Source of the DNA: Candidatus Brocadia sp. WS118
GTDB lineage: Bacteria; Planctomycetota; Brocadiia; Brocadiales; Brocadiaceae
Reading direction: 5' to 3'
Assembly: GCA_007618135.1 (NCBI GenBank)
Contig: PHFX01000149.1
Location: 1 to 64,000, forward strand
Length of the DNA: 64,000 nucleotides
Shown here: piece after piece, positions 1-64,000 of the stretch
Numbering within the stretch: position 1 is the first letter of the stretch
How the letters are laid out: every line of letters starts with the position of its first letter
Notes under the pieces: generated by a model
Told to the model about the DNA's origin: nothing
Database searches by the model: none
Seen by the model: only the letters and a program-made list of their open reading frames with translations
Made by a program: the position numbers and the translations under genes

Positions 1-534
1 CCGTATGGCATTTATGATCTGGGATTGAATCGTGGATTTGTTAACGTAGGTACGGATCACGATACAGCCGTCTTTGCGGTTGCGTCCATTCGGGGGTGGT
101 GGCGACACGAGGGCCGCACGTTATACCCCAAGGTGACCGAACTATTGATTACGGCCGATAGTGGGGGGAGTAATGGTTATCGATTGCGCCTATGGAAACG
201 AGAACTACAGAAAATGGCGGACGAGATCGACATTCCTATTTCCGTGTGTCACTTCCCACCGGGAACGAGCAAGTGGAACAAGGTCGAGCATCGCCTCTTC
301 TCGTTCATTTCGTCCAACTGGCGGGGTGAACCGCTGCGAGATTATGAAACGGTTGTCCGCCTGATTGTTGGAACGACAACGGCCAAGGGGCTGGCGGTGG
401 TATGCCGTCTTGATAGACGGAAATACCCAATAGGATGCAAAGTTAATGACGTGGAAATGGCGAAAATTAATCTCGTTCCAGATAAATTTCATGGCGAATG
501 GAACTATCGAATTCAACCAAGCAAAAATACCTAA
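1..534 (+). CDS. ISAzo13-family transposase, C-terminal part (cut by window edge)
   Basis: The reading frame is open from base 1, so the gene begins outside the window. The visible 177 codons match the C-terminal half of the ISAzo13-type DDE transposases that are common in planctomycetes. The catalytic-core segment 'ITADSGGSN' carries an Asp. The later 'SKWNKVEHRLFS' carries the Glu. The ending 'FHGEWNYRIQP' is the usual C-terminus of this family. The enzyme would cut and join DNA to move its insertion sequence. The visible part shows no frameshift, so this may be an intact copy whose 5' half lies to the left. I could not define the terminal inverted repeat of the element in the following 300 bases. 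Confidence 0.85.
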   Translation, partial: PYGIYDLGLNRGFVNVGTDHDTAVFAVASIRGWWRHEGRTLYPKVTELLITADSGGSNGYRLRLWKRELQKMADEIDIPISVCHFPPGTSKWNKVEHRLFSFISSNWRGEPLRDYETVVRLIVGTTTAKGLAVVCRLDRRKYPIGCKVNDVEMAKINLVPDKFHGEWNYRIQPSKNT

Positions 535-849
535 TTGTAAATTTAATTTATTGACGACTATTAACGGTGAGTTTGTGTTAGATGGTCGTGCGCTTTATCA
601 AAGCGATATCATTATTTTGATATCGTATATTGGATATCAACCGGACTAATCTGTCAGGCAACAACATCAAAAAAACCTTAGCTTAATTTCTTAACGGTAA
701 ACTGCTTACCATTACGAAATCCTACCAGTAGGAGCGTCTCTTGGGCAATATCTGCCGATTGAATATAAAATGGTTGAAGGCAGTTAGGAAATGCTATTGT
801 AGTTTCATAAACGAATTTAACGTACGTGAAAACGAGAAAATTTTCCAAA
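535..849. other. Intergenic stretch after the transposase
   Basis: This stretch is AT-rich and contains no supported gene. It must contain the right end of the insertion sequence, but I cannot place that end without the left end. A small hairpin built on 'gatatca...ttgatatc' lies near 604-625. Confidence 0.4.
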
Positions 850-2058
850 TCAAAATGCTGCTGTTAATCCTAAATAAAAAGTATTTTTTGAATACCCCAA
901 AGTATCGATATCGTAGTCACTTTTTATGTAAGAATATGTAAAACTGCCGAACAAGTTCTTATAAATGGCATATGAGAAAGTGGAAGTTGCACCCATAAGT
1001 GTTTGCTCGTAATTACCGATAATATATTCGCCTTTCCCATAAAAAGTTGATAAATTATAGTTAATTCTCTCTGAGATTTCTCTTGACAAAGAAAGAGTGG
1101 AATTCCACTGTTCAAAAATATCAGGAACGAAAGGAGTCACAGCATAATCCTTATAAAATGAAATACTTACACGGGTATTGATATCTTTCTCGTATGAAAT
1201 TGATGCGCTATAATTCTGTTTGGCAAAATTTTCTATGTCGAATGAATTTATAAAATCACGTCCGGTGCCCATGCTAAAAGAAAGTCTTTTTGTAATATTT
1301 TGTGTTACCCCTAAGGCAATTGCATGTTCTGCAGCGTCCATTTCATTGTCAAATTGCACATCGAGATAATCATATGATAATGAAAAAGAAGTCGATGGTG
1401 TAAATGAATAATTTGCTGAAATTCCAGGTTTGTTTGAAAAAGAACCTGGTATATCTATCCCAGAATAAAGGTCCAAAGTATTTGCATATCTAAAGCTAGC
1501 CGAAAGTTGTTTGTTGATGTCTCTTGAATAATAGAAATTTAATCTGTTCTTAAAATAGTCCCATCTGCCATTTGGTCTTCCGAATTGATCAACATAGAAA
1601 TCCTCACTCGAAAATAATGGCGCTTCTGTATGACTGAAGGAATTTGAAAGACTTATTCGGTCATATTCAGAAAATTCATGTGAAAAAATAAAATTTACAT
1701 CTTCAGAAATATTATTAAAAGCACTGTTTTCCGCAAAGGTATGATTTATTATGTTGCCAGTTAATGATAAATACCTCCTTTTGCCCTCATAATTTACACC
1801 AAAAACAAAGCCTATATCCGTGATAAAATCGTTTGTTAGATTTTCTTTAGAAAAAGTAATATTGTCATCAAAGGTCTCAGCAATTTGCAAGCTTTTTATA
1901 CCAATATCAAAACCTTTATATTTATAAGAAAGGAAATCTGAATAATTTAAAAAGGTAGGTATTATTCCACCATCAGAAGAGTAAGTTTTTGAAATGGCAA
2001 GCGTAAAAATAAACCCTAAAAAAAAGAATATTGATACAATTTTTTTCAAATTATTCAC
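850..2058 (-). CDS. Outer-membrane beta-barrel protein, function unknown
   Basis: The protein is 402 aa with a signal peptide: a lysine pair, then a hydrophobic run through residue ~23 and 'AISKTYSS'. The rest is alternating hydrophobic and polar residues rich in Ser, Tyr, Asn and Phe, with many short strands ending in aromatic residues. It ends in 'NTFYLGLTAAF', and a terminal Phe on the last strand is the usual signal for outer-membrane barrel assembly. No enzyme motif is visible. It resembles the outer-membrane beta-barrel proteins often found with exopolysaccharide or PEP-CTERM loci, but no such locus is next to it. The start is a GTG with no strong ribosome site, so the N-terminus is provisional. 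The gene stands alone on the minus strand. Confidence 0.7.
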   Translation of the reverse strand: MNNLKKIVSIFFFLGFIFTLAISKTYSSDGGIIPTFLNYSDFLSYKYKGFDIGIKSLQIAETFDDNITFSKENLTNDFITDIGFVFGVNYEGKRRYLSLTGNIINHTFAENSAFNNISEDVNFIFSHEFSEYDRISLSNSFSHTEAPLFSSEDFYVDQFGRPNGRWDYFKNRLNFYYSRDINKQLSASFRYANTLDLYSGIDIPGSFSNKPGISANYSFTPSTSFSLSYDYLDVQFDNEMDAAEHAIALGVTQNITKRLSFSMGTGRDFINSFDIENFAKQNYSASISYEKDINTRVSISFYKDYAVTPFVPDIFEQWNSTLSLSREISERINYNLSTFYGKGEYIIGNYEQTLMGATSTFSYAIYKNLFGSFTYSYIKSDYDIDTLGYSKNTFYLGLTAAF

Positions 2059-2160
2059 TGTTATTTTGTTTAGGTATAACTAACAATTGAATTAACAGGC
2101 ATGCCATATTTTTTATACATTATATAAATTGAAATGAAAATTGCAATTGAAAATAAAATT

Positions 2161-2266
2161 AGTGGGGTATGCACTTAACTGCACTTGGTAGCATATGTAG
2201 TATATAAAGCCGCACTCAGAATACAATATAATATTAGGGCAGGTGTCATCAAGTGCATATCCCACT
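2161..2266. repeat. Inverted repeat pair, 16-bp arms (possible small MITE or stem-loop)
   Basis: The arm at 2161-2176 (agtggggtatgcactt) is the reverse complement, with one mismatch, of the arm at 2251-2266. The 74 bases between them are non-coding. The rest of 2059-2532 is AT-rich and shows no gene. Confidence 0.5.
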
Positions 2267-2532
2267 TAAAATGAACAATAGAGAATGCTCATGGGTTTTT
2301 ATGCTATATGAATTTTTTTGCTGAGTAAATTTAATAACCATTTTTTTGATTGACAAAAGCACCAATGTCCGATACTCTAAATATTTCATATCAACTTTTC
2401 TGATATGAATTATTGATTGAGCCTTATCCGAAATATTAAAAGTCTTGCGTATTTTATAGTCATGACAAGCAGTTGCTTGCTTGGAATTATTACCCTTATC
2501 CTTAAAGATTATTTGTGAGGAATTATAAACCA

Positions 2533-2763
2533 ATGACAGAAAGTATTAAAAAAATAACAAAAAAAACGAGTATTGGGGATATCATAAAACAATATCCCGA
2601 AGCGGAGGTGGTTGTAAAGAAATATTTTGGAGCTGGTTGTTTTACGTGTCCCGGGTCAAAAACAGAGGATGTGGCTTTTGGCGCTGCTATGCACAGTATC
2701 GATCCGGAAGTAATAGTTAAAGAACTGAATGACGTTATCGAAAAGAAAAATACTAACCCTTAA
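2533..2763 (+). CDS. DUF1858 small redox-type protein
   Basis: This 76-aa protein has the DUF1858 pattern: 'TSIGDIIKQYPEAEVVVKKY' followed by 'GCFTCPG' with a Cys-x2-Cys pair. Members of this family are predicted disulfide or Fe-S-linked helical proteins, often beside Nfu or hybrid-cluster genes. A GTG at 2515 would add six residues, but GAGG at 2517-2520 is better placed as the ribosome site for the ATG at 2533. The gene is followed 15 bases later by the Nfu-type gene, so the two are likely co-transcribed. A role in Fe-S or persulfide handling is inferred from this context; it is not shown by the sequence. Confidence 0.75.
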   Translation: MTESIKKITKKTSIGDIIKQYPEAEVVVKKYFGAGCFTCPGSKTEDVAFGAAMHSIDPEVIVKELNDVIEKKNTNP

Positions 2764-2778
2764 CCTGGGAGGACTTTC

Positions 2779-2997
2779 ATGAAAGAGAAGATAGAAGAAG
2801 CGTTGAAAAATATCAGACCTGCATTACAAGCGGATGGGGGCGATATAGAACTGGTAGATGTGCAAGATGGTGTTGTAAAGGTACGTTTAAGGGGCGCGTG
2901 TGGCACGTGTCCAAGTGCACTTATGACCTTAAAATATGGTGTAGAAGAACGACTCAAAGAAGAGATTCCTGAAGTAAAGTCCGTCGAACTTGCATAG
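2779..2997 (+). CDS. Nfu-type Fe-S cluster scaffold (NifU C-terminal domain)
   Basis: The protein is 72 aa, almost exactly one NifU C-terminal domain. It has 'IRPALQADGGDIELVDV' followed by 'RGACGTCPSA', whose Cys-x2-Cys ligates a transferable [4Fe-4S] cluster across a dimer, and a family-typical C-terminal helix. It lacks the A-type domain found in NfuA of proteobacteria. A good ribosome site (GGGAGG) lies just upstream. Its position after DUF1858 and upstream of a ThiF-type enzyme suggests it delivers clusters within a small sulfur module. The function assignment to the family is firm; the clients are unknown. Confidence 0.88.
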   Translation: MKEKIEEALKNIRPALQADGGDIELVDVQDGVVKVRLRGACGTCPSALMTLKYGVEERLKEEIPEVKSVELA

Positions 2998-3198
2998 CTT
3001 AGCGTAACTACGTTGCTACAAATTCCCCGGTAAACGGTAGGATAAGCGTTCCCGATTGTCATTATGATGTCAACCGGGACGGTTGACCTACCTCAGTGGA
3101 TTAAGGGATGTGCGAAATTGGCATATGGAATGTGTGTTGTCTTGTCAATCTTTAAGCCGGTGTAATTTTACTTAAACTTCATCCTGAGGAGCTTTTGA

Positions 3199-3876
3199 AT
3201 GAGTTTAGTATTAGGGCCAATCCATCATTGGATGTACGGCAAAATTAAAACTACCGAGGCAAGAGAGTCTGCTATTGTTTCTGCATTTAAAACCAGGTAC
3301 GGTGCAGAGGCGGATAAAATCCTTGATCAGGTATATAAAAAATACCCAAAATCGGCCGGCAATAAACCTCTTGAAGAATTACTAGCCAACAAAGCCATTC
3401 ATCAGGGCATTCAAAGTCTCATTATTGCAGCAGAAACTCGGGAAGCGGCCACGATTGCCTCCTTCTGCGCAAAATTTAATGACGCTGCACAAATAGCGGC
3501 TGAGGCGGCCCATGAGTATGGTATTAGTTGTGGAAAAGAAGCTATCAAGAGCAAAGGATTAACACCGGCTGATTGCAGTAATACCGCAAAGGCCTTCGAG
3601 GTCATGGGCGAATATCTTTGCGACGGAATGCCCTGCGACCGGGGTGCACAGGTGGTGGCGGAATCTGAAAAAAGCACCTCATGGGATCATGAGAGTTGTG
3701 TTCACGAACCCTATTGGCAAGACGCAGGGGCAGATTTTTTAACGATGTGCAACATTGTGAATGAATGGATTGCCGGGTTTGGTGAAGGAATAAATTCCCA
3801 AATCGGATATAAACGGGAAAAAGCCCTTGCTACGGGAGACGCTTCTTGCCTGAGTAATTTCACCATAAAAAGCTAG
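3199..3876 (+). CDS. Conserved hypothetical, possibly ATC-hydrolase-like
   Basis: This 225-aa soluble protein has no signal peptide. The N-terminus 'GPIHHWMYGKI' has paired His and a Trp. The C-terminal half has several Cys ('CDGMPCDRG', 'ESCVHEPYW', 'LTMCNIVNEWIAGFGEGIN') arranged as in metal- or thiol-dependent enzymes. The spacing faintly recalls the L-2-amino-thiazoline-4-carboxylate hydrolase family, but I cannot confirm that. Its stop is one base before the ATG of the ThiF-type gene, so the two are translationally linked and probably act together. A good ribosome site (GAGGAGC) precedes the ATG. Function is not assigned. Confidence 0.6.
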   Translation: MSLVLGPIHHWMYGKIKTTEARESAIVSAFKTRYGAEADKILDQVYKKYPKSAGNKPLEELLANKAIHQGIQSLIIAAETREAATIASFCAKFNDAAQIAAEAAHEYGISCGKEAIKSKGLTPADCSNTAKAFEVMGEYLCDGMPCDRGAQVVAESEKSTSWDHESCVHEPYWQDAGADFLTMCNIVNEWIAGFGEGINSQIGYKREKALATGDASCLSNFTIKS

Positions 3877-3877
3877 C

Positions 3878-4903
3878 ATGTCTGAGCGTTATGCACGGCA
3901 GGTATTGTTCTACGGCATAGGGAGAGAAGGTCAAAAAACACTCATGGAGAAGACCGCCGTGCTCGTAGGCTGCGGTGCATTAGGGTGTACGTCAGCAAAT
4001 CTTCTCGTCCGGAGTGGTATAAAGTGTCTAAAAATAATAGACCGCGATTACATTGAAGAAAGCAATCTCCAGCGTCAATCCCTATTCGATGAAGAAGACC
4101 TAAAACAAAACCTGCCAAAGGCTATTGCCGCACAAAAAAAACTTCAAAAGGCCAATTCCCTCATCCAGGTCGAATCTTTTGTTGCTGATCTGAATCCATC
4201 TAATATCGAAACCCTCCTGCAAGATGCGCATCTTGTCGTTGACGGAACCGATAACTTTGAGACGCGGTTCCTCATCAATGATTATTGCGTGAAGAACGGG
4301 ATACCATGGATTTATGGCGCCTGTATCGGAAGCACAGGTTTAACGATGAATATTATCCCGTCAAAAACCCCGTGTTTACGCTGCATGCTTGAAAATGTGC
4401 CGCCATTTGGCACCACCGAGACGTGCGATACCGAAGGGATCATTGCGCCCATCGCCAGTATGATTGCCTCTGTTCAGGTAGCAGAGGCCCTGAAAATTCT
4501 CACGCATAATTACGATGTCGTAAGTAAGGGACTCTTAAAGATCGACCTGTGGCGTAATGAAATAAAAAGGATATTTACAGAAGATATCAAAGATAAGACC
4601 GGTTGCATTGTATGTAGTCGGCATCATTATGAATTTTTGACAAAAGATACCTGTTCAACGATAACCACCCTGTGTGGCAGAAACGCCATACAAATCTTAC
4701 CTCCTAACGGATCGAAATTAGATCTGACGAAACTTGCTACACGGTTGGAAAAGGTAGGAAAAATATCCTATAACAGTTTTTTGTTACGGCTGAAGACCGG
4801 TAAGTATGAGTTAACCATATTTCCCGATGGACGTTCAATTATCTCAGGGACAAATGATCTTGCCACTGCAAAGGGGCTTTATGCAAAATACATAGGCATG
4901 TAG
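3878..4903 (+). CDS. ThiF/MoeB/HesA-family E1-like adenylyltransferase
   Basis: The protein is 341 aa. 'RYARQVLFYGIGREGQ' and the Rossmann motif 'VLVGCGALGCTSANLLVRSG' are followed by 'IIDRDYIEESNLQRQSLF' (the ATP-binding Arg/Asp region) and 'VDGTDNFETRFLINDYC'. Two Cys-x2-Cys pairs ('CLRC', 'CIVC') form the structural zinc site. Such enzymes adenylate the C-terminal glycine of a ubiquitin-like sulfur carrier. No carrier gene is visible here. The last ~95 residues look like a sulfur-carrier-activating accessory domain, not a rhodanese. It lies directly behind the 225-aa gene and ends the module. Confidence 0.85.
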   Translation: MSERYARQVLFYGIGREGQKTLMEKTAVLVGCGALGCTSANLLVRSGIKCLKIIDRDYIEESNLQRQSLFDEEDLKQNLPKAIAAQKKLQKANSLIQVESFVADLNPSNIETLLQDAHLVVDGTDNFETRFLINDYCVKNGIPWIYGACIGSTGLTMNIIPSKTPCLRCMLENVPPFGTTETCDTEGIIAPIASMIASVQVAEALKILTHNYDVVSKGLLKIDLWRNEIKRIFTEDIKDKTGCIVCSRHHYEFLTKDTCSTITTLCGRNAIQILPPNGSKLDLTKLATRLEKVGKISYNSFLLRLKTGKYELTIFPDGRSIISGTNDLATAKGLYAKYIGM

Positions 4904-5067
4904 TAGTCGGTATTTAACTAACTCCATTGATTGAAAAAGAATTTCGAGGTAGCCAATTTTGGTAAAATCAAGAGCGAATTAGCGGGAAAAATAGTGTCGG
5001 TACAAGGTCATGACGACACCAAGATTATTCTTTGTCTTTCGGTGACTGTGTCGCCCGTTTGAAATAT
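4904..5067. other. Convergent intergenic region
   Basis: This lies between the convergent E1-like gene and cbiL. A 43-codon frame (4931-5062, plus) reads plausibly as protein but has no recognisable family or ribosome site, so it is not called. Confidence 0.3.
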
Positions 5068-5790
5068 CTAACCATTGAGCCCGTGCCTCGTCCGCCTTAC
5101 CATCAGCACGGACAGGTAACCCCGTCCACTCCCCTTCAGCGATACGATATCACACGTGAGATAGGCATCCTTTTGTCCAATGTACGAGGCAAACAGGGCA
5201 TTTTCTGTAAGCTTCATCTCTTCGAGTAATTGAATCACCTCATCCAGCTTCTTGGCTACCTTCATCATAACCACAGTATCAAAGGTTTCCAGGAGAGGCC
5301 GCAAGGTTGCAATATCCTTTGGTACGGGAATTACTGCCAATCGTTCGTCTCCCGTCAATAACGGGTAATTTGCCATGCAAGCCGCTGCATTGTACGAGGT
5401 GATCCCTGGAATGGTATGTATGGCATGTGCCGGCAGCATGGTGTGCAGATGACGCAGCAAATAAATATAGGTGCTGAATGTCATGGGATCGCCTAAGGTG
5501 AGATATGCAACATCGTTTCCGTTTCTGACTTCTGTACGAATTTCTTCGGCGGCCGTAAGCCATGCGGCATTGAGTATGGATTTGTCCTTCGTCATAGGGT
5601 AAACCTGCTCGATTACCCTCTTTTTTTTTACATAATCCTTAACAATCTCCAATGCCAGGCTCTCTTCTTTGGTATCTGATTTTGGGACAAAGATACAACC
5701 GGCCATTTGAATGACATGAATTGCCTTTAAGGTGAGAAGTTCCGGATCGCCCGGACCCAGGCCAATGCCGTAAAAGTTACCTAATTTCAT
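5068..5790 (-). CDS. cbiL: Precorrin-2 / cobalt-precorrin-2 C20-methyltransferase
   Basis: The protein is 240 aa, the normal length. It belongs to the tetrapyrrole (corrin/porphyrin) methylase superfamily: 'FYGIGLGPGDPELLTLKA' at the N-terminus, the SAM-site motif 'LGDPMTFSTYIYLL', and 'IPGITSYNAAAC'. The 'LTLGDP...STY' form distinguishes C20-methyltransferases from other cobalamin methylases. It moves a methyl from S-adenosylmethionine to C20 of the corrinoid ring in the cytoplasm. The start ATG overlaps the 3' end of cbiE by 14 bases, so cbiD-cbiE-cbiL form one minus-strand operon. Confidence 0.92.
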   Translation of the reverse strand: MKLGNFYGIGLGPGDPELLTLKAIHVIQMAGCIFVPKSDTKEESLALEIVKDYVKKKRVIEQVYPMTKDKSILNAAWLTAAEEIRTEVRNGNDVAYLTLGDPMTFSTYIYLLRHLHTMLPAHAIHTIPGITSYNAAACMANYPLLTGDERLAVIPVPKDIATLRPLLETFDTVVMMKVAKKLDEVIQLLEEMKLTENALFASYIGQKDAYLTCDIVSLKGSGRGYLSVLMVRRTRHGLNG

Positions 5791-6436
5791 GGTTCGTATT
5801 TTTTATGATCACTACAGCAGAACCGCTGGTATTCATATTTGTCGCTGAGGCTAAATCTGTCTCATGGATAGACTCTTCCGGAAGGGAAAGATTTTTGCAG
5901 ATAAACATCTGTCTCTTCTGTATGCCTTGTTTTATTAAGTGTCGCGCGATAACGGCGGGTGTATTTTTATGATCGGTCAGGATACCGACCTTATTATATT
6001 CCCGGACCTTTTTAACGAGCTGCTCATATTTGTCATTTCTTCCGTGCAAACTGATGAAACAGGCGTCATCCCAGCTTTCACCGGCGGCTGCAAAGGCAAG
6101 CTGCATGCTGCTAATGCCCGGAATGATGGTGCAACGTTCACGTCCCATCTTCCTGACAATCATCCTGGTGTAACTGAAGAAACACGGATCGCCGCTCACG
6201 AGCACCACCACCTGTTTTGAGCGGCTCCATTCGGCAATCTTTTGTACCAAAACACCGTAATTCTTTTCCAGGACAACCTTCTCTGCATCAACACCAGGAA
6301 AAAGTTTCAATAAGCGCCGGCTCCCTACCAGGATACGTGCTTTTTTTATGTTATAAAGGGCCTTGGGAGATATATACGACTTTAACCCCGGCCCGCAACC
6401 TACGATAATAACTTTGTCTTTGTGTGATTCAGCCAT
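5777..6436 (-). CDS. cbiE: Cobalt-precorrin-7 C5-methyltransferase
   Basis: The protein is 219 aa, a single-domain CbiE without the CbiT decarboxylase fused to it. It starts 'VIIVGCGPGLKSYISPKA' and has 'VLVSGDPCFFSY' and 'IPGISSMQLAFA'. The segment 'SWDDACFISLHGR' is diagnostic for the CbiE/CobL N-terminal domain. It methylates C5 in the late corrin pathway. No cbiT is in this window, so that step must be encoded elsewhere. The gene overlaps the end of cbiD by 37 bases. Confidence 0.92.
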   Translation of the reverse strand: MAESHKDKVIIVGCGPGLKSYISPKALYNIKKARILVGSRRLLKLFPGVDAEKVVLEKNYGVLVQKIAEWSRSKQVVVLVSGDPCFFSYTRMIVRKMGRERCTIIPGISSMQLAFAAAGESWDDACFISLHGRNDKYEQLVKKVREYNKVGILTDHKNTPAVIARHLIKQGIQKRQMFICKNLSLPEESIHETDLASATNMNTSGSAVVIIKNTNHEIR

Positions 6437-7656
6437 AACTGAGCGCTATCCGAAATACCTACCACCGACCCCTTCATATCAAATAAAATAACCCCAATCT
6501 CTGCCGGGGAGGACTGCTGTCCGCCCGTATAAAATGCATGTACCTTATCCTCAATCTTCTGCGCAATTTCATCCATTATAGACAAATTCCCGTAGTTGCG
6601 CAACAGTTCTACTATTCCCTCTACGGTGGTAGCTTCTTTTACACCATGAAGCAGAGCACTTGAGAGAAGATGGTCTGTCGTACGAGAGATATCAGATAAC
6701 GTGTTTTTGTCTTCTCCGGATTCCCTTTTAGGGATCAGGTGTTTGGTGTCGGGGGGCAGGTTTTTTGTTTCAGTCTTCTGACCTCTGACCCCTGACCTCT
6801 GAGCCCTATTCTGCATGTGCTGCTCTATGATATCTACCAGAATATCATTTGCAGGTTGAGAAACGGCGCTGTGGGTTTGAAAATCACCGCGCAACAATTT
6901 TGCCAACTTACCCGGATGCCCTGCAAGGATAACGTTTTTAAAGCGTCTTTCCCTGGCCGCATCCAGCATAAATCCCACAAAGTTGCTGATCTGAATGATC
7001 TGATCTTTGGGAATGCCAACCAAATTCAATAGAGAGCGCTCACCTAAACTGCCCGGCACGAGTACGACGGTTTCGTATCCAATTCCCCTGGCAATATCGA
7101 GTCCGCATAACAGGGAGGTCTTGAAGGCGTCTTCTGACATGGGACGCACAATCCCTGTGGTACCAATAATGGAAATGCCTCCCAGAATGCCGAGTTTGGA
7201 ATTGAATGTCTTTTCACTTAAAGCCCTTCCATTGGGTACTGAAATGATGATCCTTACTCCATTCCTTTTGCCAATCACTTCTCTCACCGCATATTCAATC
7301 ATGCGTCTTGGAACAGGGTTAATTGCTGCATGACCAACAGGCACCTGGAGTCCCGGTTTTGTTACCCGGCCCACGCCTTCACCACCATCGATCTCAATGG
7401 TTTCCCCAAAAATCCGCTCAACATGTGCATACACCTTGCATCCGTCCGTCACATCCGGATCGTCCCCTGCATCTTTTTGAACAGCACAACCTGCCGCATT
7501 GTCTGATAGTTGTTTATCAAGAATGGCAAGCTTGAGCTTTAGGCCTGCCGGCGTATCAATTTCTATTTCATCAGGAATTGCACCGTGAAACAACCCTATT
7601 GCCGCCGCCTTGGCCGCGGCAGTTGCGCAACTGCCCGTTGTATAACCAAATCTCAT
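6400..7656 (-). CDS. cbiD: Cobalt-precorrin-5B C1-methyltransferase
   Basis: The N-terminus 'MRFGYTTGSCATAAAKAAA' is the CbiD hallmark. 'DPDVTDG', 'GGEGVGRVTKPGL', 'INPVPRRMI' and 'GGISIIGTTGIVRPMSE' follow in family order. A TTG four codons upstream could also start translation, but the ATG at 7656 gives the family-typical end. The enzyme methylates C1 after ring contraction in the anaerobic B12 pathway. Oddity: residues of about 283-318 ('NRAQRSGVRGQKTETKN...' onwards) are a hydrophilic insert whose DNA (about 6700-6810) contains tandem 'acctctgacc/cctgacctct' repeat units. It looks like a dispersed repeat that has inserted in frame in a loop. Confidence 0.92.
   Translation of the reverse strand: MRFGYTTGSCATAAAKAAAIGLFHGAIPDEIEIDTPAGLKLKLAILDKQLSDNAAGCAVQKDAGDDPDVTDGCKVYAHVERIFGETIEIDGGEGVGRVTKPGLQVPVGHAAINPVPRRMIEYAVREVIGKRNGVRIIISVPNGRALSEKTFNSKLGILGGISIIGTTGIVRPMSEDAFKTSLLCGLDIARGIGYETVVLVPGSLGERSLLNLVGIPKDQIIQISNFVGFMLDAARERRFKNVILAGHPGKLAKLLRGDFQTHSAVSQPANDILVDIIEQHMQNRAQRSGVRGQKTETKNLPPDTKHLIPKRESGEDKNTLSDISRTTDHLLSSALLHGVKEATTVEGIVELLRNYGNLSIMDEIAQKIEDKVHAFYTGGQQSSPAEIGVILFDMKGSVVGISDSAQLWLNHTKTKLLS
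6700..6810 (-). repeat. Repeat-derived in-frame insert in cbiD
   Basis: Bases 6775-6803 are built of alternating 'tgacctc' and 'tgacccc' units, and the neighbouring bases are G-rich. The codons remain open and add about 36 charged residues not expected in CbiD. The insert boundaries are approximate. Confidence 0.5.
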
Positions 7657-7726
7657 ATGTTGCCGCAAAATTAATTAGTTTCACCACTAAATGGGGAAAC
7701 AAGGGTTTATGATTTACCTCTAGCTA

Positions 7727-8109
7727 TTATTTATCCAAGGGACTCCGAACCCCTAAGATATTCTTTGAAGCAACATGGGTGTATATCATAGTTGTTTGAA
7801 GATTTGTGTGACCAAGCAATTCCTGAATTGTCCTGATATCATATCCACTCCCCAAAAGATGGGTTGCGAAACTATGCCGTAATGTATGTACGGATACCTG
7901 TTTCGTAATACCAGATTTGTAACAGATGACTTAAAGGCCTTCTGAAGTGATACAGGATGCAATAATGACGTCGTACCGTTTGTGTGCGGATCAACAGAAA
8001 GCGATTGAGAAGGAAAAAGCCAGAACCATGCCCATTCCTTGCCTGCATTGGGATATTTCTTTTTTACTAACGCTTTTTGGGTAAGGTAGTCTTTGAAAGC
8101 TGAAAGCAT
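7727..8109 (-). pseudogene. Integron-type tyrosine recombinase fragment, frameshifted
   Basis: The first part (8109 down to about 7925) encodes 'KKKYPNAGKEWAWFWLFPSQ', 'LSVDPHTN' and '[14 protein letters not shown]', the pattern of integron/superintegron integrases. A change of frame near 7915-7926 is then needed to read on: '[20 protein letters not shown]', '[18 protein letters not shown]' and '[20 protein letters not shown]', ending at the stop at 7727-7729. The second part holds the recombinase HxLRHS...LGH...Y catalytic residues. The N-terminal two thirds are missing. This is a dead remnant and not an active integrase. I saw no attC cassettes near it. Confidence 0.8.
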
Positions 8110-8454
8110 AATAAAACCAAATAATTATCAAAATTCCACATATTAATAAAATTAGAGTTATATTATGGAAGTATATTCAATATTTCAACATAATTTTCCT
8201 TGTATTTGTTTGACAACTGGTGAGATATGATATAATATGCTGGCTTTTATAGAATAAAGATAAAAATGAATGTTAGACGGGTGCTTCGCGCAGAGGAAAT
8301 AAAGAAACTGAAGCATAAACTACATTACAACGATTCATTATAGCTCCAATGGACAAGTAGAAACTATACATGGTATAGCATTGGTGTAACATTTTCTGTG
8401 ATTTGTCTTCATGATAGATGGAAGCTATGCATAAACAACAACAGGGAAGATGGT
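8110..8454. other. AT-rich intergenic region upstream of the GT14 gene
   Basis: I see no gene here. Base composition turns strongly AT-rich and stays so through the next gene, in contrast to the cobalamin genes. Confidence 0.4.
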
Positions 8455-9333
8455 ATGAGAATAGCGATTTTAATACTAATTCATAAGTACACACAACAGC
8501 AAATTAGGCTTATAAATAATTTAGCAACGGATTTTGACATCTATGTCCATATTGATAAGAGAACAATTATTATAGAAAAGGATATATGTAGTAATAATGT
8601 ATATGCATTCAAGAAATATAACGTTTATTGGGGAAGTTTTAATCAAATACAAGCAACAATTATGTTGCTTAAAGAAGCCAATAAAAAGCATTATGATAGA
8701 TACATCATTATATCCGGGGAAGATATTCCAATAAAGACAAATAGTGAAATCAAAGATTTTTTCTGTAATAACACAAAGGAGTATTTTGAGTATAGTCAAT
8801 TGCCTAGATCTGTATGGGGAGGTAATGGAGGATTTGATAGAATAGATTATTATTATCTCAACTCCTTGAATAGAGGGATATCAAATAGAGTCAAAAGGAA
8901 AGTATATAAAATACTAGAAGGTATAAACGCACAAGTGATTATTCCATTTATGAAAAAGAATGGAATATGCAGAAGAATGAATATTAAATACTTTGGTGGC
9001 ACAAACTGGATGAATTTAACTGATAATTGCACAAATCAAATATTGGATTATATAAAAAACAATAAACAGTATGTTAATAGTTTCAAACACACAAGATGTG
9101 CTGATGAGATATTTTTCCAAACAATTATATGTAATTATACTCATGGAATTGAACTGGAAAACAATAGTCTCCGATATGTTGATTGGAAAAAAGGGCCAGA
9201 AACTCCAAGGATCTTAAGGATGGAAGATTATGAAGAATTGGAAAAATCAATATGCCTATTTGCGAGAAAGTTTAATCAAGAGGTCGATAATGATATAATT
9301 ACCCGAATGTTTAGTAAAATCAATTACGTCTAA
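8455..9333 (+). CDS. GT14-type (core-2/I-branching) glycosyltransferase
   Basis: This 292-aa protein begins 'MRIAILILIHKYTQQQIRLI' and carries 'DFDIYVHIDKR', 'VYWGSFNQIQATIMLLKEA', 'ISGEDIPIKTN' and 'GTNWMNLTDNC', the ordered motifs of beta-1,6-N-acetylglucosaminyltransferase-like bacterial GT14 enzymes. It probably adds a sugar to a surface glycan. The ATG at 8455 has AGGGAAGA just before it and is preferred over the ATG at 8398. The DNA is much more AT-rich than its neighbours. Together with the integrase scrap upstream, this suggests acquisition by transfer. The acceptor is unknown. Confidence 0.82.
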   Translation: MRIAILILIHKYTQQQIRLINNLATDFDIYVHIDKRTIIIEKDICSNNVYAFKKYNVYWGSFNQIQATIMLLKEANKKHYDRYIIISGEDIPIKTNSEIKDFFCNNTKEYFEYSQLPRSVWGGNGGFDRIDYYYLNSLNRGISNRVKRKVYKILEGINAQVIIPFMKKNGICRRMNIKYFGGTNWMNLTDNCTNQILDYIKNNKQYVNSFKHTRCADEIFFQTIICNYTHGIELENNSLRYVDWKKGPETPRILRMEDYEELEKSICLFARKFNQEVDNDIITRMFSKINYV

Positions 9334-9518
9334 CGATGGAAAATACCGAGAGATGCTATGCATGGTATTGCCGTCCATGCTCTGCTTCAGAGCAACTCTG
9401 CGGGATCGCTAACTACGTGAAAGACGAACGGTTTAAAAGGATGCTTTATTACGTTGTCCAAAGAATCTGGCGACGATTGAGGGTTGGAGGCGACTCCGCC
9501 CTCCTTCCTATCAACTTA

Positions 9519-9591
9519 AGAACGCAGAGAGTATGATAGTAAATAAAAAAAACTATCTAAACTCCATCTATTTTCTTTTTCTCTGCGTTCT
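9519..9591. repeat. Inverted repeat with perfect 12-bp arms
   Basis: 'agaacgcagaga' (9519-9530) and 'tctctgcgttct' (9580-9591) pair perfectly across 49 bases. The sequence lies between the GT14 and FkbM genes. It may be a transcript-ending hairpin or a small dispersed element. No T-run follows at once. Confidence 0.5.
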
Positions 9592-9633
9592 ACGTACCTC
9601 TGCGGTTCACTATTATAAAATGAGGATACCAAT

Positions 9634-10401
9634 GTGTGGATATTAAAGATTATTAAAAGAGTAGCAATGTGGTGTTTTGGTGTTGATATTTATCGTGTTG
9701 GTTACAAGACTATACAGATAATTCACAAAAGTGAACGAAAGAATGCCTGGTTTTCGCCACCAAGCATTTTAAGTTCAATTATGGAGGATTTTCAAGTAGA
9801 CCTTGTATTAGATATTGGAGCCAATAAAGGTCAATTTGTTCGAGAATTGCGGCGATTTTATAGAGGACTTGTTGTTTCGTACGAACCAGTGTCAAGTGCA
9901 TTTACAGAGTTACGGCATGTTGCTTCACAGGATAAGAAATGGTTTGTTTTTAATTATGCCTTGGGAAGTGAATCAAGGGAACAAATCATAAACATTTCTA
10001 ATCATTCAGTCTTTAGTTCCCTGCTTGAGACGAATAAATACTGCACCGAACATTTTGGTAAACAATCAACTAATATAGCTCAAGAACTGGTTAGCATCCG
10101 TAGTTTCGATGAGGTCGTGAGTGAAATTCCATTTAATATTTATGATAAGAAAATATTTTTGAAAATGGACACACAAGGATATGATTTAGAGGTTTTCAGA
10201 GGTGTTTCATGTATCAGGGAAAACTTGGTGGTATTGCAATCAGAGGTGTCTCATAAAGCAATCTATCATAACATGACACATTGGATTGAAAGTATTAATG
10301 AATATGAAAAAGCGGGTTTTACTTTGGCAGGATTTTATCCTGTAAACACAGACAAATTTCAATTTATAGAATCCAACTGTATCATGGTAAGGATGAAATA
10401 A
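9634..10401 (+). CDS. FkbM-family SAM-dependent methyltransferase
   Basis: The protein is 255 aa. 'VDLVLDIGANKGQFVRELRR' is the SAM-binding motif I, 'VVSYEPVSSAFTELRHV' is motif II, and 'IFLKMDTQGYDLEVFRG' is the FkbM signature (MD(T/V)(Q/E)G). Members methylate hydroxyls of glycans or small molecules. The gene lies 300 bases after a glycosyltransferase, so O-methylation of a surface glycan is a fair inference. The start is a GTG at 9634, with GAGG at 9622-9625 as its ribosome site. Codon use is AT-rich like the GT14 gene. Confidence 0.85.
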   Translation: MWILKIIKRVAMWCFGVDIYRVGYKTIQIIHKSERKNAWFSPPSILSSIMEDFQVDLVLDIGANKGQFVRELRRFYRGLVVSYEPVSSAFTELRHVASQDKKWFVFNYALGSESREQIINISNHSVFSSLLETNKYCTEHFGKQSTNIAQELVSIRSFDEVVSEIPFNIYDKKIFLKMDTQGYDLEVFRGVSCIRENLVVLQSEVSHKAIYHNMTHWIESINEYEKAGFTLAGFYPVNTDKFQFIESNCIMVRMK

Positions 10402-10711
10402 GAGATGTAACAAGGCGTTGTACTTATTTGATTTTCCGATGGTTATTGTTGCTGGTTTTCAAGCATTGGTGATACTTTTTAATCTTTTCACGGCATCCTC
10501 GTCAGCCATCTCTTTGTTTTCTGTTTCCTTCTCTTAAGTATTTTGCTATACTCTTGCCGTGATTTTTTTCATTTGAAATGCCCCCTCTCTCTGGATATTG
10601 GTGTTTATACAAATCCAGTTTTAACCAGTAAATTCAGGCATTTCAACCAGCACACCACTCCATACTGAATCGATGTGTTGGGCGTCAATAAAAACGCCAA
10701 AGGAGGAAGAA
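10402..10711. other. Intergenic region with leader of the membrane protein
   Basis: Minus-strand bases about 10440-10580 read as short protein-like pieces in two frames ('HGKSIAKYLREGNRKQRDG' and 'MADEDAVKRLKSITNA'), perhaps a decayed gene. A short stem 'ggcgt/acgcc' (10681-10698) lies right before the AGGAGG ribosome site of the next gene. It could modulate its translation; this is not shown. Confidence 0.3.
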
Positions 10712-11143
10712 ATGAGCAGAAAACATTTTCTGCAAAGTGTAGGGACATTACTTGCGGTGATGCTGGTATTCTCTTCGTTAGTTCATGGGGTGCTGGCGAA
10801 CGGCGAGGTCACCGAAACTCAGTATTCAACAAGTCTTTCAGAAGCGACTGGTATGGTCAGAATTATTGTTGCTGTATTTGGCGGCATAATTGGCATGTTA
10901 GGAATCGTTGTTGCATTACGGGGTGTTGGCGGCACCGCCGAAGTGTCAATGTCGGTTTCCGAGCACAAAAAGCTGTCTCTGAAACGGGTAAGCCAAGGGG
11001 TTGTTATAACGCTTACCGGTGCAGCAATTCTCATTGGCGCCCTCTATCTCCTTCCGGAAAAAAGAACAGAGCGCCAGATAAAAGGTAAGGAAATCACCAT
11101 AGAACGCGAGTCCGGTAAAGAAAGAATGAAAACGACGGACTAA
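10712..11143 (+). CDS. Small inner-membrane protein, unknown
   Basis: This 143-aa protein starts at the ATG at 10712 with AGGAGG six bases before it. A hydrophobic N-terminal segment (residues ~7-29, ending 'VLANGE') may be a cleaved signal peptide. Two further hydrophobic segments follow: residues ~48-68, 'IIVAVFGGIIGMLGIVVALR', and ~97-115. The tail is strongly charged ('RTERQIKGKEITIERESGK') and probably cytoplasmic. I do not recognise a family. Glycine-rich packing in both helices suggests self-association. It stands alone between the glycan genes and ettA. Confidence 0.65.
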   Translation: MSRKHFLQSVGTLLAVMLVFSSLVHGVLANGEVTETQYSTSLSEATGMVRIIVAVFGGIIGMLGIVVALRGVGGTAEVSMSVSEHKKLSLKRVSQGVVITLTGAAILIGALYLLPEKRTERQIKGKEITIERESGKERMKTTD

Positions 11144-11402
11144 TTCTCATTGATGGGTTGACATCGGTTAAGACAGAAGAAACGTATAGATTTTTCAAAA
11201 TACTAAAATGTTACGATTTATGATTAAGAATGCATAGGGAAAACAGAGATAACAATTATTCTTTTGAGAAGAGAGGAGAATGAACTGTTCCTTGTTATTA
11301 TTTTTGCAGTCTTTCAAACTGCTGATTCTCCTTTAATAAGGGGGATTTTGTTGCGGCATTGATGTGGCATGTGATTTAAAATATTTTCAAGAGGCAGTCA
11401 TT

Positions 11403-13088
11403 ATGAGTAATCAACAGAACAAAGTTATCTATTCCATGTTCAAGGTAAGCAAGCATTATGACAAGAAACCTGTATTGAAGGATATCTCTCTTTCGTATTT
11501 TTACGGCGCCAAGATTGGCGTGCTGGGCTTAAATGGATCAGGAAAGAGCTCCCTCCTGCGCATTCTTGCCGGAGTAGATCTGGATTTTAACGGTCAGGCA
11601 ACTCTTTCCCCTGGCTACACGGTGGGGTTTTTGGAGCAGGAACCACACCTGGATGAGACAAAAACGGTGCGTGAAATAGTAGAACAGGGGGTTCAGGAAC
11701 TGACAGACCTCCATAAAGAGTACAACCGGATCAACGAGCGATTCGCCGAACCCATGTCGGAGGCTGGCATGAGCAAGCTGATAGAGCGGCAGGGTGAAAT
11801 ACAGGAAAAAATTGATACCCTAGGAGCATGGGACCTGGATGCCCGCCTGGAAATGGCAATGGACGCCCTGCGTTGCCCTGAAGGAAATACATCCGTAAAG
11901 GTCTTGTCAGGCGGAGAACGGCGCCGTGTGGCGCTTTGCAGGTTATTACTTCAAAAACCGGACATTTTATTGTTAGACGAACCGACAAATCACCTTGATG
12001 CAGAATCGGTTGCCTGGCTTGAGCGCCATTTGCAAGCTTATGAGGGAACCATAATCGCTGTAACCCACGATCGCTATTTTCTTGATAACGTAGCCGGCTG
12101 GATCTTAGAGCTGGACAGAGGGTATGGAATCCCCTGGAAAGGAAACTATTCGTCGTGGCTTGAGCAAAAACAAAATAGGTTACAGCAGGAAGAAAAACAG
12201 GAAACTGAACGCCAAAAGACACTGCAACGTGAACTTGAATGGATCAGGATGACTCCGAAGGGCAGACATGCAAAATCGAAGGCGCGTATTAAGTCTTACG
12301 AATCTCTGCTTGATCAACAGGGCGAAAACCGAATAAAGGACTTGGAAATCTACATCCCACCCGGCCCGCGATTGGGCAATATGGTCGTCGAGGCAGATAA
12401 CGTCGTCAAGTCGTATGGGGACAATGTCCTCGTAGAGGGAATGACTTTTTCCCTGCCGCGCGGGGGGATTGTTGGGATCATTGGACCGAACGGCGCCGGG
12501 AAAACCACGCTTTTCCGCATGATTACCCATCAGGAAAAACCGGATACAGGCTCCATTCGGGTAGGTGAATCAGTAAAGCTTGCGTATGTTGATCAGAGTC
12601 GCACAACCCTTGACCTAAAAAAGACGATATGGGAGGTAATTTCAGGAGGGCGTGATATTATCAGGCTTGGCAGCAGGGAAGTTAATTCACGCGCCTATGT
12701 GGCGCGGTTTAATTTTTCCGGGACAGATCAACAAAAACCGGTAAGCGCTCTTTCTGGAGGAGAGCGGAACAGGGTGCATCTTGCCTGTATGCTGAAAGAG
12801 GGAGCCAATGTACTTCTGCTGGACGAACCCACAAACGATCTCGACGTGAATACCTTGCGGGCGTTGGAAGATGCCCTAGAAAATTTCTCCGGTTGCGTGC
12901 TGGTGATCAGCCACGACCGCTGGTTTTTGGATCGCATTGCCACCCACATCCTTGCCTTCGAGGGTGACAGCAAGGTAGTCTGGTTTGAAGGAAATTACTC
13001 CGATTACGAGGCGGACAGGAAAAAACGTCTCGGAGTTGCAGCAGATCAGCCACACCGCATAAAATACCGGCACCTGACAAGGGCTTAA
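11403..13088 (+). CDS. ettA: Energy-dependent translational throttle protein EttA (ABC-F)
   Basis: The protein is 561 aa, close to the ~555 aa of EttA. There are two ABC domains: Walker A 'GLNGSGKSSL' and 'GPNGAGKTTL', signatures 'LSGGERRRVALCRLL' and 'LSGGERNRVHLACML', and Walker B 'LLLDEPTNHLDAESV' and 'LLLDEPTNDLDVNTL'. The linker 'LEWIRMTPKGRHAKSKARI' is the EttA-type P-site tRNA-interaction motif, and no transmembrane segment is present. EttA binds the ribosomal E site and gates the first peptide bond according to ADP/ATP ratio. The start at 11403 follows GAGG at 11391-11394. The long 3' spacer (13089-13553) has no gene. Confidence 0.92.
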   Translation: MSNQQNKVIYSMFKVSKHYDKKPVLKDISLSYFYGAKIGVLGLNGSGKSSLLRILAGVDLDFNGQATLSPGYTVGFLEQEPHLDETKTVREIVEQGVQELTDLHKEYNRINERFAEPMSEAGMSKLIERQGEIQEKIDTLGAWDLDARLEMAMDALRCPEGNTSVKVLSGGERRRVALCRLLLQKPDILLLDEPTNHLDAESVAWLERHLQAYEGTIIAVTHDRYFLDNVAGWILELDRGYGIPWKGNYSSWLEQKQNRLQQEEKQETERQKTLQRELEWIRMTPKGRHAKSKARIKSYESLLDQQGENRIKDLEIYIPPGPRLGNMVVEADNVVKSYGDNVLVEGMTFSLPRGGIVGIIGPNGAGKTTLFRMITHQEKPDTGSIRVGESVKLAYVDQSRTTLDLKKTIWEVISGGRDIIRLGSREVNSRAYVARFNFSGTDQQKPVSALSGGERNRVHLACMLKEGANVLLLDEPTNDLDVNTLRALEDALENFSGCVLVISHDRWFLDRIATHILAFEGDSKVVWFEGNYSDYEADRKKRLGVAADQPHRIKYRHLTRA

Positions 13089-13553
13089 CGGTATGTAAGG
13101 CACCCTAAATACTCAGAAAACAGCCTGCTGGAGAGATCATATGCCCACACTTGTCCCAGATGCTGAAAAGTCAAGGAAAACGGGTGAATAAAAAAATCTC
13201 CGGCAAAAGTCTGGCGCCAAGAGGTAAGAAAAGCTTTTTGTAAGCACAAAACTGCTCCGATATTTTTCAAAACAATCTGTTTTTATTCCAGTCACTAAGC
13301 AACAATTTTGTCCGCTTGATTGCACTTTCTTGTATTACTCTTACCTAAATAATTTTCATTATTAATTCGTAACTTATAAAATCAATCTTCTTCTATATGT
13401 TTTGATTACTATACTTAAGATAAATTATTTGTGTTTTGATAAACAAGTTTATTTCTTGGATTGTGTTTTGCATATTCTTTCTTCTCAACACGTGTTCGTT
13501 ATAAGAGGCCTTTCGATAGTTATTTTAAAAATTTTATCAGGAGGAGATGGTAT
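13089..13553. other. Intergenic region ettA to ComEA-type gene
   Basis: This stretch is AT-rich. The open frames here have no ribosome site or family likeness. It presumably carries the promoter of the following secreted protein. Confidence 0.4.
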
Positions 13554-13913
13554 ATGCGTAAAGCTTATAAATTTTTATGTACGGCGTTTTTTTTGGTTGC
13601 AGTTGGTTTTGTATTTCAATCACATAATGGTCTTTCTGCGGCTGAGATCGAAGGAAAGATAAATATCAATACGGCAACGGAAGAGCAAATTGCTGTCTTG
13701 CCGGGTGTAGGTCCTAAATTAGCTTCTGAGGTGGTAAATTACAGGAAGGCGAACGGAAATTTCATGGAAGTTGCAGACCTCAAGAAGGTAAATGGTGTGG
13801 GTGATAAAAAATTTGAGAAGATGAAAAATTTCATTGTAACAGAAGGCGATACTACCATTACGCCAGCAAAGGTTGCAAAGAGTGAAAAGGCCAAAAAAGA
13901 CGAAATGAAGTAA
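13554..13913 (+). CDS. Secreted ComEA-type helix-hairpin-helix protein
   Basis: This 119-aa protein has a signal peptide (residues 1-~27, basic then hydrophobic, ending 'GLSAAE'). One ComEA-type double HhH domain follows: 'ININTATEEQIAVLPGVGPK', then 'ADLKKVNGVGDKKFEKMKNF'. The tail is Lys-rich. HhH motifs bind duplex DNA without sequence preference. In competent bacteria ComEA is the outer DNA receptor, while single-domain secreted forms like this one have unsettled roles. A strong AGGAGG lies before the ATG at 13554, and a clear terminator follows, so it is a monocistronic gene. Confidence 0.88.
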   Translation: MRKAYKFLCTAFFLVAVGFVFQSHNGLSAAEIEGKININTATEEQIAVLPGVGPKLASEVVNYRKANGNFMEVADLKKVNGVGDKKFEKMKNFIVTEGDTTITPAKVAKSEKAKKDEMK

Positions 13914-13944
13914 TTCATAGGCATATTTTAGCGTCGTCGGTTTC

Positions 13945-13983
13945 AAAAGGAGGATAGGCAAAAAAGCCTGTCCTCCTTTTTTT
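13945..13983 (+). terminator. Rho-independent terminator of the ComEA-type gene
   Basis: The 15-bp arms 'aaaaggaggataggc' and 'gcctgtcctcctttt' pair (with one G-T wobble) around an A-rich loop and run into a T7 tract. This is the clearest plus-strand terminator in the window. Confidence 0.92.
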
Positions 13984-14117
13984 GTTTTCTTTGTTACCTG
14001 TCTCATAAGAGCATGGGAAAAATTTCATTTAAAATATACCTTTTTTCTATATAATATATTCTTTATGTAGTTATAAGTCTGTGTCATTTTATTATGAAAG
14101 AGGGGATACTAATAACC

Positions 14118-15551
14118 ATGCGTTTAAATGGTAAATTCACATTATCATTACTGGTTGGTTTGTTTCTTGTAACTTTAAACGTTTCTTACGCAGGTGATCC
14201 CAGGGAATGGTCTCCAACAAGAAAACTTCCTGAAGAGAAGAGACCGGATAATATCCTGGATTTACCTATTACCGTGCCGGGTGACGTGAAAGCAAGTCAG
14301 TTTTTTAGTCCGATATCTTGTGGGGCTTGCCATCCTGAAATATACAAGATGTGGAGCGGGTCAACGCATGCGAATGCATGGAGGAATCCACTCTTTCAAG
14401 CCCTCTATCAATTGGGGAAAAAAACCGCGGAAGGGGAGTCGGAGAAGAAAAATATAGAATCATGCGTACGCTGTCATATCCCTATTGGCCATAGTAGTGG
14501 AGATGAACCGCTTCCATCTCCTGATGATGAAAAAGGGGGAGTTATTTGTGATTTTTGCCATTCCGTTAAAGCAACAAGTGGTATAGGAAATGCTCCTTAC
14601 ATACTGAGTCCTGGTAACGCCGCTGCGATGGAGGGCGGTACTAAATATGGTCCTTTTGACGATTGCCCTGAAACAATTCATCAAAGTAAATTTTCTGAAC
14701 TACACACACGCTCTGAGTTTTGCGGAGGTTGTCACGATGTATCACATGCAGGAAACGCGATTCTTATTGAACAAACATACACAGAATGGGAACAGAGTCC
14801 TTACAACACAGGCGATCCTAAAACGTCTGTGCACTGTCAGGACTGTCACATGAGACAACGTCCCGGTTTCCCCAGTACCGGCAGTACCGAGCGGCCCGAT
14901 AATCCCGGATTCGCGTCGCCCGAAATTATGGGTGGGAAAAAGCGTCCGCACATATGGACACATTACTTTGTTGGTGGCAGCACAAATCCTGTATCATTAC
15001 CACCAGGCTCTGATATTAATAAGCAGTTAGCAACGGACAGACTGAAAAATGCAGCAACCCTGGACGTTTCTCTTGCCTCTGGATATAAAAAAGGTGATGC
15101 GCTTAAATTTGATGTCGTCATTAAAAACACCGGGGCAGGTCACTATTTGCCAACGGGACTCACTGAGTTACGGCAAATGTGGTTGAACGTTTCTATAACA
15201 GATGCGGAAGGAAAACATCTGTATCAAAGCGGGAAGGTGGATGAAAAAGGAGTCATTGATCCCAATGCAACGATTTATCATACCGTGTTTGGTGACAAGG
15301 ATGGAAAACCGACGCTTCATGTATGGTCTGCCACGCAAATTCTGTCGGATAACCGGGTTCCGCCCAAAGGTCAAAAAGCAGAGAGCTTTACCTGTCTCAT
15401 TCCCAAAGATGCTAAATCGCCCCTGAAGTTAACAGCAGTGCTGAATTATAGAAGTGCACCTCAGGAAGTAGTAGATGCTCTTTTGGGAGAAAAATCTGTG
15501 AAGTTTCCCATAATCGATATGGCTGAGATATCAAAAGAAATCAGCCTCTAA
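14118..15551 (+). CDS. Pentahaem cytochrome c (c554-like), periplasmic
   Basis: The protein is 477 aa with a signal peptide (MRLNGKFTLSLLVGLFLV..., cleavage after 'SYA'). Five haem c sites are visible in order: CGACH, CVRCH, CDFCH, CGGCH and CQDCH. The first, 'SCGACHPEIYKMWSGSTHANA', is the usual opening of cytochrome c554-like multihaem proteins. After the haem domain (about residues 60-270) comes a haem-free beta-rich domain of ~190 residues that may dock a partner. It would carry electrons in the periplasm or paryphoplasm. The ATG at 14118 is preferred over 14094 because GAGGGG lies between them. No oxidoreductase gene is adjacent, so its partner cannot be read from context. Confidence 0.85.
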   Translation: MRLNGKFTLSLLVGLFLVTLNVSYAGDPREWSPTRKLPEEKRPDNILDLPITVPGDVKASQFFSPISCGACHPEIYKMWSGSTHANAWRNPLFQALYQLGKKTAEGESEKKNIESCVRCHIPIGHSSGDEPLPSPDDEKGGVICDFCHSVKATSGIGNAPYILSPGNAAAMEGGTKYGPFDDCPETIHQSKFSELHTRSEFCGGCHDVSHAGNAILIEQTYTEWEQSPYNTGDPKTSVHCQDCHMRQRPGFPSTGSTERPDNPGFASPEIMGGKKRPHIWTHYFVGGSTNPVSLPPGSDINKQLATDRLKNAATLDVSLASGYKKGDALKFDVVIKNTGAGHYLPTGLTELRQMWLNVSITDAEGKHLYQSGKVDEKGVIDPNATIYHTVFGDKDGKPTLHVWSATQILSDNRVPPKGQKAESFTCLIPKDAKSPLKLTAVLNYRSAPQEVVDALLGEKSVKFPIIDMAEISKEISL

Positions 15552-16082
15552 GATAGAAAAGAGCAAGACCTGCCGCCTTCCTGCTGTTTGTGTTCCGCAT
15601 GGCATAAATTAGGTTGAGCCTTTGGCAACGACTTAGAGTTCCCCTCATTGTAGAGCGACCAGACTGGTCGCTCTCCATGGGCCGTGGGTATATTGTGACC
15701 AATATACATCCCCCATGATTCTCTTTTTTAGAGGGGAAAACCGGTTGGAAATTCCATACATTGAATTGGGTTACCTATGGCAATTGCTCAGCCTTCGCCT
15801 GTACAGACTGAAGTCTGAGGCGACCAGATTTGAAATTACTTATCATTACATGAGACAGATACGTATGTATGTATCCTGTTCCACGCATTTCTTCAAACAC
15901 CTTCGTTAATAAAAGGTTACAGACCCGGCAGAAAAGAAAAGATAATCCCCCGAACCTCATAACACAGCATGCCGCAACCAAATCCCCCTTGAGAAAGAGA
16001 GTAAAGGGGGTTGTGAAAAACTCGTGGGAAAAGAAAGAGCTTACGAGGCATTATCGTCTATAGGGAATCGAAAAGGACAAAC
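15552..16082. other. Intergenic region with two hairpins
   Basis: A perfect palindrome at 15653-15673 ('gagcgaccag' + a + 'ctggtcgctc') may end the cytochrome transcript. A second hairpin 'tatattg...caatata' follows near 15690-15710. At 15984-16010 a 'ccccctt...aaggggg' hairpin resembles the one around 17706. No gene is supported, and I saw no cobalamin riboswitch in front of cbiG. Confidence 0.45.
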
Positions 16083-16895
16083 TTGAACATCGCTGTTATT
16101 ACCTTAACGGATGAGGGGCTAAAAACTGCACGAAGAATTGGAACAGGTTTTCACCCATCACCTTCGATCTATTTGTTCAGAAAAACAGGAGAAGATAAGA
16201 GCGCTCCTGGTGAGAATACGACAGAGTCCCATACCATCTTTTTTTCCGAACCACCTCACCAACTGGTTGATCGGATCTTCAAACAATATGATGGCCTTGT
16301 CTTTATTATGGCCATGGGAATTGTCGTACGGGTGATTGCCAAAAATATCCAGGATAAATACACCGATCCTGCGGTGGTGGTGGTTGACGACGTAGGGCGT
16401 TTCGTTATCAGCGTGCTTTCAGGTCATGAAGGAGGCGCCAATCTGTTGGCTCATAGGATTGCCGCTATCATGCACACCGATGCTGTAATTACCACTGGTA
16501 CGGAGGCAAAGAAGGATATTGTCATTGGTATCGGTTGTAAAAAAGGGGTTCATGCAGAAGCCGTAAAGCAAGCCGTTTTTGACGCCCTTCAAAAGATGAA
16601 TCTCACGCTGGAACAGGTCAGACTGCTCTCTACCATCGAGATCAAGGCTGAAGAGCCGGGTTTATTACTGGCAGCAGAAGAACTGGGCCTCCCGCTGAGG
16701 ATTGTGTCCCGCCAGGAAATTGCGTCATGTGTAAAAGAACATGGTAAATCAAATTTTGTAAAGGACAAAATAGGGGTGTGGGGGGTGTGTGAACCCGCTG
16801 CGCTTCTTTCGGGGAGGAAGACCCAATTACTACTAAAAAAACAGAAATATCCGGGGGTGACAGTGGCCATCGCCCGGGAAAACTTTATGTGGTAG
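16083..16895 (+). CDS. cbiG: Cobalt-precorrin-5A hydrolase
   Basis: This 270-aa protein has the CbiG domain order: an N-terminal region with 'FIMAMGIVVRVIAKNIQDKY' and 'DPAVVVVDDVGRFVISVLSG', then 'HEGGANLLAHRIA', and the C-terminal domain 'IGIGCKKGVHAEAVKQAVFD'. It opens the delta-lactone of cobalt-precorrin-5A and releases acetaldehyde in the anaerobic B12 pathway. It is somewhat shorter than typical CbiG (~330 aa), with a compact middle region. The start is a TTG preceded by AAAGGA. The stop overlaps the cbiH start, so the pair is co-translated. Confidence 0.9.
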   Translation: MNIAVITLTDEGLKTARRIGTGFHPSPSIYLFRKTGEDKSAPGENTTESHTIFFSEPPHQLVDRIFKQYDGLVFIMAMGIVVRVIAKNIQDKYTDPAVVVVDDVGRFVISVLSGHEGGANLLAHRIAAIMHTDAVITTGTEAKKDIVIGIGCKKGVHAEAVKQAVFDALQKMNLTLEQVRLLSTIEIKAEEPGLLLAAEELGLPLRIVSRQEIASCVKEHGKSNFVKDKIGVWGVCEPAALLSGRKTQLLLKKQKYPGVTVAIARENFMW

Positions 16896-17605
16896 GCATC
16901 GGTCCCGGGGCGCGAAAAGAGATTAGCCAGAGGGCATTGGATGCGTTAAAAAAATCTGAGACGATCGTCGGATATAAACTCTATATCGATCTGATAGACG
17001 ATATTATAGGAAACAAGCAGGTCATCTCTACAGCCATGCGCAAAGAGCTTGAACGCGTAGAACAGGCAATTCAAGAAGCCCTTTCGGGGAAGATCGTGTC
17101 AATCATCAGCAGTGGCGATCCTGGGGTTTATGGCATGGCCGGACTCGTGCTGGAAGTGGTTTCCCGGGAAAAAATACCTTTGCCTATAGAGGTTATCCCG
17201 GGTATTCCCGCCGCCAATGCCGCTGCCGCGGTACTGGGTGCACCACTTATGCACGACTACGCAGTAATTAGCCTGAGCGACTTGCTCACACCGTGGGAAA
17301 CTATTGAAAGGCGCGTGAAGTGTGCCGCTGAGGCAGATTTTGTCATCGTGCTCTATAATCCCAAGAGTTCTCAAAGAACGTGGCAGATTGAGAAAACGGT
17401 TAGCATTGTTCTCCAATATAAAAGCCCATCTACCCCTGTCGGTATTGTGAAAGACGTATCCCGCGAAGATGAGCAGATTGTTCTTACCACACTAGGTAAA
17501 GTAACATCCCATCCTATTGACATGACGACCATGGTCATTATTGGCAATGCAACCACCTTTCAATATAAGGATTATCTGATTACAAGACGAGGGTATCAAT
17601 GGTAA
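16889..17605 (+). CDS. cbiH: Cobalt-precorrin-3B C17-methyltransferase
   Basis: The protein is 238 aa. 'VGIGPGARKEISQRALDAL', 'IIGNKQVISTAMRKE', 'VSIISSGDPGVYGMAGL', 'IPGIPAANAAAAVLGAPLMH' and 'VLYNPKSSQRTWQIEK' are the CbiH/CobJ series. It methylates C17 with ring contraction. The only usable start is the GTG at 16889, inside the last codons of cbiG. The frame is open upstream to 16793 and encodes the expected 'GKLYV' just before the GTG, so the true start may be a rare codon a few residues earlier. Confidence 0.9.
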   Translation: MVGIGPGARKEISQRALDALKKSETIVGYKLYIDLIDDIIGNKQVISTAMRKELERVEQAIQEALSGKIVSIISSGDPGVYGMAGLVLEVVSREKIPLPIEVIPGIPAANAAAAVLGAPLMHDYAVISLSDLLTPWETIERRVKCAAEADFVIVLYNPKSSQRTWQIEKTVSIVLQYKSPSTPVGIVKDVSREDEQIVLTTLGKVTSHPIDMTTMVIIGNATTFQYKDYLITRRGYQW

Positions 17606-17705
17606 CCTGTGAGTTTTTTATTTGATGTGTTCTTAAGGTTTGGCAAATATTTGTCGCATGATTTAGTTAGAGATATGTGACAGTGGCAAAACTGTTTCAG
17701 TTTGG

Positions 17706-18171
17706 TCCCCCTTACGAAAGAGGAAATAGGAGATGTTTTTCCCCCAGTTATTTTACAACCCTCTTGATCCCTCTTTCCGAACTTACTGTTGGACAATTTT
17801 TGTGCTGGACAAAGCAAAGGGTGCGTAGTCGCTATTATACTCTGATGTTTCGGCGTGTCCTCACGCCGAAACCCACTGTCGATGACTCCGGATTCGTCAC
17901 GGTGCCGAGGATTAATTCTTGTTTCGGTGTGAGGACTCACCGAAACATCCAACAATTATTCGCTCCGTACAGATAATAGCTCCGTCAGGAGCGGCCAGTT
18001 GCATATCGGTCAGATACAGGTAGTTCCTATGGAGCTCATCATATCGCAACATTTCATTGCTACAAACAGTACGCCCTTAACAGGGCTTCCTTTTTCAAGA
18101 CACTACTTTGATATAAACTGTTTAGTTTTGTCCAGCCAATTTTTGTCCAACAGTAAGCTTTCCGAAGGGGG
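17706..18171. repeat. Hairpin repeat split by a mobile element
   Basis: The left arm 'tcccccttacgaaagagg' (17706-17723) pairs imperfectly with the right arm 'cctctttccgaa' + 'ggggga'. The right arm is cut in two by the element at 17782-18157. Without the insert this would be a ~90-bp hairpin of the 'ccccctt...aaggggg' type. Confidence 0.6.
17773..18166. mobile_element. MITE-like element with 9-bp target duplication
   Basis: The element at 17782-18157 (376 bp) has ends 'cttactgttggacaa' and 'ttgtccaacagtaag', which are perfect 15-bp inverted ends that continue imperfectly to ~32 bp with a second 'gctggacaaa/tttgtccagc' block. Immediately outside both ends stands 'ctttccgaa' (17773-17781 and 18158-18166), a 9-bp direct repeat that is the mark of transposition. 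The element has no transposase gene. Inside are two hairpins, 'gtttcggcgtg...cacgccgaaac' and 'gtttcggtg...caccgaaac'. It must have been moved by an enzyme supplied from elsewhere. The family is unknown. Confidence 0.82.
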
Positions 18172-18210
18172 ATTTTTATGTTTCATACCACCACAAAAAT
18201 TACATGAATG

Positions 18211-18288
18211 ATGTAGTTGCAACCAAACAGGTACTGGAGCTACACGCCGCCCGCAACGGCCGTTGGGAATCCAAGCAAAGAGGATTAA
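18211..18288 (-). pseudogene. Scrap of a second cusA-like gene
   Basis: The minus strand encodes 'LGFPTAVAGGV*LQYLFGCNY', matching 'AGIPTAIAGGVWLQYLFGYNF' of the complete CusA downstream. A stop codon stands at the Trp position. The DNA aligns over ~78 bases with the cusA segment at about 19572-19650 and clearly differs from it, so the scrap comes from a diverged paralogue and not from a recent copy. Confidence 0.8.
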
Positions 18289-18313
18289 TTTCGTTTATTT
18301 ATTGTAAAAATCG

Positions 18314-18709
18314 TCATGAAAACAACAAAAGCGGAAAGTGCACGGCAATTTCTTTAAAATGCCTGTCGAGAGTGTAGAGGGGAATATTGTTTTCTATGGC
18401 GGTCTGTGCTATAAGCAAATCCACTGTTCCAATGTTTATCCCCTTTTTAGAGAGGTTGTACCCCATTAAACCGGCGTTTTTATATGACTCCTCCTTTGTG
18501 AGGACATAATGTATTGCAGTGAGAAATCTGTCTAAAAACTTCACTTCAGTTTCTCCAGCCGCGCCTCTTTGCAGCTCAAGCGCGATAATTCCAGTAATGG
18601 CTGCCCTCTCCTCAACTAAAATGTTCTTTAATTTACTTGAGACTTCACTGCCGCTTTTTCTGAAATACTCTATCCAGACAGAGGTATCTATCAGGATTTT
18701 ATCTTTCAT
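18314..18709 (-). CDS. vapC: VapC-type PIN-domain toxin ribonuclease
   Basis: The protein is 131 aa, the normal length. The PIN acidic residues are in place: 'ILIDTSVWIEYF' (first Asp), 'IALELQRG' (Glu), 'IGTVDLLIAQTA' (Asp) and 'LYTLDRHFKEIA' (Asp). VapC toxins cut RNA, often tRNA, when not held by the VapB antitoxin. The ATG overlaps the end of vapB by 11 bases, which is usual for such pairs and ensures coupled translation. The pair sits between mobile-element scars and the cusA gene. Confidence 0.9.
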   Translation of the reverse strand: MKDKILIDTSVWIEYFRKSGSEVSSKLKNILVEERAAITGIIALELQRGAAGETEVKFLDRFLTAIHYVLTKEESYKNAGLMGYNLSKKGINIGTVDLLIAQTAIENNIPLYTLDRHFKEIAVHFPLLLFS

Positions 18710-18893
18710 GCCTGAGTCTCTCCCAGTCCTTCTTAAATTTTAATTTACCCTCCATCTCGAACGCCTCCTCGATCCTCTTCTTCTTTACAAATTCTTCAAG
18801 GGCAATAATAACGCCTTCCTTTTTGGTCTTGCTATGCGACAATTTCATTGCCTCGTTCAGCAGTTCATCAGGTATATCCAATATTGTTTTCAT
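18699..18893 (-). CDS. vapB: VapB-type antitoxin
   Basis: This 64-aa protein starts 'MKTILDIPDELLNEAMKLSH', a short DNA-binding ribbon-helix-helix N-terminus, followed by 'TKKEGVIIALEEFVKKKR' and a charged C-terminus that would wrap the toxin. It has the form of the VapB (DUF2191-type) antitoxins of PIN toxins. It precedes vapC and would autoregulate the pair. Confidence 0.88.
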   Translation of the reverse strand: MKTILDIPDELLNEAMKLSHSKTKKEGVIIALEEFVKKKRIEEAFEMEGKLKFKKDWERLRHER

Positions 18894-18924
18894 AATATAT
18901 CTCCATTTAAGAATTCATATATCT

Positions 18925-18953
18925 ATAATAGACATATTTGTATATCTTGTCAA
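18925..18953 (-). promoter_or_regulatory. Sigma-70-type promoter of vapBC
   Basis: On the minus strand TTGACA (18948-18953) and TATTAT (18925-18930) are separated by 17 bases, and the vapB ATG is 32 bases further. An imperfect palindrome 'atatctat...agacatat' overlaps the -10 region and could be the antitoxin operator. Confidence 0.7.
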
Positions 18954-19175
18954 TAATTCATTTGTGGCAAGCCAGTTAGTTTGCAGTCCAACAATATTCT
19001 TCTTCTCGATGTTTTTCATGATTTTTGGAGTCAATAAAGAAAATACATGGGTTTTATTAACAGAGTTGAATTTAACGTATTTCCAGCAACAATAATGGAA
19101 TCAAAAACGAAGTGTTCGAGGATAAAGGAACCAACTTAACTATATTTGGTGGCTTTGTGTGCTTTGCATAAGGCA

Positions 19176-22100
19176 TTACACCATAATCCCCATCTCTGCA
19201 ACACCAGGGTCCTGTTTTAGCGCCTTCTTGAACTTGTGTTCCTTATGCCAGGCATTCAGGCAGGGGATGATGAATACACTGACCATCGCCATGGCCATAC
19301 CGCCGATAGAGGGGATGGCCATGGGCTTGGCTATCTCGGCGCCGGCGCCTGTTGACCACAGAATGGGCACCAGGCCAATGAAGGTGGTGGCGGCCGTCAT
19401 CATGCAGGGCCGTATCCTTCGCGTGCCTGCCATTAGGATTGTGTCGCGGATATCCTGGACACTTTTCATCTTTCTTTCGCCGAATAAATCATTGATGTAG
19501 GTGGTAATAAGAACTGAGTCGTCATCCACGATGCCAAAGATGGAGATAAAACCTACCCAGACGGCGACGCTGAAGTTGTAACCAAACAGGTATTGGAGCC
19601 AGACACCGCCTGCGATAGCCGTGGGTATTCCGGCAAACAGGATAAACATGGTTTGCGGGAATGATTTGAATGCCATAAAGATCAGAATAAAACCTACAAA
19701 CATCGATAAGGGCACGAGGATTTGCAATCTATTTCTGGCCCGGATCTGGTTCTCAAACTGACCGCTCCACTGGATAAAGTATTCCTGTGGTAACATGACT
19801 TTCTCTGATACGACTCTTGATGCTTCTTCTACAAAACTCATTGGATCCCTGCCACGCACGTTCATAAGCACGTAGGCCCTCAGAAGGGCATTTTCACTGC
19901 TGATCATGGCTGGCCCCATGACATACCTGACATCGGCTACCTGAGTAAGAGGGATAAGTGCACCCGTAGAGCTAGAGACGTAAATCCTTTTTAGTGCATC
20001 AAAGTTGTCCCTGAGTTCCCGACTATACCTGACCCGTACGGGGTATCGTTCACGACCCTCAATCGTCGTCGTAATATTTTCTCCACCAATCGCAGTCTCA
20101 ATAACATCCTGCACATCCTTGATATTGACACCGTAACGGGCAATTTCCTCCCGTTTAATCTTAAATTCCAGGTAAGGTTTGCCGGTAACCCGCTCTGCAT
20201 AAAGGTCTGCAACCCCAGGTACGTCATGCAGCGCCTTTTCGACATCAAGGGCCAATTGTTGAATAACGTTCAGGTCTGGCCCAAAGACCTTTGCTCCCAC
20301 TGATGTACGGATACCCGTTGTCAGCATGTCAATCCGGTTTACGATGGGTTGTGTCCATATGTTGGCGACGCCTGGTATTCTCATTGCCTCATCCATTTCC
20401 TGAATGAGCTCCTGTTTTGTAATGGTCCGTTCATCAGGCAAAAGGAAGTGAAAGACAGGATGGAGGAAGGAAGGTACATAGGTTAAAAAGGAGTATTCTA
20501 TCTTCTTCTTGCGCCAATCTTCCTCTGGTTTTAAGGCTACAACGGTCTCAAACATCTCGACAGGCGCAGGATCTGTGGGAGTTTCAGCCCTTCCCAGTTT
20601 TCCTACGACCATGTCGACTTCCGGAAAGGATTTTATAATCATGTCCTGTTTCTGCATAACCTTAAGGGCGTCCGTCAATGCCACGCTGGGTAGCATCACC
20701 GGCATAAAGAGAATAGAGCCTTCATCAAGGGGAGGCATAAATTCTCTCCCCAATTTTTTTGCCGCAAAGACGGATGAGACAACGATCGCAAGGGGAATAG
20801 CAAGGAATGTCTTTTTATGATCTAGTGCCCACTTGAGGACAGGTTGATAGCCTCTCAGGAGCATCCTGGATGAATAATTCTCTTCCATAGGTCTCAGTTT
20901 GCCTTTAATCAGAAAGACACACAGGAGGGGCACCAGGGTAATAGCCATGATGACCGACGACCCGATGGCAATGGTCTTTGTCCAGGCAAGCGGCGTAAAG
21001 AGCTTTCCTTCCTGCCCGGTAAGTCCAAATACGGGGAAAAACATACAAATGGTAGTTAAGGCAGCAAAGAATATGGAGCCACCGACCTCTTTTGAGGCAT
21101 CAAGGATGATCTGTGGCCTGCTTTTCTTGCCCTTTTGTTCTATGAGATTTCGATAGATATTTTCTGTCATGATGATGGACATATCGCTTACCTCACCGAT
21201 AGCTATGGCGATACCGGTGAGAGACATAATGTTGGAATCGATACCCATCAAATACATACACAGGAAAGAGACAAGGATAGATAGGGGGAATCCCAGGCAG
21301 CAGATAATGATACTCCGAACATGTAACAAGAAAATGGCTACCACAATAGAGGTAATGATGATTTCTTCTATCAGCGCCTCTCTCAGGGTATCGATAACCC
21401 GGTAGATAAGACCCTCTCTATCATAAAAGGGGACGATCTTTACGCCTGGCGGTAAACCAAGTTCAATCTCTTTTATCTTCTGTTTTACCCTTTTAATTAC
21501 CTTCAATGGATTTTGCCCCTGGCGCATGATAACGATTCCACCGGTAACCTCAGCGCCTTCCTTATCCAGCGCACCGCGTCTAAAATCACCCCCAATCTGG
21601 ACTGTGCCTATGTTTTTAACAAATACAGGTACACCGTTAAAACTGCCAATGGTAATGTTTTCAATATCCGTGACATTTTTAATAAATCCGAGTCCGCGAA
21701 TGATAAACTCCATACTGCTACTTTCCACTACCTTGGCGCCCACGTCGATATTGCTTTTCCGAACAGCTTCGTACACCATTCCAACGGTCATGTTATATGC
21801 CAAAAGTTTATTGGGATCGACATCGACCTGATATTGTTTGACAAAGCCACCTACACCTGCCACCTCTGAAACGCCTTCAACGGCATTTAATTGATAGCGG
21901 ACAAACCAGTCCTGTATGGAACGCAGTTGGCCAAGGTCGTATCCTTCGCCTTCCACGGTATACCAGAAGATCTGCCCAAGTCCTGTTGCATCGGGACCGA
22001 GTCTTGGCGTGACATCTTTTGGGAGTAATTGCTGGACAAAGTTTAATCTCTCCAGCACCCGGGAACGCGCCCAATAGAATTCAACATTGTCCTTAAAGAT

Positions 22101-22385
22101 AATAAAAATCATAGAGAAGCCAAATCCTGACTGTGACCGGATAACCTTCACACCGGGTACACCCAGGAGATTAACCGTCAAAGGATAGGTGACCTGATCT
22201 TCGACGTCCTGAGGGCTGCGTCCTGGCCAATCAGTAAAGACGATGCACTGATTTTCTCCAATATCGGGGATGACGTCCATGTTGATGTGTTTTAGTCCGA
22301 AAATGCCGCCGGATATTACCAGGAGGTAGAAGCAGATAATGAGGAAGCGGTTCTTGAGGCAGAGTTCAATGAGTTTATTGATCAT
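19176..22385 (-). CDS. cusA: CusA/CzcA-type heavy-metal efflux RND pump
   Basis: This 1069-aa RND permease starts with TM1 'NRFLIICFYLLVISGGIFGL'. The periplasmic porter motifs 'DIGENQCIVFTDWPGRSPQD' and 'DQVTYPLTVNLLGVPGV' are typical of heavy-metal RND pumps. TM4 carries 'GEVSDMSIIMTENIYR', with the Asp and Glu of the proton relay. TM10-12 carry 'FGIVDDDSVLITTYIND'. It exports Cu(I)/Ag(I) or divalent metals from periplasm and cytoplasm through a CusB-CusC assembly. cusB lies just upstream but is now separated by a GxxExxY cassette ending 17 bases before the cusA start. No ribosome site is visible there, so translation may be weakened. The last ~20 residues are hydrophilic. Confidence 0.9.
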   Translation of the reverse strand: MINKLIELCLKNRFLIICFYLLVISGGIFGLKHINMDVIPDIGENQCIVFTDWPGRSPQDVEDQVTYPLTVNLLGVPGVKVIRSQSGFGFSMIFIIFKDNVEFYWARSRVLERLNFVQQLLPKDVTPRLGPDATGLGQIFWYTVEGEGYDLGQLRSIQDWFVRYQLNAVEGVSEVAGVGGFVKQYQVDVDPNKLLAYNMTVGMVYEAVRKSNIDVGAKVVESSSMEFIIRGLGFIKNVTDIENITIGSFNGVPVFVKNIGTVQIGGDFRRGALDKEGAEVTGGIVIMRQGQNPLKVIKRVKQKIKEIELGLPPGVKIVPFYDREGLIYRVIDTLREALIEEIIITSIVVAIFLLHVRSIIICCLGFPLSILVSFLCMYLMGIDSNIMSLTGIAIAIGEVSDMSIIMTENIYRNLIEQKGKKSRPQIILDASKEVGGSIFFAALTTICMFFPVFGLTGQEGKLFTPLAWTKTIAIGSSVIMAITLVPLLCVFLIKGKLRPMEENYSSRMLLRGYQPVLKWALDHKKTFLAIPLAIVVSSVFAAKKLGREFMPPLDEGSILFMPVMLPSVALTDALKVMQKQDMIIKSFPEVDMVVGKLGRAETPTDPAPVEMFETVVALKPEEDWRKKKIEYSFLTYVPSFLHPVFHFLLPDERTITKQELIQEMDEAMRIPGVANIWTQPIVNRIDMLTTGIRTSVGAKVFGPDLNVIQQLALDVEKALHDVPGVADLYAERVTGKPYLEFKIKREEIARYGVNIKDVQDVIETAIGGENITTTIEGRERYPVRVRYSRELRDNFDALKRIYVSSSTGALIPLTQVADVRYVMGPAMISSENALLRAYVLMNVRGRDPMSFVEEASRVVSEKVMLPQEYFIQWSGQFENQIRARNRLQILVPLSMFVGFILIFMAFKSFPQTMFILFAGIPTAIAGGVWLQYLFGYNFSVAVWVGFISIFGIVDDDSVLITTYINDLFGERKMKSVQDIRDTILMAGTRRIRPCMMTAATTFIGLVPILWSTGAGAEIAKPMAIPSIGGMAMAMVSVFIIPCLNAWHKEHKFKKALKQDPGVAEMGIMV

Positions 22386-22401
22386 ATTTATTTAATAAAT
22401 A

Positions 22402-22915
22402 GAAACCACAGATTTCACAGATTTCACAGATTGTTTTGTTGTCAAATTTGGAATTTGTTTTGATAATATTCAATTTTTAAATCTTCTATAACGAAGGGAT
22501 TCATCGCCAAAATTTATAAGCAATCCTGTGCTATGGCGACTAATAATAAGGCTATTTATTAATTGGGCTTCATCAATCTTCGACAAAGATTGTTCCGCTT
22601 TTATTTCAACGATAACTTCATGGTAAACAACGAAATCCGGGACATAATATTTTTTTAACTTTTGTTCTTTATAAAATATTTCCAACCGAGGTTGAGAAAC
22701 GAATGAGATCGCTCTTAATTTGAACTCAATTTCTAAACATTCCTGATAAACGGCCTCCAGATGCCCTGGTCCTACGATTCTATGTACCTCCATTGCTGCC
22801 CCAATAATTGCGTGTGTTCTTGGATCTTGCTCCATAGGTCTATAACCACCTTTAGGTAATACGCTTTACAAAGGTATATTTTATTTTCTGTGAAATCTGT
22901 GTAATCTGTGGTTTC
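22402..22915. mobile_element. GxxExxY gene cassette bounded by 29-bp inverted repeats
   Basis: The arm at 22402-22430, built from 'cacagatttcacagatttca', is matched at 22887-22915 in inverted orientation with one mismatch in 29. Between the arms is a single gene on the minus strand. The left arm lies 17 bases from the cusA start codon and the right arm 6 bases from the cusB stop. The cassette has therefore landed exactly in the cusB-cusA junction. I saw no convincing target duplication. Confidence 0.72.
22470..22835 (-). CDS. GxxExxY-family protein
   Basis: This 121-aa protein carries the name-giving motif in 'GPGHLEAVYQECLEIEF', followed by 'PDFVVYHEVIVEIKAEQSL', which has the D...(E)xK arrangement of PD-(D/E)xK nuclease folds, and 'STGLLINFGDESLRYRRF' at the end. 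The family is small, conserved and often present in several copies per genome; its activity is not established. Here it forms the only cargo of an inverted-repeat-bounded cassette inserted into a metal-efflux operon, which suggests it moves or is moved. Confidence 0.85.
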   Translation of the reverse strand: MEQDPRTHAIIGAAMEVHRIVGPGHLEAVYQECLEIEFKLRAISFVSQPRLEIFYKEQKLKKYYVPDFVVYHEVIVEIKAEQSLSKIDEAQLINSLIISRHSTGLLINFGDESLRYRRFKN

Positions 22916-22920
22916 AAAGG

Positions 22921-25023
22921 TTATTTTTCTTCCTTAAATTCCATCGCCCCTCCATACAAGGCGCTGGCGCCGCCGGTGAGCTGACTCTGGGAGTCGATGA
23001 GGAAATTGGCTGATGTAACAACTTTGTCCCCTTCTTCAAGTCCTTCCAGGACAGGGTAATAATCACCCGCCTTTGGACCAAGAGCGACTTCTTTTCCCAC
23101 ATAATGCCCGTTGCCTTTATCTAGATAGACAATCTTTCGTATGCCGGTATCGAGTACTGCCGTGGCTGGAATCGCGAGTGCTTGTGTAGTTTTTTCAAGA
23201 TTCATTCCACAGGTGTTGCAATTCCCTGGTTCATCAGAGACAACCTCATGATGCATGGGACACGCGTAAACAGTCCGTTTTTTTGGCTCAAGTTTTTTTG
23301 CTTTTATCTCCAAACCTTCCTTTACTTCCCATCGTCCCATTTGTCTTTTGCAATCGGGGCATTCACCAGGTTTTTCAGAGGTCATACACGCCATTGGACA
23401 CCTGTATACAAATGTTTGTTTTTCTTCGCCGGTAGGGGCGGTTACCGTGATGCTCTTTTGTAACATCATGCCGCACATGGGACATGACTTGGGTGCAATA
23501 GATGGTTCCCAGTCCTGGGGACAAATACACGTCAACTTTTCATCAGAAACTTTAACAGGTATCTCCTTTTTTTCGAGCCGCATACCACATACGGGGCAAT
23601 CGCCATCTGTCTTTGAGGTATGACACCCCATAGGACACATGTACACAGTTTCCATTTTGACTGCTATTTCTGGCTTTTTAGAGACAGGGACTTTTTCTAA
23701 TTTCATTTTACATACCGGGCAATCTCCCGGATCTTTGGAGGAGTAACATTTCATTGGGCATACGTATTCATACTCAATATTTCCTTGCTGTGGAGTCATA
23801 TTGCCAGCAGCAACTGACTCAATGTGAGTAGGGGGGGTCATTACCAAGGGGATATTATCCTCAGGACATATGCCTGGTCTGCTGGATTTTATTTCCGGGT
23901 GATTAGGGCAGGAGTAATCCAGTCCGCTGACGTAATTTCTGCCCTGTTCTTCGAGTTCTTCAACAGGTATCCTTATGCGGGCATTGACATACATAGAGGG
24001 TCTGAGTTTGAGTTGTTGATTCGGAATATCGCAACGAATCTTCACTGATCGTGTCTTATCATCAAGGAACGGTTCTATAAAGGCTACCCTTCCTATGAAT
24101 GCCTCTCCAGGATATGCAGGAGTTGTTACCTCAACCTCCTGTCCGATCCTGATCCAGGCCATTTCATACTCATAAATGTTGGCCTTCATCCAGATATTCG
24201 AGAGATCGGCGACCGTGTATATTATCTCGCCTTGCATAACATATTTACCTTCCAACGCCTTTTTATCTATAACTATGCCGCTAATCGGGGCATATATGAT
24301 GGTATGTTGTTTTATATTTTTGTTTTTCCTCAGCTCTTCAATCTGCTTTTCAGTAATACCCAACCAGCGCAGTTTCCTTATGGATGCATCAACGAGTGAA
24401 GCTGCACCATTTTTTACTTCATCAAAAGTGCTTTCCTTTACTTTTTCAAGGGTTTCTAATGCCAATAAGTATTCTTGCTGGGTAGATACAAGCTCAGGGC
24501 TGTATAACCAGACCATTGATTCACCCTTCATGACCTCTGTACCGGTAAAATCGACGAAGAGTCTGTCAATTCTGCCTGGGATCCATGCCGAGACAAGGGC
24601 CATGAGTCTTTCATCGTAGTCAATTAATCCTACCGTATAAATATCTTTGGTTAATGACCGATACCCAATAACATCTGTTTTGACACCCGCCAGTTTCCTG
24701 GCTCGTTCACTCAGTTCGATCGTGGCTAAAGCGCCTTCTTCCTCTGCGCTAGCACCCTTTTCGTAGACAGGAACAAGGTCCATAGCACAAATGGGACACT
24801 TACCAGGTTTGTCCATCTTTACAGAAGGGTGCATGCCGCAGGTCCAGTAGAGTATCTTTTTTTCTTTTACCTCTTTTGCTTCCTCAGCATTTGCGGAAGA
24901 AATAAGATTTAATTCAGTGATTGAGGGTCTGGTAAAACCCAGTACACTCACTGCAATACTAAAGATGGCAAGCACTGATATTATCAAACACTTCCTGTAA
25001 AGAAACTTTTTAGTGAAAGACAT
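22921..25023 (-). CDS. cusB: CusB-type RND periplasmic adaptor with seven metal-binding modules
   Basis: The protein is 700 aa, far longer than usual CusB (~400 aa). After the signal anchor comes one heavy-metal-binding module ('YWTCGMHPSVKMDKPGKCPI'). The adaptor core follows: barrel-sandwich 'GLIDYDERLMALVSAWIPGR', hairpin, then 'TIIYAPISGIVIDKKALEGK' and 'RSVKIRCDIPNQQLKLRPSM'. Six more modules of the form (Y)xCPx...PGxCPxCxMxL then stand in tandem (about residues 375-620), ahead of the C-terminal membrane-proximal domain 'ALAIPATAVLDTGIRKIVYL'. Module 2 lacks the second CxxC, and module 7 has CNTC. Such modules bind Cu/Ag or other soft metals and hand them to the pump. The start at 25023 is chosen for its GAAAGGTG ribosome site. 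Confidence 0.88.
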   Translation of the reverse strand: MSFTKKFLYRKCLIISVLAIFSIAVSVLGFTRPSITELNLISSANAEEAKEVKEKKILYWTCGMHPSVKMDKPGKCPICAMDLVPVYEKGASAEEEGALATIELSERARKLAGVKTDVIGYRSLTKDIYTVGLIDYDERLMALVSAWIPGRIDRLFVDFTGTEVMKGESMVWLYSPELVSTQQEYLLALETLEKVKESTFDEVKNGAASLVDASIRKLRWLGITEKQIEELRKNKNIKQHTIIYAPISGIVIDKKALEGKYVMQGEIIYTVADLSNIWMKANIYEYEMAWIRIGQEVEVTTPAYPGEAFIGRVAFIEPFLDDKTRSVKIRCDIPNQQLKLRPSMYVNARIRIPVEELEEQGRNYVSGLDYSCPNHPEIKSSRPGICPEDNIPLVMTPPTHIESVAAGNMTPQQGNIEYEYVCPMKCYSSKDPGDCPVCKMKLEKVPVSKKPEIAVKMETVYMCPMGCHTSKTDGDCPVCGMRLEKKEIPVKVSDEKLTCICPQDWEPSIAPKSCPMCGMMLQKSITVTAPTGEEKQTFVYRCPMACMTSEKPGECPDCKRQMGRWEVKEGLEIKAKKLEPKKRTVYACPMHHEVVSDEPGNCNTCGMNLEKTTQALAIPATAVLDTGIRKIVYLDKGNGHYVGKEVALGPKAGDYYPVLEGLEEGDKVVTSANFLIDSQSQLTGGASALYGGAMEFKEEK

Positions 25024-25233
25024 ATATAACACCTTTCTCGCAATACCTATAATAAACGAGATAAATAACATACGCGTCTTATTGTATCATAATTTTATTG
25101 CCTACAAATGATAAGTTAAAAACATTGCGTTACGGCAACGTACAGGTATCGTTTTCTATAGATAAGCAAAGATTTGCGTTCAGCATCTTGACAAATTATT
25201 TGAAGACTATACTATCCTAAAGCTGTTGGAAAT

Positions 25234-28014
25234 TTAAGAATATTTCAATTGCTCTTTCTTTTTAAAACATTTAATCATCTCCGTAATAATAAAAATGAGA
25301 GAAGAAAATCCAAAGACTATAATCCAATCCTTTAATCTTAAAGGTGTTACATTAAAAATATCTTCAGAATAAGGGATGTAAACAATAGCTACCTGCATAG
25401 CCAACGAAAGTCCGGTTGCCAACAAAAGTTTTTTATTAGTAAAAGCACCGATCTCAAATAATGAACGCCTTGCATTTCTGCAGTTAAAAGAATGAAATAA
25501 TTGGGAAATAACCATCACACAGAAGGCAACCGTTCTTGCCCGATCAAGATCGCCATGTAACGTGCCGCCTAACGCACAGGGTATCATTTCATTAAGAAAC
25601 CAATAATATAAATAACCAGGTACCGCACTACTTGTGTAATACATAACATATAAATAAGCCAAAAGGGTGCTAATGGCCATGAGAAAACCTTGAAATATTA
25701 TTAATGTGCCGAGATTTTTATCAATAATTTGTTCTGTTGATCTCCTGGCAGGTCTTTTCATAATATCGGGGTCTACTGTGTCAAAGCCCAGAGCTAATGC
25801 CGGTAATCCATCTGTAGCAATGTTGATCCACAATATTTGTATAGGAAATAACGGTAAAGGGAGATTGAATATTGATGAAAAAAGCATTGTCAAAATCTCC
25901 CCAGTATTACACGAAAGCAGAAAGTGAATGGCCTTCTTTATGTTGTCGTAGACACCTCTTCCTTCTTCAACAGCTGCAACGATGGATGCAAAGTTGTCAT
26001 CTGTTATGACCATATCCGAGGCCTCTTTTGTGACATCAGTGCCGGTAATACCCATGGATACACCGATACTGGCTTCTTTTATGGCGGGGGCATCGTTTAC
26101 CCCATCACCGGTCATAGCTACAACGGCACCGCGTTTCTTCCAGGCCTTCACAATTCTGAGTTTATGTTCGGCAGAAACCCTTGCATAGACTGCTATCTTT
26201 GATACTTCACTTTCCAAGTCCTTGTCAGATAATTCATCTAATGCTACCCCATCAATAGTCTTTGATTCTTTTGTAAGTAATCCCAGTTCTTCACCAATTG
26301 CCCTGGCTGTATACTTATGATCTCCCGTAATCATCACAGTTGTTATGCCTGCATCATGGCAGGTAGCGACGGCATCTTTGGCCTCTGGTCTGGGAGGATC
26401 AATCATGGCAAATAATCCTGCAAAGGTCATATCCTTTTCTATAACGTCAGGGGCAGAGTTAGCGATGTCACGGGTGAGGGGTTTGAATGCTACACCAAGG
26501 ACGCGCAATGCTGCTTCCGCCATCTTGTAGTTTTCATTTAAGATAACATGGGTATCGTCTTTTGTTAAATCCCTTATTTCTCCATCAACATAGATCTTTG
26601 TGCAATCCTTCAGGATGACATCTGGAGCGCCTTTTTCACAAACGAGTAAAGAATCAGGTGTATTCCTGACAGTTGACATCTTTTTTCGATCAGAATCAAA
26701 GGGTATCTCTGAAAGAAGGGGTAATTTTTTCTCTAATTCTTCCTTCCAGACACCTGCTTTGGCTGCAACACTCAGGATGGCACCTTCGGTAGGGTCACCA
26801 ATGATCTTCCATGTGTTATTGATATGTTGTTTAAGATGCGCATTATTACATAATACCCCTATCTCCAGAAGCTTTTTTAATGCTTGCAGGTCGGTTTCTG
26901 AAAGAGGCATGCCGTTACTGGAGAAGTTTCCTTCTGGCGCATAACCCGTTCCAGAGACATCGATTGTTTTTGCGCTGACAAATATTTTTTTGACAGTCAT
27001 TTCATTTTGGGTTAATGTGCCTGTTTTATCTGAACAAATTACCGTAGTGCATCCCAGGGTCTCTACCGATGGTAGTTTTCGAATTAATACGTGTCGCTTC
27101 ACCATACGTTGCACCCCTAAGGCCAGAGCGATAGTCACAATGGCTGGTAGGCCTTCTGGGATAGCAGCGACGGCAAGGCTCACCGACATGAGGAATGCCT
27201 CTAATAACGGGTCATTTCTCCATAACTCTAAAAGAAATACGAGCGTTACAATCCCTAAGCATAGATAGACTAACTTTTTTCCAAAGACTTGGAGTTTACG
27301 CTGGAGGGGGGTTTCCTCTTTTCCCGCCTCCTGGATAAGGCCCGCAATCTTACCCAGTTCGGTTTGCATCCCTGTTGATGCAACAATACATGTACCTTTA
27401 CCGCCCGTTACTGAAGTACCCATGAAGACCATATTTTCCCTGTCCCCGATAGGTAAAGCGGGATTGTGAAGTGTTTCTGTCGATTTGTTGACTGGTGTTG
27501 ATTCTCCCGTAAGAGAAGCCTCCTGGGTTCTGAGACTAAACGAAGAGTAGAGTCTGCCATCTGCAGGAACATAATCTCCAGCCTCTAGCAGCACAATATC
27601 TCCTGGCACGATATCTCGTGAAGGGATGGAATGAACTTCCCCATCGCGCATTACCTTTGAAGAAGGTGCAGACATTTTTTGTAATGCAGCAAGGGACTTT
27701 TCGGCGCGGTATTCCTGGATAAATCCAATAATGGCATTAATGATAACAATGGCAATAATAGCCAACGCATCGACCCATTCCTCCAAAACTCCTGAGACAA
27801 TGGCAGCCGCTATCAATATCCAGACAATAAAATCATTAAATTGCCCCAAAAAGAGCATTATTGGGGACACACCTTCTTTTTCTTCCAGTTGGTTGTGTCC
27901 ATATTTCTTAAGCCTGCCTTCCGCCTCGGTGTGACTAAGCCCCGTATCGGCATTGGTACTAAGATCTCTTATTGCCTCATCAATCGGTATCGTATGCCAA
28001 AATGTATCAACCAT
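25234..28014 (-). CDS. P2A-type cation-transporting ATPase (Ca2+-ATPase-like)
   Basis: The protein is 926 aa. The N-terminal cation-ATPase domain is 'TGLSHTEAEGRLKKYGHNQL', the actuator is 'LTGESTPVNK', TM4 is 'VAAIPEGLPAIVTIALALGV' with the PEGL form of P2A pumps, the phosphorylation site is 'ICSDKTGTLTQNEMTV', the nucleotide domain has 'GDPTEGAIL', and the hinge is 'MTGDGVNDAPAIKEASIGVS'. It lacks N-terminal CxxC metal domains and the CPC motif of copper ATPases, so Ca2+ or Mn2+ is the likelier cargo despite the copper context. ATG 28014 (MVDTFWHT) has a strong GGGGAGGA site and is preferred over 28062. Confidence 0.88.
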   Translation of the reverse strand: MVDTFWHTIPIDEAIRDLSTNADTGLSHTEAEGRLKKYGHNQLEEKEGVSPIMLFLGQFNDFIVWILIAAAIVSGVLEEWVDALAIIAIVIINAIIGFIQEYRAEKSLAALQKMSAPSSKVMRDGEVHSIPSRDIVPGDIVLLEAGDYVPADGRLYSSFSLRTQEASLTGESTPVNKSTETLHNPALPIGDRENMVFMGTSVTGGKGTCIVASTGMQTELGKIAGLIQEAGKEETPLQRKLQVFGKKLVYLCLGIVTLVFLLELWRNDPLLEAFLMSVSLAVAAIPEGLPAIVTIALALGVQRMVKRHVLIRKLPSVETLGCTTVICSDKTGTLTQNEMTVKKIFVSAKTIDVSGTGYAPEGNFSSNGMPLSETDLQALKKLLEIGVLCNNAHLKQHINNTWKIIGDPTEGAILSVAAKAGVWKEELEKKLPLLSEIPFDSDRKKMSTVRNTPDSLLVCEKGAPDVILKDCTKIYVDGEIRDLTKDDTHVILNENYKMAEAALRVLGVAFKPLTRDIANSAPDVIEKDMTFAGLFAMIDPPRPEAKDAVATCHDAGITTVMITGDHKYTARAIGEELGLLTKESKTIDGVALDELSDKDLESEVSKIAVYARVSAEHKLRIVKAWKKRGAVVAMTGDGVNDAPAIKEASIGVSMGITGTDVTKEASDMVITDDNFASIVAAVEEGRGVYDNIKKAIHFLLSCNTGEILTMLFSSIFNLPLPLFPIQILWINIATDGLPALALGFDTVDPDIMKRPARRSTEQIIDKNLGTLIIFQGFLMAISTLLAYLYVMYYTSSAVPGYLYYWFLNEMIPCALGGTLHGDLDRARTVAFCVMVISQLFHSFNCRNARRSLFEIGAFTNKKLLLATGLSLAMQVAIVYIPYSEDIFNVTPLRLKDWIIVFGFSSLIFIITEMIKCFKKKEQLKYS

Positions 28015-28124
28015 AACTATTCCTCCCCTTAGAAAACTTCTTTCATCGAAGTTCTCTTTCAAAAGCCTTGCCTATGGCTCATGCAAGGGTGATTTTCAAG
28101 CGTTTCATAACGATGAGCACATTG

Positions 28125-29105
28125 CTAATTATCTCTATACAATCTTTTTAAACACGTTTCGAGTGTCGTTTCCGATATGTTATATTTGCTGGAAGGCAAC
28201 AGGGCACACGACTCTAAGTATCCTTCCGGGTTAATATGAACAAATCCCTTTCCAGCCTCTCTGCAACAATCCATAAGCTCTTCATCGCCAGGGAAATGAA
28301 TGAGATAGGTATTTACTCTTTCTTTTAATTGTAAAAACCATTGTCTGAATGACGATCTTTGTGTAGATGACAGAGACAACCCCGGATCAGGTTTTCTCCC
28401 TGTGGGTATGTATTCTATAAAACATCCCAAGCGTGCACCATAAGGATACTTTTCCTTAAAAACATCTTCTTTTTGAAGTCGTTCCACATTCTCCGATGTA
28501 ACCGTAATAGAAAACCCGTAAAGTACCTTGTTTGCCTGGAGGCTATCGAAGGCGCTTATAACACGATTGTATGTACCTACACCACGCCTTTTACCCGTAT
28601 CCTCGAAACCACCTTCAAGACTAACTACGGGAATTATATGAGGTGATCGAAACAACTTTTCTGTAGCATCATTATCGGAGACCATCGTTCCATTGGTTAT
28701 CAGGATAAAAAGGCTATCATTGTGAAGGCTTAAAATATCTAACAGGTCCGGGTACAGCATAGGCTCTCCGCCGGTAAGCACAAAAAAGAAACAACCTAGC
28801 ATACTGGCTTGATTCAGAATATCTTCGAACACTTTTCTGGGCAATACCTTTGTTTCCTCATATACCCTTGCATAACAATGATCACACGTAAGATTACAAT
28901 CCGATGTCAGGCTTAATACAAAGGAATGCGGGATCGGGTATTCAAGATGACCTTGTAATTGAGTATTAAATTTATATTTCTTTCTTACCTTTCTAAATAA
29001 ATTCCAGGCCATCCACAGATTTCTTGGGGATGATAATGCCCAGGGCAAAAAGGCCTTTCTGAAGATGCGGAGATTGTATTTGGATCTACTGGAAGATGTA
29101 TGCAT
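28125..29105 (-). CDS. Radical SAM protein, SPASM-like
   Basis: This 326-aa protein carries the radical SAM cluster motif in 'LTSDCNLTCDHCYARVYEET' (CxxxCxxC). 'FFVLTGGEPMLYPDLL' is the SAM-binding GGE and 'FILITNGTMV' follows. The C-terminus 'GKGFVHINPEGYLESC' suggests a shortened SPASM-like region with fewer Cys than usual. Relatives modify peptides or mature enzymes. Its stop and start touch the YHS gene upstream (shared base 29105), so they are co-translated. A role in maturing a metal-trafficking protein is only an inference. The N-terminus is basic and may associate with the membrane. Confidence 0.78.
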   Translation of the reverse strand: MHTSSSRSKYNLRIFRKAFLPWALSSPRNLWMAWNLFRKVRKKYKFNTQLQGHLEYPIPHSFVLSLTSDCNLTCDHCYARVYEETKVLPRKVFEDILNQASMLGCFFFVLTGGEPMLYPDLLDILSLHNDSLFILITNGTMVSDNDATEKLFRSPHIIPVVSLEGGFEDTGKRRGVGTYNRVISAFDSLQANKVLYGFSITVTSENVERLQKEDVFKEKYPYGARLGCFIEYIPTGRKPDPGLSLSSTQRSSFRQWFLQLKERVNTYLIHFPGDEELMDCCREAGKGFVHINPEGYLESCALLPSSKYNISETTLETCLKRLYRDN

Positions 29106-29458
29106 TAATGCTTATGTCCCTCAGCCTCACCATGCTGTGATGATTCCGTGGGTATATGGGACGCTGGGTCTTTCTTAAAGGTCTTTTTACAATGTTCCGA
29201 GCAAAAGTAGTAAACCTTTCCTTTGTACTCTTCGGAAGGTGCCTTTTTGATATCGCCGACGTCCATACCGCAGACCAGGTCTTTTACAGCCTCGGCCTTT
29301 TCCCCCTTTACTTCTGCCTTTGTTTGAACTACATGTCCGCCCGATTCGTTGCTGCTATGTTCACCGCCTCCACATGCCCACAGGGCATTACTCACGTAAG
29401 TGCTGCTTAAACCAACGACAAAGGTAAATACCAAAGCTTTACGCAAATTACTATTCAT
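29105..29458 (-). CDS. Secreted YHS-domain metal-binding protein
   Basis: The protein is 117 aa with a signal peptide (KALVFTFVVGLSSTYVSNAL). A charged spacer is followed by a YHS domain: 'VKDLVCGMDVGDIKKAPSEE', 'YKGKVYYFCSEHCKKTFKKD'. The C-terminus is His-rich ('QHGEAEGHKH'). YHS domains bind copper or other soft metals through Cys, and the His tail adds ligands. It precedes a radical SAM gene and lies in a copper-efflux region. Two decayed relatives stand upstream in the same orientation (30237-30413 and 30457-30819), and this is the surviving copy. Confidence 0.85.
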   Translation of the reverse strand: MNSNLRKALVFTFVVGLSSTYVSNALWACGGGEHSSNESGGHVVQTKAEVKGEKAEAVKDLVCGMDVGDIKKAPSEEYKGKVYYFCSEHCKKTFKKDPASHIPTESSQHGEAEGHKH

Positions 29459-29547
29459 GGTAAACTCCTTTCTAAAAGTTTCTTAAGATTTTTCTTAAAT
29501 TACAATAACCTCACATCTCTTCATAAAGAGCAAAAGGGATATATGCA

Positions 29548-29691
29548 TTAATGCCCGCATCCTCCTCTCTGTCCGTGTTGTGGTGTCGTAGACGTAGAGC
29601 CTTGTTTCGAGGCACTGGAACAACCAATATAGATGCCACTTAAAACCACAACTATAAATAGTATCAAAGCTTTCCGCAACATATGATTCAT
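29548..29691 (-). CDS. Small lipoprotein (47 aa)
   Basis: The sequence MNHMLRKALILFIVVV continues to 'LSGIYIGCSS', a good lipobox, so the mature lipid-anchored peptide is only ~24 residues. It ends 'HGQRGGCGH', with Cys and His that could hold a metal. AAAGGAGA stands seven bases before the ATG. The gene is too short for most ORF callers. Its signal region resembles those of the neighbouring YHS proteins, hinting at a shared origin. Confidence 0.75.
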   Translation of the reverse strand: MNHMLRKALILFIVVVLSGIYIGCSSASKQGSTSTTPQHGQRGGCGH

Positions 29692-29725
29692 AGCAATCTC
29701 CTTTCTGTCTAATCGTCACATAATC

Positions 29726-30085
29726 CTATTCGATTTTACCGAGCAATTCCTTTATCTTATTTTTCAATTCATTCAAATCCGAAGACTTAATAATATAAGC
29801 ATCGGCTGCCCATGATCTAAAATTGTCCATGTAACCTATATAAGCTGTATTAATAATAACCGGTATCTTTTTATGTTTGCTTAATATCCTGCCCATCAAT
29901 TCAATACCGTCCATCTTGGACATAATAATATCCAATATAACCAGGTCTGGGGCATGATCTTTTACCTTCTTTAAAGCTTCACAACCATCCTTCGCCGTAA
30001 TAATGCTATATCTCTCTAATGACAATTCTTGCTTATAGAGTAAGAGATGATTTTTATTATCATCTACCACAAGGATGGTTTTCAT
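29726..30085 (-). CDS. Single-domain response regulator (CheY-like receiver)
   Basis: The protein is 119 aa, one receiver domain and nothing else. 'ILVVDDNKNH' supplies the acidic Mg2+ pocket (Asp8, Asp9), Asp52 in 'DLVILDIIMSKMDG' is the phosphorylation site, 'VIINTAY' has the switch Thr, and 'YIIKSSD' the Lys. It has no output domain, so it must act by binding a partner. No histidine kinase is next to it. The nearby HD-GYP sensor protein is a possible partner, but that is inference. Confidence 0.88.
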   Translation of the reverse strand: MKTILVVDDNKNHLLLYKQELSLERYSIITAKDGCEALKKVKDHAPDLVILDIIMSKMDGIELMGRILSKHKKIPVIINTAYIGYMDNFRSWAADAYIIKSSDLNELKNKIKELLGKIE

Positions 30086-30236
30086 CGTCCATCACTTTAT
30101 AAAATTAAAATTATGGTGAATGGCATAAATAAATCGCATTATACCTTTTAATGGAGGATTTAAAAGGGATTGGCTACTATTTATGCCGTTCACTATATAC
30201 ACGTGTTTTTCATCGCTCTTGGGGCTTTATTCTTCG

Positions 30237-30413
30237 CTAGTATTTGTCTCCTTCATCCTCACCATGTAGTGGTGCTTTTGTATGCATATAGGGCGCTGTG
30301 TCTTTTTTAAAGGTCTTTTTACACCCACGTTCCGAACCAGAGCAACTGATACAAGCACAAATTAAACCTACGGGAAAAGCAAATACTAAAACCCTATGTA
30401 AAATACGATTCAT
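30237..30413 (-). pseudogene. YHS-protein copy with the metal domain deleted
   Basis: The 58-codon frame has a signal peptide like that of the intact YHS protein ('MNRILHRVLVFAFPVGLI') joined directly to the last part of the YHS domain ('GCKKTFKKDTAPYMHTKAPL'). The central 'VCGMDV...' part is missing in frame. It may still be expressed as a short peptide, but it lacks most metal ligands. I call it a deletion derivative. Confidence 0.7.
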
Positions 30414-30456
30414 GGTGTGATTCCCTTCTATTTCTTATCAGCCATAAGATTTTCTG

Positions 30457-30819
30457 TTAACAGTTTAAAATGTTTTTATACACTATTCCGAGTAGAGTAG
30501 CAAACCCTCCTTTAGCACCCTTCCGATGGAGTCTTTCCGATATTGCTAACCTCCATACCCTTGTCCATTGCAAGGTCAATTGCCCGATACAGCATGGTGC
30601 CTTATCGATATCGCACACTTCGATACCGCATACGTTGTCTTTGACAGCCTTGGCTTTTTCACCCTTTCCTTCTGTCTTCGCTTGAACTGCATGCCTGCTC
30701 ATTTCATGGCAGCTATGTCCATCTTCTCCGCCACACGCCCAGAGGGCTTTACAGACATACGTACTACTGAAACCGACGACAAAGGTAAGTACTATCACTG
30801 AACGTAAAATTCTATTCAT
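30457..30819 (-). pseudogene. Degenerate YHS-protein copy
   Basis: The first ~75 codons match the intact YHS protein (signal peptide, 'KALWACGGEDGHSCHEMSRH', 'VKDNVCGIEVCDIDKAP'). The frame then runs into sequence that is only YHS-like when read in another frame ('MDKGMEVSNIGKTPSEGC', stop, 'RRVCYSTRNSV'). This points to a partial tandem duplication followed by frame loss. Confidence 0.75.
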
Positions 30820-30867
30820 CGCAATTTTTTCCTATTCAAATAGTTATTACAAGCGAACGCAATTGCA

Positions 30868-31158
30868 CTAAGAATTCTGATTCTTTCCAAATCTGGTTGA
30901 TATTTCGTTAGAAAAAGTACCGACCTTTTTTTGGGTAACTTTAAATTCCCCGGAATCGGTTTCCGTAATAACCACAACCTTACCTGGAATTTTATTTGAA
31001 AGAGTGATAAAGGCATATTCACCACCTGGGGTATAGCTCACACCATGCGGACCATCACCCGCTTCCACGATATCTAATAACTCCCATGATGCGCGGGAAC
31101 AACAGATGATAATTACACTTAGAGCACCTGTCATTAATAGATATTTTTTTGTCAACAT
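30868..31158 (-). CDS. Truncated lipoprotein with one beta-propeller blade
   Basis: This 96-aa protein has a signal ending 'SVIIICCS' (lipobox). Then comes 'DIVEAGDGPHGVSYTPGGEY' and 'AFITLSNKIPGKVVVI', one blade of a YVTN/cytochrome-D1-type propeller. A propeller needs about seven blades, so the gene is either a fragment or encodes a single unit. The C-terminus after 'TETDSGEFKV' is unrelated and charged. AGGGAGG precedes the ATG. It is probably a remnant of a longer gene. Confidence 0.55.
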   Translation of the reverse strand: MLTKKYLLMTGALSVIIICCSRASWELLDIVEAGDGPHGVSYTPGGEYAFITLSNKIPGKVVVITETDSGEFKVTQKKVGTFSNEISTRFGKNQNS

Positions 31159-31379
31159 AAGAACCTCCCTTTAAAATCTATATGAGCCCCTGAGTAATTT
31201 TACATGTTGTAAAACCATATTTATGTGTATCACATCTTCTACACTATGTCAAACATAATTTGTAGATTTAATAAATGATTTTTACACAACAGTATTATCT
31301 TTTTGAGAAATGCTTAAGACTTTTAGACCCTAAAATATGACGGAGCTCGAAAATCACTTTTTGGGCGAAGCACAAACCT

Positions 31380-32966
31380 TCATTTATGAATAAAACTTAC
31401 TTGCAGGAATTCTTTCTCACATTTCAAAAAAATATCCACAATATCAGGGTCAAAGTGTTTACCGCTGTCAGATTCGATCTTCTTGACTGCCGCTTCGTGT
31501 GTCGAGACATTTTTATAAGACCTTTTTGATCTAATTGCATCATAGGCATCGCACAGGGCAAAAATTCTTGCCTCTAGAGGAATTTCCTCCCCTTTTAAAC
31601 CTTCCGGATATCCCTTACCATCATATTTTTCATGATGATATGTACAAATATTTCTGCCAACAATAAGAAATGATTGTTTAAGTTTGAATTTATCAATAGC
31701 ATCCTGAAGTACCTGTTTCCCTATACGAACGTGTTCCTTTATATCTTCGTATTCTTCGTCTGTTAGCTTTGATTCTTTCAATAAAATGGAATCCCGTATT
31801 CCTACCTTTCCTATATCATGCAAGGGAGCGGCATCATAGAGGTCTTCAATAAATTCGTTTGTTATGATTTTCCGGTACTTTTTGTTCTTCCGTAGCTGTT
31901 TTGCCAATACCAAGGCGTAGTATCTTGTTCTTTCTAAATGACACCCTGTCTCTGGGTCCCTCCGTTCGGCAAGTTCTGCAAGAGAAGATATAATAGCCTT
32001 TTGTGCACCTATCAGTTCTCTAAATCTCACAATATTGATATAGCCAATAATCGATATAAGACAAAGAAATAAGACAAAAAGTATCATGGATACTAACATC
32101 AGTCTTTGCAATGCGACTTTCAATAAAGGGTGGCTGTGGTACATTGCCACAACAAATCTTTTGCCAGGAAGGAATTCCACTGTAGAATAGTGAATAGTTT
32201 CTGTTTCTGAAAGATATAACCAGCCAGAGCGATCATTAAAAACATAGTTTGACTTATTGAATTTAGTTGAGCCGTCCGGTTTTATTGACATTATGTTCCC
32301 ATCTTCGGTCTGGATAAACATATTTTTTGGTAGGAGTTCGAGCACTTTCCAAAAATACAAATCTAAGACCAAAATTCCCTTTTTGTCATTTTTAGAGTTA
32401 AATAGGGGAGTGACTAACCTTATTAACGGGACGTATGGTATCATTACCTTTCCATATTGCATATTCAAATCTAGTGAGGAGGTATAGACTTGGCCCTTAT
32501 CAAATTGCATTGCCTCTTGAAAATAGTACTGGTTCTTATCATTTTGCAAATCGGAGTCAGGAACAATTACAGTGACGTCGTCTTGCTTATTATCTACCCT
32601 AATGGTTTCACGTCCTGAAGAATCGATTATCGTGATGCGAGAATACTTTTTATAAACCTTTGCGAAGTCATAGAATATCTCCTTCGTCATTCTTCTGTAA
32701 TGAATGGATTCAAGATTACTATTTACATAACCCTTAGTACTCCAGAGATCCTTTAAGAATAACAAATTACGTCCAGACTCAAAAAAATATTCCTCGATTA
32801 TTTGCTTACCAGAAAGTAGTTGAGAAATAATCTCCCCATGTTGCCATTGTGCTTCTTTCTCATATATCTGTTTTCCTCCAAAATAGAGGATTAATCCTAA
32901 AAGGATAAAGAGAATTAAGACGATTGATAGGAATGTCTTGTTTTGTTTTATAAGTTTCCTATACAT
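31380..32966 (-). CDS. Membrane sensor with HD-GYP c-di-GMP phosphodiesterase domain
   Basis: The protein is 528 aa. TM1 is at residues ~13-30 ('FLSIVLILFILLGLILYF'). A periplasmic Cache-like sensor region (~40-280) contains 'ITIIDSSGRETIRVDNK' and 'GILVLDLYFWKVLELL'. TM2 is at ~290-312. The HD-GYP domain has 'DAAPLHDIGKVGIRDSILLK', 'HHEKYDGKGYPEGLKGEEIP' and 'ARIFALCDAYDAI'. The metal ligands and the GYP triplet are intact, so hydrolysis of cyclic di-GMP is likely. It lies within the metal island and may sense a periplasmic ligand. No diguanylate cyclase is nearby. Confidence 0.88.
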   Translation of the reverse strand: MYRKLIKQNKTFLSIVLILFILLGLILYFGGKQIYEKEAQWQHGEIISQLLSGKQIIEEYFFESGRNLLFLKDLWSTKGYVNSNLESIHYRRMTKEIFYDFAKVYKKYSRITIIDSSGRETIRVDNKQDDVTVIVPDSDLQNDKNQYYFQEAMQFDKGQVYTSSLDLNMQYGKVMIPYVPLIRLVTPLFNSKNDKKGILVLDLYFWKVLELLPKNMFIQTEDGNIMSIKPDGSTKFNKSNYVFNDRSGWLYLSETETIHYSTVEFLPGKRFVVAMYHSHPLLKVALQRLMLVSMILFVLFLCLISIIGYINIVRFRELIGAQKAIISSLAELAERRDPETGCHLERTRYYALVLAKQLRKNKKYRKIITNEFIEDLYDAAPLHDIGKVGIRDSILLKESKLTDEEYEDIKEHVRIGKQVLQDAIDKFKLKQSFLIVGRNICTYHHEKYDGKGYPEGLKGEEIPLEARIFALCDAYDAIRSKRSYKNVSTHEAAVKKIESDSGKHFDPDIVDIFLKCEKEFLQVSFIHK

Positions 32967-33017
32967 GTTTTAGACCATTAAATTCCTAGTTGTGATTAGC
33001 TTGAAAATATATAAGGC

Positions 33018-34070
33018 TTATTCGCTTACTAGCCAGGCAACAGTCCCATTAGGATGCTGATACCACCCAGGATCATCGTAGTTGGTAATGTTCTTGCGCA
33101 CTTTTAACACGGTAAACATTCCACCCATTTCGATTGGTCCAAACGGCCCCTTCCCGGTCATCATGGGGAGTGTATTTTTTGGCAAGGTCATGTTCATCGC
33201 TGCCATTTCGGACATGCCAGTCTCACCCATTGCCATATAATCCGGCAGCAGGTTCTGTACTTTCCGGTCAACTCCACTCTGCTTTACTCCTATCATGTTT
33301 GGTACGGTATGGCTCATAGCGTTCATGACGTGATGATTTTTATGACAGTGTAAAGCCCAGTCTCCTGGCGCATTTGCGACAAACTCTATATTACGTGTGG
33401 TGCCTGGTGGTACGTTAACTGAAGTTTCAGGCCATTGTGCTGAAGGAGGAATTTGCCCACCGTCTGTACCAGTAATCTTAAAGTTATAACCATGCAAATG
33501 AATCGGATGGGAGTCCATGCTCAAATTGGCAATCCGTATACGCAGACGATCCCCCAGACAGACTACTAGTGGTACAGTACCTGGAAAGGCGCGACTGTTG
33601 AACGTAAAGAGGTTAAAGTCAGTCATGATGTTTGGATTTGGAGTGCTTGTACCCGGTTCGACGAACCATTCTTGAAGAAAGATGCAGAAATCTCGGTCGA
33701 TCCTGGGTTGTTCCGGTTCCTTCGGGTGTATGACGAAAAAACCCTCCATCCCCATTGCCATCTGCACCATCTCATCCGCATGTGGGTGGTACATCTGCGT
33801 GCCGTACTGACGGAGTGTGAATTCATAGGCATAGGTCTCGCCCGGTTTGATTTGTGTCTGGTTCAACCCACCGACACCGTCCATACCATTGGGCAGGAGT
33901 ACACCATGCCAGTGGATTGTGGTATGTTCGGCAAGCCTGTTGGTAACTAAGATGCGTACACGGTCACCTTCCACTGCTTCGATGGTAGGGCCTGGCGTCT
34001 GACCGTTGTAACCCCAGCAGTTAACGATCATCCCGGAAGCAAACTCCCGCTTGACGGGCTCGGCGATCAA
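33018..34070 (-). CDS. Multicopper oxidase (5' end damaged)
   Basis: The protein is 350 aa. All copper sites are visible: 'TTIHWHGVLLPNG' and 'QMYHPHADEM' (T2/T3), 'HPIHLHGYNF' and 'HCHKNHHVMNAM' (T3/T1). It is of the two-domain-swapped laccase/CopA-like class that oxidises Cu(I) in the periplasm. The frame begins at a TTG (34070), but homologous protein continues upstream: 'TTIPWKWDNGVKVFH' is encoded in the same frame and is then blocked by a TGA. A Pro-rich segment ('TEKVTQPPEQPIEQPATQPS') continues in another frame, and no signal peptide can be joined. Either the gene is frameshifted near 34120 or it now starts internally without export. Confidence 0.8.
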   Translation of the reverse strand: MIAEPVKREFASGMIVNCWGYNGQTPGPTIEAVEGDRVRILVTNRLAEHTTIHWHGVLLPNGMDGVGGLNQTQIKPGETYAYEFTLRQYGTQMYHPHADEMVQMAMGMEGFFVIHPKEPEQPRIDRDFCIFLQEWFVEPGTSTPNPNIMTDFNLFTFNSRAFPGTVPLVVCLGDRLRIRIANLSMDSHPIHLHGYNFKITGTDGGQIPPSAQWPETSVNVPPGTTRNIEFVANAPGDWALHCHKNHHVMNAMSHTVPNMIGVKQSGVDRKVQNLLPDYMAMGETGMSEMAAMNMTLPKNTLPMMTGKGPFGPIEMGGMFTVLKVRKNITNYDDPGWYQHPNGTVAWLVSE

Positions 34071-34254
34071 GTGAAATACTTTAACACCATTGTCCCACTT
34101 CCATGGGATGGTTGTGTAGCTGGTTGTTCAATCGGTTGTTCGGGCGGCTGGGTAACTTTCTCAGTGGCTATCAAGTTATTTCCATATCTCCTTAATGAAT
34201 TTTCATATTCGCCCAGGTAAATTCGAGACTGCTTGCCGAACTGTTGTTATTGCG

Positions 34255-35589
34255 TTACTGAGCCAGTTGCGTACCCACGGCCTTTTCCAGATTCGACAGG
34301 TTTTGTTCGAAGTCGGCTAGTGCCCTGGTGTAAAGCAGTCTGGAGTTTAAAAGAATCCTCTGGCTATCGATTAGGGCAAGGAAATCCACCTGGTCCGTCT
34401 CGTACCCAACGCGCGCAGCTTTTAATGATTGCTCAGCCTGGGGGATAACACCGGTTTTATAAAGATCCATCGTGCTTTCGGAGGATTGTATTCTGACAAA
34501 AAAATCTTTGACCTCAAATAATGTCTTGTTGTTGATGAAGCGGTAGTCTGACTTCGCGGCACTAAGGTCTTCTTTAGATTCTTTAACCTTTGAGCGATTT
34601 TTTGGCCACAGCCAGGGGACATTAATCGTTATGGCCGATGCCCATGTATCGGGCTTTCCGTCCTCCTGCATATATTCCACCATCGGCTCAAAGTCCGAAT
34701 AGTAAGAATCCTTTTTAGAAAGTTTTAAGTTTGCTTCATTCTTTTTAACCGCATGGTCAAACCTTTTAAGCTCAGGTCGGTGTTTCATGGCAAGGTCTTC
34801 CAGTTCATCTAAGGTTAATTTTAGGGCATGCCTTTCAAAAGGGCGGGGTTTCCCTAAAGGGGTTTGGGGGGGTCTGTCTAACAGGCTATTTAACCGGGCA
34901 ATAATAGATTCCCTTTCCTTGTTTAAAACAATCAGGTTGTTTGCTAACGTAGATAATTCGACCTGCGCTGCAAGCGCATCCCTTTGAGTAGCTTTGCCTA
35001 CGGAATATTTTGTTTCTGCAATCCTGGCGAAATTGCGGAGCAGGTCCCTGTTTTCCTCCGTGATGTCAATAGCACAGTTAGTGTAGTAAAGCTCATAAAA
35101 AGCCGATTTTACCAGGGCGATAATTTCCTGTATTTTAGTTTCAGAATCTTTTCCTGCGATGTTTGTTTCTTCCGTAGCTATTTCGCTTCTGAGGCGCAGT
35201 TTTCCGGGAAAGGGTATCTTTTGTGAAATACTGTATCGTTGCTGCAGCATCTCTGTTTGTCCATTGATATTCATGGGGTGGTTGGACATATCATAAGAGC
35301 CGGCACGAATGGAAGGATCATCCAGTGATTTCGCCTGTGAAATCTTTGCCTTCGCGGCATTTAAGCGTTTTTGCGATGCAATGATCTCTGGATTGTGTTC
35401 CATGGCCTCCTGGATTAACCATTTTAGGTCAAGTGGTGTATCCGTCTCGTTTAGTTCAGTAATACTGTTTTTGCCGCCTGTCTGTTTCTGGATTGGGTTG
35501 TTACCGTTTTCATTAGCTACAACCGTGGCGCTAGAAGAAATAATGAGAAGGAAAAAGAAGAGGAATTGCTTTAATAGCGTTCTATTCAT
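34255..35589 (-). CDS. TolC/CusC-family outer-membrane efflux protein
   Basis: This 444-aa protein has a signal peptide ('LKQFLFFFLLIISSSATVVA') and then two OEP repeats of long amphipathic helices: 'LIQEAMEHNPEIIASQKRLN', 'YSISQKIPFPGKLRLRSEIA' and 'TKYSVGKATQRDALAAQVEL' in the first, 'DFEPMVEYMQ' and 'AARVGYETDQVDFLALIDSQ' in the second. It forms the trimeric outer-membrane channel of tripartite pumps. The nearest pump is CusBA 9-15 kb downstream on the same strand, and it probably completes that complex. It follows the BlaI-M56 pair with two bases between stop and start, so it is part of their operon. Confidence 0.88.
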   Translation of the reverse strand: MNRTLLKQFLFFFLLIISSSATVVANENGNNPIQKQTGGKNSITELNETDTPLDLKWLIQEAMEHNPEIIASQKRLNAAKAKISQAKSLDDPSIRAGSYDMSNHPMNINGQTEMLQQRYSISQKIPFPGKLRLRSEIATEETNIAGKDSETKIQEIIALVKSAFYELYYTNCAIDITEENRDLLRNFARIAETKYSVGKATQRDALAAQVELSTLANNLIVLNKERESIIARLNSLLDRPPQTPLGKPRPFERHALKLTLDELEDLAMKHRPELKRFDHAVKKNEANLKLSKKDSYYSDFEPMVEYMQEDGKPDTWASAITINVPWLWPKNRSKVKESKEDLSAAKSDYRFINNKTLFEVKDFFVRIQSSESTMDLYKTGVIPQAEQSLKAARVGYETDQVDFLALIDSQRILLNSRLLYTRALADFEQNLSNLEKAVGTQLAQ

Positions 35590-35590
35590 A

Positions 35591-36565
35591 TTAAAATCCG
35601 CATTTAATCATGTGACACACCTTTGTTTTGCATTCGATTTTTTCTAAGGGTGTAAAGAATTTCCCATACAAGGGGAAACAGATTGTTACCGCAATTAAGA
35701 GCGACAAAAGGCTCAACGGGTATGAAGATGCCTTGCCAAAAGAGGGGAGGACAGCATGGGGTTCTAATAAGCGCATTACTCTATCCTCTACAATCCTTTG
35801 CCCACTGGAGAAAGGTATCATCGGGTACAGAACAGCCGGCGAATATGATCTGGATAGCTTCAGGAGCGCGCTTGCAAGCTCTAATGGTTCTCCAGAATTA
35901 GTAACAACTGCATCATCTGCCTCCTTTTCACAAGCAGTAGAATACAGGTTTAGCAAATAACGATTAATAGGTAGGAAAAAATTGAGTGTGCAAAGTATTC
36001 GTAAGACAAATAGCATTAAGGGGGCTTTCTTTATGACATGATGCGCTTCATGAAGAATTACGGCTTGAATTTCCTTTGCGGTTAAATACGAGCACACGCC
36101 CGTCGATAAGTATGTTTTCGGTTTCCACAGACCTGACGTGAAGGCATGTCTTAACACGCCGTTATCAAAGAGTACCAGTTGGTCATCAAGATGTGTGGAG
36201 AGTAAAATATTTTTTAAGCCTGGATAATTGTCAACGGATAGGGGGGCGAGGGAACGAACAAAACGGTAATTGCAAGACAGCATACAGAATATCCTGTGAA
36301 TAGTCGCAGCTATTCCAGCGAAGAGTATTGCAACGCAGATCCAGGGAAGTGTCGTAGCAATGGTGTGCAAAGTAAAAAAACATTTTGAGCAGACACTCCC
36401 ACAACAGGTAACGGCTTCATAGACGAATTTCGTATCCGATATATATCCCTTGATGCCGGTCGCAGCGCCGGTAATGATTACCAAAAAGCATGCAAGGTTA
36501 ATAGATACGATCAGTGAAAAATATAATTGTGCCTTTCCGTATCGGTACTTTCTTAGATACTGCAT
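35591..36565 (-). CDS. M56-family (BlaR1/MecR1-type) membrane metallopeptidase
   Basis: This 324-aa protein has several transmembrane segments (for example 'LYFSLIVSINLACFLVIITG' and 'LPWICVAILFAGIAATIHRI') and the zinc site 'VILHEAHHVIKKAPLM' with 'ACEKEADDAVV' downstream as the second ligand region. In the beta-lactamase and copper systems this protease senses a signal and leads to cleavage of the BlaI-type repressor. No penicillin-binding sensor domain follows the peptidase. The start at 36565 lies right after the repressor stop (overlapping 'taatatg'), the usual arrangement of blaI-blaR pairs. An ATG further upstream would overlap the repressor gene. Confidence 0.86.
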   Translation of the reverse strand: MQYLRKYRYGKAQLYFSLIVSINLACFLVIITGAATGIKGYISDTKFVYEAVTCCGSVCSKCFFTLHTIATTLPWICVAILFAGIAATIHRIFCMLSCNYRFVRSLAPLSVDNYPGLKNILLSTHLDDQLVLFDNGVLRHAFTSGLWKPKTYLSTGVCSYLTAKEIQAVILHEAHHVIKKAPLMLFVLRILCTLNFFLPINRYLLNLYSTACEKEADDAVVTNSGEPLELASALLKLSRSYSPAVLYPMIPFSSGQRIVEDRVMRLLEPHAVLPSFGKASSYPLSLLSLLIAVTICFPLYGKFFTPLEKIECKTKVCHMIKCGF

Positions 36566-36566
36566 A

Positions 36567-37028
36567 TTACTTTTTTCCTGTTTTCCCGGTATATTCATTT
36601 TGGATTGCTTGTTTTTTCCTTTTTGATTCAATCAGTTTGGAAAAGTATTCAATTTTTTCCGGGTCCATTTGCGACATATAATCCACAAAATGCACCATTG
36701 CCGATTTGAGAGAAAATCCAGAAATTCCTTCTACGACTTTTTTTGATACAATTTCAAAAAATCGCTCTTTATCATAGATAGGGTTATAAAGATAAGCCTT
36801 TCCCATCTTTCGTTTTTTAAGAAGTCCTTTCTGGGTCATTCGATTCGTAACAGTAATTACGGCAGAATATGAAATGTTCTTGTCGGCAGGGAATGCATCC
36901 AAAATGTCCTTTACGGATGACTCTCCCCGTTTCCACAATACCTCCATAATATCCTTTTCCAATGTCCCCAGGACATGATTCAGACCTTCTTTGAAGGGAT
37001 TGAAATTAAACCTTAATTCATTGCTCAT
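36567..37028 (-). CDS. BlaI/MecI/CopY-family transcriptional repressor
   Basis: The protein is 153 aa from the ATG at 37028. The winged helix is 'LGTLEKDIMEVLWKRGESSV', 'KDILDAFPADKNISYSAVIT', 'VTNRMTQKGLLKKRKMGKAY', the BlaI pattern. The C-terminal dimerisation region contains 'FSLKSAMVHFVDYM'. Such repressors bind TACA/TGTA palindromes and are released by proteolysis or, in CopY, by copper. It lacks the CopY CxCx4CxC copper hook, so the adjacent M56 protease is the likely sensor. It heads the run repressor, protease, TolC channel. Confidence 0.9.
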   Translation of the reverse strand: MSNELRFNFNPFKEGLNHVLGTLEKDIMEVLWKRGESSVKDILDAFPADKNISYSAVITVTNRMTQKGLLKKRKMGKAYLYNPIYDKERFFEIVSKKVVEGISGFSLKSAMVHFVDYMSQMDPEKIEYFSKLIESKRKKQAIQNEYTGKTGKK

Positions 37029-37143
37029 ATGCGCTCTTTTTGTCAAAAATTGTGTAACTCTTTTTCTCTAATCCTTTTGCTATAGGAATCCTATTACATA
37101 CCACATCATGCTCCGAAACAGAATTAGGATTTCACTATACCTT

Positions 37144-37173
37144 ATTATATTCTACACATTGTAGAATTTGCAA
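37144..37173 (-). promoter_or_regulatory. Promoter with BlaI-type operator in its spacer
   Basis: On the minus strand TTGCAA (37168-37173) and TATAAT (37144-37149) are 18 bases apart. The spacer plus one flanking base is the palindrome attctaca-cat-tgtagaat (37149-37167), which has the TACA/TGTA core bound by BlaI/CopY repressors. A repressor bound here would block RNA polymerase. The repressor gene starts ~115 bases downstream, which fits autoregulation of the operon. Confidence 0.78.
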
Positions 37174-37303
37174 GTGTAATTTATGCTTGTTGATTAATGA
37201 AATATTTGTGTTAGAATATTTAAGGCTTTTTTACCTGGTTTGTTGTGCTTCAATTTTCTTTGATTATTTTAAATAGGCCTTCGGCTACTTTCCCCCCCTG
37301 TTT

Positions 37304-37321
37304 CCCCCCGTAAACGGGGGG
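37304..37321. repeat. G/C hairpin upstream of galE
   Basis: 'ccccccg' and 'cgggggg' pair around 'taaa', with further C- and G-runs on both sides. It lies 35 bases before the galE start. It may be a dispersed intergenic hairpin or a terminator for a leftward transcript. Confidence 0.5.
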
Positions 37322-37355
37322 ATTATGGGGGGTAATTGAAATTCCTATACATCGA

Positions 37356-38405
37356 ATGAATAATCCAGATACCGTCATTGTTACAGGAGGCGCCGGTTAC
37401 ATCGGCTCTCACACCATTATTGAACTTCTTGAACAAACGGATTACCGGGTAGTTTCCCTGGATAATTATTCCAACTCCACCGAAGACACCTACAGAAGAA
37501 TAATTGAAATAACAGGCAAGAGAAACCGCCTGGCGTGGTTCAAAGTTAACCTCTGCAACAAAGAGGAACTGATACACACCCTCAAACAAACAAATTCAAT
37601 AAAGGGCATTATTCACTTTGCTGCATGTAAGTCTGTGCCGGAAAGCGTGGCTGATCCATTGTTGTACTACCATAATAACATGGAAAGTCTTGTAAACATC
37701 CTATACCTGTGCAGGGAGAAGAAAATCAGGGATTTTATTTTTTCTTCCTCCTGTTCTGTGTACGGGAACATCACAGCACTGCCGGTAACCGAAGAAGCTG
37801 AACTGCCCGAAGCTGAATCGCCATACGCCCATACCAAACAGATGGGAGAAGAAGTGGTGAAATCATTCACGAAATACACACCAGAATTCAAATCTGTTTT
37901 GCTCCGCTATTTTAACCCTGCCGGTGCTCATCCGAGTGCAAAAATCGGTGAACTGCCGCTAGGGCCTCCAACAAGTCTTGTGCCTATAATTACCCGAACC
38001 GCTGCAGGACTTATCCCGAAAATGTATGTACACGGCGACGATTATGAAACCAGAGACGGCTCCTGCATCAGGGATTACATCCACGTCAGCGACATTGCAG
38101 ACGCACACATTAAAGCGCTTGATTTTGTACTGGAGGGTAAAAATCGGGAGGCTTGCAGCTTATTCAACCTTGGTACCGGAAACGGCATTACGGTCTTTGA
38201 AGCAATCAAATCCTTTGAGAAGGTATCGGGGAAAAAGCTGAATTACGAGGTTGGGCCGAGAAGAAGCGGGGATGTTATGGCAATTTATGCCAATAACGAT
38301 CTTGCGAGGCGGGAACTCGGCTGGCAACCAAAGTTCGGATTAGACGACATGATGCTTTCGGCCTGGAAATGGCAGCAGCATATTTCAACAATTACGGCAA
38401 AATAA
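37356..38405 (+). CDS. galE: UDP-glucose 4-epimerase
   Basis: This 349-aa extended short-chain dehydrogenase/reductase has the NAD site 'VIVTGGAGYIGSHTIIELLE', the cofactor and UDP-sugar motif 'IIHFAACKSVPESVADPLLY', and the catalytic Ser plus YxxxK ('FSSSCSVYGNITALPVTEEA', 'SPYAHTKQMGEE'). The galE signature 'RYFNPAGAHPSAKIGE' and 'GDDYETRDGSCIRDYIHVSD' follow. It interconverts UDP-glucose and UDP-galactose for glycan synthesis. It has no operon partner here, lying between the metal island and the restriction locus. Confidence 0.93.
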   Translation: MNNPDTVIVTGGAGYIGSHTIIELLEQTDYRVVSLDNYSNSTEDTYRRIIEITGKRNRLAWFKVNLCNKEELIHTLKQTNSIKGIIHFAACKSVPESVADPLLYYHNNMESLVNILYLCREKKIRDFIFSSSCSVYGNITALPVTEEAELPEAESPYAHTKQMGEEVVKSFTKYTPEFKSVLLRYFNPAGAHPSAKIGELPLGPPTSLVPIITRTAAGLIPKMYVHGDDYETRDGSCIRDYIHVSDIADAHIKALDFVLEGKNREACSLFNLGTGNGITVFEAIKSFEKVSGKKLNYEVGPRRSGDVMAIYANNDLARRELGWQPKFGLDDMMLSAWKWQQHISTITAK

Positions 38406-38757
38406 TTTACCGATTGATGATACTGACAAATCTCTTGGGATAGAGACATATCTGAATACCAACCCCGAAGCATCACATCAAAACAATAGCATGATTAAGT
38501 ATTGATTTCCTCCCGCAAACTGCTATTATAATCCGCAAGTCTCCATGAAAATGGAATTTCCTGTCTCTATTACAAAACTATAGTAAACGTATTAAATAAG
38601 TTGACATGTACTGGTCATTGCGAGCGACAGCGAAGCAATCCCACTATAGAGATTGCTTCGGGTTAACGCCCTCGCAATGACAACTTTCTTTACGCGTTTA
38701 CTATAGTGTATCACATATTCACCGTAATCAAGTTTCTTATGATAAGAGAAGAAAAGA
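38406..38757. other. Intergenic region carrying a MITE
   Basis: Apart from the repeat at 38578-38706 I see only AT-rich sequence and the leader of hsdM, with a GA-rich ribosome site just before its ATG. Confidence 0.4.
38578..38706. mobile_element. 129-bp MITE-like inverted repeat
   Basis: The ends 'ctatagtaaacg' (38578-38589) and 'cgtttactatag' (38695-38706) are perfect 12-bp inverted repeats. Inside are longer arms 'gtcattgcgagcga...gaagcaatc' (38614-38640) and 'gattgcttcg...ctcgcaatgac' (38651-38681), so the whole folds into a long hairpin. It carries no gene. I found no clear target-site duplication. It lies at the left edge of the type I restriction locus. Confidence 0.7.
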
Positions 38758-41184
38758 ATGGCCATAAAGAAATCTGAACTGTACAGCTCCCTCTGGGCGA
38801 GTTGTGACGAGCTCCGCGGAGGTATGGATGCCTCTCAGTACAAAGACTATGTGCTGGTACTTTTGTTCATCAAATACATCTCTGACAAATATGCCGGAGT
38901 TCCCTATGCGCCTATTACGGTGCCCAAAGGCGCCAGCTTTAAAGACATGGTTGGCCTTAAAGGCAAGACCACTATTGGCGATGACATTAACAAGAAGATC
39001 ATCGGGAAGATTGCCGAAGCCAACAAACTCACCGGCACCATTGATGTTGCCGACTTCAACAGCGCCGATAAACTGGGCAGCGGTAAAGAGATGGTTGACC
39101 GCCTTACCAATCTCATTTCCATTTTTGAAAACCCGGCGCTCGATTTCAGTAAAAACAGGGCCGAAGGGGATGATATTCTTGGCGATGCCTACGAATACCT
39201 GATGCGGCACTTTGCCACCGAGAGCGGCAAAAGCAAAGGACAGTTTTACACCCCCGCCGAGGTAAGCCGGATAATGGCGAAGATTATCACTTTTAACTCA
39301 AAAGTAATGCCATCAACAACAGGGTATGATCCAACGTGCGGCTCTGCATCGCTATTGCTCAAGGTGGCCGATGAATCAGAATCGGGTATGACGATTTACG
39401 GGCAGGAGATGGACGTTGCCACCGCTGCCCTTGCCCGCATGAATATGATTCTGCACAACAACCCGACCGCAGAAATCAAGCAAGGGAACACCCTTTCCAA
39501 TCCGCTGTTTCTGGACGAAAGAGGCAGGCTCAAGACCTTCGACTTTGTGGTAGCCAATCCGCCCTTCTCGTACAAAGCATGGGGTAGCGGTTTTGCCGTT
39601 CAGGATGGAACCATATCCGATATCCATGATCGTTTCAAAGATTACGGTATACCCCCGAACAAGAATGGAGACTATGCATTTCTTTTGCACATCATCCGTT
39701 CCTTAAAGAGCAGAGGCAAGGGCGCCGTGATCCTTCCGCACGGGGTGCTGTTTCGCGGAAATATTGAAGGGGAAATCCGGAAAAATATCATTCGCAGGGG
39801 CTACATAAAAGGCATCATCGGCCTGCCTCCCAACCTCTTTTACGGCACCGGCATCCCCGCCTGCATTATCGTGCTGGATAAAGAAGTCGCCGAACACCGC
39901 AAAGGCATTTTTATGATTGATGCCAGCAAGGGTTTCGAGAAAGACGGCAACAAAAACCGCCTGCGTGAGCAGGACATTCACAAGATCGTGGATGTATTCA
40001 ACAAACAGCTTGAAATGGAAAAATACAGCCGCATGGTGCCGGTAACGGAGATCGAGGCCAATGAGTTTAACCTGAACATTCCCCGCTACATTGATAGCCA
40101 GGAGGCTGCGGACATGCAGGATATTGAGGCGCATTTGCTGGGCGATATCCCCAATGACGATATTGACGCCTTGCACCCGTATTGGGAGGTTTATCCCGCC
40201 CTGAGAAAGACATTATTCATTACAGGAAGCCGTGTCAATTACAGCAAGCTGCTTATTGCCCATGATGCCATAAAATCCACCATTTTCTCTCATCCGGAGT
40301 TTACTGCTTACAGCAAAAAGGTAGACAACGTATTCAGCCATTGGAAAGCTAAAAACACACCAAAACTGAAAGGTATTGGTGTTGGCGATAAACCCAAAAA
40401 GCTGATACACGAAATATCGGAAGGGTTATTGCAGGTATTTTCCAGCTTAAAGCTGATTGATAAATACGATGTCTATCAACACCTCATGGTCTACTGGTCT
40501 GAAACCATGCAGGATGATGTGTATGCCCTGGTAAGCGATGGGTGGGAAGCAGGGAAGGAAATTGAAAGGGATAAAAAACAATGGGAAGGACGCCTCATAC
40601 CCAAATGGCTTATCATTGCCCGATATTTTGCGGCAGAGCAAAAGGCTATTGAACATTTAGAGGCCGACCGCGATGCGATTGCCAGGCAAATGGAAGAGAT
40701 GGAAGAAGAACACGGCGGGGAAGAAGGATTGATGGCAGATGCCAAAAACGATAAGGATACGATTACCAAGTCAAGTGTGCAGAAACGCGTTAAAGAATTG
40801 ACAATGGATAATGGAGAATTGACAATTGAGGATAAAGAGGTAATTAAAGTGTTACAGTATTATTTAAAACTGACCGAACAGGAAGCGGAAGTCAGCAGGA
40901 AAATCAGAGATGCGCAGGTTGCTCTGGAGAAAAAGGTCCTGGACAAATACAAAGCCATTACCGAGGCCGAAATAAAAACCCTGTTGGTGGAAGATAAATG
41001 GATGGCTACGCTTGAAAGGGATGTAAAAACTGAAATGGAACGTATCAGTCATCGGCTTACCGGACGCATTAGAGAACTGGCAGAACGGTATGAAGCTCCA
41101 TTGCCTGCCGTTAGTGGCGAAGTGGATGTATTAGAGAAAAAGGTACATGGGCATCTGAAGAAAATGGGGTTGGTATGGAAGTAA
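38758..41184 (+). CDS. hsdM: Type I restriction-modification DNA methyltransferase subunit M
   Basis: The protein is 808 aa. The N-terminal HsdM helical domain ('LYSSLWASCDELRGGMDASQ') is followed by the N6-adenine methylase domain with motif I 'DPTCGSASLL' and motif IV 'NPPF' near residue 266, and 'GIIGLPPNLFYGTGIPACII'. The family is normally ~500 aa. Here a ~300-aa helical C-terminal extension follows. Within that extension, bases ~40796-40835 encode 'ELTMDNGELTIEDKE' from 'gacaatggataatggagaat' type repeat DNA, an in-frame repeat insertion. With HsdS it methylates adenine at the recognition site, and with HsdR it restricts unmethylated DNA. Confidence 0.92.
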   Translation: MAIKKSELYSSLWASCDELRGGMDASQYKDYVLVLLFIKYISDKYAGVPYAPITVPKGASFKDMVGLKGKTTIGDDINKKIIGKIAEANKLTGTIDVADFNSADKLGSGKEMVDRLTNLISIFENPALDFSKNRAEGDDILGDAYEYLMRHFATESGKSKGQFYTPAEVSRIMAKIITFNSKVMPSTTGYDPTCGSASLLLKVADESESGMTIYGQEMDVATAALARMNMILHNNPTAEIKQGNTLSNPLFLDERGRLKTFDFVVANPPFSYKAWGSGFAVQDGTISDIHDRFKDYGIPPNKNGDYAFLLHIIRSLKSRGKGAVILPHGVLFRGNIEGEIRKNIIRRGYIKGIIGLPPNLFYGTGIPACIIVLDKEVAEHRKGIFMIDASKGFEKDGNKNRLREQDIHKIVDVFNKQLEMEKYSRMVPVTEIEANEFNLNIPRYIDSQEAADMQDIEAHLLGDIPNDDIDALHPYWEVYPALRKTLFITGSRVNYSKLLIAHDAIKSTIFSHPEFTAYSKKVDNVFSHWKAKNTPKLKGIGVGDKPKKLIHEISEGLLQVFSSLKLIDKYDVYQHLMVYWSETMQDDVYALVSDGWEAGKEIERDKKQWEGRLIPKWLIIARYFAAEQKAIEHLEADRDAIARQMEEMEEEHGGEEGLMADAKNDKDTITKSSVQKRVKELTMDNGELTIEDKEVIKVLQYYLKLTEQEAEVSRKIRDAQVALEKKVLDKYKAITEAEIKTLLVEDKWMATLERDVKTEMERISHRLTGRIRELAERYEAPLPAVSGEVDVLEKKVHGHLKKMGLVWK

Positions 41185-42275
41185 AAAAATTGGATAGGGA
41201 ACTCTATGGCAAGTTGCTTAGCGAGATAAAAATTCGCATCAGGCAAGCACAAATCAAAGCAACCCTTTCCGCCAATGCCGAAATGATAGCGATGTATTGA
41301 GATGTTGGCAGGATGATAGATGAACGCCAAAAGTTGCAAGGATGGTCAGCGGCTGTTATTCCTGCTTTGTCTAAGGACTTAAAAAACGAACTCCCCGAAC
41401 TAAAAGGTTTTTCAGAACGCAACTTGGGAAGAATGCTGGCTTTTTACCGGGAATATCAATTTACAGACTACCATTTGCCACAGGGCGTGGCAAAAACAAC
41501 GACAGAACCAAATTTGCCACAGCCTGTGGCAAAATTACAAATCATTGATTTGCTGCATAGCATCCCATGGGGACATCATGCCTTGCTGATGGAAAAGATA
41601 AAAGACCTGCATAGCCGTTTCTGGTATATGCAACAGATACTTGAAAACGGCTGGAGTCGAGATACTCTCGGTCTGATGATCAAAAGTGATGCCTGCGAAA
41701 GGCATGGGAAGGCTGTCACAAATTTTGATCTTCATCTACCGGCCCCCCAATCGGAACTGGCCCGGCAAACGCTGAAAGACCCTTATATCTTCGACTTTCT
41801 CACACTTACACTACCTTTTGAAGAAAGGGAGTTGGAGGTTGGGCTGATGAAGCATCTGGAGAAGTTTCTTCTTGAACTTGGCCAGGGCTTTGCCTTTGTC
41901 GGGCGACAGTATCATCTGACCATCAGCGATAAGGATTTTTATATTGACCTTTTGTTTTATCATCTCAAACTGCGTTGCTTTATTGTGATCGAACTGAAAA
42001 AAGGCGATTTTAAACCGGAATACGCGGGCAAGATGAACTTTTACTGTTCCGCAGTTGATGACCTCCTCAGACACCAGACCGACCAGCCGACGATCGGGCT
42101 CATTTTGTGTCAGACTAAAGACAAAATCCTTGCCGAATATGCCTTGCGGGATGTGCATAAACCCATCGGCATATCCGAGTATGAACTGACCCGCTCCCTG
42201 CCCGATAACCTGAAGTCCAGCCTGCCGAGCATTGAAGAGATCGAAGCGGAGCTTTCAGGGGGCGGCGATGAGTAA
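41175..42275 (+). pseudogene. DUF1016/YhcG-type PD-(D/E)xK nuclease gene with in-frame stop
   Basis: Starting at the ATG at 41175 (overlapping the end of hsdM), 41 codons encode a good DUF1016 N-terminus ('LLSEIKIRIRQAQIKATLSA'). A TGA (41298-41300) follows where the family has Trp in 'MYWDIGRMI'. The same frame continues as 'DVGRMIDERQKLQGWSAAVI', with the C-terminal nuclease 'DKDFYIDLLFYHLKLRCFIV' and 'IELKKGDF' (the D...ExK site) intact. Translation could restart at the ATG at 41313 and give 320 aa. Two palindromic 22-bp units 'tttgccacag..tgtggcaaaa' (41474-41534) lie in the middle. These nucleases are often found in type I operons; their role there is unsettled. Confidence 0.82.
41474..41534. 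repeat. Two palindromic units inside the DUF1016 gene
   Basis: 'tttgccacagggcgtggcaa' (41474 onward) and 'tttgccacagcctgtggcaa' (41513 onward) are near-identical palindromes 39 bases apart. They encode 'LPQGVAK' and 'LPQPVAK' in a linker. Confidence 0.65.
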
Positions 42276-43530
42276 GATAGCTGAAGGATATAAGCAGACG
42301 GAAGTGGGGGTGATTCCGAATGATTGGGAAGTTGTGTGCCTTGGAGAAATGACTATTAAAGTCGGGAGTGGTATTACACCAACAGGTGGCGAGCGAGTTT
42401 ACAAGAAGGATGGGCGACCATTCTTGAGAAGTCAGAACGTGGGTTGGGGTCACTTGCTTATGGAAGACATTGCCTTTATCGACGACACGATCCATGATAC
42501 TTTTAAGGATACCGAAATCCTAGAGAATGATGTCTTCCTTAATATCACAGGAGCGTCTATTGGACGTAGTGCGGTCGCTGATAGTCGAGTAAAAGGTGGC
42601 AATGTTAATCAGCACGTTTGTATTATTCGAACTGTAAAAGACAAACTTTATCCGCGTTTTCTGAATTATTTACTGCTGTCAAGAGCAGGGCAGAAGCAAA
42701 TTGATAGTTTTCAGGCCGGGGGTAATCGTCAAGGGTTGAATTTCGGCCAAATCCGATCTTTCAAAATTCCACTTCCCCCCACCAAAGCCGAACAAACTGC
42801 TATTGCCACGGCATTAAGCGATGCGGATGCGCTCATCAGCAGTCTGGAAAAACTCATTGCCAAAAAGCGGAACATCAAACAGGGGGCTATGCAACAACTC
42901 CTCACCGGCAAGAAACGCCTGCCAGGTTTTAGCGGAAAGTGGGAAGTGAAGAAGTTGGGAAACTTAGGAAAATTTCGAGGCGGCAGTGGATTTCCTACAA
43001 AGTATCAAGGGAGAGTGGAAGGAAATTATCCATTTTTCAAGGTCTCTGACATGAACAATGAAGGTAACGCAACGTTCATGATTAATTCGAATAACTGGAT
43101 TTCTGAGACCGTTAGGAAGGAAACTAGTGCAAACACTTTTCCAAGACACAGCATCGTCTTTGCGAAGATTGGTGCAGCAATTTTTCTGGAAAGAAAGAAG
43201 GTTCTATCGCGAGAAAGCTGCATTGATAACAACATGATGGGGTTTATCTTAGATGAGGGCTGCGCACATTTCAAGTTTATCTACTACCTTTTCCTGAATA
43301 TTCAGCTTGGGAAGTTGGTGAGTACAACTGCACTTCCATCGCTCAATGGTAGAGAAATTGCTGAGCTTGAATTTGGCATTCCAGAATTTGAAGAACAAAC
43401 TGCCATCGTCCAAATCCTCAGCGACATGGATGCCGAAATAGAAGCCCTGGAAAAGAAAATGGAAAAATACAAAATGATAAAGCAGGGGATGATGCAGGAA
43501 CTCTTAACCGGGAAAACGAGGTTGGTATGA
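42268..43530 (+). CDS. hsdS: Type I restriction-modification specificity subunit S
   Basis: This 420-aa protein has two target-recognition domains: the first with 'GVIPNDWEVVCLGEMTIKVG' and the second with 'GFSGKWEVKKLGNLGKFRGG'. Each is followed by the conserved helix, 'IPLPPTKAEQTAIATALSDA' to 'KKRNIKQGAMQQLLTGKKRL' and 'IPEFEEQTAIVQILSDMDAE' to 'IKQGMMQELLTGKTRL'. The two helices set the spacing between the two half-sites of the recognition sequence. The start overlaps the stop of the DUF1016 gene ('gatgagtaa'). A copy of its last ~109 bases lies at 44912-45020. Confidence 0.92.
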   Translation: MSKIAEGYKQTEVGVIPNDWEVVCLGEMTIKVGSGITPTGGERVYKKDGRPFLRSQNVGWGHLLMEDIAFIDDTIHDTFKDTEILENDVFLNITGASIGRSAVADSRVKGGNVNQHVCIIRTVKDKLYPRFLNYLLLSRAGQKQIDSFQAGGNRQGLNFGQIRSFKIPLPPTKAEQTAIATALSDADALISSLEKLIAKKRNIKQGAMQQLLTGKKRLPGFSGKWEVKKLGNLGKFRGGSGFPTKYQGRVEGNYPFFKVSDMNNEGNATFMINSNNWISETVRKETSANTFPRHSIVFAKIGAAIFLERKKVLSRESCIDNNMMGFILDEGCAHFKFIYYLFLNIQLGKLVSTTALPSLNGREIAELEFGIPEFEEQTAIVQILSDMDAEIEALEKKMEKYKMIKQGMMQELLTGKTRLV

Positions 43531-44858
43531 AAGAAAACCAGCACATCGAATGGAAAGAAGGCTGGCGGGATGAGTATATCAAGTGGATTTGCGGCTTTGC
43601 CAATGCAATGGGCGGTACGCTCGTTATTGGAAAAAACAACAAAGGGATTGTTACGGGTGTTGACCATGCTGAAAAACTTATGGTGGACATTCCCAACAAG
43701 GTCAAGGATATCCTGGGCATCATTGTTGACGTCAACTTAAAATCAGCCAGGGGTAAAGACTTTCTTGAAATTCTGGTAGAGCCATATCCTTATCCGGTGA
43801 GCTACAGGGGTGAGTATCATTATCGAAGCGGCAGCACCAAGCAGGAGCTAAAGGGCGCGGCTCTTGATAAGTTCCTGCTGCAAAAACAGGGGAAGCGTTG
43901 GGACAGTGTTCCGGTGCCACAGGTCGGTGTTGCTGATTTCAGGAATGACTCGTTTGAACTATTTCGGACAAAAGCAGCAAAAAGCGGGCGTATGAGCGAT
44001 GATGTGCTCGGAGATAACAATAAGGCGCTGCTGGAGAACCTGCAACTTGCAGAAGAACCTTACCTCAAGCGGGCGGCGATACTGCTGTTTCACCATGCCC
44101 CTGAAAAATATGTGCCGGGTGCTTATGTGAAGATAGGTTTTTTCAGGACAGATGCCGACCTGCTGTACCAGGATGAAGTTCACGGCAATCTCTTCCAGCA
44201 GGCGGATAAAACCCTTGACCTGCTGTTGACGAAGTACCTGAGAGCCAATATCAGTTACGAAGGCATTACGAGAGTTGAAAAATACCCATTTCCGAAAAAT
44301 GCCTTGCGCGAAGCCCTGCTGAATGCCCTCGTTCATAAAGATTACAGCAGCGGGACGCCGATTCAAATCAGCGTATACGAAGATAAAATCATCTTTTGGA
44401 ATGACGGGTACCTGCCGGAAAACTGGACTGTTAAACAGTTGCAGGAAAAACATCCATCGAAACCGTATAACCCCCTCATCGCCAACACTTTTTTCAGAAC
44501 CGGACTCATTGAGGCATGGGGCAGGGGAATAGAAAAGATACATAATGAGTGCAAACTTGTCGGTATTCCTGCACCTGAGATCAATTATGATTTTGCCGGG
44601 TTGATGATAACCTTTCAGGCAGGCACCAAAGGTAAAACGCAGGTAGAAACGCAGGTAGAAACGCAGGTAGAAAAAAAAGCCAAGACCCCTGAACTCATAC
44701 TACGGATATTAAGCGCTCATCCGGAAATGTCACTTGTCGAGATAGCTAAAATAACAGGAAAGTCCTTAAGCGCTGTTGAAAGGGCTGCTTCCAAATTGGT
44801 CAGGGAAGGCAGACTGCGCCATGTCGGACCAAAAAAAGGCGGATATTGGAAATTATAA
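43527..44858 (+). CDS. AlbA_2 (Schlafen-type) ATP-binding/transcription-regulator-like protein
   Basis: The protein is 443 aa. The N-terminal AlbA_2 domain has 'HIEWKEGWRDEYIKWICGFA', 'NAMGGTLVIGKNNKG' and 'EPYPYPVSYRGEYHYRSGST'. The central ATP-binding/helicase-related region has 'FPKNALREALLNALVHKDYS' and 'NTFFRTGLIEAWGRGIEKIH'. The C-terminal winged helix is 'SLVEIAKITGKSLSAVERAA'. Between them stands a tandem 'TQVETQVETQVEKK' linker coded by three 12-bp repeats (44637-44672), which could change in copy number. Such genes commonly sit inside type I restriction operons. It overlaps hsdS by four bases. Confidence 0.82.
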   Translation: MKENQHIEWKEGWRDEYIKWICGFANAMGGTLVIGKNNKGIVTGVDHAEKLMVDIPNKVKDILGIIVDVNLKSARGKDFLEILVEPYPYPVSYRGEYHYRSGSTKQELKGAALDKFLLQKQGKRWDSVPVPQVGVADFRNDSFELFRTKAAKSGRMSDDVLGDNNKALLENLQLAEEPYLKRAAILLFHHAPEKYVPGAYVKIGFFRTDADLLYQDEVHGNLFQQADKTLDLLLTKYLRANISYEGITRVEKYPFPKNALREALLNALVHKDYSSGTPIQISVYEDKIIFWNDGYLPENWTVKQLQEKHPSKPYNPLIANTFFRTGLIEAWGRGIEKIHNECKLVGIPAPEINYDFAGLMITFQAGTKGKTQVETQVETQVEKKAKTPELILRILSAHPEMSLVEIAKITGKSLSAVERAASKLVREGRLRHVGPKKGGYWKL

Positions 44859-44911
44859 GGGAATACCCATGAATGACATCGGACAACCGAAACGGCTTAC
44901 TAAAACAGGTC

Positions 44912-45020
44912 AGACATGGATGCCGAAATAGAAGCACTGGAAAAGAAAATGGAGAAATACAAAATGATAAAGCAGGGGATGATGCAGAATTTATTAACCG
45001 GGAAAATCAGGCTGGTATAA
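44912..45020 (+). pseudogene. Duplicated 3' end of hsdS
   Basis: The frame 'MDAEIEALEKKMEKYKMIKQ' followed by 'GMMQNLLTGKIRLV' and stop repeats the end of hsdS (43422-43530) with only about nine base differences. Just before it, 44870-44905 reads like an HsdR start ('MNDIGQPKRL'). The AlbA_2 gene thus lies between two copies of the hsdS tail. Confidence 0.82.
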
Positions 45021-45592
45021 TGGAAAAATTCAAAAATAGATACCGCATACCATCGGCGCGGGCGCCGTGGTGGGATTATTCATGGCGCGGGTGTTATTTC
45101 ATCACCATTTGCACCGCACAGCATGAATGTATCTTTGGCAAAATTCGCGACGGACAAATGCAACCATCGCCCGTGGGCGAAATCGTTTTGCGGGAATGGG
45201 AACAATCGTTTCAAATCCGGGCAGAATTATTTTGCGATGCATTTGTACTGATGCCCAACCATCTGCACGCCATTGTGCGAATTGAATATCCCGACCCCAC
45301 CACCGTACAGACGCACGGCCGTGCGTCTCTACAAAAAATGCCAACGCCCACGAACACGGGAATTGCCCATCGTTCGCCCCGATCCGTTTCATCATTTGTG
45401 GCAGGATTCAAATCATCTGCAACCAAACGCATCAACGAATTTTGCAATACGCCCAAAATACCTGTGTGGCAATCCCGTTTTCATGATCACATCATCCGCA
45501 ACGCGGATGAATACCACCGGATTGCACATTATATCAGAACCAATCCAGAAAAATGGGAAAACGATACATTCTTTAAACAGGAAATACCATGA
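45020..45592 (+). CDS. REP-associated tyrosine transposase (RAYT, Y1/IS200-like)
   Basis: The protein is 190 aa. 'WWDYSWRGCYFITICTAQHE' opens the Y1 transposase fold. 'CDAFVLMPNHLHAIVRI' carries the HUH metal-binding His pair, and 'VWQSRFHDHIIRNADEYHRI' followed by 'AHYIRTNPEKW' is the RAYT end, with the catalytic Tyr region. RAYTs are single-copy domesticated relatives of IS200 transposases that act on palindromic REP DNA. The coding sequence itself holds a perfect 20-bp palindrome (45309-45328, 'agacgcacggccgtgcgtct'), read as 'QTHGRASL'. The start overlaps the hsdS-tail stop, and the stop overlaps the hsdR start. Confidence 0.88.
   Translation: MEKFKNRYRIPSARAPWWDYSWRGCYFITICTAQHECIFGKIRDGQMQPSPVGEIVLREWEQSFQIRAELFCDAFVLMPNHLHAIVRIEYPDPTTVQTHGRASLQKMPTPTNTGIAHRSPRSVSSFVAGFKSSATKRINEFCNTPKIPVWQSRFHDHIIRNADEYHRIAHYIRTNPEKWENDTFFKQEIP
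45309..45328. repeat. Perfect 20-bp palindrome inside the RAYT gene
   Basis: The sequence agacgcacggccgtgcgtct is identical to its own reverse complement. It encodes an in-frame 'QTHGRAS' segment in a loop between the HUH motif and the C-terminal helix. Confidence 0.75.
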
Positions 45593-48500
45593 GCAACATC
45601 GGCAAAAAAGAACGTGAAACCCAAGACAGGGTGATTGCCTTGTTCCAGAAAGAATTGGACTATAGCTACCTGGGCAATTGGGAAGACCGCCCGAACAACA
45701 GCAATATTGAGGAAACAATTCTTCGTAAATATTTGCGCGAGAGAAAGCGCTACAACAATACCCTTATCAATAAGGCCCTATATGAACTCGGCAAGGCGGC
45801 GAATAACCTGAGCGACGGTTTATACAGCGCCAATAAAAAGGTATATCAACTCCTCCGTTATGGCGTAAAAGTCAAGGCAGAAGCCGGCGAAAATTATGAG
45901 ACTGTAGAACTTATTGACTGGAAGCACCCGCTTGAAAACGAATTTGCCATTGTCGAAGAAGTTACTATTCAGGGCAATCACGAAAAACGTCCTGATATTG
46001 TGCTGTACGTAAACGGCATAGCGCTTGGGGTGCTGGAACTGAAACGAAGCACGATTTCCATAGGCGATGGTATCCGGCAGAATATTGTCAACCAGCAGAA
46101 AGAATTCATCCAGTCCTTCTTTGCCACCATCCAATGGGTATTTGCCGGGAATGATACCCAGGGGCTCCGTTATGGAACTATCGGCACACCTGAAAAATAC
46201 TTTCTGAAGTGGAAGGAAGAAGGCGAGGGAGAAAATCTCCTTGATAAATACCTTCTAAAACTGTGCGATAAGGCAAGGTTTCTTGAAATCATCTACGACT
46301 TTACCCTATTTGACGGCGGCATGAAAAAATTGTGCCGTCCGCATCAATATTTTGGAGTCAAAGCCGCGCAGGGGCATGCAAAAAGGCGAGAGGGTGGAAT
46401 CATCTGGCATACGCAGGGCAGCGGTAAAAGCCTGGTAATGGTGTGGCTTGCCAAATGGATTCTTGAAAACAACCCCAATGCGCGCATAGTGGTTATTACC
46501 GACCGTGACGAGCTGGACAAACAGATAGAACGCATATTTACTGATGCTGGTGAGCGCATGGTGCGCACCCGCAACGGCAAAGACCTGATGGATCAACTGG
46601 GCAAGGCGTTGCCCCGCATGCTGTGTTCGCTGGTGCATAAATTTGGCAGAAGGGGGGGCGACAATTTTGATGCATTCATTGAAGAATTAAAGAGGAGTCC
46701 CTCCAATACCGTTGGTGAATTATTTATTTTTGTGGATGAGTGCCACCGTACCCAATCGGGCAAGTTGCACAAAACGATGAAGGCAATTTTAAAAAACGCT
46801 ATCTTTATTGGCTTTACCGGAACCCCCCTCTTAAAACAAGATAAGCAAACAAGTCTTGAAGTATTTGGCAGATATATTCACACCTATAAGTTCAACGAGG
46901 CAGTGGCAGATGAAGTGGTGCTGGATTTGGTATATGAAGCCCGTGATATTGACCAGAAGATATCATCACCTCAAAAGATAGACGAATGGTTTGAGGCCAA
47001 GACCCGTGGTTTGAACGACTTTCAAAAATCTGTGCTCAAGAAGAAATGGGGCACGATGCAGAAGGTGCTGAGTTCTCGTTCCAGGCTGGAAAAGATTGTT
47101 AGCGACATCGTGTTTGATTTCAATGTAAAACCGCGTTTGAACGCGGACATGGGAAATGCCATTCTGGTGGCATCGAGTATTTATGAAGCGTGCAGGTACT
47201 TTGAACTCTTTCAAACTACCGGGTTGAAAGGTAAATGCGCCATTGTTACCTCATACAATCCATCAACAAGGGATATAACAACGGAAGATACCGGCGCCAA
47301 TACAGAAACGGAAAAGGAATATATCTACAACATCTATACATCGCTGCTTGGAAACAAGTCCACTGAGAAATACGAAGATGAGGCGAAGGATAAGTTTATA
47401 AAAGAACCACTAAATATGAAGCTGCTTGTCGTGGTGGATAAACTTCTTACCGGTTTTGACGCGCCCCCATGCACCTATCTCTATATCGACAAAAGCATGC
47501 AGGATCATGGCTTATTCCAGGCTATTTGCAGGGTAAACCGGCTCGACAGCGATGATAAGGAGTTTGGTTACATTGTTGATTTTAAAGACCTGTTCAGGAA
47601 GGTTGAAAATGCCGTTGCCGTGTACACGTCGGAACTGGATTATGATACATTTGAGAAAGGGGACGTGGATGTGTTATTAAAAGACCGACTGGAGAAGGGC
47701 AAGGAACGGCTGGATAATGCCCTGGAAGAAATGGCCTTATTATGCGAACCGGTAGCGCCGCCAAAAGATTCACTGGCGCACATCCGCTACTTCTGTGGTG
47801 ATCCGGAAAACGAAGAAGACCTGAAAGCCAATGAAGTAAAGAGAACGTCTCTTTATAAACAAACGGTGGCTGTGATACGTGCTTACGCCAATATTGTCGC
47901 AGAGATGGAAGAAGCAGGCTATACCCAGGCAGAGATTGCAGATATTAAGAAGAGAGTGGATTCCTATCTGAAACTCCGGGAAGAAATCAGGAATGCCAGC
48001 GGCGAAACGCTCGATATGAAGACCTATGAAGCTGATATGCGGCATTTAATTGACACGTACATACAGGCGGAAGAACCCAGGACAATTTCTCCTTTTGCTG
48101 GTATGTCCTTGCTGGATTTACTCGTTAATTCCGGCATTGCTGACGCTATCAATAATTTACCCGAAGGGATTAAACACAACAAAGAAGCCGTGGCAGAAAC
48201 TATAGAAAACAACGTGCGGAAGAAAATCATCCATGAGCATTTGACAGACCCCGCTTACTTTGAAGAAATGTCAAGGCTCTTACATGAAATTATTAAAGAG
48301 AGAAGGACAAATGCCATCAGTTATGAAGCATATTTACAGAAGATCGCTGAATTGGCAAAGAAGATAAATAATCCTGCAAAGGATAGTTTGCCGGAACATA
48401 TAAGGAATAGTAGCGCCAGGCGGGCATTATACAACAATCTCAATCACGATGAGGAATTGGCCGTTGTAGTGGATGAAGCCGTCAGATGCGTAAAGAAGGC

Positions 48501-48621
48501 TGACTGGCGAGGTAATGATGCGAAGGAAAGAGAGATTAAAAAGACGCTTTATGATATCCTGAAGGATGAGAATGAAGTAGAACGTATTTTTCGGATCATG
48601 GAAAAACAGGAAGAGTATTAA
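45589..48621 (+). CDS. hsdR: Type I restriction enzyme subunit R
   Basis: This 1010-aa protein has the N-terminal nuclease region 'RPDIVLYVNGIALGVLELKR', the D...ExK site. The SF2 translocase has Walker A 'THTQGSGKS' class sequence ('IIWHTQGSGKSLVMVWLAKW'), 'VVITDRDELDKQIERIF', DEAD-like 'FIFVDECHRTQSG', 'FIGFTGTPLLKQD', and late motifs 'LLVVVDKLLTGFDAP' and 'QAICRVNRLD'. A helical C-terminal domain that binds the methylase core follows. It translocates and cuts unmethylated DNA far from the site. It appears intact, so restriction may be active with HsdM and HsdS. Confidence 0.93.
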   Translation: MSNIGKKERETQDRVIALFQKELDYSYLGNWEDRPNNSNIEETILRKYLRERKRYNNTLINKALYELGKAANNLSDGLYSANKKVYQLLRYGVKVKAEAGENYETVELIDWKHPLENEFAIVEEVTIQGNHEKRPDIVLYVNGIALGVLELKRSTISIGDGIRQNIVNQQKEFIQSFFATIQWVFAGNDTQGLRYGTIGTPEKYFLKWKEEGEGENLLDKYLLKLCDKARFLEIIYDFTLFDGGMKKLCRPHQYFGVKAAQGHAKRREGGIIWHTQGSGKSLVMVWLAKWILENNPNARIVVITDRDELDKQIERIFTDAGERMVRTRNGKDLMDQLGKALPRMLCSLVHKFGRRGGDNFDAFIEELKRSPSNTVGELFIFVDECHRTQSGKLHKTMKAILKNAIFIGFTGTPLLKQDKQTSLEVFGRYIHTYKFNEAVADEVVLDLVYEARDIDQKISSPQKIDEWFEAKTRGLNDFQKSVLKKKWGTMQKVLSSRSRLEKIVSDIVFDFNVKPRLNADMGNAILVASSIYEACRYFELFQTTGLKGKCAIVTSYNPSTRDITTEDTGANTETEKEYIYNIYTSLLGNKSTEKYEDEAKDKFIKEPLNMKLLVVVDKLLTGFDAPPCTYLYIDKSMQDHGLFQAICRVNRLDSDDKEFGYIVDFKDLFRKVENAVAVYTSELDYDTFEKGDVDVLLKDRLEKGKERLDNALEEMALLCEPVAPPKDSLAHIRYFCGDPENEEDLKANEVKRTSLYKQTVAVIRAYANIVAEMEEAGYTQAEIADIKKRVDSYLKLREEIRNASGETLDMKTYEADMRHLIDTYIQAEEPRTISPFAGMSLLDLLVNSGIADAINNLPEGIKHNKEAVAETIENNVRKKIIHEHLTDPAYFEEMSRLLHEIIKERRTNAISYEAYLQKIAELAKKINNPAKDSLPEHIRNSSARRALYNNLNHDEELAVVVDEAVRCVKKADWRGNDAKEREIKKTLYDILKDENEVERIFRIMEKQEEY

Positions 48622-48622
48622 T

Positions 48623-49336
48623 ATGCATCAAATCCAATTGAGGAATTTACCTATTGATGTAATTCAAAAGGATATTAAGCATATTCACCTGAGTGTTTAT
48701 CCACCACTAGGCAGGGTAAGAATTTCCGCTCCCTTACGCATGGATCTGGAAACTATCAGGGTTTTTGCCATATCAAAATTAAGCTGGATAAAAAAACAGC
48801 AGCAAAGACTGCTCAGTCAGGAACGGGAAGCCCCAAGGGAATATTTAACACAGGAAAGTCACTACTACCTGGGCAAGCGATATCTGATGAAAGTCATTGA
48901 GCATAATGCGACTCCAAAAGTTATTTTAAAGCACAATGCTATTGAATTGTATGTAAGACCTGACACAAGTGCAGAAAAAAAACGGGTTGTTTTGGATAAA
49001 TGGTATCGCAAAAAACTGAAGGAAATCGTTCCAGAATATATCGCCTATTGGAAGAAAAAGATGAGACTGGAAGATGTTGAATATGCCCTAAAAAGGATGA
49101 AAACGAAATGGGGCACCTGTACCAGAGAGGCAAGAAGAATCTGGTTAAATCTTGAACTGGCCAAAAAACCAAAAGAATGTATTGAATATATCATTGTTCA
49201 TGAGATGGTGCATCTGTTAGAACGTCATCATAATGAAAGATTTATTGCTTATATGAACAACTATTTACCAAGGTGGAGATTTTGCAAAGAGGAGTTGAAT
49301 AAAAGCCCCTTGCCCCATGAAAATTGGAGTTATTAA
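48623..49336 (+). CDS. YgjP-type M48-like metallopeptidase
   Basis: This 237-aa protein belongs to the YgjP/DUF45 family. 'RVRISAPLRMDLETIRVFAI' and 'WIKKQQQRLL' are at the N-terminus, 'MKTKWGTCTREARRIWLNLE' is in the middle, and the zinc site is 'IIVHEMVHLLERHHNERFIA' (HExxH). These genes very often follow hsdR in type I operons; the substrate is unknown. It begins two bases after the hsdR stop. Confidence 0.88.
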   Translation: MHQIQLRNLPIDVIQKDIKHIHLSVYPPLGRVRISAPLRMDLETIRVFAISKLSWIKKQQQRLLSQEREAPREYLTQESHYYLGKRYLMKVIEHNATPKVILKHNAIELYVRPDTSAEKKRVVLDKWYRKKLKEIVPEYIAYWKKKMRLEDVEYALKRMKTKWGTCTREARRIWLNLELAKKPKECIEYIIVHEMVHLLERHHNERFIAYMNNYLPRWRFCKEELNKSPLPHENWSY

Positions 49337-49395
49337 ACCTGGAGTAACTTTTTTCGAATTCTTGATTCTATTAGAAAAGAAAGGCGGGATTTAAG

Positions 49396-50040
49396 ATGCT
49401 CTGCGACGTCTGTAACACGCGTATATCCGATGGTGAGGAGGAGCATATTACACCGGAGGTGTTCTCATTTCTTCTGGACAACGGCTTTGGAATACACGAA
49501 AGCAATATCCGTATGTTAACTGAAACCGGAATTCCCCGGCACGATGCTGAGGAATCCCTTAAGCGGACATATCGCCAGTCATCCTCGGACTGGTTGTTGT
49601 GCACTCAATGTGTTGCTAGGGCTAAGGCAATACTCGCGGTGGAGAATGAACGATGGGTCACCACGAACTATATTGCAGTCACTCAAACCGCAGAAGAAGT
49701 AGGGATGGGGTTCGACATTATTGGAGCACCAGTTGCGCTAAGTCGGGATGTTTGGAATGAGTGCGTCAAATGGACAGATCAGGATTCAGAGTTGCAGGAA
49801 TATCAGGAGCAGGATGCGCGTTTATGGGATGTCTTGTTTACCGGAGGTGGAACCCTTCAAATCAAAGTGAACCAGTTTCTCGCAAGAGGTTTTCACAACT
49901 ATTCGGTAGTTTGTATTCCGAGGGACGGAACCAGCCATGGAGCAATTAAGGTACCTTTGTTGATACGGCAGGAAGAAATCTGTGACAAAGCCTGGCTTGT
50001 GATTGAAAAGGCAGGAAAAGCAGTTTCGGTGGACGACTAA
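49396..50040 (+). CDS. Hypothetical protein with paired CxxC zinc-ribbon-like ends
   Basis: The protein is 214 aa. It opens 'MLCDVCNTRISDGEEEHITP' and has a second Cys pair in 'DWLLCTQCVARAKAIL' (residues ~67-80), so the two pairs may hold one zinc. The C-terminal ~130 residues are mixed alpha/beta with no motif I know. GGCGGG precedes the ATG. It follows the restriction locus but has its own spacer of 60 bases. Function is not assigned. Confidence 0.6.
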   Translation: MLCDVCNTRISDGEEEHITPEVFSFLLDNGFGIHESNIRMLTETGIPRHDAEESLKRTYRQSSSDWLLCTQCVARAKAILAVENERWVTTNYIAVTQTAEEVGMGFDIIGAPVALSRDVWNECVKWTDQDSELQEYQEQDARLWDVLFTGGGTLQIKVNQFLARGFHNYSVVCIPRDGTSHGAIKVPLLIRQEEICDKAWLVIEKAGKAVSVDD

Positions 50041-50189
50041 GCATCATCGCAGAACCCTATCACAGGGTTTTCTACGTTAGAAGTTTTTCAAATCGCGAAA
50101 AGGGCCGTAGCATCTAATATAGTATAGAACCTATTTTTAATTAGCAACGACCCAGTGAAATCGACTATATAAACTTGACACAAATAAAA

Positions 50190-50585
50190 TTACCTCTTTG
50201 TCCACTGGAAGCTCTTTCTTGCGCCTTTCTGGCCGTATTTTTTCCGTTCCTTCATTCTGCTGTCTCGCGTCAATAAACCGTCATTACGTAATATTTCAAC
50301 ATGAGCTGGGTTGGATTTAAAGAGCGCACGGGCAATACCGAGGGATATGGCGCCTGCCTGGCCAGTTATGCCTCCCCCTGCTACATTTACGAGTACGTCA
50401 AATTCACCCAATGTCTTGGTGGTTTTCAGGGGAAATCTTACCACACCTCTATCACGATCAATGGGAAAATAAGCATCCAGCTCTTTATCATTGACCACAA
50501 TTTTCCCGTTCCCCTTTTTTATCCTTACCCGCGCTATCGATGATTTTCGTCTTCCTGTACCCCAATAATATTGTTCTGATGCCAC
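50190..50585 (-). CDS. rpsI: 30S ribosomal protein S9
   Basis: This 131-aa protein has 'GTGRRKSSIARVRIKKG', 'GGGITGQAGAISLGIARAL' and the C-terminal 'KKYGQKGARKSFQWTKR', whose end contacts P-site tRNA. It follows rplM on the minus strand, the order found in almost all bacteria. It is an ordinary core gene, and the pair marks stable chromosomal backbone. Confidence 0.96.
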   Translation of the reverse strand: MASEQYYWGTGRRKSSIARVRIKKGNGKIVVNDKELDAYFPIDRDRGVVRFPLKTTKTLGEFDVLVNVAGGGITGQAGAISLGIARALFKSNPAHVEILRNDGLLTRDSRMKERKKYGQKGARKSFQWTKR

Positions 50586-50662
50586 TTTTTCCTCCTCAAA
50601 AAGACACGGACAATGAAACTTGCCTATGCCACCCCTTTCTTAGGGAAATGTATATGTATTAA

Positions 50663-51097
50663 TTAATTACGAATAACCAACTCTTTCGGTTGTTGCGCCT
50701 GATGTGGATGCTCAGCGCCTGCATAAACCTTTAATTTTCTTAACATCGCCTTTCCCAGTCTTGATCTAGGCAACATCCTTCTTACTGACCGATTCAATAC
50801 CTTTTCAGGTGCTGTTTCCAGGGTTTTTCCAACCATTCGTTTCCGTAAGCCACCTTGAAAACCGGTAACATAATAATGAACCTTTTCCTGCATCTTTTTC
50901 CCGGTTAGTTTCACTTTGCTCGCATTCGTTATGATAACAAAGTCTCCAACGTCAACGTGAGGCGTGTATTCAGGCTTGTGCTTTCCCTGAAGAACCCTGG
51001 AGATGGTAGTTAACATTCGTCCCAATGTTTTGTTATCTGCATCTACAATATACCAATTCCTTGCTACCTTTTCTTTTTTAGCCATAAAAGTATTCAT
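50663..51097 (-). CDS. rplM: 50S ribosomal protein L13
   Basis: The protein is 144 aa. 'NWYIVDADNKTLGRMLTTIS', 'GKHKPEYTPHVDVGDFVIIT' and 'MLPRSRLGKAMLRKLKVYAG' are L13 signatures. It starts at 51097 or four codons later (MAKKEK). It is co-transcribed with rpsI after a 77-base gap. Confidence 0.96.
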   Translation of the reverse strand: MNTFMAKKEKVARNWYIVDADNKTLGRMLTTISRVLQGKHKPEYTPHVDVGDFVIITNASKVKLTGKKMQEKVHYYVTGFQGGLRKRMVGKTLETAPEKVLNRSVRRMLPRSRLGKAMLRKLKVYAGAEHPHQAQQPKELVIRN

Positions 51098-51124
51098 TGT
51101 GCATATCCTTAAACTGCGAAAATT

Positions 51125-51155
51125 AAAAGCGCCTTATGGATTATAAGGCGCTTTT
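51125..51155. terminator. Bidirectional terminator hairpin
   Basis: Perfect 13-bp arms 'aaaagcgccttat' and 'ataaggcgctttt' with a 5-base loop have A/T tails on both sides. It lies between the cysteine-rich peptide genes and rplM, so it probably ends the peptide transcript on the minus strand. Confidence 0.8.
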
Positions 51156-51190
51156 GCGTTTACAACCACAAAATAATTATTCTTCATCCT

Positions 51191-51351
51191 CAGTGTTTAC
51201 ACTTACAGGGGTCTGACTTTCCCGGTTCACATCCCTGGACGCATTTTCCTTCCTTTGGACAACCGCAAGCCCCGGCAAAGATATTAACGACACCCACACT
51301 CAACATAATAACGCTAATAAAAGTCAATGCTATAGAAAACCTCTTAAACAT
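51191..51351 (-). CDS. Secreted small cysteine-rich peptide 1
   Basis: Reading back from an ATG (51349-51351) gives a signal peptide 'MFKRFSIALTFISVIMLSVG' and a mature part with seven Cys ('ACGCPKEGKCVQGCEPGKSD', 'PCKCKH'), ending at TGA 51191-51193. GAAAGGAG stands upstream. By my count the span is one base short of a multiple of three, so either I misread a base near 51300 or there is a frameshift; the frame needs a check. Metal binding like a metallothionein is inferred from the Cys pattern. Confidence 0.55.
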
Positions 51352-51405
51352 TTTATTCTCCTTTCAGAACGTTTAGGATAAAAAAGTTTATGTGTGATAC
51401 AAACC

Positions 51406-51579
51406 TTATTTTTTACAATTGCACTCTCGTGCTTTTCCGGAACAATGGCTGCAAGGGCAACCTTCCGGACACTGACAATAACCCGCAAATGCTGTCTTAA
51501 CAAGCGTTGCTATATTTGCTGCACCAATTCCAAACGTAAGCACACCAAACATCACTAAGGTAATATAAATTTTTCTCAT
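51406..51579 (-). CDS. Secreted small cysteine-rich peptide 2
   Basis: This 57-aa peptide has a signal or anchor ('MRKIYITLVMFGVLTFGIGA', then 'ANIATLVKTAFA') and the mature end 'GYCQCPEGCPCSHCSGKARE', 'CNCKK', with seven Cys in 25 residues. A near-perfect ribosome site (GAAGGAGGTG) lies before the ATG at 51579. It is a paralogue of peptide 1, and the two form a tandem minus-strand unit divergent from the fabZ-like gene. Family unknown; soft-metal binding in the cell envelope is likely from composition. Confidence 0.75.
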   Translation of the reverse strand: MRKIYITLVMFGVLTFGIGAANIATLVKTAFAGYCQCPEGCPCSHCSGKARECNCKK

Positions 51580-51688
51580 TGAATATCACCTCCTTCTTAT
51601 GAAGCAATACTCATACATAGCGTTAAGTTAGCCGGCGTTGGAGAGTTTACTTCAAATTGACTAATTTTATATCAAAAGATGTTATATT

Positions 51689-51751
51689 TGTCAATGATAT
51701 TTTCCAAAGATGAAAATATCATTGACAGAGTAGCGTATTAGTAATTAATAT
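51689..51751 (+). promoter_or_regulatory. Promoter of the fabZ-like gene overlapped by a 15-bp inverted repeat
   Basis: The arms 'tgtcaatgatatttt' (51689-51703) and 'aaaatatcattgaca' (51713-51727) are perfect inverted repeats. The right arm contains the -35 box TTGACA (51722-51727). An 18-base spacer leads to TATAAT-like TAATAT (51746-51751), and the ATG is 72 bases further. A regulator dimer bound to the repeat would cover the -35. The element also faces the divergent cysteine-rich peptide genes. Confidence 0.75.
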
Positions 51752-51822
51752 ACCACAAAATTACTTTGTTGGAAATTGGAGCCATTTTATTTAGTTATTT
51801 CCAAGTCTAAGGATGAGCTATT

Positions 51823-52296
51823 ATGTCACAAGATATTTTAATTGATTTAAGTACTTTAGATTTAAATAAGAACGCAATTGATATTGAAACTATCCGCGCC
51901 GTAATACCTCACAGATATGAGATGGAACAGTTGAGCGGTATTATAAAATTTGATCCCGAACAAAAAATTATTGTAGGTTATAAAGATGTATCAGATAAAG
52001 AATTTTGGATTCGGGGGCATATCCCAGGCCGTCCCTTAATGCCAGGAGTATTGATGCTTGAAGCAGCTGCGCAGTTGTGTACTTATTATTACAAAAAGAC
52101 CACACAAGATGACCGGTTCCTTGGTTTCGGTGGCATCGACAAGGTTAAATTTCGAGGAAAAGTTATGCCAGGCGACAAGCTCATTTTAATTGCAAAAAAC
52201 AAGGAATTGCGTTCACGCAGAGCTATCTTTGATACCCAGGGAGTTGTGGATGGGAAGCTCGTATTTGAGGGTGTTATTATAGGAATGGTGGTGTAA
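51823..52296 (+). CDS. FabZ-type 3-hydroxyacyl-ACP dehydratase, divergent
   Basis: This 157-aa hot-dog protein has 'IRAVIPHRYEMEQLSGIIKF' at the start, the catalytic His in 'WIRGHIPGRPLMPGVLML' and the catalytic Glu in 'EAAAQLCTYYYKK'. 'GGIDKVKFRGKVMPGDKL' follows. It removes water from 3-hydroxyacyl-ACP. The ~20-residue N-terminal extension and the 'HRYEMEQLSG' form (usual 'HRYPFLLVD') set it apart from housekeeping FabZ and from the second fabZ at 62117. It resembles the FabZ variants of the proposed ladderane loci. It is transcribed alone, divergent from the metal-peptide genes. Confidence 0.86.
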   Translation: MSQDILIDLSTLDLNKNAIDIETIRAVIPHRYEMEQLSGIIKFDPEQKIIVGYKDVSDKEFWIRGHIPGRPLMPGVLMLEAAAQLCTYYYKKTTQDDRFLGFGGIDKVKFRGKVMPGDKLILIAKNKELRSRRAIFDTQGVVDGKLVFEGVIIGMVV

Positions 52297-52312
52297 AGAC
52301 AAAGGTATAATG

Positions 52313-53050
52313 CTAGCTCATCACTAAGGAACCCACATTGGTAATTCCAAAGATATCTTTAAATTGTTTAACAGAATAATCAGGCTTGATGTATTTGTCC
52401 CGCTCTTTCAGATATGCCCGATAATGTCTTCCCTGTTCAACCATTACCGTAATCATCCCTAATGACTTGCTTGCAATTAATTCATCATCTATCTTATCCC
52501 CAACACAAATAATTTCTTCCGGTTTTACATTATATCGTTGTATAACTTCTTTGAAATAGTCGTTCTTCGTTTGCCCATTAACTCTATCTGCAATAAAAAT
52601 ATCATCAAAATATCCATTTCTTAATCCGAGAACACGAATCTTCCGGTTTTGAATTTCTTTTTCCCCTGAGGTAACAAGAATTAGTTTATAACCTTGCACC
52701 CTAAGTTGTTTAAGAGTTTCAATTACACCGGGGAAGAGAGTGATACCGGTGATATCAATATGAATAAATGCGTCCCATAATTCCTTGATGCAGGTGTTTG
52801 GAAGATGGTGCGCGGTCACAATTTTTTCATAGATATTCACGGTTGTTCCATACTTTTCTTCCATCTCTAATTGCAGATGATACGCATCCTCTTCAGAACA
52901 AGGTATTAATCCAGCGATCATTTTTGCTGCATGTTTTCGTCCCTGCAATACAAGGGTGCCGCTGCAATCATACAGCGTATCATCTAAATCAAGAATAACC
53001 GCTTTAATATTTTGAGAATTTTGCATTATACCTGAATGCTTTACACGCAT
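52313..53050 (-). CDS. HAD-superfamily hydrolase (phosphatase)
   Basis: This 245-aa protein has HAD motif I 'AVILDLDDTLYDCSG' with the nucleophile Asp, motif II 'LILVTSGEKEI', a Lys in 'TKNDYFKEVI' and motif IV 'IICVGDKIDDELIASKSLG'. A four-helix cap lies between motifs I and II, as in phosphoglycolate phosphatase and 5'-nucleotidase-like enzymes. The substrate is unknown. It could also start at 53026 (MQNSQN). It follows the glucan phosphorylase by 73 bases on the same strand and may act on sugar phosphates. Confidence 0.85.
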   Translation of the reverse strand: MRVKHSGIMQNSQNIKAVILDLDDTLYDCSGTLVLQGRKHAAKMIAGLIPCSEEDAYHLQLEMEEKYGTTVNIYEKIVTAHHLPNTCIKELWDAFIHIDITGITLFPGVIETLKQLRVQGYKLILVTSGEKEIQNRKIRVLGLRNGYFDDIFIADRVNGQTKNDYFKEVIQRYNVKPEEIICVGDKIDDELIASKSLGMITVMVEQGRHYRAYLKERDKYIKPDYSVKQFKDIFGITNVGSLVMS

Positions 53051-53122
53051 GGGGAAATAAACTTTTCAGCAATGCGAGCGAGAAACCGGGCAATCATCAC
53101 GCGATTGGGTCGATGCATTTCC

Positions 53123-54850
53123 CTATCGTAAATACGCCTCTGTTACATATCGCCGCATCATATGGTTCGTGTTGAAATAATAAGCGATTTTGCTAATCGA
53201 ATTTTTCATAACCTTGATCCATTGGCTTCTGTCATGGTAATACATGGGAAGAATGAGGTTTTCCAGCTTGTAGTATAAGTCCTCAGCATCCGTTGCATCA
53301 TTAACAGGTATCAGCGATGACTCTACCGGCTTAGGGCCGATGGACCAGCCGGTTATTCCCTCGATGTGTCCCTCTATCCACCACCCATCCAGGATGCTAA
53401 AATTGATTACCCCATTGTGCGCTGCTTTCATACCGCTCGTACCCGATGCCTCCCGCGGACGTAAAGGCGTATTAAGCCATATATCAACTCCGGAAACAAG
53501 CTTTAAGGCTAGTTCAATACAATAATTTTTTAAAAATACGACTTTTATATTGTCATTAACGGTTTTTGTCATCTCAACAATTTTCTTGATAATATCTTTT
53601 CCAGGGGTGTCTTTTGGATGTGCCTTTCCTGAATAAATAATCTGAATCCTTCCTTTTTCACTAATTTTTAGAAGCCGTTCAAGGTTCAAAAATATTAAGT
53701 CTGCTCGTTTATACGAAGTAAATCTCCTTGCAAATCCAATTGTCAACACGTCCGGACGTATCTCTATCGCAGTATTTTTTTTTATGTAATCGACCAAACA
53801 GCCTTTTGCATGGAGGTGGGCTTCCCATATCTCTTCTTCGGGAATAATTTCTGATCGGACAAGCAACTCAGGTTCATTAGCCCAACCAGGGATATGTTTG
53901 TCGTACACGCGCTTAAAACTCTCACACGTCCAGGTAAATGAATGCACACCGTTGGTAATGGCATTAATTTCATAGCCAGGGAATAGATTTTTTGACACCT
54001 CACCATGCTTTTTCGCTACACCATTCACGTAGTTACTCAGATTGAGCGCAAGAAATGTCATATTTAAATAATGTTCTCCCCCGAGTCTTTTCAGTACCTC
54101 AAATGGAATTACCTCACCGAGCACTTTCTTTACCAGATCATAGGAAAACCGGTCATGACCTGCTTCAATGGGGGTATGGGTTGTGAAGACACACAAGTCT
54201 TTTACCTTGTTCGTATCCCAAATCCGATTTTCGTCCCAGACACTTTCAACATCGCGCTTGTTTAGCACAAGCAATTCCAGTGTCAAAAAACTGGCATGCC
54301 CTTCGTTCATATGGTACTTTTTGATGTGAAATCCAAGGGCATGAAGCATGCGTACGCCGCCAATGCCAAGTACGATCTCCTGTTTCAGCCGGTAATGCAC
54401 ATCACCACCATACAAAACGGCGGTAATTTCCCTGTCTTCTTTTGTATTCTCTTCAACATCGGTATCGAGGTACAATACGTTTACTTCTCCACCAGTAATA
54501 CTTCGTACGGTATAGCACCATGCCTGGATATAAACATTGCGCCCTTCGATTTGAATTTTAACCTTTTTCGGCAAGCGAACCATAAACCTGGATGGGTCCC
54601 AGTCTACCGGATATTCAACTTGTCTTCCTTCACCGTCAATATCCTGAGAAAAGAAACCCTTCTTTGAGATCAGGGTAACGGCAACAATCGGAATCTCTAA
54701 ATCAGCGCTTGATTTTATGGTGTCTCCCGCCAATACGCCGAGACCCCCGCTATACGTAGGAATATCATTGGTCAAACCGATTTCCATAGAAAAGTAGGCA
54801 ATCGTTGCATTGTTGTTAGTCATGGGTATTCGGACAGGTATACTGGTCAT
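53123..54850 (-). CDS. glgP: Alpha-glucan phosphorylase (short GT35 type)
   Basis: The protein is 575 aa and belongs to the shorter GlgP form without the long N-terminal regulatory domain. 'TIAYFSMEIGLTNDIPTYSG', 'GLGVLAGD', 'KKYHMNEGHASFLTLELL', 'FTTHTPIEAGHDRF', 'INAITNGVHSFTW' and 'GFARRFTSYKRADLIF' are in order. The pyridoxal-phosphate site is 'EASGTSGMKAAHNGVINFS'. It phosphorolyses glycogen-like glucans to glucose-1-phosphate. Anammox cells store glycogen, so this fits. It is not obviously part of lipid synthesis. Confidence 0.92.
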   Translation of the reverse strand: MTSIPVRIPMTNNNATIAYFSMEIGLTNDIPTYSGGLGVLAGDTIKSSADLEIPIVAVTLISKKGFFSQDIDGEGRQVEYPVDWDPSRFMVRLPKKVKIQIEGRNVYIQAWCYTVRSITGGEVNVLYLDTDVEENTKEDREITAVLYGGDVHYRLKQEIVLGIGGVRMLHALGFHIKKYHMNEGHASFLTLELLVLNKRDVESVWDENRIWDTNKVKDLCVFTTHTPIEAGHDRFSYDLVKKVLGEVIPFEVLKRLGGEHYLNMTFLALNLSNYVNGVAKKHGEVSKNLFPGYEINAITNGVHSFTWTCESFKRVYDKHIPGWANEPELLVRSEIIPEEEIWEAHLHAKGCLVDYIKKNTAIEIRPDVLTIGFARRFTSYKRADLIFLNLERLLKISEKGRIQIIYSGKAHPKDTPGKDIIKKIVEMTKTVNDNIKVVFLKNYCIELALKLVSGVDIWLNTPLRPREASGTSGMKAAHNGVINFSILDGWWIEGHIEGITGWSIGPKPVESSLIPVNDATDAEDLYYKLENLILPMYYHDRSQWIKVMKNSISKIAYYFNTNHMMRRYVTEAYLR

Positions 54851-54896
54851 CCTTTCATTGAATTGAAGAGTTAATGATCGAATAATTACTTACATA

Positions 54897-56330
54897 CTAA
54901 TGTATGGGTTTATCAACAACTGCATGAGCAGCTTCTCGTATCGACTCAGACAGGGTGGGGTGAGGGAAAATCGTGTTTAGCAATTCATAAGCTGTTCCTT
55001 CGAGGATAGTAGCAAGCGACATACCCCACATCAATTCACCTACATTAGGACCTATGGCATGTACCCCTAATATTTCGCCGTATTTATCATCTGAAATAAT
55101 TTTTAAAAATCCATCTTCATAATCGCCGTCGATAATTGCCTTGCTGTTGGCAATAAGAGGAAATTTACCTACTTTTGTTTTATGTCCTCTCTTCTCCGCC
55201 TCCTCCTGGGTAAGCCCTATGCTCGCCACCTGTGGAAAACAATACGTCACTGCTGGTATCCCTTGATAATTAATCGGCATGGTTTCTTTTCCTGCAATGC
55301 GAGAAACGGCAAGCAATCCTTGATTTAATGCCTTATGGGCAAGAAGGGGGGGGCCGGTAATATCTCCCACAGCAAAGAGGTTTCTTTGGCTTGTTTCCAT
55401 AACCTCATTCGTTTGCAGATATTTTCCCTGGTAATTCACTGACAATTTTTCTATTCCGGTATTCGTCAAGGCTGGTGTTCTGCCTAATGCAAGGAGGAGA
55501 AGGTCAGCTTTTAGAAATTCTTCATCTTCACCTGTGGTGGCAGGGGGGTGAAGCATATCGTCTTTTCTCCGTATTCCCACCCTTACGCCGTTATCAATTA
55601 TAACCTTTTCTAAGGAGGTGTTTGTTAAAACGTTTATACCTCTCCTCCTGAAGATTTTTTGTAACGTTGAACTAACCTCTTTGTCCTCTGCCGGAAGGAT
55701 ATCACCGAAAAATTCAAGGATCGTTACCTTCGTTCCCAAAATATTAAAGAGATGCGCAAATTCAGTTCCAACGGCACCGCCACCCGCTATAACGATGGAT
55801 TTAGGGATTTCTTCCCTTAATAAGATATCATTACTGGTAAGAACGTATTTATTGTCGTGCGTGATATTCTTGGGAATGGAAGGGACGGATCCGGTAGCCA
55901 GGATAACGTTTTTTGCTGTGATTCTACGAATGTCTGTTCCGTCTTTTTTTATTAAAACAGTATTTGGTGATATGAGTTGTCCTTCGTCCTGAAAAACCTC
56001 AACTCGATTTTTTTTGAGGAGAAACTGAACGCCCTGAAACAATCTTGTAATGACAGCCTCTTTTTGCCGATGCAACTGCGCATAATTAATTTCTACTTTA
56101 TCGGCCGTAATTCCAAATTCTTTCGCCCTGAGAAAACGCGTATAAAGGTCAACTGAATGGAGAAGCACCTTTGTTGGAATACAGCCCCAATGCAAGCAGG
56201 TACCACCAACCTTGTCTTTCTCGACAAGAGCGGTTTTTATTCCAAGTTGAGCGGCTCTTATCGCCGCAGAATAACCGCCTGGTCCACCACCAATGACTAC
56301 GAGATCAAAGGCAGAGTTTTCCTCAGGCAA
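54897..56330 (-). CDS. lpd: Dihydrolipoamide dehydrogenase
   Basis: This 477-aa flavoprotein has the FAD site 'DLVVIGGGPGGYSAAIRAAQ', the redox disulfide in 'KVGGTCLHWGCIPTKVLL', the NAD site 'SIVIAGGGAVGTEFAHLFNI' and the C-terminal His-Glu pair in 'NTIFPHPTLSESIREAAHA'. It reoxidises dihydrolipoyl groups of 2-oxoacid dehydrogenases or the glycine system. No E1/E2 genes are adjacent. The start is a TTG at 56330, just after the stop of a 42-codon gene whose 3' end carries its GGAGGG ribosome site, so the two are coupled. Confidence 0.92.
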   Translation of the reverse strand: MPEENSAFDLVVIGGGPGGYSAAIRAAQLGIKTALVEKDKVGGTCLHWGCIPTKVLLHSVDLYTRFLRAKEFGITADKVEINYAQLHRQKEAVITRLFQGVQFLLKKNRVEVFQDEGQLISPNTVLIKKDGTDIRRITAKNVILATGSVPSIPKNITHDNKYVLTSNDILLREEIPKSIVIAGGGAVGTEFAHLFNILGTKVTILEFFGDILPAEDKEVSSTLQKIFRRRGINVLTNTSLEKVIIDNGVRVGIRRKDDMLHPPATTGEDEEFLKADLLLLALGRTPALTNTGIEKLSVNYQGKYLQTNEVMETSQRNLFAVGDITGPPLLAHKALNQGLLAVSRIAGKETMPINYQGIPAVTYCFPQVASIGLTQEEAEKRGHKTKVGKFPLIANSKAIIDGDYEDGFLKIISDDKYGEILGVHAIGPNVGELMWGMSLATILEGTAYELLNTIFPHPTLSESIREAAHAVVDKPIH

Positions 56331-56331
56331 A

Positions 56332-56460
56332 TTATCCCTCCTTTTTCCAGGTGAATAGAATAACGAATATCAGTGCAATGGCAATGATCATAATTGCCTT
56401 TGGGCTAATATCAGGGATGATTGATTTTTCCATAGACAAAGATAATAATTTACCGATCAT
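56332..56460 (-). CDS. 42-aa single-span membrane peptide
   Basis: The frame MIGKLLSLSMEKSIIP continues into a hydrophobic span 'KAIMIIAIALIFVILFTW' and ends 'KKEG'. AGGAGG(T) stands eleven bases before the ATG at 56460, and the stop is two bases from the lpd start, so the peptide is very probably translated. No family is known to me. It could tether a partner to the membrane. Confidence 0.65.
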   Translation of the reverse strand: MIGKLLSLSMEKSIIPDISPKAIMIIAIALIFVILFTWKKEG

Positions 56461-56586
56461 AGCGACTTTACCTCCTTCTTTTTAAGACTTAAAATTTATC
56501 ACATAAAAAATTCGACTTTTCCAGCAAACTCTTCAATCCAATAAAAAATGTCTTTCATGAAATTTCTACCGAACAAAAAACCATAC

Positions 56587-56629
56587 TATAAAGGCACATC
56601 AACCCTTACCTATTTGATGTGCCTTTATA
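56587..56629 (-). terminator. Terminator of the ladderane-type core operon
   Basis: Perfect 16-bp arms 'tataaaggcacatcaa' and 'ttgatgtgcctttata' with an 11-base loop are followed on the minus strand by a T-rich run. It lies 33 bases after the radical SAM stop and separates the core operon from lpd. Confidence 0.88.
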
Positions 56630-56661
56630 AACTCTTAAGTACAAAAACTAGCTAAACTGAA

Positions 56662-58122
56662 TTATGACGTTACAGCCTCCATGACTGGTTTTGAGACAGT
56701 TGTAGTGCTCGATTTGTAGCAATCTTTATAATAGTCACCTGAATCGTACAATTCCTTTAAATTCTGTAAGACCTGTTCAAACACTTGCTTCCAGTCAGAA
56801 CCTACCCTGAAGGCAAACATGGAGTTTCTCGGATTTTTCGTCGTCTTAATCGAATTTCTGAAACGCATCCTCAAGTTATCGCCTGCGTAAATATGATCAT
56901 AGACATATTGCATACCTTCTATAAAATCTTCCAGGGTCATGTCTACCAAGCGATGAACCACATGGGCCGTGTCATAGTATTGCCAATCCTCAGGATAATT
57001 CTTCCTGAAAATCCTCTTTTCCGAATCTAGTCTTGCATAGAGTTGTGTCTTAGGGAAGGGGCAGTTGATGCCAAAGGTAAGAATGTCAATATTATTCTCC
57101 AATATGAACTCAGTCATTCTCTTAAAGGAGTCTTTATCATCTCCGTCTGCTCCAAATACAACTGAACCCCAAACGACTAAGCCGGCGTTGTGTATTTTCT
57201 GAATACAATCAAAATAACTGTCCGTGCCTAACTTAAGGTTTACCCGTTTATTCATCTTCTCAAGAACGGCTTCATTGGTGGACTCAATACCGATGAGCAT
57301 ACCAAAATTGCCGCTTTTTGCCATATAGTCTAACGTTTCAGGGTCTTGGGAGATATTTAAGGCAGTGAACCCTAACCAGTCCTTATGTATGCCGCGATCC
57401 ACCATTCCTTTAAAAAGATCTCTCGCCCTCTGGTTTGACTGTTTTCCATGCCCATAGAAGTTATCCTCTGCAAGCATTAAACCCTTATAATCTGTGGCCT
57501 CCATCTCCGCAAGAACGTCCTCGTAAGGTCTTTCCCTGAATTTTCTGCCCTGAAAAGTAGGTACACTGCAGAAATCACAGTAGTTCGGGCATCCTTTCGT
57601 TGTGACAATAGAAGAAAACTTATAGTTATATTTCTTCTTCATGAGTTCCCGATTTGGATATACCTTTTTCATCAAGCTGAGGGGGGGCAATCCTCCTTGA
57701 TAAATCTTCTTCAATTTTCCTGCTTCAAAATCTTTTATAACCTGGGGCCATACCTCTTCTGCTTCACCGACAAAGACGGAGTCAGCATAATTTGCCGCTT
57801 CTTCAGGCATCACGGATGCGTGTATCCCACCCATGATTACCGTCATACCTTTCTTCCTGCAAGCCTCAGCAATTTTATAAGCCCGGGGAGATTGATAGGT
57901 AACTGCGGTAATACATACCAGATCAACAGGTTTAAAGGTAAGTTCGCCGTTATCATCAATTGCCAATTCCAGATTCTCGTCAATAACATCAAAATCCCAA
58001 TCGCCTGGTGTAAGCGCAGCAACATAAGCAAGATTCAAAGGCATCTGAACTATTACGGTAATACTCTCTTCACCATGTCTACCCGGTTTGTGTGGGTTAA
58101 TCAACATCATTTTCCTTTTCAT
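56662..58122 (-). CDS. B12-binding-domain radical SAM enzyme (class B type)
   Basis: The protein is 486 aa. The N-terminal ~140 residues form a cobalamin-binding-like fold: 'MMLINPHKPGRHGEESITVI', 'YVAALTPGDWDFDVIDENLE', 'MTVIMGGIHASVMPEEAANY' and 'ADSVFVGEAEEVW'. The radical SAM core then has the cluster motif in 'TTKGCPNYCDFCSVPTFQGR' (CxxxCxxC) and 'LMLAEDNFYG'. The C-terminal ~120 residues are helical. Relatives include HpnP and BchE-type enzymes, which do difficult C-C and C-H chemistry. In the proposed ladderane loci an enzyme of this class is a prime candidate for ring formation; this is hypothesis. The ribosome site GGAGGT overlaps the stop of the upstream desaturase-like gene. Confidence 0.88.
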   Translation of the reverse strand: MKRKMMLINPHKPGRHGEESITVIVQMPLNLAYVAALTPGDWDFDVIDENLELAIDDNGELTFKPVDLVCITAVTYQSPRAYKIAEACRKKGMTVIMGGIHASVMPEEAANYADSVFVGEAEEVWPQVIKDFEAGKLKKIYQGGLPPLSLMKKVYPNRELMKKKYNYKFSSIVTTKGCPNYCDFCSVPTFQGRKFRERPYEDVLAEMEATDYKGLMLAEDNFYGHGKQSNQRARDLFKGMVDRGIHKDWLGFTALNISQDPETLDYMAKSGNFGMLIGIESTNEAVLEKMNKRVNLKLGTDSYFDCIQKIHNAGLVVWGSVVFGADGDDKDSFKRMTEFILENNIDILTFGINCPFPKTQLYARLDSEKRIFRKNYPEDWQYYDTAHVVHRLVDMTLEDFIEGMQYVYDHIYAGDNLRMRFRNSIKTTKNPRNSMFAFRVGSDWKQVFEQVLQNLKELYDSGDYYKDCYKSSTTTVSKPVMEAVTS

Positions 58123-58126
58123 AAAT

Positions 58127-59581
58127 TTACCTCCACTTCTCCATGATTAAATTAGCTACACCCCATCCAGAAGACACAACAGCACAAATTCCAGGACCCG
58201 GTCGCGTCCAATGACCGGTTAAATACAGATTTTCAATTGGCGTCTGTTGAGGAAGTCTATTATCCCCTATTTGATCCACACTAACCTCCCATCCGTAAGC
58301 GGCCCCATCGGTATTTAACGTGTATCGCTCTAAAGTTTTTGGGGTAGCCGCCTCAATCACTTCAATATATTTTTTTATATCAGGAAGGTATTTTTCTATT
58401 CGGTTTATTGTGTCTGCGATTAAACTTTCTTTAAAAGATTTCCAATTCGTAATATCTTTATACTTCTCTTTCATAAGATAAACTACCACAGAAATTATCT
58501 GTTTGTCCTGCGGAGCAAGCGTTGGACATATTGACGTGGGAATTGAAACATACAACCATTCAGCATCGCGGTAACTGGCATCCGTGGCAGTATGATAAAA
58601 TCCCCTTTTTAATTTGCGTAAATCGGCGCCTTTGCCAATACCTAAATATAAAAGGGAAAAGGAGCAACTTTCCCTCATTTCTTCAATACTGCTAAGGAAC
58701 GATGTCTCTAATTTACCGTCTAGTAATTCAAAAAAAGTCTGCCGGACATCAATATTCGAGACAACTAACTTCGCCGGTATCTCTCTTCCACCTTGCAATT
58801 TAACGCCACGAGCGTTTTTTGCATCAGAGAGAATTTTTTCGGCTTTGCATGATAGCATAATATGCCCGCCAAAATCAATAAATTTCTTAAAAATTGCATT
58901 AGCAAACTCTTGCGTACCACCAACCGGGAAAAAAGCGCCGTCTTTGAGATAGTTGATCATCATTTGACACATACCAATAGCAGAAGCTTGAGCAGGGGGG
59001 AGGCCTATGTAACCCCATTGACCGGAAAGTATCATCTTGATCTCATCGTTGAAGAAAAAAGTATCCAACATATCGCGATAGGTCATGTTTTTGTATTTAT
59101 CAATAATCTGGCTTTTCTCATGGTTGAAAGTAGCGCGATAGAGTTTTACAAATTCTTGAAAAAAATTCTTTATGTTACTTTTCTCCAAGGGGAATCGGTC
59201 TTGCAACCGGATGGTATACTCATCCAAATCGGCTGGAATTTCAATGCTAAAATTGGGGAAAATTAGATGATCCATCGGATCGAGGGGATAAAATGCCATC
59301 TCTATCGCCAGCGTCTTAAAGCAGCGGCCAACAATACCCCATTTTCCACATCCTCCAATATGATGAACTGCCGCATCAAAATTGAAACCTTTTCTTTTAA
59401 AGGACGTACAATAACCACCAGGGATAGAATGTTGTTCTATGATGAGTACCTTTTTGCCGGTTTTGGCAAGAAATGCACCGCAAACCAAACCAGCTACGCC
59501 GGCGCCAATTACAATTGCGTCATAAGAAGGATACAATGCATCTTTTTTTGTGGATTGAATGCATCGGCTGGGAAGTATCAT
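58127..59581 (-). CDS. Phytoene-desaturase-like (CrtI/CrtN family) FAD oxidoreductase
   Basis: The protein is 484 aa. The FAD motif 'DAIVIGAGVAGLVCGAFLAK' is followed by 'KVLIIEQHSIPGGYCTSFKR' and 'GFNFDAAVHHIGG', 'FFPVGGTQEFANAIFKKFID' in the middle, and the C-terminal FAD contact 'IENLYLTGHWTRPGPGICAV'. CrtI relatives dehydrogenate or isomerise polyenes. Carotenoid genes are absent here, and the neighbours are fatty-acid-type, so an acyl substrate is likely. A role in making the polyunsaturated precursor of ladderanes has been proposed for such genes. The start overlaps the end of the KSbeta gene; coupling replaces a clear ribosome site. Confidence 0.88.
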   Translation of the reverse strand: MILPSRCIQSTKKDALYPSYDAIVIGAGVAGLVCGAFLAKTGKKVLIIEQHSIPGGYCTSFKRKGFNFDAAVHHIGGCGKWGIVGRCFKTLAIEMAFYPLDPMDHLIFPNFSIEIPADLDEYTIRLQDRFPLEKSNIKNFFQEFVKLYRATFNHEKSQIIDKYKNMTYRDMLDTFFFNDEIKMILSGQWGYIGLPPAQASAIGMCQMMINYLKDGAFFPVGGTQEFANAIFKKFIDFGGHIMLSCKAEKILSDAKNARGVKLQGGREIPAKLVVSNIDVRQTFFELLDGKLETSFLSSIEEMRESCSFSLLYLGIGKGADLRKLKRGFYHTATDASYRDAEWLYVSIPTSICPTLAPQDKQIISVVVYLMKEKYKDITNWKSFKESLIADTINRIEKYLPDIKKYIEVIEAATPKTLERYTLNTDGAAYGWEVSVDQIGDNRLPQQTPIENLYLTGHWTRPGPGICAVVSSGWGVANLIMEKWR

Positions 59582-59584
59582 GAA

Positions 59585-60826
59585 TTATGGTTTGTATTTG
59601 GAGATAATTAAGGACGAATTGTTTCCCAATCGCGAGAAGGTGTTGATAAGGACATTTTTGACGGGTAAGACCCTTGCGATATTGGCTACATAGTCTAAAT
59701 CACATTCAGGATCTCGTTCTTTATAATTGATTGTGGGTGGTACTGTATGAGTATTGATGGACATTATTGCAGCTATTGTTTGCAACGCCCCTGAGGCGTC
59801 ATAGCATTCACCGGTCATAGATTTTATGGCGCTTACCGGAATAAGAGTTGCCCGCATCCCAAAAACTTCTTTGATGACCTTTGTTTCCATTGCGTCACCA
59901 TAAGTACCAGAATAAGCATTTGCCGATAGGTAAGAAATGTCATTTAACGTCAGATTTGCATCATGAATGGCGCTCATCATGGCTCGTTTGTTGCCGTCTA
60001 TCTGAAAATCCCTACTAATGGCCATTTTCGGGTCAAATGCGGTACCGTACCCTTTTATTTCAGCATAAATATGCGCATTTCGCTTCAGTGCATTCTCTAA
60101 GGTTTCCAGAATAACCAAGGCGGAGGCTTCGCCAATAACCATTCCGTTGCGTCTTTTATCAAAGGGTGCGGAGATTTCCTGGCTTCCATCCTTACTCCCC
60201 GATAATATCTTTGAATTATGCGCACCCCAAAAGATGTCATGTGTTAAACCATGCACACCGCCGGCGATTACAGCCTTTACCCGGCCCATTCGAAGAAAAT
60301 CAGAGGCATAGATAATTGCATCTACACTGCTTGTTACGCCGTTTGAGATGGTGGTATTCAACCCCGTAGCTTTACAAAAGATTGAAGCGCGGCTGGCAGG
60401 GGCGTTCAATACGGTATTGGGGAAATCCATAGGATTCACATAATTAGGGCCTTCACGCAAAGACTGAAAATCGAAGGAACTAATGCTGTCAATGCTTCCG
60501 TAAGTCGAGCCAACGACAATGCCCAATTCATCACCAGTGTAAGTATTATTTTCTAAATTAGCATCTTTTATGGCGAGAATGGTTGCAGACGACACAAGAA
60601 GGGAAGTTCTATCAATATGCCGTATTCCCTTTTGTCCAAGGTAAACCTTTGCATCAAAATCTGAAATTTCACCAGCCTGTTTGCTATGAAATTTACTTAC
60701 ATCAAACAAGGTAATGGGTTTAATGCCCGATACACCATTGGTTAAATTATTCCAAAAAGCTTCTTTATTGCTGCCAACCGGCGATATAACAGATACACCG
60801 GTAACAACAATTCTTGTTTTTTCCAT
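59585..60826 (-). CDS. Ketosynthase-like protein lacking the catalytic triad (KSbeta / chain-length-factor-like)
   Basis: This 413-aa FabF-fold protein aligns along its length with the neighbour at 60878. Where active enzymes have the nucleophile Cys (TACA), it reads 'TISNGVTSSVDAI'. The first His (HGTGT) is replaced in 'SANAYSGTYGDAMETK', and the second His (MGH) is Glu in 'SMTGECYDASGALQ'. All three catalytic residues are gone while the fold motifs ('RIVVTGVSVISPVGSNKEAF', 'PFDKRRNGMVIGEASALVIL', 'SRLGNNSSLI') remain. This is how chain-length factors of type II polyketide systems look. It probably pairs with the active KS as a heterodimer. The start at 60826 is chosen for the AGAGG site. 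Confidence 0.85.
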   Translation of the reverse strand: MEKTRIVVTGVSVISPVGSNKEAFWNNLTNGVSGIKPITLFDVSKFHSKQAGEISDFDAKVYLGQKGIRHIDRTSLLVSSATILAIKDANLENNTYTGDELGIVVGSTYGSIDSISSFDFQSLREGPNYVNPMDFPNTVLNAPASRASIFCKATGLNTTISNGVTSSVDAIIYASDFLRMGRVKAVIAGGVHGLTHDIFWGAHNSKILSGSKDGSQEISAPFDKRRNGMVIGEASALVILETLENALKRNAHIYAEIKGYGTAFDPKMAISRDFQIDGNKRAMMSAIHDANLTLNDISYLSANAYSGTYGDAMETKVIKEVFGMRATLIPVSAIKSMTGECYDASGALQTIAAIMSINTHTVPPTINYKERDPECDLDYVANIARVLPVKNVLINTFSRLGNNSSLIISKYKP

Positions 60827-60877
60827 CATCAACCTCTGTTTAACAATGCAGATTCAGTTCCAGAGAACTGTTTGATT

Positions 60878-62104
60878 TCAAGTTTTGCCAGTAAATTTTT
60901 TCACTACCAGACAACTATTGTTGCCGCCAAATGCATGGGCATTATTCAGTGCAATAGTTACCTTTTGCTTTCTTGCTACATTGGGTACATAATCCAGATC
61001 ACATTCCGGGTCTGGCGTTTCATAATTGATCGTAGGGGGTATAATATCGTTTTGAACGACCAAGGCACACGTAATGGCTTCTATAGCGCTGGCAGCACCC
61101 ATGGTATGCCCCATCATCGATTTTATTGAACTGATTGCGAGATGTTCTGGTTTATTTCCAAATACCTTTTTAATGGAGATCGTTTCTGCCTTATCATTCG
61201 CCGGGGTTCCTGTTCCATGGGCACTGATATACTGGACATCCTCAGGTTTCAGACTTGCGCTCATTAAGGCTTTTTTCATTGCAGAAACAACACCCTCTCC
61301 ATCGGGATGAGGGATGGTAATGTGATAAGCATCGCAACTCAGACCATAACCAATGATTTCGGCATAAATGGTGGCATTTCTCTTCACCGCATGATCGAGC
61401 GACTCTAAAAGGAGCATGCCGGCTCCTTCACCAACCATCATACCTTTCCGGTTTTTATCAAATGGCTGACATATCTCCGGTGCGATAGCGCCCAATCTCG
61501 CGAATCCTGTATACGCTACTTTTGAAAAAGGGTCGGAACCTCCTGCAACCATCATATCCACCCGACCAAACTTAATCAAATCATACGCATACCCAATTGC
61601 ATAATTGCCTGCTGCACAGGCAGTAGGAATAATGGTATTTGGGCCTTTAAAACCAAACTCAATTGCGACGTTGGCCGGGATATTATTGCAGGGATGCATC
61701 AAAAAGAGATCAGGGTCTACCTTGTCTTCTCCGTCTTTGTGCCTTATATAATTGACTTTCTCAAGGATCTGTATTTCTCCTGCCGTCGTTCCTACAGATA
61801 CGCCAATCCTTTCTAAATCGACTTTACTCAAGTCAAGCTTAGCGTCCTCCAATGCAAGTAAGGTGGCTGCAATTGCAAATTGGGAACCTTTACCAATTTT
61901 TTTCAGAACTCCATTTTTAATATAGTCAGAATACTTGAAATTTTTTACTTCGCACCCTTTGTGAACCTTATATTCTGAAGTATCAATACACGATACATCT
62001 TCAATTCCTGAAACCCCCGCAATAAGGTTGCTCCAAAATCTTTCCTTGCCCGACCCGATGGGAGTAATCATTCCTACGCCTGTTATAACCACGTGTTTAT
62101 TCAT
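60878..62104 (-). CDS. 3-oxoacyl-ACP synthase II-type ketosynthase (FabF-like, KSalpha)
   Basis: The protein is 408 aa with a complete active site: Cys in '[20 protein letters not shown]', His in '[16 protein letters not shown]' and His in '[20 protein letters not shown]'. '[20 protein letters not shown]' and '[10 protein letters not shown]' complete the thiolase fold. It condenses malonyl-ACP with an acyl chain. In ladderane loci similar FabF paralogues are thought to build a dedicated chain. It lies 51 bases upstream of its inactive partner. The ribosome site is weak, suggesting coupling with fabZ upstream (12-base gap). Confidence 0.9.
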
Positions 62105-62116
62105 AACAATATTATG

Positions 62117-62572
62117 TCAACCCGATATTAAAGCGTCCTTGTCTGCGATTCCAAAAGTCAAATTTGCCTTAGCAACAACCTTTTCGCCGACCTTTACCGA
62201 AGCCTGAATAATAGCTCCTTTGGATACAATTTTTTCAACAATAATTTCTATGAAGAGTTGATCGCCGGGGAAGATAGGTTTTGTAAACCTGGCATTATTC
62301 ACTGATGCCAATAAAAAAACCGCATTGGCGCTATTTTGTGTGGAAAGGCTTTTCTTGAAAAGTATGATGGAAGCCTGAGCCATCGCCTCAATGATCAAAA
62401 CCCCAGGCATGATGGCGAAATCGGGGAAATGCCCAACAAAGACAGGTTCATTGCCGGAGACATTCTTTATACAAACAATTCTTTTCCCTTCTTCAAACTC
62501 AACAACTTTATCGATAAACAAAAAAGGATATTTTTGAGGAAGAAGGGACCGTATTTCCTCAAAAGACATCAT
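62117..62572 (-). CDS. FabZ-type 3-hydroxyacyl-ACP dehydratase
   Basis: The protein is 151 aa. The start is 'FEEIRSLLPQKYPFLFIDKV', where Gln-Lys replaces the usual His-Arg of 'PHRYPF'. The catalytic His is in 'VFVGHFPDFAIMPGVLII' and the Glu in 'EAMAQASIILF'. 'VNNARFTKPIFPGDQLFIEI' follows. It is a second, different FabZ in the region (compare 51823). It dehydrates the 3-hydroxyacyl-ACP made by the operon's ketosynthase. No ketoreductase or enoyl reductase is in the operon, so those steps are shared with general fatty-acid synthesis or omitted, which would leave double bonds. Confidence 0.9.
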   Translation of the reverse strand: MMSFEEIRSLLPQKYPFLFIDKVVEFEEGKRIVCIKNVSGNEPVFVGHFPDFAIMPGVLIIEAMAQASIILFKKSLSTQNSANAVFLLASVNNARFTKPIFPGDQLFIEIIVEKIVSKGAIIQASVKVGEKVVAKANLTFGIADKDALISG

Positions 62573-62645
62573 TTCTCATAGTCCATCTTCTTGTCAATCA
62601 CGAAAGTATACCCGGTAGTAATGTAATGCCTGTAATTTAATAATT

Positions 62646-62915
62646 TTAAGATGAAAGTTTTCCGCTTTCTGTCAGAACAGATTTTGTTAAGTCAATGGTG
62701 GCACTTAAAGAAGTAATGTCAACCAGTTTTTCTTCAGGGATTTGCACTTTAAATTTTTTCTCAATAAGCGCAAGGATTTCAAGAGCCAAGAGGGAATCTA
62801 TTTCAAGGTCTTTAAAAAAATTTGCATCTCTTTTATCCCAGATTTCTTTTTCATCCAATTCTGTAACCTCAGCGACTATCGCAGTTACACCTTTTTCAAT
62901 TTCTTCAGCGTTCAA
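62646..62915 (-). CDS. Acyl carrier protein
   Basis: This 89-aa protein has the phosphopantetheine Ser in 'FKDLEIDSLLALEILALIEK', a longer first helix than AcpP, and 'IPEEKLVDITSLSATIDL' near the end. 'LEIDSL' replaces the usual 'LGADSL'. It carries the growing chain on a thioester. As the first gene of the core operon it appears dedicated to this pathway. The start is a TTG with AAAGGAGA nine bases upstream. Confidence 0.9.
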   Translation of the reverse strand: MNAEEIEKGVTAIVAEVTELDEKEIWDKRDANFFKDLEIDSLLALEILALIEKKFKVQIPEEKLVDITSLSATIDLTKSVLTESGKLSS

Positions 62916-62993
62916 AATTATTCTCCTTTATAATAAACGGCTTTGACACGAAACAACATCATTATCTATAGTATTACGTAAACGCAACGAAAC

Positions 62994-63022
62994 ATGGTAG
63001 CAGACACAATTTATAATGTCAA
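62994..63022 (-). promoter_or_regulatory. Candidate promoter of the ladderane-type core operon
   Basis: On the minus strand TTGACA (63017-63022) and TACCAT (62994-62999) are 17 bases apart, ~79 bases before the ACP start. The -10 box is weak (four of six). Confidence 0.5.
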
Positions 63023-63135
63023 TAATATTCTCTGGCTTAATCAAAGAACAATTTTGTAAGCGTTAGTTTGATAAATTTTATAAATAACCAGACAAATTAT
63101 AACGTCTGATAATATATATTATGTTACAATGCGTT

Positions 63136-63762
63136 TTATTCTCCCAATCTCGTTTTTCTTCCTCTTAATGATTTCTTTTCTTGTCGTAATTCTCTTCTTC
63201 TGTATTTATCCAATTCTCTCAATGCCTTATATATTTGATTTTCTAACATGGTCTCATATTTAGATAATTCCGGACTTCTGTTTTTGTTTTCATTTATTTT
63301 TACAGCCTTTAATTGTAAGAGTTCTCTGTTTGTTCTCTTTCGCGTTCTCAGAAATCCCTGTTCGTATTCCTGAATGCAAGACGTATTGTATTCCAATATC
63401 TGGCTTTCAATTTTCAAACACCGCTTCAATCGCCAAACACCCGAAATAATGCGGTCTACAATAAGTGCTTCTATTACATTTGAGGGCTTCAGTTCTTTAA
63501 TAAGTTTATTTCTGACTTCATCAAGATCAGCACTTTTTTCCCCATCTATTAATATTTCGCTGCTAAAGATATATTGCCTTGCATCGTCCTCTCGAGATTT
63601 CATTGCTCCCGATGAGGTACTGTTTTCCACACTCTCTGTCTTTGCAAGGCTGGATGTCTCGCTTAACTCAACTATGGTATTCATGATTTTGTCTACCTTT
63701 TCTTTTGCGGAACTCTCTCTATTTTTCCCGTGCAAAACATCTTCTTTTAAAATTGTTGACAT
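63136..63762 (-). CDS. Conserved hypothetical basic protein
   Basis: The protein is 208 aa from the ATG at 63762, which has GGGAGAG before it (an ATG at 63810 is less likely). The first ~60 residues are Ser/Glu-rich and disordered-looking. The central part 'LIKELKPSNVIEALIVDRII', 'SGVWRLKRCLKIESQI' forms a helical pair. The C-terminus is long, helical and very basic ('RELDKYRRRELRQEKKSL', 'RGRKTRLG'), which could bind nucleic acid. I do not know the function. It has no link with the lipid operon except the shared strand. Confidence 0.6.
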   Translation of the reverse strand: MSTILKEDVLHGKNRESSAKEKVDKIMNTIVELSETSSLAKTESVENSTSSGAMKSREDDARQYIFSSEILIDGEKSADLDEVRNKLIKELKPSNVIEALIVDRIISGVWRLKRCLKIESQILEYNTSCIQEYEQGFLRTRKRTNRELLQLKAVKINENKNRSPELSKYETMLENQIYKALRELDKYRRRELRQEKKSLRGRKTRLGE

Positions 63763-64000
63763 TGTCTCTCCCTTTTTAGTAAAAGAAAACATCTGGCTAA
63801 ATTTCACCATAATATCTCATAATCGGTTGGACTATTCAATAAAATATTTTATATAGACACAACAATTTACCAGCGGTAAATTTTGTTACAACACCGTAAA
63901 AGATGTTGCTCTGAAGTGTACTCCTCGAGGGATAAAAACGAATGATTTTGCTGATGTTCAGAATTCACTTGCAATGGGGAAAGGAATTTTCGTTCTCTCT

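Follow-up and report, generated by a model that had tools for sequence, protein, structure and literature searches.

A CrtI-like oxidoreductase and a B12-type radical SAM protein at the end of a conserved anammox operon, a candidate module for ladderane biosynthesis

The window analyzed here, a stretch of 64,000 nucleotides from contig PHFX01000149.1 of Candidatus Brocadia sp. WS118, carries genes for a CrtI-like oxidoreductase and a radical SAM protein (rSAM). The pair ends a six-gene operon, ACP-FabZ-FabF-KSx-CrtI-rSAM, which is the Brocadia counterpart orthologous to kuste3603-3608 and is referred to here as module A. The features of the operon are the following:

62646..62915, minus strand: dedicated acyl carrier protein (ACP; kuste3603 type; PF00550, 53.0 bits)
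62117..62572, minus strand: FabZ-type 3-hydroxyacyl-ACP dehydratase (kuste3604 type; PF07977, 97.0 bits; NF000582, 154.4 against a cut-off of 113)
60878..62104, minus strand: FabF, active ketosynthase (kuste3605 type; catalytic residues kept; match to 9s5h_B)
59585..60832, minus strand: KSx, ketosynthase-like, CLF-like partner without the catalytic Cys and His (kuste3606 type; residue swaps; match to 9s5h_C)
58127..59581, minus strand: CrtI-like FAD oxidoreductase (kuste3607 type; 484 aa, ATG start; PF01593, 51.8 bits, cut-off 19.8)
58123..58135, minus strand: rSAM ribosome-binding site (Shine-Dalgarno GGAGGT), which shares bases with the CrtI stop TAA (read directly from the sequence)
56662..58122, minus strand: B12-binding-domain radical SAM protein, module-A copy (kuste3608 type; 486 aa, ATG start; PF04055, 53.7 bits, cut-off 29.5; PF02310, 42.3, cut-off 32.1)

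The minus-strand junction of the last two genes reads ...ATGGAGAAGTGGAGGTAAATTTATGAAAAGG, with the CrtI stop TAA at 58129-58127 and the rSAM ATG at 58122; 4 nt lie between them, and the GGAGGT overlaps the stop. An earlier sequence-only reading had reported these two frames and the overlap of ribosome site and stop, which proved exact on re-reading, and had concluded that the two proteins are made together, in agreement with their place within one six-gene operon. Tight coupling is not peculiar to this pair, as the gap ahead of CrtI is equally short: the KSx stop lies 3 nt ahead of the CrtI start in the window, and across related loci the KSx-CrtI gap has a median of 3 nt (at most 20 nt in 40/45) and the CrtI-rSAM gap a median of 8 nt (at most 20 nt in 38/43). 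The adjacency of CrtI and rSAM exceeds chance. Wherever an anammox contig extends over both genes, they adjoin, and of the 47 loci that come from named genomes, 44 have rSAM directly behind CrtI, the exceptions being two contig ends and one CrtI gene split by a frame change ahead of rSAM. Scans for promoters and terminators returned sites no commoner than in shuffled sequences.

The gene order matches the ACP-FabZ-FabF-noncanonical FabF-PD-SAM radical order published for Kuenenia (PMC4790861, Table 2) and is kept across all anammox families sampled. Kuenenia stuttgartiensis kuste3603-3608 has the same six genes, order and odd dead-ketosynthase residues as the window, and nothing of substance differs beyond the species (genus Brocadia here); in genome G031, a Kuenenia to judge by its gene neighbours, the orthologous rSAM is 87% and CrtI 70% identical to the window proteins. 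The FabF residues C163/H296/K328/H333 are conserved in 23/23 module-A FabF proteins, and the closest structure is 9s5h_B (1.7e-263). In KSx, Cys is replaced by Val and the two His by Asn and Glu, with Lys retained, which agrees with Table 2 of Rattray; all of the noncanonical residues (Val163, Asn298, Lys328, Glu333, Arg392) are present in the window copy, and its best match, 9s5h_C (2.4e-255), belongs to the same PDB entry as that of FabF. Orthologues of the two are separate chains in 9s5h and 9s5i, the latter of which also holds ACP. The nearest solved chains to the window ACP are 7auf, 9s5i_E and 7qv0_D, and those to FabZ are in 8ayd, 8ayi and 7qv0, which contains FabZ together with ACP.

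An active ketosynthase therefore adjoins a ketosynthase-like partner lacking Cys and His, the arrangement of the type II PKS KS-CLF polyene synthases (aryl polyene ApeO-ApeC and ishigamide types). These systems likewise have FabZ and ACP in the operon, and the window FabF also matches the ketosynthase 6kxd (1.4e-97); they differ in that the anammox dead partners retain Lys. We know of no CrtI-like or rSAM gene in such polyene systems.

The CrtI-like protein scored below the cut-offs for the CrtI phytoene desaturase (TIGR02734, 159.7 bits against 238.1) and CrtISO (TIGR02730, 165 bits against 586.9). Its model (pLDDT 84) was nearest to 4rep (TMq 0.81), with 4dgk also matching (TMq 0.60). The fold and FAD motif are common to CrtI, CrtISO and gamma-carotene desaturase, but the window protein is ~21-27% identical to annotated plasmid CrtI and differs from these enzymes in its acyl-ACP gene context and separate clade, since five annotated carotenoid CrtI proteins form a clade of their own (100/99 support) with the anammox proteins outside. 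A relative is encoded on a Pseudalkalibacillus plasmid amongst ACP, KAS III and FabZ genes. CrtI is the fastest-evolving of the six genes, with 54-62% identity in the deeper families against 70-81% for rSAM. The module A genes all follow the species tree, and co-evolution was gauged from identities.

In rSAM, the CxxxCxxC motif (C178/C182/C185) is invariant in the alignment. The nearest folds to its model (pLDDT 75, weak around the cluster-binding loop) were AprD4, MgmA, CysS and OxsB, of which CysS was crystallised with a pantetheinylated substrate. The C-terminal part of rSAM (residues 397-470) is helical. Domain layout, motif and predicted fold are as in these enzymes and in HpnJ, HpnR and BchE; however, full-length profile scores lie far under every family cut-off (82, 77.7 and 64.8 for HpnJ, HpnR and BchE, against 577.6, 650 and 481.35). 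TIGR04072 (rSAM_ladder_B12) was rejected as the family of this protein (89.5 against a cut-off of 360), and the best protein for that profile in the Brocadia genome (316.8) is on a different contig. A B12-binding domain is predicted and cobalamin use is putative; a caution comes from AprD4, first among the structural neighbours, which has the B12 fold but is not known to bind cobalamin.

Orthologues of the module-A rSAM (at least 70% identity) were, by our count, present in 58/62 Brocadiales genomes, and no match above 37% was obtained in 13 genomes of sister orders. CrtI and rSAM strictly co-occur in anammox genomes. A paralogous rSAM of the kuste2803 type is near-universal in anammox bacteria as well, where it has its own FabF-KSx pair and no CrtI alongside (module B; contig C237 in the WS118 genome). 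The rSAM, FabF and KSx of module B (kuste2802-2805 in Kuenenia) are 54%, 46% and 39% identical to the window proteins, and the operon differs in that AcpS replaces ACP/FabZ and CrtI is absent. In Scalindua and other early families, module B runs on into an OYE/BaiCD-like reductase and in part also includes an enoyl-CoA hydratase and FabG, the latter in Scalindua and family f3.

The rSAM, FabF and KSx proteins separate into identical A and B groups. The rSAM was duplicated jointly with the other two, and as module B lacks CrtI, the partner it keeps in both modules is the KS pair. CrtI is thus not required by every rSAM of the kuste3608/kuste2803 kind, and an exclusive CrtI/rSAM pair was rejected. 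The link between these two families expected in ladderane producers holds as strict co-occurrence, but the unit is rSAM with FabF and KSx. A further cluster, of Desulfotalea type and found at kuste3335-3352 in Kuenenia, also contains FabF, a dead KS, a CrtI-like protein (~30%) and rSAM (~35%). Unlike module A it is accessory: its CrtI paralogue occurs in only 8/62 anammox genomes, so that the cluster is not needed by all and was rejected as a set of universal ladderane genes.

Outside the class of the anammox bacteria, two planctomycetes, G075 (QQUA01000023.1 'PNC 17') and G190/G424, also carry ACP-FabZ-FabF-KSx-CrtI-rSAM, both with FabG within the operon and a second FabF-KSx-rSAM set. Contamination is unlikely, because the proteins are only ~27-58% identical to their anammox counterparts and the contigs are long (480 and 880 kb) with 58-72% GC, against 42% in the window. 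An alpha-subunit search recognised no hydrazine synthase alpha in G075 or G190: the matches were partial, scoring 34.5-34.7 bits and covering half of the model, and a C-terminal match reached 25% in G075, with nothing significant in G190. Judged by this subunit, both genomes appear to be non-anammox. The window operon has no ketoreductase and no enoyl reductase, as had been pointed out before, but FabG is found in these cassettes and in early-family module B. The suggestion that the missing ketoreductase accounts for retained double bonds fails, since a ketoreductase is needed to make them.

The genes kuste3603-3608 were proposed for ladderanes by Rattray in 2009, when enzymes of these two kinds were put forward as ladderane makers (PMC2649909), and the CrtI-rSAM pair itself, already proposed then, is not new. 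Among the candidate clusters of Kuenenia, these genes rank second by expression level, and no new fatty acid appeared when they were expressed in E. coli (Javidpour 2016, PMC4790861). In that work the cognate AcpS, from module B, was tried only on its own, many related proteins were insoluble, and cobalamin is mentioned nowhere in the text (PMC4790861). The E. coli test could have failed because cobalamin goes unmentioned and because no single strain combined the operon with the cognate AcpS and a cluster ketoreductase.

The biosynthesis of fused cyclobutanes has been an open question since 2002. We propose that the pair may form the last part of module A in a pathway by which anammox bacteria make ladderanes, for which we infer the substrate, the polyene intermediate, the role of each oxidoreductase and the order of steps. 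FabF and the catalytically dead KSx would act as a KS/CLF-type pair. Helped by FabZ, the dedicated ACP and a ketoreductase whose gene lies elsewhere, they would assemble a short, conjugated polyenoyl-ACP, a polyene that would result from no enoyl reduction taking place. The CrtI-like flavoprotein may then adjust the ACP-bound polyene by hydride chemistry, through double-bond isomerisation or a dehydrogenation extending conjugation, so that the chain can fold back. The B12-type rSAM would start a radical cascade closing the ladder, and the ladder-bearing chain would be elongated via ordinary fatty acid synthesis. To this scheme of KS/KSx polyene, CrtI adjustment and rSAM ring closure we assign an even chance, and rSAM is a good candidate for the ring former, at evenly balanced probability.

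The computed formula of both [5]-ladderanyl and CH3(CH=CH)5CH2- is C12H15. As the two are isomeric, all of the unsaturation can come from a synthesis that omits enoyl reduction; a KS/KSx-KR-DH route of this kind gives the [5]-ladderane oxidation level, and the desaturation that the sequence-only reading placed before radical cyclisation is not needed. Going from pentaene to ladder also takes hydrogen shifts, which are invisible in the formula. We counted in favor of the proposal the FabG of related cassettes, the CysS-like fold of rSAM and the acyl-ACP neighbours of the Pseudalkalibacillus relative, and against it the negative E. coli expression, the fast evolution of CrtI, unexpected if it were a strict partner, the lack of CrtI in module B and the place of AprD4 as top rSAM neighbour.

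CrtI-family enzymes introduce conjugated double bonds, the fold here is that of carotenoid desaturases, and CrtI always stands ahead of rSAM in the operon, all of which favor the order put forward by Rattray and the sequence-only reading, repeated desaturation of a saturated acyl-ACP by the CrtI-like protein followed by rSAM cyclisation. We nevertheless consider this order unlikely: CrtI substrates carry double bonds beforehand (also PMC2649909), the KS/CLF-like pair with a dehydratase already yields unsaturation with no net desaturation required by the formula, and module B does without CrtI. The CrtI-like protein is correspondingly improbable as the maker of the double bonds and is as likely an isomerase, or the enzyme of a redox step on a polyene already formed. 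Methylation is the reaction of most known B12-type rSAM enzymes, but ladderanes carry no extra methyl group. A cobalamin methyltransferase, AprD4-like dehydratase or other tailoring role for rSAM, with the rings closed elsewhere, would fit its AprD4, MgmA and CysS folds and its weak profile matches (PhpK, HpnR and HpnJ, all far under cut-off), but seems a minor prospect given the non-methylating ring-forming or rearranging relatives BchE, OxsB, HpnJ and PbsB (PMC13142503) and two anammox-wide rSAM copies that each adjoin a chain-building KS pair.

The homologous cassettes in two planctomycetes without a recognisable hydrazine synthase alpha could also mean that the product is another polyene or cyclic lipid and that the anammox bacteria conserve it through the history of their lineage; this is quite improbable for a cassette that is near-universal in anammox genomes, absent from sister orders and so highly expressed in Kuenenia (PMC4790861). 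A carotenoid or hopanoid function, to which the distant similarity to CrtI, CrtISO, HpnJ and HpnR might point, is effectively ruled out, in keeping with the earlier reading: every curated cut-off was missed by far, the carotenoid CrtI clade excludes the anammox proteins, the neighbours are acyl-ACP enzymes, and kuste3607 cannot replace CrtI, giving no lycopene from phytoene (PMC4790861). Altogether, the earlier interpretation is partly supported and the observation behind it is confirmed.

For anammox bacteria, a saturated-chain desaturase is no longer required once the formula is considered, and modules A and B offer a narrower, testable minimal set in place of 34 candidates. It is possible, if somewhat doubtful, that organisms other than anammox bacteria produce ladderane-type (polycyclobutane) lipids or the polyenes from which these directly arise; less likely is the extension that the two anammox modules serve the two ladder types, [5] and [3]. 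The two apparently non-anammox hosts allow a check of the link between cassette and lipid.

The source genome is that of an anammox bacterium of the genus Brocadia, and the operon in the window is the orthologue of kuste3603-3608, listed and proposed for ladderane synthesis by Rattray et al. 2009 (PMC2649909) and Javidpour et al. 2016 (PMC4790861), where the last two genes are named 'phytoene desaturase' and 'SAM radical enzyme'. The CrtI-like/radical SAM (rSAM) pair that the sequence-only reading had singled out is real, with exact coordinates for both ORFs, and is already a published candidate.

Genes of the operon in the window
62646-62915, minus strand, ACP, operon gene 1
62117-62572, minus strand, FabZ, operon gene 2
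60878-62104, minus strand, FabF, operon gene 3
59585-60832, minus strand, KSx (ketosynthase-like partner of FabF), operon gene 4
58127-59581, minus strand, CrtI-like oxidoreductase, operon gene 5
56662-58122, minus strand, rSAM, operon gene 6

The residues of the dead ketosynthase KSx are those tabulated for Kuste3606 (comparison with PMC2649909), and close orthologues have solved structures for FabZ with ACP (7qv0), ACP (7auf), and FabF with KSx (9s5h), also with ACP (9s5i). The Shine-Dalgarno of the rSAM gene was indeed seen to overlap the CrtI-like stop. Coupling of the two genes is not particular to them; because the KSx/CrtI junction is packed as tightly, it is a property of the operon. 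Downstream on the same strand are genes for a dihydrolipoyl dehydrogenase (54897-56330) and an alpha-glucan phosphorylase (53123-54850), in whose place other Brocadiaceae have ORFs of similar length.

An rSAM orthologue (at least 70% identity) was found in 58 of 62 Brocadiales genomes and a paralogue, rSAM-B (50-54%), in 55, most of the absences being in fragmented genomes, and 57/62 carry the CrtI-like gene. Families f1-f4 have hydrazine synthase (HZS) alpha and are therefore anammox lineages. No rSAM match above 37% was obtained in 13 genomes from other orders of the class. In 44/47 loci from the public genome collection, the gene after CrtI is rSAM; two of the other three stop at a contig edge and one has CrtI divided over two frames. 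Conservation in the deeper families is uneven (rSAM 70-81%, FabF 69-75%, KSx 59-70%, CrtI mostly 54-62%). A frame change breaks the CrtI-like gene at L131:10001-11462 (Ca. Brocadia carolinensis) and G014:C8:35419-36874, reflecting assembly error or real decay. HZS alpha had no match in the whole source genome; several genomes of the genus have it, and its absence is probably an assembly gap.

The possibility that the closest relatives of either protein are carotenoid or hopanoid enzymes was checked. The best NCBIfam matches of the CrtI-like protein were CrtISO (165 bits; cut-off 586.9) and crtI_fam (159.7; cut-off 238.1), and in a tree that also included annotated relatives from plasmids, and whose deeper branches are unsure, five carotenoid CrtI formed their own clade (100/99) with the anammox proteins outside. 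The structure nearest to its predicted model (pLDDT 84) is gamma-carotene desaturase 4rep; an orthologue made no lycopene (PMC4790861). The closest plasmid relative (30% identity) is surrounded by KAS III, ACP and FabZ genes. This gene, at L151:2974-4479 (Pseudalkalibacillus plasmid NZ_CP156675.1), lies within a fatty-acid/polyketide-like cluster (KAS III, HAD-IIIC, ACP, ECH, FabZ, PPTase) with no carotenoid gene in view.

In rSAM the CxxxCxxC motif is invariant, and PF04055 and PF02310 score above their cut-offs. It passed no cut-off of the curated family profiles, including TIGR04072, named after ladderanes. Its predicted model has pLDDT 75 and is poor at the cluster loop (173-194); the folds closest to it are AprD4, MgmA, CysS, OxsB and TsrM. 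Cobalamin use by the protein is predicted as likely. The best TIGR04072 ('rSAM_ladder_B12') match in the source genome, at G000:C267:30167-31510 (L020:8162-9589), reached 316.8 bits, below the cut-off, and sits apart from both modules described below; the family name does not suit the anammox-wide rSAMs.

A second rSAM in the source genome (contig C237), 54% identical to that of the window, has AcpS, a FabF (46%) and another dead KS (39%) as its neighbours and no CrtI; together they make up the kuste2802-2805 set (module B; the window operon is module A). The rSAM tree has well-supported clades A, B and C, the last comprising lone copies from family f3. FabF and KSx showed the same A/B split in a quick tree without bootstrap, in which the B_KSx group includes one long-branched non-anammox row. 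In the alignment, all A and B FabF retain the catalytic residues and all A and B KSx have lost them, Lys excepted. We read this, on sequence grounds, as duplication of a FabF-KSx-rSAM unit, with CrtI in A only. The proposal that CrtI-like and rSAM form the functional unit did not hold, as module B has rSAM and the KS pair without CrtI; the unit is judged to be larger than the pair.

The modules are <10 kb apart in some f3 genomes and within about 25 kb in several Scalindua. The Scalindua B operon extends further, with genes for an OYE/BaiCD-like flavoenzyme of 675 aa, an enoyl-CoA hydratase and FabG. The flavoenzyme is retained in families f2 and f3, and FabG also in f3.

Extended module B operons, early anammox families
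L062:984-9165
L075
L064/L065
L059
L061
L055

Lone additional rSAMs without KS or CrtI neighbours were seen in Anammoxibacter (f2; A-type; L053:9380-10831, L056:8442-9863) and f3 (clade C; L058:9366-10802, L060:9111-10553, L066:9584-11017). A separate 168-aa piece in the source genome, from the B12-domain half of a related rSAM (L019:9299-9805; G000:C158:23298-23804; 51-53% identity over 115 aa), is likely a relic.

Judged by sequence, a related cassette occurs outside anammox, rarely. The genome scan gave one non-Brocadiales locus, in isolate PNC 17, with ACP (52%), FabZ (47%), FabF (54%), KSx (31%), CrtI (38%), rSAM (58%), rSAM (53%), FabF (39%), KSx (27%) and FabG in a single run. One further carrier was found among 154 genomes of its class (G190), with ACP-FabZ-FabF-KSx-CrtI (41%)-rSAM (58%)-FabG and, 300 kb away, a FabF-KSx-rSAM set without CrtI.

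Ladderane-candidate cassettes in two apparently non-anammox planctomycetes from a different class
L139:6801-17298 (QQUA01000023.1), PNC 17
L144:9248-16041 and L145:7245-10973, G190

In an even phylum-wide draw, 36/392 genomes matched at E 1e-75, 35 of them Brocadiales; the other (G424; family f63, 90% complete, 1% contaminated) has coordinates and scores identical to G190. The PNC 17 and G190 rSAMs are sister to anammox clade A (99/94), and both genomes gave only a partial, weak HZS alpha match. 'Ladderane' clusters reported in other bacteria (PMC9902471, PMC11968836) are antiSMASH-type labels, a much looser statement than a full cassette, of which no published account outside Brocadiales was found in the open-access literature searched.

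[5]-Ladderanyl is a C12 unit with five rings, and [3]-ladderanyl has three cyclobutanes and a cyclohexane. By formula bookkeeping, [5]-ladderanyl, C12H15, equals CH3(CH=CH)5CH2-, obtainable from acetyl and five malonyl units if every cycle halts after dehydration and the carbonyl is reduced later. [3]-Ladderanyl, C12H17, has one unsaturation fewer; the OYE/BaiCD-like reductase of extended module B is a possible source of the lost double bond. E. coli is not known to synthesize cobalamin de novo. The negative E. coli expression result is not decisive, because cobalamin is nowhere mentioned in the main text, module-B AcpS was expressed only separately and the pellet held most of the proteins from the later operons (PMC4790861).

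The chemistry of the sequence-only reading, desaturation followed by radical cyclisation, is half supported: ring formation by rSAM is reasonable, but by the formulae a desaturase is not the best origin for the double bonds. Since the [5]-ladderanyl formula is that of a pentaene, chain building by a KS/CLF-like pair, KR and DH, without ER, gives the right oxidation level and would make the polyene. Closure from the pentaene is formally an isomerisation, but with hydrogen shifts. With the oxidation level already supplied by chain building, we infer that the CrtI-like enzyme would isomerise or rearrange the polyene instead of creating it, and that rSAM would carry out the radical-initiated closure of the rings.
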